The translations under genes were made by a program, and so were the position numbers. From NCBI GenBank assembly GCA_017384185.1, contig JAFNUH010000385.1:1-9281 (forward strand): a DNA stretch of 9,281 nucleotides, read 5' to 3'. The notes beneath the pieces are model-generated. The model was not told where the DNA came from. It saw only the letters and a list, made by a program, of their open reading frames with translations, and searched no databases. Each line of letters opens with the position of its first letter. The stretch's first letter is position 1. This stretch comes from Alistipes sp. Its GTDB lineage: Bacteria; Bacteroidota; Bacteroidia; Bacteroidales; Rikenellaceae. Below are positions 1-9,281 of the stretch, one piece after another.

Positions 1-45
1 AAAAAGAGAGATATTAAAACAATAGAAATTTTGAATTAAAAGAAT

Positions 46-579
46 ATGGCACTTATTAGAAAAGTTCGTGGACACGTTCCCTCGATTGGAGAGAATACAT
101 TTTTGGCTGAGACGGCTACAATTATTGGCGATGTGACAATCGGTAAGGATTGCTCTATCTGGTATGGCGCAGTGTTGCGTGGCGATGTAAACACAATAAC
201 CATTGGCGACCGCACCAACATTCAGGATGGAGCCGTTATCCACACCCTCTACGACAAGTCACCCAAGCCCTCACAGACACACATCGGAAATGATGTATCG
301 GTGGGTCACAACGCTACGATTCACGGCGCACGCATTGGCGATAGCGTTCTGATTGGTATGGGCGCAACCGTTTTGGACAACGCCGTAGTGCCCGAGGGTT
401 GCATCATTGCTGCCAATGCCTTGGTGCTCTCTAACGCCCAGCTTGAGCCCAACTCGGTATATGCCGGTGTGCCTGCCAAGAAGGTGAAGGAGATTACCCC
501 CGAGCAGCGTGAGACAATCGTAAAGCGCACAGCACGAGATTATCAGCTCTACGCTTCGTGGTATAAGGAGGAGGAGTAA
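46..579 (+). CDS. Gamma-class carbonic anhydrase-like protein (left-handed beta-helix, YrdA/PaaY type)
   Basis: The 177-residue product is a soluble hexapeptide-repeat protein expected to form a trimer of left-handed beta-helices with Zn or Fe at the subunit interfaces. The repeats (for example IGDVTIGKDCSIW and IGNDVSVGHNATIHG) cover about residues 10-145, and a helical tail follows from about 150. The three metal ligands expected from the family are present as H66, H88 and H93. The Arg-Asp pair R45/D47 (in GAVLRGD) and Q60/D61 are also kept. The acidic loop carrying the proton-shuttle Glu of archaeal Cam appears to be absent, as is usual in the shorter YrdA/PaaY/CamH-like group, so CO2 hydration activity cannot be assumed. 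Length is normal for the family. ATG 46 follows an A-rich leader. The kinase gene starts 65 bp downstream with no terminator between, so cotranscription is possible, but no functional link is evident. Confidence 0.93.
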   Translation: MALIRKVRGHVPSIGENTFLAETATIIGDVTIGKDCSIWYGAVLRGDVNTITIGDRTNIQDGAVIHTLYDKSPKPSQTHIGNDVSVGHNATIHGARIGDSVLIGMGATVLDNAVVPEGCIIAANALVLSNAQLEPNSVYAGVPAKKVKEITPEQRETIVKRTARDYQLYASWYKEEE

Positions 580-644
580 TCGCCACCCGACACCACACAC
601 AACCTATCCGTTACGCACAAACAACGAAACCTAAATTACGACAG

Positions 645-1997
645 ATGTTTAACTTAGAACCCAGACGCTCTACTGCTATCGTAAATGTGATGATTGCAAT
701 AGTCATCACGTTGACGGTTAACTTCTCCTATCTGATTGCGATGATTGTCGATCAGCGAGAGAGTAACGAACAACTGCAACGAGAGCAGACCGAACGTCGC
801 AAGCCTGAGTGCCTCGGCATTCTACACATATCACGTGACGGATATGGTTATCTATTGAGTCAGACGAGCTTCTCGCCCGAGTACCCCGACTCGGTGCGCA
901 CGGATAGTATCTACGTTAGACCGCAGACCATACGTTTCTATAATCTTCAGCAGTCAGACACTCTGCTTTGTACCATAAATCCGCCACACAAAGGCTCAAA
1001 CCCCAATGTTTCGGAGGTGCTGGAACAGAACGGAGCTGAAATCTCAGCGCCCGTGATATATGACCGTCCCAAGCGCAGTTACGAGATGGTGGTGCAGCTA
1101 CTATACTACTTGGGGTTGTCTTATATATTGCTGACGATTATGACCATCAAGTTCGATGTGCATAACTTCACCTATCGTCGCTATATGTTGCGTTGTACGG
1201 CGGTGGTGGCGGCTACGCTGATACTCTACTTCGTTGCCCCCTTTACCGATTGGCGTACGGGTAAGATGATGATAATGCTTCAGCACCCACGTATGTTGCT
1301 CGATTGGATGGTGGTACTGAAATGTACTGTGGTAATCGTTGTTGCCATTCTCTACGGACGTATCTACGGTCAGCTGTTGGAGCAGCAGAAAATCTTGCTC
1401 GAGAACGAACATCTGCGTACGGAGAACCTCCAGACACGATACAATATGTTGCTGGGACAGATTAGCCCCCACTTCTTCTTCAACTCACTCAACTCACTCT
1501 CGATGTTGGTGCGAGAAAAGAGCGATGAGAAGGCTTTGGCATATATCGACCAGCTATCCTACACCTTCCGTTACATCATTCAGAATGGGCAGAACACCAC
1601 TACAACATTGGAGGAGGAGATGGAGTTTGCTCGTGCCTATGGCGAGTTGTTTAAGGTACGTTATGCCGACAAGCTATTCTTCGACATCGATATTGACCCA
1701 ACATATAATGGCTGGACACTACCCGCACTCACCTTGCAACCCCTGATTGGCAATGCAGTGAAGCACAACACCATAACCCGCAAGCAACCCTTACGTGTCA
1801 TTATTCGCACCGAGGGCTCAACCCTCGTGGTGGCAAATCGCAAGGCTCCGAAGCTCGAGCCTGAGCCTTCTACCGGCATTGGTCTAAAGAATCTACGCAG
1901 TCGCTGGCAGCTCATCACGGGTCACGACATCGAGATTATAGATAACGAGAACGAGTTTATCATTCGCCTGCCATTGCAGCGCCAGACTATTTCTTAA
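645..1997 (+). CDS. LytS/YehU-family sensor histidine kinase with a Rho-like extracytoplasmic domain
   Basis: The 450-residue membrane kinase probably phosphorylates the LytTR regulator encoded 16 bp downstream. Hydrophobic helices are seen at about residues 12-35, 147-168, 184-201 and 218-238. Arg/Lys clusters in the N-terminus and in the 170-183 loop put those parts and the C-terminal kinase in the cytoplasm, and residues 36-146 outside. A short coiled coil (about 240-265) leads into the His_kinase domain. The phospho-acceptor motif is QISPHFFFN with H276, the N-box is LQPLIGNAVKHN with N370, and the G-box is STGIGLKNL with G411 and G413. The extracytoplasmic part is odd: residues 57-130 resemble the N-terminal RNA-binding OB fold of Rho, with DGYGYLL at 65-71, IYVRP at 89-93, IRFYNL at 96-101 and INPPHKG at 111-117. 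The kinase assignment is firm; the role of the sensor domain is unknown. No promoter is evident in 580-644. Confidence 0.95.
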   Translation: MFNLEPRRSTAIVNVMIAIVITLTVNFSYLIAMIVDQRESNEQLQREQTERRKPECLGILHISRDGYGYLLSQTSFSPEYPDSVRTDSIYVRPQTIRFYNLQQSDTLLCTINPPHKGSNPNVSEVLEQNGAEISAPVIYDRPKRSYEMVVQLLYYLGLSYILLTIMTIKFDVHNFTYRRYMLRCTAVVAATLILYFVAPFTDWRTGKMMIMLQHPRMLLDWMVVLKCTVVIVVAILYGRIYGQLLEQQKILLENEHLRTENLQTRYNMLLGQISPHFFFNSLNSLSMLVREKSDEKALAYIDQLSYTFRYIIQNGQNTTTTLEEEMEFARAYGELFKVRYADKLFFDIDIDPTYNGWTLPALTLQPLIGNAVKHNTITRKQPLRVIIRTEGSTLVVANRKAPKLEPEPSTGIGLKNLRSRWQLITGHDIEIIDNENEFIIRLPLQRQTIS

Positions 1998-2013
1998 CAC
2001 AAAACCTTTCGAT

Positions 2014-2790
2014 ATGAATGTACTTATCATAGAGGACGAGACGGCTGCTGCCGTAAACCTAAAGGCTATATTACGTAGTGTGGTGCCCGACTGCAATGTG
2101 ATTGACGTGTTGGAGAGCATCGAGGAGAGTGTGGATTTCTTCAAGGATAAGAGTAGCCCCACGCCTGACCTTGTATTTATGGATATACACCTCGCCGATG
2201 GCGAGTCATTCCGCATATTCGATTCGGTGGAGATTACATCGCCGATAATATTCACTACGGCTTACGATGAATATGCTCTTAGAGCATTCAAAGTCAACAG
2301 CATAGACTACATCCTAAAGCCCATCAAGTCGGATGATCTACGCCACGCCATTGACAAGTTCACCCGCCTAAGCGGTGTGGAGCGCAACGACCTCAAGAGC
2401 CGTATCGACACTATGGTCGAGAGCACTAAGCGTGAGAATCAGAGGGTATTTTTGGTGCATTTCAAGGATAAAATCATTCCTCTGTCGGTTGACGATATTG
2501 CATACTTCTACACATCGAACGAGAAGGTGGCGGCATTCACCCACAAGGGTGAGCGCTATGTCATCGACCGTACGTTAGAGGTGTTGCAATCAACCCTACC
2601 CGAGGATGAGTTCTTCCGTGCCAACCGCCAATTTATCGTATCACGCCGAGCCGTGAAGGATATTGCCGTGTGGTTTGGCAGTCGCCTATCGCTTAACCTA
2701 ACAATCGCCCCCCCCGAGAAGATTATCATCTCGAAGGCTCGTGTACCAGAGTTCAAGCAGTGGCTGATGGATATTAACACAGGAGAGTAA
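2014..2790 (+). CDS. LytTR-family response regulator
   Basis: The 258-residue cytoplasmic transcription factor is the partner of the preceding kinase. The receiver domain covers about residues 1-118, with acidic pocket E7/D8, phospho-acceptor D57 (in FMDIHLADG), switch Thr T82 and K102 before P103. A helical linker (about 120-143) leads to a LytTR DNA-binding domain at about 144-250, recognised from VHFKDKIIPLSVDDIAYF, FFRANRQFIVSRRAV and the terminal KIIISKARVPEFKQWL. Length and architecture match the AgrA/LytR/YpdB class. The gap of only 16 bp after the kinase stop indicates an operon, closed by the terminator at 2789-2816. LytTR proteins bind direct repeats spaced about two helical turns apart. 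Arrays of that kind lie upstream of the next two genes, which makes them the probable targets; this is an inference. Confidence 0.96.
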   Translation: MNVLIIEDETAAAVNLKAILRSVVPDCNVIDVLESIEESVDFFKDKSSPTPDLVFMDIHLADGESFRIFDSVEITSPIIFTTAYDEYALRAFKVNSIDYILKPIKSDDLRHAIDKFTRLSGVERNDLKSRIDTMVESTKRENQRVFLVHFKDKIIPLSVDDIAYFYTSNEKVAAFTHKGERYVIDRTLEVLQSTLPEDEFFRANRQFIVSRRAVKDIAVWFGSRLSLNLTIAPPEKIIISKARVPEFKQWLMDINTGE

Positions 2791-2816
2791 AATCGGGGAA
2801 CGCCCCGATTTTTTCT
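2789..2816 (+). terminator. Rho-independent terminator of the kinase-regulator operon
   Basis: A perfect 8-bp hairpin, AATCGGGG (2791-2798) and CCCCGATT (2803-2810) with an AACG loop, is followed by TTTTCTTT and starts one base after the regulator stop codon. Confidence 0.93.
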
Positions 2817-2886
2817 TTATAATTGGTCGTTATGTTCACTTTTTACCTGTTTATCATATCTATTTTGGTCATTTTAACCATACAAA

Positions 2887-2984
2887 GTCACTTCACCCCT
2901 ATCGATTGGTCACTTCACCCCTATCGATTGGTCGATTCACCCCGCATATTTGTCGTTTCACCGATAAAATAGAGCATTTCATTG
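2887..2984 (+). repeat. Five phased direct repeats, probable LytTR regulator binding array
   Basis: Copies begin at 2887, 2909, 2931, 2952 and 2973, giving spacings of 22, 22, 21 and 21 bp. Copies 1 and 2 are identical over 22 bp. The first nine bases read GTCACTTCA, GTCACTTCA, GTCGATTCA, GTCGTTTCA and AGCATTTCA; the first four copies continue with CC or CCCC. The spacing of about two helical turns puts all copies on one DNA face. The last copy ends 11 bp before the -7 element at 2995, in the position where an activator would contact RNA polymerase. The E. coli LytTR protein YpdB is known, as I recall, to bind direct repeats of GGCATTTCAT with 11-bp spacers, and copy 5 extended by one base (AGCATTTCAT) matches 9 of 10 of it. 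The repeat is seen directly; the bound protein is inferred. Confidence 0.85.
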
Positions 2985-2994
2985 AAAAACGTTA

Positions 2995-3002
2995 TATTTT
3001 TG
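2995..3002 (+). promoter_or_regulatory. Bacteroidota -7 promoter element for the small exported protein gene
   Basis: TATTTTTG matches the Bacteroidota TAnnTTTG consensus, predicting a transcript start near 3007-3009. No TTTG -33 element sits at the normal spacing; repeat copy 5 occupies that region, which suggests an activator-dependent promoter. The predicted leader is about 110 nt. ATTCGG near its 5' end (3009-3014) could pair with CCGAAT at 3072-3077, but I see no recognisable riboswitch. Confidence 0.65.
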
Positions 3003-3118
3003 TAACAGATTCGGGAAATATAATTTTCTTAATTCCGCCTAAAAAGGTAGGGTTATTGAAGTTCCGTAAGACCGAATTTTAAAATAAATTTGGCTAAACA
3101 AATCATTTCAATATAGCG

Positions 3119-3610
3119 ATGAATTTAGTAATCCACACACTTACCATCATCTTGGCGACAATGGCTACCGTCTCGGCATATGCCCAGATGCCCGACCAGG
3201 GTCAGCGTCCCCAGCGCCAGCACTTCTCGGTTGAGAATATGGCAAAGATGCAGACCGAGCAGACGGCTCAAATGCTTAAGCTAACAGAGGAGCAGGCACA
3301 GGAGCTATACCAGCTAAACCTCGCAAATGCTAACGCACAGATTAAGCAGATGGAGGAGATGCGCAAGCGTCAGCAGACTCGAGAGGCGGCATATGATGAG
3401 GCAATTAAGTTGATTTTAGACGAGTCGCAGTACAAGAAATGGGCGAAGCATAAGCAGCAACAACAGCAAAACCGTATGAACCGTGGTATGGGAGGTCCAG
3501 GTATGATGGGTCCTCGTGGTATGAACGGAGGTTTTGGCGGTGAGACCGGAGGCTTTGGAAATTCTGAAGGATTCGGTGGCGGAGGCTTCGACAATGAAAT
3601 GGGGTTCTAA
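3119..3610 (+). CDS. Small exported Spy/CpxP-like protein with Gly/Met-rich tail
   Basis: The 163-residue product has a signal peptide at residues 1-22 (hydrophobic core followed by SAYA|Q). Its n-region carries no Lys or Arg, which is unusual, but the in-frame TAA at 3095 leaves no earlier ATG. The mature part begins with a Gln/Pro/Arg-rich stretch. A helical region at about 38-115 follows (ENMAKMQTEQTAQMLKLTEEQAQELYQLN), with the LT-x-x-Q-type pattern of Spy/CpxP-like periplasmic proteins and the related Bacteroides DUF4890 group; this likeness is from motif memory, not a search. A Gln run (113-117) leads into a low-complexity Gly/Met/Phe tail from about 120 (RGMGGPGMMGPRGM, then GGFGG repeats). 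The tail resembles the C-terminus of the barrel protein encoded next. A periplasmic chaperone or envelope-stress role is plausible. The gene has its own repeat array, promoter and terminator. Confidence 0.85.
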   Translation: MNLVIHTLTIILATMATVSAYAQMPDQGQRPQRQHFSVENMAKMQTEQTAQMLKLTEEQAQELYQLNLANANAQIKQMEEMRKRQQTREAAYDEAIKLILDESQYKKWAKHKQQQQQNRMNRGMGGPGMMGPRGMNGGFGGETGGFGNSEGFGGGGFDNEMGF

Positions 3611-3682
3611 ATCTTAGTCCAATCTATTTGGAATCCCATAAATCCATTCAAGGGCAGTAATGGAAATTAGGTTGTTTTTCGG

Positions 3683-3717
3683 AGGGGTGTCAAGGCGTTG
3701 GCACCCCTGTTTTTTTA
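3683..3717 (+). terminator. Rho-independent terminator of the small exported protein gene
   Basis: A 9-bp stem, AGGGGTGTC (3683-3691) with GGCACCCCT (3700-3708), includes one G-U pair and has an 8-nt loop. It is followed by G and a run of T from 3710. It separates this transcript from the barrel-protein promoter. Confidence 0.9.
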
Positions 3718-3756
3718 TAAAAAACAGAATCTTTACGCCAAGATTTGACTAAAATC

Positions 3757-3816
3757 AATTTTTCAATCCCTCGAAAAGGTCATTTCACCCTCGACAAAAG
3801 TCGTTTCGCCCCCCTT
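3757..3816 (+). repeat. Second phased direct-repeat array, probable LytTR regulator binding site
   Basis: Two clear copies, GTCATTTCACCC at 3779 and GTCGTTTCGCCC at 3800 (21-bp spacing), share the motif of the array at 2887-2984. A degenerate copy with core TTTCA lies 22 bp upstream (3761-3765). The last clear copy begins 44 bp before the -7 element at 3844. In the first array, copy 4 begins 43 bp before its -7 element, so the arrangement is nearly the same at both promoters. Together the two arrays define a putative regulon. Confidence 0.8.
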
Positions 3817-3843
3817 AACAGTACCATCTTTGATATAAAACAC

Positions 3844-3851
3844 TATCTTTG
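3844..3851 (+). promoter_or_regulatory. Bacteroidota -7 promoter element for the barrel-protein gene
   Basis: TATCTTTG matches TAnnTTTG exactly and predicts a transcript start near 3857 with a leader of about 67 nt. A TTTG at 3829-3832 lies only 11 bp upstream, too close for the usual -33 element (about 19 bp), again consistent with dependence on an activator bound to the repeats. Apart from the terminator at 3683-3717, the array and this promoter, the 3611-3923 gap shows nothing else. Confidence 0.7.
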
Positions 3852-3923
3852 CATCGTGAAAAAAAAGCACGTCGCAGAAGGTGTGCAAAACCAGAAGAAA
3901 ATAGAGATAAAAAACCATAAAAG

Positions 3924-6887
3924 ATGAAGAGAATTCTAATCACATTAATTTTTGTTTGCATCACGGCTCTTTCGTATGCACAGAGTAGTAAGGTAACTCT
4001 CACAGTTATCGACGCAGCTACGCAGGAGGGCGTTGCTGGTGCAATCGTTTCGGTTGCTCCCGCAGCTGAGCCTGAGAATGAGGATAAGACAAAGCACTAC
4101 ACCTCAGGTTTCGGTGGCGCTACAACCATCACAGGTCTTAAGCGTGGCGAGTACAAGGTATCAATCGCCTTCTTGGGTTATGCGACCAAGGTCGTTGATT
4201 TGAAAGCCAACACAGCAAATGTTGACCTCGGCAAGATTGCTCTTGAGGAGGAGGCTACAAAGATTGAGACCGTAGTAAAGACCGTGCAGGCTATCCGTGC
4301 TTCGCAGAAGGGTGATACGGTTTCCTACAATGCCGACGCCTTCAAGGTGGCAAACGATGCCGACGTTGAGGGTCTTTTGAAGAAGATGCCGGGTATTACC
4401 GTTACCGATGGTCAGGTAGAGGCACAGGGTGAGACCGTTAAGAAGATTCTTGTCGATGGTAAGGAGTTCTTCGGCGAGGATGTATCTACGGCTCTTAACT
4501 CACTTCCCGCACAGTCGGTAAAGAGTGTTGAGGTATTCAACAAGCTTAGCGATAATGCCGAGTTTTCAGGCGTGGATGATGGCGAGAGCTACAAGGCTAT
4601 CAACATCATCACTCACGAGAATATGCGTCAGGGTGTATTCGGTAAGGTATTCGCAGGATATGGTTATCAGCCCGACACCGACGAAATTACCGAGCACAAC
4701 AAGTATATGGCGGGTGGTAATGTAAACTTCTTCCACGGCTCGAGCCGTATTTCATTGATTGGTTTGTTGAATAACGTCAACCAGCAGAACTTCTCGTTCG
4801 AGGATATCCTCGGCGTAGATGGTGATGGTGGTGGCGGTATGCGACGTCCCCAGCGAGGTCTTGCAAACGTAGGTTCAATTGGTTTGAACTACTCTGATTC
4901 GTGGGGCGAGAAGGAGAAGGTTAAGTTGCAGGCAAGCTACTTCTACAACCAGACTCGCACACGTAACCTCTCGGAACTTATCAAGTGGTACGAGGCTCCG
5001 CTTGAGGAGTTGGGTACATTGGAGCAGGAGGGCTACTCTGATAACCGTAACTACAACCACCGTTTGAATGCTCGTTTGGATTGGCGCATCTCGGATAAGC
5101 AGTCGTTGATGTCACGTACAAACCTCAGCTTCCAGCAGCACGACCCATACAGACGTACCGATGGTTTGCAGATTGGTCCCGACCTCACAAATCCCGATAA
5201 CTTGTACGACATCGTACGTAGCGGTAGCGATGGCGACAATGGCGGTTACAACTTCTCGGAGTTCTTGCAGTACCGTTTGAAGTTGGGTAAGAATGGTCGT
5301 TTCCTTACAGCTGATGCACGTATCAACCACCGTGACAACAACAACGAGTCACGCAGTTTCTCTACTCAGCAGACTCTTAAGGATGCAGCAGGCGAGTACT
5401 ACCCCTTGTTGCGCCACCTCTCTAACTTGTCTGACTCGGAGAATACAGGCGTAAGTGCATCGGTCAACTACACCGAGCCTTTGGGTAAGACCACTCAGCT
5501 CAGCTTGCGTTATAACTTCAACTACAACACAAGCAAGAGCGTCAAGGAGACTACAAACTACGGCGACGACGACACATATACTAACGGTGTAATCGACAAG
5601 TTGCTCTCAAACCGTTTCCAGAGCGATAACACAAGACACAACATCGGTCCTCGCTTCAACTGGAACAAGGGTGGTAACGTGCTTGTATTGAGCCTTGAGT
5701 ACCAGCACTCGACACTCAACGGTTTCATCCAGTCGTCAAAGGATGTTAACGTTAAGCGTGACTACAACGACTTTACATACTTCTTGATGGGTAACTTCAA
5801 CATCAACCAGCAGAACTCGATTCGTCTGTTCGTTCGTTCAAACACTAGCAACCCCGACATTCGTCAGTTGAACAGTATCCTCGACGTATCGAACGCACAG
5901 TATGTATCACGTGGTAACGAGAAGCTAAGCCCCACTTACTCACACAATGTAATGTTCCACTACAACCACACCAACTTGGAGAAGGGACGTACATTTATGT
6001 GGATGTTTATGTTCAACAAGTCGAAGAACACTATCGCATCAAGTATGTACACTGGTAACGGCATCACCAACGATATGATTCCCGAGCTTGCAGGCAGCAA
6101 CCGCCCCATCCAGTACAGCACATACGAGAATGTAAAGGATGGTACAATGAATATCGGTACAAACCTTAGCTACGGTATTCCTTTGAACTTTATGAAGTGT
6201 AACTTCAACATCTCGGGAGGTGTACACTACTCACAGAGTCCTTCGTTGGTAAATGGCGAGGTGAATGTCGCAAGCAACATTGGTTACAATGCTCGTGTAG
6301 TATTGGGTAGTAACATCTCAGAGAATGTCGATTTCACACTCTCTTGGCACGGAGGTTACAACCAGGCTGAGAACTCATTGGCATCGAGGGGTGGCAAGAA
6401 CGAGTACTTCAACCACTCGGCAACAGGTACGTTCAAGGCTGTATTCTGGAAGGGCTTCACATTTACTGCAAGTGCAAACTACATTCAGAATATCGGTTTC
6501 ACGAACGACTATAACGATGACTACACTCTTATCAACGCTTACCTCGGTAAGAAGCTCTTCAAGAACCGCTTGGGTGAGGTTATGGTTGGTGTAAACGACC
6601 TTCTTAACCAGAATACATCGTTCAACCGTTCAACAGGTTCAGGTTTTGCGCAGAACTCTTGGAATAGCGTAATCGGTCGCTACTTCACCGTGCAGTTCAA
6701 CTACAACTTGCGAGTATTCGGTAAGAGAGGTTCACGTGTACTCTCAGACTACGGCATCAACGACGGTAACAACAATGGTTCGTTTGGACGTGGCGCAGCA
6801 AGACCCGGAATGGGCGGTCCTGGCGGTATGAGAGGTCCCGGTATGGGAGGTCCTGGTATGGGAGGTCCTGGTGGTTTCCGCCGCTAA
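3924..6887 (+). CDS. Outer-membrane beta-barrel (TonB-receptor-like) protein with CarboxypepD_reg domain and Gly/Met-rich tail
   Basis: The 987-residue outer-membrane protein has a signal peptide at residues 1-19 (cleavage SYA|Q). A carboxypeptidase-regulatory-like Ig domain follows at about 23-107 (VTLTVIDAATQEGVAGAIVSV, GLKRGEYKVSIAFLGY). A plug-like region lies at about 118-230 (DTVSYNADAFKV, GLLKKMPGITV, KILVDGKEFFGED). The rest to about 935 is rich in alternating aromatic strands typical of the barrel family often called outer membrane beta-barrel protein (PF14905-like). I see no obvious TonB box and no SusD partner nearby, so glycan import is not supported; substrate unknown. The last strand-like segment (RYFTVQFNYNLRVFG) is followed by about 50 extra residues ending in GMGGPGGM-type repeats, which should face the periplasm. 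Codon use is biased to a few codons, suggesting high expression. The gene is monocistronic between a repeat-bearing promoter and a terminator. Confidence 0.92.
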   Translation: MKRILITLIFVCITALSYAQSSKVTLTVIDAATQEGVAGAIVSVAPAAEPENEDKTKHYTSGFGGATTITGLKRGEYKVSIAFLGYATKVVDLKANTANVDLGKIALEEEATKIETVVKTVQAIRASQKGDTVSYNADAFKVANDADVEGLLKKMPGITVTDGQVEAQGETVKKILVDGKEFFGEDVSTALNSLPAQSVKSVEVFNKLSDNAEFSGVDDGESYKAINIITHENMRQGVFGKVFAGYGYQPDTDEITEHNKYMAGGNVNFFHGSSRISLIGLLNNVNQQNFSFEDILGVDGDGGGGMRRPQRGLANVGSIGLNYSDSWGEKEKVKLQASYFYNQTRTRNLSELIKWYEAPLEELGTLEQEGYSDNRNYNHRLNARLDWRISDKQSLMSRTNLSFQQHDPYRRTDGLQIGPDLTNPDNLYDIVRSGSDGDNGGYNFSEFLQYRLKLGKNGRFLTADARINHRDNNNESRSFSTQQTLKDAAGEYYPLLRHLSNLSDSENTGVSASVNYTEPLGKTTQLSLRYNFNYNTSKSVKETTNYGDDDTYTNGVIDKLLSNRFQSDNTRHNIGPRFNWNKGGNVLVLSLEYQHSTLNGFIQSSKDVNVKRDYNDFTYFLMGNFNINQQNSIRLFVRSNTSNPDIRQLNSILDVSNAQYVSRGNEKLSPTYSHNVMFHYNHTNLEKGRTFMWMFMFNKSKNTIASSMYTGNGITNDMIPELAGSNRPIQYSTYENVKDGTMNIGTNLSYGIPLNFMKCNFNISGGVHYSQSPSLVNGEVNVASNIGYNARVVLGSNISENVDFTLSWHGGYNQAENSLASRGGKNEYFNHSATGTFKAVFWKGFTFTASANYIQNIGFTNDYNDDYTLINAYLGKKLFKNRLGEVMVGVNDLLNQNTSFNRSTGSGFAQNSWNSVIGRYFTVQFNYNLRVFGKRGSRVLSDYGINDGNNNGSFGRGAARPGMGGPGGMRGPGMGGPGMGGPGGFRR

Positions 6888-6895
6888 TAATAGAT

Positions 6896-6931
6896 AAAAA
6901 AAGTGCTAACCCGAAAGGTTAGCACTTTTTT
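6896..6931. terminator. Bidirectional Rho-independent terminator between convergent genes
   Basis: A long perfect hairpin, GTGCTAACC (6903-6911) and GGTTAGCAC (6917-6925) with a CGAAA loop, is flanked by A7 on the left and T6 on the right. It therefore works for the barrel gene on plus and for the transporter gene on minus, whose stop codon lies two bases beyond. Confidence 0.95.
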
Positions 6932-6932
6932 A

Positions 6933-8195
6933 TTACTTCGTTTGTACATACCTATTCTTAAACAGCAGAGCAAACAACACTGCCACCACCATAGAGTAGG
7001 CGGCAAATATTAGCCACGAGCTCTGCCACCCTGCAATCTGAGCCACGCCATCCGTCTGGCTATAAACAAAACGATTTACCACCACCTGCGCCGACAACGT
7101 GCCAATCGTAGCACCAATACCATTGGTCATAATCATAAAGAGTCCCTGCGCCGAGGAGCGAATCGAATCATCGGTCTGCTCGTTTACGTACAACGAGCCA
7201 GAGATATTAAAGAAGTCAAAGGCGATACCATAGACTATCATTGAGAGGACAAACATCCACACTCCCCCACCCGGGTTTCCCAACCCAAAGAGACCAAAGC
7301 GCAGCACCCACGCAACCATAGCAATAAGCATCACGTATTTGATACCAAAACGCTTTAGGCAGAATGGGATGAGCAGTATGCAGAGCGTCTCGGATATTTG
7401 CGAGAGCGATATTAAAGCGTTGGCGTGGTTGGCACCAAACGTAGAGGCGAACTCTGGAATACCCTTAAACGACGAAATAAAGGGGTTAGCAAAGCCATTT
7501 GTAATCTGCAACGAAACACCCAACAACATCGAGAAGATAAAAAACAGAGCCATACGACGCTCTTTGAATAGGGCAAATGCTCGTACACCCAACGCCTCGG
7601 CAACACCTCGTCGTCCACTATCCTCCGCCGTAGGACAGGCGGGCAATGAGAAGCAATAGAGAGCCAATGTAGCACCTATCACTGCCGACTGGATAAACTG
7701 CATAGCGCTATGCTGAAAGCCCAGGAAATCGCACGCCAACATCGAACAGATAAATCCCACCGTGCCCCACACTCGAATAGGCGGAAAGGCGACAACCGTA
7801 TCCTCGCCACAACGCTCCAAAAGTGTGTATGCAACAGAGTACGACAAGGCGATTGTCGGCATATAGAAGGCAACGCTCAGCGTATATAATATAAATAAAG
7901 GTACGACCGAGCTCTCTGCGCCACCGCTTAGAGCGTAGTACCCCGCAGCTCCGATAAACAAAGCCGCCAAAAGATGACACACGCCGAGCAATCGCTGTGC
8001 CGGCACCCACCTATCGGCTATGATTCCCATAATGGCAGGCATAAATATCGACACCACTCCCTGCATAGCGTAGAATATACCGATATATGATGCCAAACTC
8101 GTCGAGGCGAGATATGAACCCATAGAGGTAAGATAAGCTCCCCACACTCCAAATTGCAGGAAGTTCATTATCGTAAGACGTAATTTTATACTCAT
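6933..8195 (-). CDS. nupG: NupG-type nucleoside:H+ symporter (MFS)
   Basis: The 420-residue inner-membrane protein of the nucleoside:H+ symporter family has about 12 membrane helices and imports nucleosides with protons. Similarity to E. coli NupG is high: the start MSIKLRLTIMNFLQFGVWG, then FPPIRVWGTVGFI, FFIFSMLLGVSLQITN, SQISET and LSMIVYGIAFDFFNISGS. Pocket residues I recall for E. coli NupG (R136, T140, F143, Q225, N228, Q261, E264, Y318, F322, D323) are all matched here, as R141, T145, F148, Q230, N233, Q266, E269, Y322, F326 and D327. The frame extends to a TTG at 8213, but ATG 8195 aligns with the NupG N-terminus and is preferred. The gene converges with the barrel gene and diverges from the tRNA. 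No confident promoter was found; GAAATTTG, about 20 bp upstream on the minus strand, matches the -7 consensus imperfectly. Confidence 0.95.
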   Translation of the reverse strand: MSIKLRLTIMNFLQFGVWGAYLTSMGSYLASTSLASYIGIFYAMQGVVSIFMPAIMGIIADRWVPAQRLLGVCHLLAALFIGAAGYYALSGGAESSVVPLFILYTLSVAFYMPTIALSYSVAYTLLERCGEDTVVAFPPIRVWGTVGFICSMLACDFLGFQHSAMQFIQSAVIGATLALYCFSLPACPTAEDSGRRGVAEALGVRAFALFKERRMALFFIFSMLLGVSLQITNGFANPFISSFKGIPEFASTFGANHANALISLSQISETLCILLIPFCLKRFGIKYVMLIAMVAWVLRFGLFGLGNPGGGVWMFVLSMIVYGIAFDFFNISGSLYVNEQTDDSIRSSAQGLFMIMTNGIGATIGTLSAQVVVNRFVYSQTDGVAQIAGWQSSWLIFAAYSMVVAVLFALLFKNRYVQTK

Positions 8196-8269
8196 AATAT
8201 ACTTTTTATACAAATTTCACAACGAAGTTAGCAATTATATTTTGTTCGTCAAAGCGAGTGCCGAAATCT

Positions 8270-8294
8270 CTGAGGGTCAATTTTACCCCTTCAG
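8270..8294. other. Imperfect inverted repeat upstream of the nucleoside transporter gene
   Basis: CTGAGGGT (8270-8277) and ACCCCTTCAG (8285-8294) form arms around an AT-rich centre, about 75 bp upstream of the transporter start. It could be an operator or leader hairpin. The plus strand through it reads GTCAATTTTACCCC, which loosely resembles one LytTR repeat unit, but it is a single copy without phasing. Confidence 0.3.
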
Positions 8295-8347
8295 GAGAGA
8301 AAAAATAGCAGAAAATGCTAATAAAAATAAAAAAAATTAAATTTTTC

Positions 8348-8378
8348 TTTGCAGAATAGAAATTATATTCTACTTTTG
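8348..8378 (+). promoter_or_regulatory. Canonical Bacteroidota promoter of the tRNA-Gln gene
   Basis: A TTTG -33 element (8348-8351) and TACTTTTG (8371-8378, TAnnTTTG) are separated by 19 bp, the consensus spacing. The expected transcript start is near 8384, about 22 nt before the tRNA. Confidence 0.85.
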
Positions 8379-8405
8379 CAGTGTCAAAAACGACAACGAC
8401 CAAAT

Positions 8406-8476
8406 TGGGCTATGGTGTAATGGTAACACTACAGATTCTGGTCCTGTCATTCCAGGTTCGAATCCTGGTAGCCCAA
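8406..8476 (+). tRNA. tRNA-Gln (anticodon CTG)
   Basis: A full 71-nt cloverleaf is seen. The acceptor TGGGCTA (8406-8412) pairs with TAGCCCA (8469-8475). The D-stem is GTGT/ACAC, and the loop holds GG. The anticodon arm has ACAGA (8431-8435), loop TTCTGGT and CCTGT (8443-8447). The T-arm CCAGG/CCTGG has loop TTCGAAT, and the discriminator base is A at 8476. The anticodon at 8438-8440 is CTG, reading CAG glutamine codons. The weak first pair U1-A72 is typical of tRNA-Gln. Pair 31-39 is an A-C mismatch. No CCA is encoded. Confidence 0.95.
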
Positions 8477-8478
8477 CG

Positions 8479-8513
8479 AAGAGCTTCTTGAAAAAGAGGC
8501 TCTTTTTTTTGTG
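8479..8513 (+). terminator. Rho-independent terminator after tRNA-Gln
   Basis: An 11-bp stem, AAGAGCTTCTT (8479-8489) with AAGAGGCTCTT (8494-8504) and one G-U pair, has a GAAA tetraloop and is followed by T6. It starts 3 bp after the tRNA. Confidence 0.93.
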
Positions 8514-8592
8514 TTTTTATAATGGGTATTATAGGTATTATAAGAGTTATATGCGATTCTGCAACACCTATCTTTCCTCTACCCTTCACAAC

Positions 8593-8626
8593 AAAAAAAG
8601 ACCATCCCGCTGGGATAGCCTTTTTT
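8593..8626 (-). terminator. Minus-strand terminator, probably ending the V-ATPase transcript
   Basis: Read on the minus strand, GGCTATCCC (8620-8612) and GGGATGGTC (8608-8600) pair over all nine positions with two G-U pairs, and T7 follows. On the plus strand the same positions become A-C mismatches, so the structure is directional. It lies about 140 bp beyond the subunit K stop. In 8514-8592 I see only a two-copy GGTATTATA tandem (8525-8542). Confidence 0.8.
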
Positions 8627-8639
8627 CTTTTTATAAAAG

Positions 8640-8759
8640 ATATTTATTTTAGTGAGGTGATTTCAAGGCTTGCGCACTACCGAGAAGCGGAGTTTACTTG
8701 AGGTAAATGAGCATTCGAGGTAGAAGCATAACGCCGAAATCAGCCAATAAAATAAATAT
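8640..8759. repeat. About 120-bp imperfect palindromic element in the 3' region of atpK
   Basis: The outer arms are exact: ATATTTATTTTA (8640-8651) and its complement at 8748-8759. GATTTC (8659-8664) mirrors GAAATC (8736-8741). Inside, two 39-nt arms (8659-8697 and 8703-8741) align without gaps as reverse complements, strongest at the ends (GATTTC, CTACC, GTTTAC/ATTTAC), around a 5-nt centre at 8698-8702. It lies between the atpK stop and its terminator, so it is probably transcribed. It could be a REP/MITE-like interspersed element or an RNA structure; no coding potential is convincing. Confidence 0.6.
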
Positions 8760-8760
8760 A

Positions 8761-9216
8761 TTAAGCTACTGCGTTAGAGATAAGGAATGTAGCAGCAACA
8801 GTCAAGATAGCGTACAACTCGGGGAACGCAGCGAGGATAAGAGTCTTACCCATAACGTCGTTACCGTTACCGATAGCAGCGATACCGTTAGCACAAACCT
8901 TTGCCTGGAAGTAAGCAGCCATAAGGTTTACCAAACCTACCAACAAACCTGCACCAAATACGGCAGCAGCCTGGAACATAGTGATGTCAGCAGTCAAAAG
9001 GCCCTGAACCATAAAGAAACATACGAAACCGTACAAACCCTGTGAACCGGGAAGCGCTGAAAGAATCATATAGCTACCGAATGCGCCGCTGTTCTTCTTC
9101 ATTGCGCCTACTGCAGTCTGACCGCAGATAGAGGTACCAATTGCTGATGCGATACCTGCCAAGCCTACCATAAATACTACGCCAATGTAGGCCAAAATCA
9201 ATGCTGTTGAATTCAT
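8761..9216 (-). CDS. atpK: V-type ATP synthase/ATPase subunit K (proteolipid)
   Basis: The 151-residue double-hairpin proteolipid has four membrane helices and forms the rotor ring of a V/A-type ATPase in the inner membrane. Helices lie at about residues 5-30, 45-72, 82-108 and 124-149, with the two-fold repeat typical of the 16-kDa class. The ion-carrying carboxylate is E133 in the fourth helix (FPELYAIL). The first hairpin has Gln at the matching motif (LPGSQGLYGF), so there is one charge per subunit. The Na+ site I recall from Enterococcus hirae NtpK (L61, T64, Q65, Q110, E139) maps with a constant offset of six to L55, S58, Q59, Q104 and E133. Na+ coupling is therefore plausible but unproven. 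It is probably the distal gene of an ATPase operon whose other genes lie beyond the window. Confidence 0.95.
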   Translation of the reverse strand: MNSTALILAYIGVVFMVGLAGIASAIGTSICGQTAVGAMKKNSGAFGSYMILSALPGSQGLYGFVCFFMVQGLLTADITMFQAAAVFGAGLLVGLVNLMAAYFQAKVCANGIAAIGNGNDVMGKTLILAAFPELYAILTVAATFLISNAVA

Positions 9217-9251
9217 AATTGTTTAGTTTTATTAAATTTTACTTTTGTTAT

Positions 9252-9281
9252 TTATTTCTTTTCATTTGTAAGAGGCTCGAA
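9252..9281 (-). CDS. Possible C-terminal end of an upstream ATPase gene (partial)
   Basis: On the minus strand, an open frame entering from the window edge encodes FEPLTNEKK and stops with TAA at 9252-9254, 35 bp before the atpK start. In Bacteroidota V-ATPase operons subunit I usually precedes subunit K, and a short charged tail fits. Nine residues are too few to prove identity. The 9217-9251 spacer is AT-rich and shows no clear promoter, consistent with an operon. Confidence 0.4.
   Translation of the reverse strand, partial: FEPLTNEKK

What the first reader, a model, noticed from the sequence alone, without database searches (positions are those of the whole stretch)
813..1034. Rho-type RNA-binding fold apparently placed outside the cytoplasm in a sensor kinase
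Kinase residues 57-130 follow the order of motifs in the Rho N-terminal cold-shock domain: G-x-L-x-I, DGYGYL (Rho DGFGFL, the RNP1 region), SIYVRP (Rho DIYVSP), IRFYNL (Rho IRRFNL), then SDT (Rho GDT) and INPPHKG (Rho IRPPKEG). The aromatic positions used by Rho to stack on RNA (F62, F64, Y80 in E. coli) are Tyr here (Y67, Y69, Y90). With four helices and a cytoplasmic kinase, this domain should lie on the outer side of the membrane. A borrowed OB fold as a periplasmic sensor would be an unusual input for a LytS-type kinase; it may bind an oligonucleotide, a glycan or a protein instead of mRNA. The Rho comparison is from memory.
Basis: partly seen in the sequence, partly recalled or inferred. 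Interest (0 to 1): 0.78.

Follow-up and report, generated by a model that had tools for sequence, protein, structure and literature searches.

The report
Rho-like domain on kinase's outer side
Gut bacteria of the genus Alistipes carry a sensor kinase with a copy of the RNA-binding fold of the transcription terminator Rho in the loop between its first two membrane helices, where it is predicted to face the outside of the inner membrane and likely senses envelope stress with an altered version of Rho's RNA-stacking pocket.

The parts
645..1997 (+). Sensor histidine kinase, 450 aa, with a Rho-type domain between membrane helices 1 and 2
   Evidence: ORF; PF06580 and PF07497 over cut-off
669..749 (+). 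Predicted membrane helix 1 (residues about 9-35)
   Evidence: hydropathy; helices 6-47 in model; TM1 hydrophobic in 107 of 107 relatives
813..1034 (+). Rho-type cold-shock/OB domain (residues 57-130), predicted periplasmic
837..851 (+). D-G-Y-G-Y core (residues 65-69), matching Rho D60-G-F-G-F64; Y67 and Y69 at the RNA-stacking positions
   Evidence: alignment; invariant in A1; site counts
912..914 (+). Y90, matching Rho Y80
1086..1148 (+). Predicted membrane helix 2 (residues about 148-168)
1182..1250 (+). Predicted membrane helix 3 (residues about 180-202)
1293..1367 (+). Predicted membrane helix 4 (residues about 217-241)
1437..1676 (+). His_kinase region PF06580 (residues 265-344), with invariant H276 in SPHFFFNS
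2014..2790 (+). LytTR response regulator (Response_reg plus LytTR), 16 bases after the kinase stop codon
2789..2812 (+). Terminator-like hairpin after the regulator gene
   Evidence: 3 found in the region, 2.9 expected from shuffles, so weak on its own
2887..2962 (+). Four direct repeats of (G)TC..TTCACC at 22/22/21-base spacing; predicted regulator sites
3119..3610 (+). Small secreted-looking protein (163 aa), weak DUF4890 match below cut-off
3683..3708 (+). Terminator-like hairpin after the small-protein gene
   Evidence: same caveat
3779..3812 (+). Two direct repeats TTCACC/TTCGCC at 21-base spacing before the outer-membrane protein gene; predicted regulator sites
3924..6887 (+). Outer-membrane beta-barrel protein (OMP_b-brl_3 over cut-off; CarboxypepD_reg-like start just below cut-off), 987 aa
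46..579 (+). Gamma carbonic anhydrase-like hexapeptide protein (best NCBIfam model below its cut-off), conserved neighbour upstream
   Evidence: beside the kinase in 74 of 76 named loci with room

Best explanation
The kinase carries a domain homologous to the RNA-binding cold-shock domain of Rho in the loop between its first two membrane helices, likely placed there by one insertion in the Alistipes lineage, where it is predicted to face the periplasm, likely senses an envelope-stress ligand through the altered Rho pocket, and would switch on a LytTR partner that is predicted to bind tandem TTCACC repeats. Shown by calls: the homology and the fold match of the predicted model, the position between helices 1 and 2, its finding in Alistipes and two near genera only among the genomes sampled, the same locus without the domain in sister genera, the retained stacking positions, the replaced base readers, and the 21/22-base repeats. 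Inferred: the side of the membrane, the single insertion event, ligand binding at the old pocket, the regulator that binds the repeats, and the target genes (neighbouring secreted protein and outer-membrane barrel, an RND efflux operon, an ECF sigma factor). The ligand I find most likely is an amphipathic or aromatic compound or peptide that harms the envelope, because the predicted targets are export and envelope genes.
Against: Topology is not measured; the paper on BtsS (passages) tells how hydropathy tools miscounted helices in a related kinase. Loop 3, predicted outside, still has 2.1 basic against 1.5 acidic residues, and the stretch after TM4, predicted inside, has 1.9 against 2.4. The regulon link is patchy: 5 of 27 MFP loci and 6 of 30 sigma loci have a pair at 21/22 bases (0.5 and 0.3 expected), and 3 of the 4 genus-g1 MFP loci counted had none. 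With no mismatch beyond A/G, only 6 of 65 loci have a pair before the outer-membrane gene, and a few of the 35 look like chance by eye. Two of seven sites fetched by eye lie before neither target. No binding of the regulator to the repeats was shown. Net charge of the domain is no guide (mean -2.5 against -3.8 in Rho). The ligand rests on target-gene names alone.
Confidence: 0.62

Rival explanations
1. The domain still binds single-stranded nucleic acid or nucleotides: it faces the periplasm and senses extracellular DNA/RNA fragments or nucleotide-like compounds through the kept aromatics.
For: The three stacking positions stay aromatic or His. Y80, with R88 and F89, is needed for primary-site binding in Rho (triple mutant; PMC11018607, passages), and the Y80 site is Y or F in 105 of 107 kinases; R stands at the R88 site in 49 of 108.
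Against: R66 and D78, named among the six pyrimidine-recognising residues (PMC9908020, passage), are kept in 1 of 104 and 0 of 107; the F89 site is aromatic in only 36 of 108 (Leu in 55); E108-R/K109-Y110 became mostly G-A-H/N. R88 is no guide, as the Rikenellaceae Rho proteins listed do not show R there either. PMC9908020 offers changes at R66, D78 and Y80 as one possible reason for weak RNA binding in Thermus Rho.
Confidence: 0.17
2. The domain is a structural or dimerisation module, or docks another envelope protein such as the neighbouring barrel or small protein, and binds no small ligand.
For: Rho's primary-site face can bind protein: Rof occupies it (PMC11018607, passages). The outer-membrane gene is a conserved neighbour (57 of 67 loci with room).
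Against: Pocket aromatics are among the most conserved positions of the domain, together with the D-G-x-G turn; sister kinases do without the domain.
Confidence: 0.17
3. The domain lies in the cytoplasm and reads RNA there, because the real helix count between it and the kinase is even.
For: Helix counts from hydropathy have been wrong in a related kinase (PMC10653868, passages); loop 3 carries some positive charge and the stretch after TM4 none in net.
Against: Three separate hydrophobic segments between domain and kinase in 107 of 107 relatives, and the same three in 14 of 14 domain-less sisters; the N-terminus and loop 2 are the clearly basic sides.
Confidence: 0.08
4. The resemblance is generic OB/cold-shock similarity rather than descent from Rho.
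Against: All 35 match PF07497; Rho scores E 3e-12 and RNase R 0.36 with the same profile; the shared stretch includes parts such as DIYVSPSQIRRFNL, GDT and PP (alignment).
Confidence: 0.04

Closest known systems
Rho transcription terminator, N-terminal RNA-binding domain (PF07497; PDB 1a62, 2a8v)
   Same: Fold of the predicted model, D-G-aromatic-G-aromatic core, aromatic at the Y80 site, IRR..L and GD motifs
   Different: No Rho motor region; fused to membrane helices and a kinase; R66, D78 and E108-R109-Y110 replaced
LytS/LytTR two-component systems (BtsS/BtsR, YpdA/YpdB, LytS/LytR)
   Same: His_kinase PF06580 next to a LytTR regulator; direct repeats with LytTR-like spacing
   Different: No 5TMR_LYT or GAF domain matched; a four-helix membrane part with a Rho-type insert instead
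Orthologous four-helix kinases of other Rikenellaceae genera
   Same: Same neighbourhood where enough is held (for example L067, L068, L073) and same TM1-TM4 and kinase core
   Different: TM1-TM2 loop of 14-23 residues in 8 of 14; other inserts without a domain match in the remaining 6
Periplasmic OB-fold stress proteins, such as Vibrio SipA (antimicrobial-peptide binding; PMC6370654, seen only as a search listing)
   Same: An OB-type fold predicted in the periplasm, with a suggested stress role
   Different: The BOF profile is not among the Pfam matches at E up to 0.1; SipA is described as a periplasmic protein, not a kinase

Membership tests
Rho_RNA_bind domain family (PF07497) | Profile score over the curated cut-off | tested here: met
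   31.4 bits against 27 for the window kinase. In one search, 27 of the 37 kinase matches are over the cut-off and 10 below; 6 more kinases of that sample found had no PF07497 match at E up to 0.001
Rho_RNA_bind domain family (PF07497) | Five-strand cold-shock OB fold like Rho 1a62 | tested here: met
Rho_RNA_bind domain family (PF07497) | Pyrimidine-reading residues R66 and D78 | tested here: not met
   R in 1 of 104, D in 0 of 107 kinases; 13 of 13 in Rikenellaceae Rho
Rho transcription termination factor | Rho motor (ATPase) region in the same protein | tested here: not met
   No motor family in the Pfam scan; the C-terminus is His_kinase; NCBIfam Rho models match only residues 30-117, far below cut-off
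LytS/LytTR-type two-component system | His_kinase PF06580 and adjacent LytTR regulator | tested here: met
   regulator adjacent in 64 of 78 named loci with room
LytS/LytTR-type two-component system | 5TMR_LYT membrane input domain | tested here: not met
   Not among families at E up to 0.1; the feature is named as characteristic in PMC10653868 (passages)
LytS/LytTR-type two-component system | Target promoters with two repeats of 9-11 bases and 11-13-base spacers | tested here: met
   Repeats at 21/22-base period; rule from PMC4847170 (passage). Which regulator binds them was not tested
Periplasmic sensor domain | Domain located outside the cytoplasm | tested here: inconclusive
   Predicted from three helices between domain and kinase and a partial charge bias; no experiment
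BOF periplasmic OB-fold family | Match to its Pfam profile | tested here: not met
   Not among families at E up to 0.1 for the kinase

The most novel reading that the evidence does not exclude
A core RNA-binding domain of the transcription machinery has been moved outside the cell's cytoplasm and turned into a receptor that reads free nucleic-acid fragments, nucleotides or nucleoside-like antibiotics in the periplasm and answers with efflux and outer-membrane remodelling in a common gut genus.
Probability: 0.17. Interest if true: 0.88.

Novelty: new variant of a known kind. Interest (0 to 1): 0.66.

Why it matters
It is a clear case of an essential intracellular RNA-binding domain copied into a membrane sensor and predicted to work on the other side of the membrane, with domain-free kinases still present at the same locus in sister genera. 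That pairing makes the change of function directly testable: the input differs and the output sites look partly shared. It also points to a likely regulator for an efflux operon and an outer-membrane protein in Alistipes, a common gut genus.

Tried and rejected
Whole-model Foldseek search: the 50 rows shown are histidine kinases or kinase-containing proteins, so the domain was modelled alone. Charge was considered as evidence against nucleic-acid binding and dropped, since Rikenellaceae Rho domains are as negative. A generic OB origin was rejected on profile scores. I first took the longer loops of 6 sister kinases to be unrelated by eye; a check with the domain profile gave no positive score for any of the 14, though the weak negative-scoring alignments in L066, L067 and L073 fall in that loop, so a decayed remnant there is not excluded. 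The third PF07497 hit in G104 lies in an unrelated 514-aa ORF that I read as TPR-like by eye only. The TTCACC pattern is noisy in larger genomes: 63 matches in six genomes against 23 for the reversed pattern. From those 63 I fetched 7 regions by eye, so one search is illustrative and one search is the count to use. In one search the window genome's own sigma site was missed because the contig ends there; loci were held for 30 of 85 sigma matches and 28 of 28 MFP matches, of which L272 was left out at a contig edge. An efflux-like operon near G019:C6 was seen, but the site is several hundred bases upstream and is not counted. Paper searches whose listings showed no description of a Rho domain in a kinase: 20 of 137 listed; none found; 2; 12 of 16; 2; 10 of 122; of the papers in those listings only PMC10653868 was opened, for passages, and the library holds open PMC papers only.

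Full report
What was checked. The finding covers residues 57-130 of the 450-aa ORF 645-1997 (+). Pfam assigns His_kinase (residues 265-344, E 8.6e-22) and Rho_RNA_bind (residues 58-117, E 1.6e-7, 31.4 bits, cut-off 27) to it; a TMEM127 match at E 0.043 is below its cut-off. The domain alone finds E. coli Rho among solved structures at E 3.6e-6. The genome's own Rho is a different gene on contig C280.

Topology. Four hydrophobic segments are present in the window protein. In 107 relatives (108 less L145, which is cut by its contig end) each of TM1-TM4 reaches a mean hydropathy of 1.3 over 19 residues in 107 of 107; the domain region does so in 4 of 107. Basic against acidic residues average 2.5 to 0.25 at the N-terminus, 2.8 to 0.5 in loop 2, 2.1 to 1.5 in loop 3 and 1.9 to 2.4 after TM4, so the charge rule helps only in part. 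With three helices between domain and kinase, the domain is predicted to be periplasmic. This is a prediction; the BtsS paper (passages read) reports an experimentally supported seventh helix that hydropathy tools had missed.

Where it occurs. In 120 genomes of the family, drawn evenly, PF07497 matches other than the strong Rho ones lie in genera g1, g16 and g17 only, out of 22 genera: 38 in all, 27 over Pfam's cut-off and 11 below; one of the 11 (G104:C22) is not this kinase. With residues 1-255 as query I count a kinase of this kind in 31 of 32 g1 genomes (G097 the exception; G099's copy is degenerate), 11 of 11 g16 and 1 of 1 g17; Pfam alone missed 6 of these 43. Genus g1 is Alistipes by inference: contigs of G054 and G116 have the lengths of named Alistipes records. 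Named genome records with the kinase are Alistipes or unclassified Rikenellaceae: the 80 kept of 561 confirmed.

An insertion at a conserved locus. Among the 80 named loci, counting only those with enough room, the carbonic anhydrase-like gene is just upstream in 74 of 76, the regulator adjacent in 64 of 78, the outer-membrane gene downstream in 57 of 67 and the small DUF4890-like gene in 31 of 67. Several domain-less sister kinases sit in the same neighbourhood, for example L067, L068 and L073. TM1 aligns across both sets, and in 8 of 14 domain-less sisters 14-23 residues stand where the domain is; the other 6 carry longer loops. The domain profile gives no positive score in any of the 14, against 108 of 108 domain-bearing kinases at E up to 0.001. 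A FastTree of 328 core columns (TM1, TM2-TM4 and kinase, domain left out) separates the 108 from the 14 by one split with support 0.98. The 14 were chosen because they lack the domain, so this shows grouping, not frequency. A single insertion is the simplest reading; a loss in the sisters is not excluded by an unrooted split. Between the window and L087 the domain has dN 0.107 and dS 1.31 (one pair), which fits purifying selection.

The pocket. Papers seen in passages: PMC9908020 names R66, D78 and Y80 among six residues of E. coli Rho that recognise pyrimidine nucleotides; PMC11018607 reports that Y80A/R88A/F89A eliminates primary-site binding and that Rof, a protein, occupies the same site; PMC1950744 states that Y80 contacts nucleic acid. 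In the 108 kinases (window, 80 named, 27 unnamed) the F62 site is Y61, H37, F6; the F64 site Y102, F2; the Y80 site Y93, F12, H2. The R66 site is V44, I38, L16, T3, M2, R1; the D78 site S102, T3, K2; the F89 site L55, Y21, F14, M7, H4, I3, W1; the Y110 site H76, N30, S1. Gaps account for the rest where sums fall short of 108 (the printout shows up to seven residues a site). In 13 Rikenellaceae Rho proteins R66, D78 and Y80 are kept 13 of 13. So the stacking positions are kept and the base-reading edge is replaced by a different, conserved set, which argues for a retained but altered binding site. Net charge does not discriminate.

Output. LytTR regulators are described as binding two direct or inverse repeats of 9-11 bases separated by 11-13 bases, with GGCATTTCAT for YpdB (PMC4847170, passages). 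The window has repeats of (G)TC..TTCACC at 2887, 2909 and 2931, a fourth ending at 2962, and a pair at 3779 and 3800. They lie before the small secreted protein and the outer-membrane protein. Terminator-like hairpins follow the regulator and the small protein, though the number found in the region equals chance. Upstream of the outer-membrane gene, 35 of 65 named loci have a TTCACC pair (one mismatch allowed in each half) at 21 or 22 bases against 1.0 in mononucleotide shuffles; 42 pairs fall at 21 and 11 at 22, and no other spacing from 10 to 40 exceeds 5; with no mismatch beyond A/G, 6 of 65 loci have one. The exact pattern occurs six times in the window's genome, against one for the reversed pattern: four in the window, one 86 bases before an MFP-RND-TolC operon, one about 200 bases before an ECF sigma gene (families). 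Of seven regions picked by eye in related genomes, three lie before the same efflux operon, two before the same sigma gene and two before neither. Counted without picking, 5 of 27 MFP loci and 6 of 30 sigma loci have a pair at 21/22 bases, against 0.5 and 0.3 expected. The link is enriched but far from universal. A domain-less sister kinase (G109) has such sites in its own locus, which fits a shared output with a changed input.

Mechanism. I commit to this: the Rho-type domain is likely a periplasmic receptor whose altered pocket binds a compound or peptide that stresses the envelope; binding would change helix packing and kinase activity, and the phosphorylated regulator would act at the repeats. 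A periplasmic antimicrobial-peptide-binding protein whose paper mentions the OB fold is known in Vibrio (SipA, PMC6370654; search listing only). Shown and inferred steps are separated in the best explanation.

Novelty. The parts are known kinds: a His_kinase/LytTR pair and a Rho-type domain. The combination is a new variant. Databases already carry the Pfam label on many of these proteins; I saw no paper that discusses it in the listings.

Noticed in passing
window 2887-2962 and 3779-3812: Tandem TTCACC-type direct repeats at 21/22-base period before the small secreted protein and the outer-membrane protein, similar to sites before an RND efflux operon (G000:C64) and an ECF sigma gene (G000:C225).
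   Followed up: yes
L045 7455-9854 (G116; in L089 the regulator also starts about 2.4 kb after the kinase): A 799-aa secreted-looking ORF, by eye a glycoside hydrolase-like protein, sits between the kinase and its regulator; no family search was run.
   Followed up: no
L067, L073, L079 (genus g20): Sister kinases carry a different, longer insert (about 130 residues) in the same TM1-TM2 loop, so this loop seems to accept varied parts.
   Followed up: partly
L062 3656-5200 (-) (G104): A weak third PF07497 hit falls in a 514-aa ORF that is neither Rho nor the kinase.
   Followed up: partly
window 645-1997: NCBIfam's Rho equivalog models match the kinase at E 2.9e-6 but far below cut-off, so loose annotation could call this kinase Rho.
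   Followed up: no
window 3119-3610 and 3924-6887: The small secreted protein and the outer-membrane protein both have Gly-rich tails; the small protein matches DUF4890 only below cut-off.
   Followed up: partly
window 969-971 (C109): A lone cysteine in the predicted periplasmic domain is nearly invariant in the window's clade but present in only 5 of the 35 members of the domain alignment at that column by my reading.
   Followed up: no
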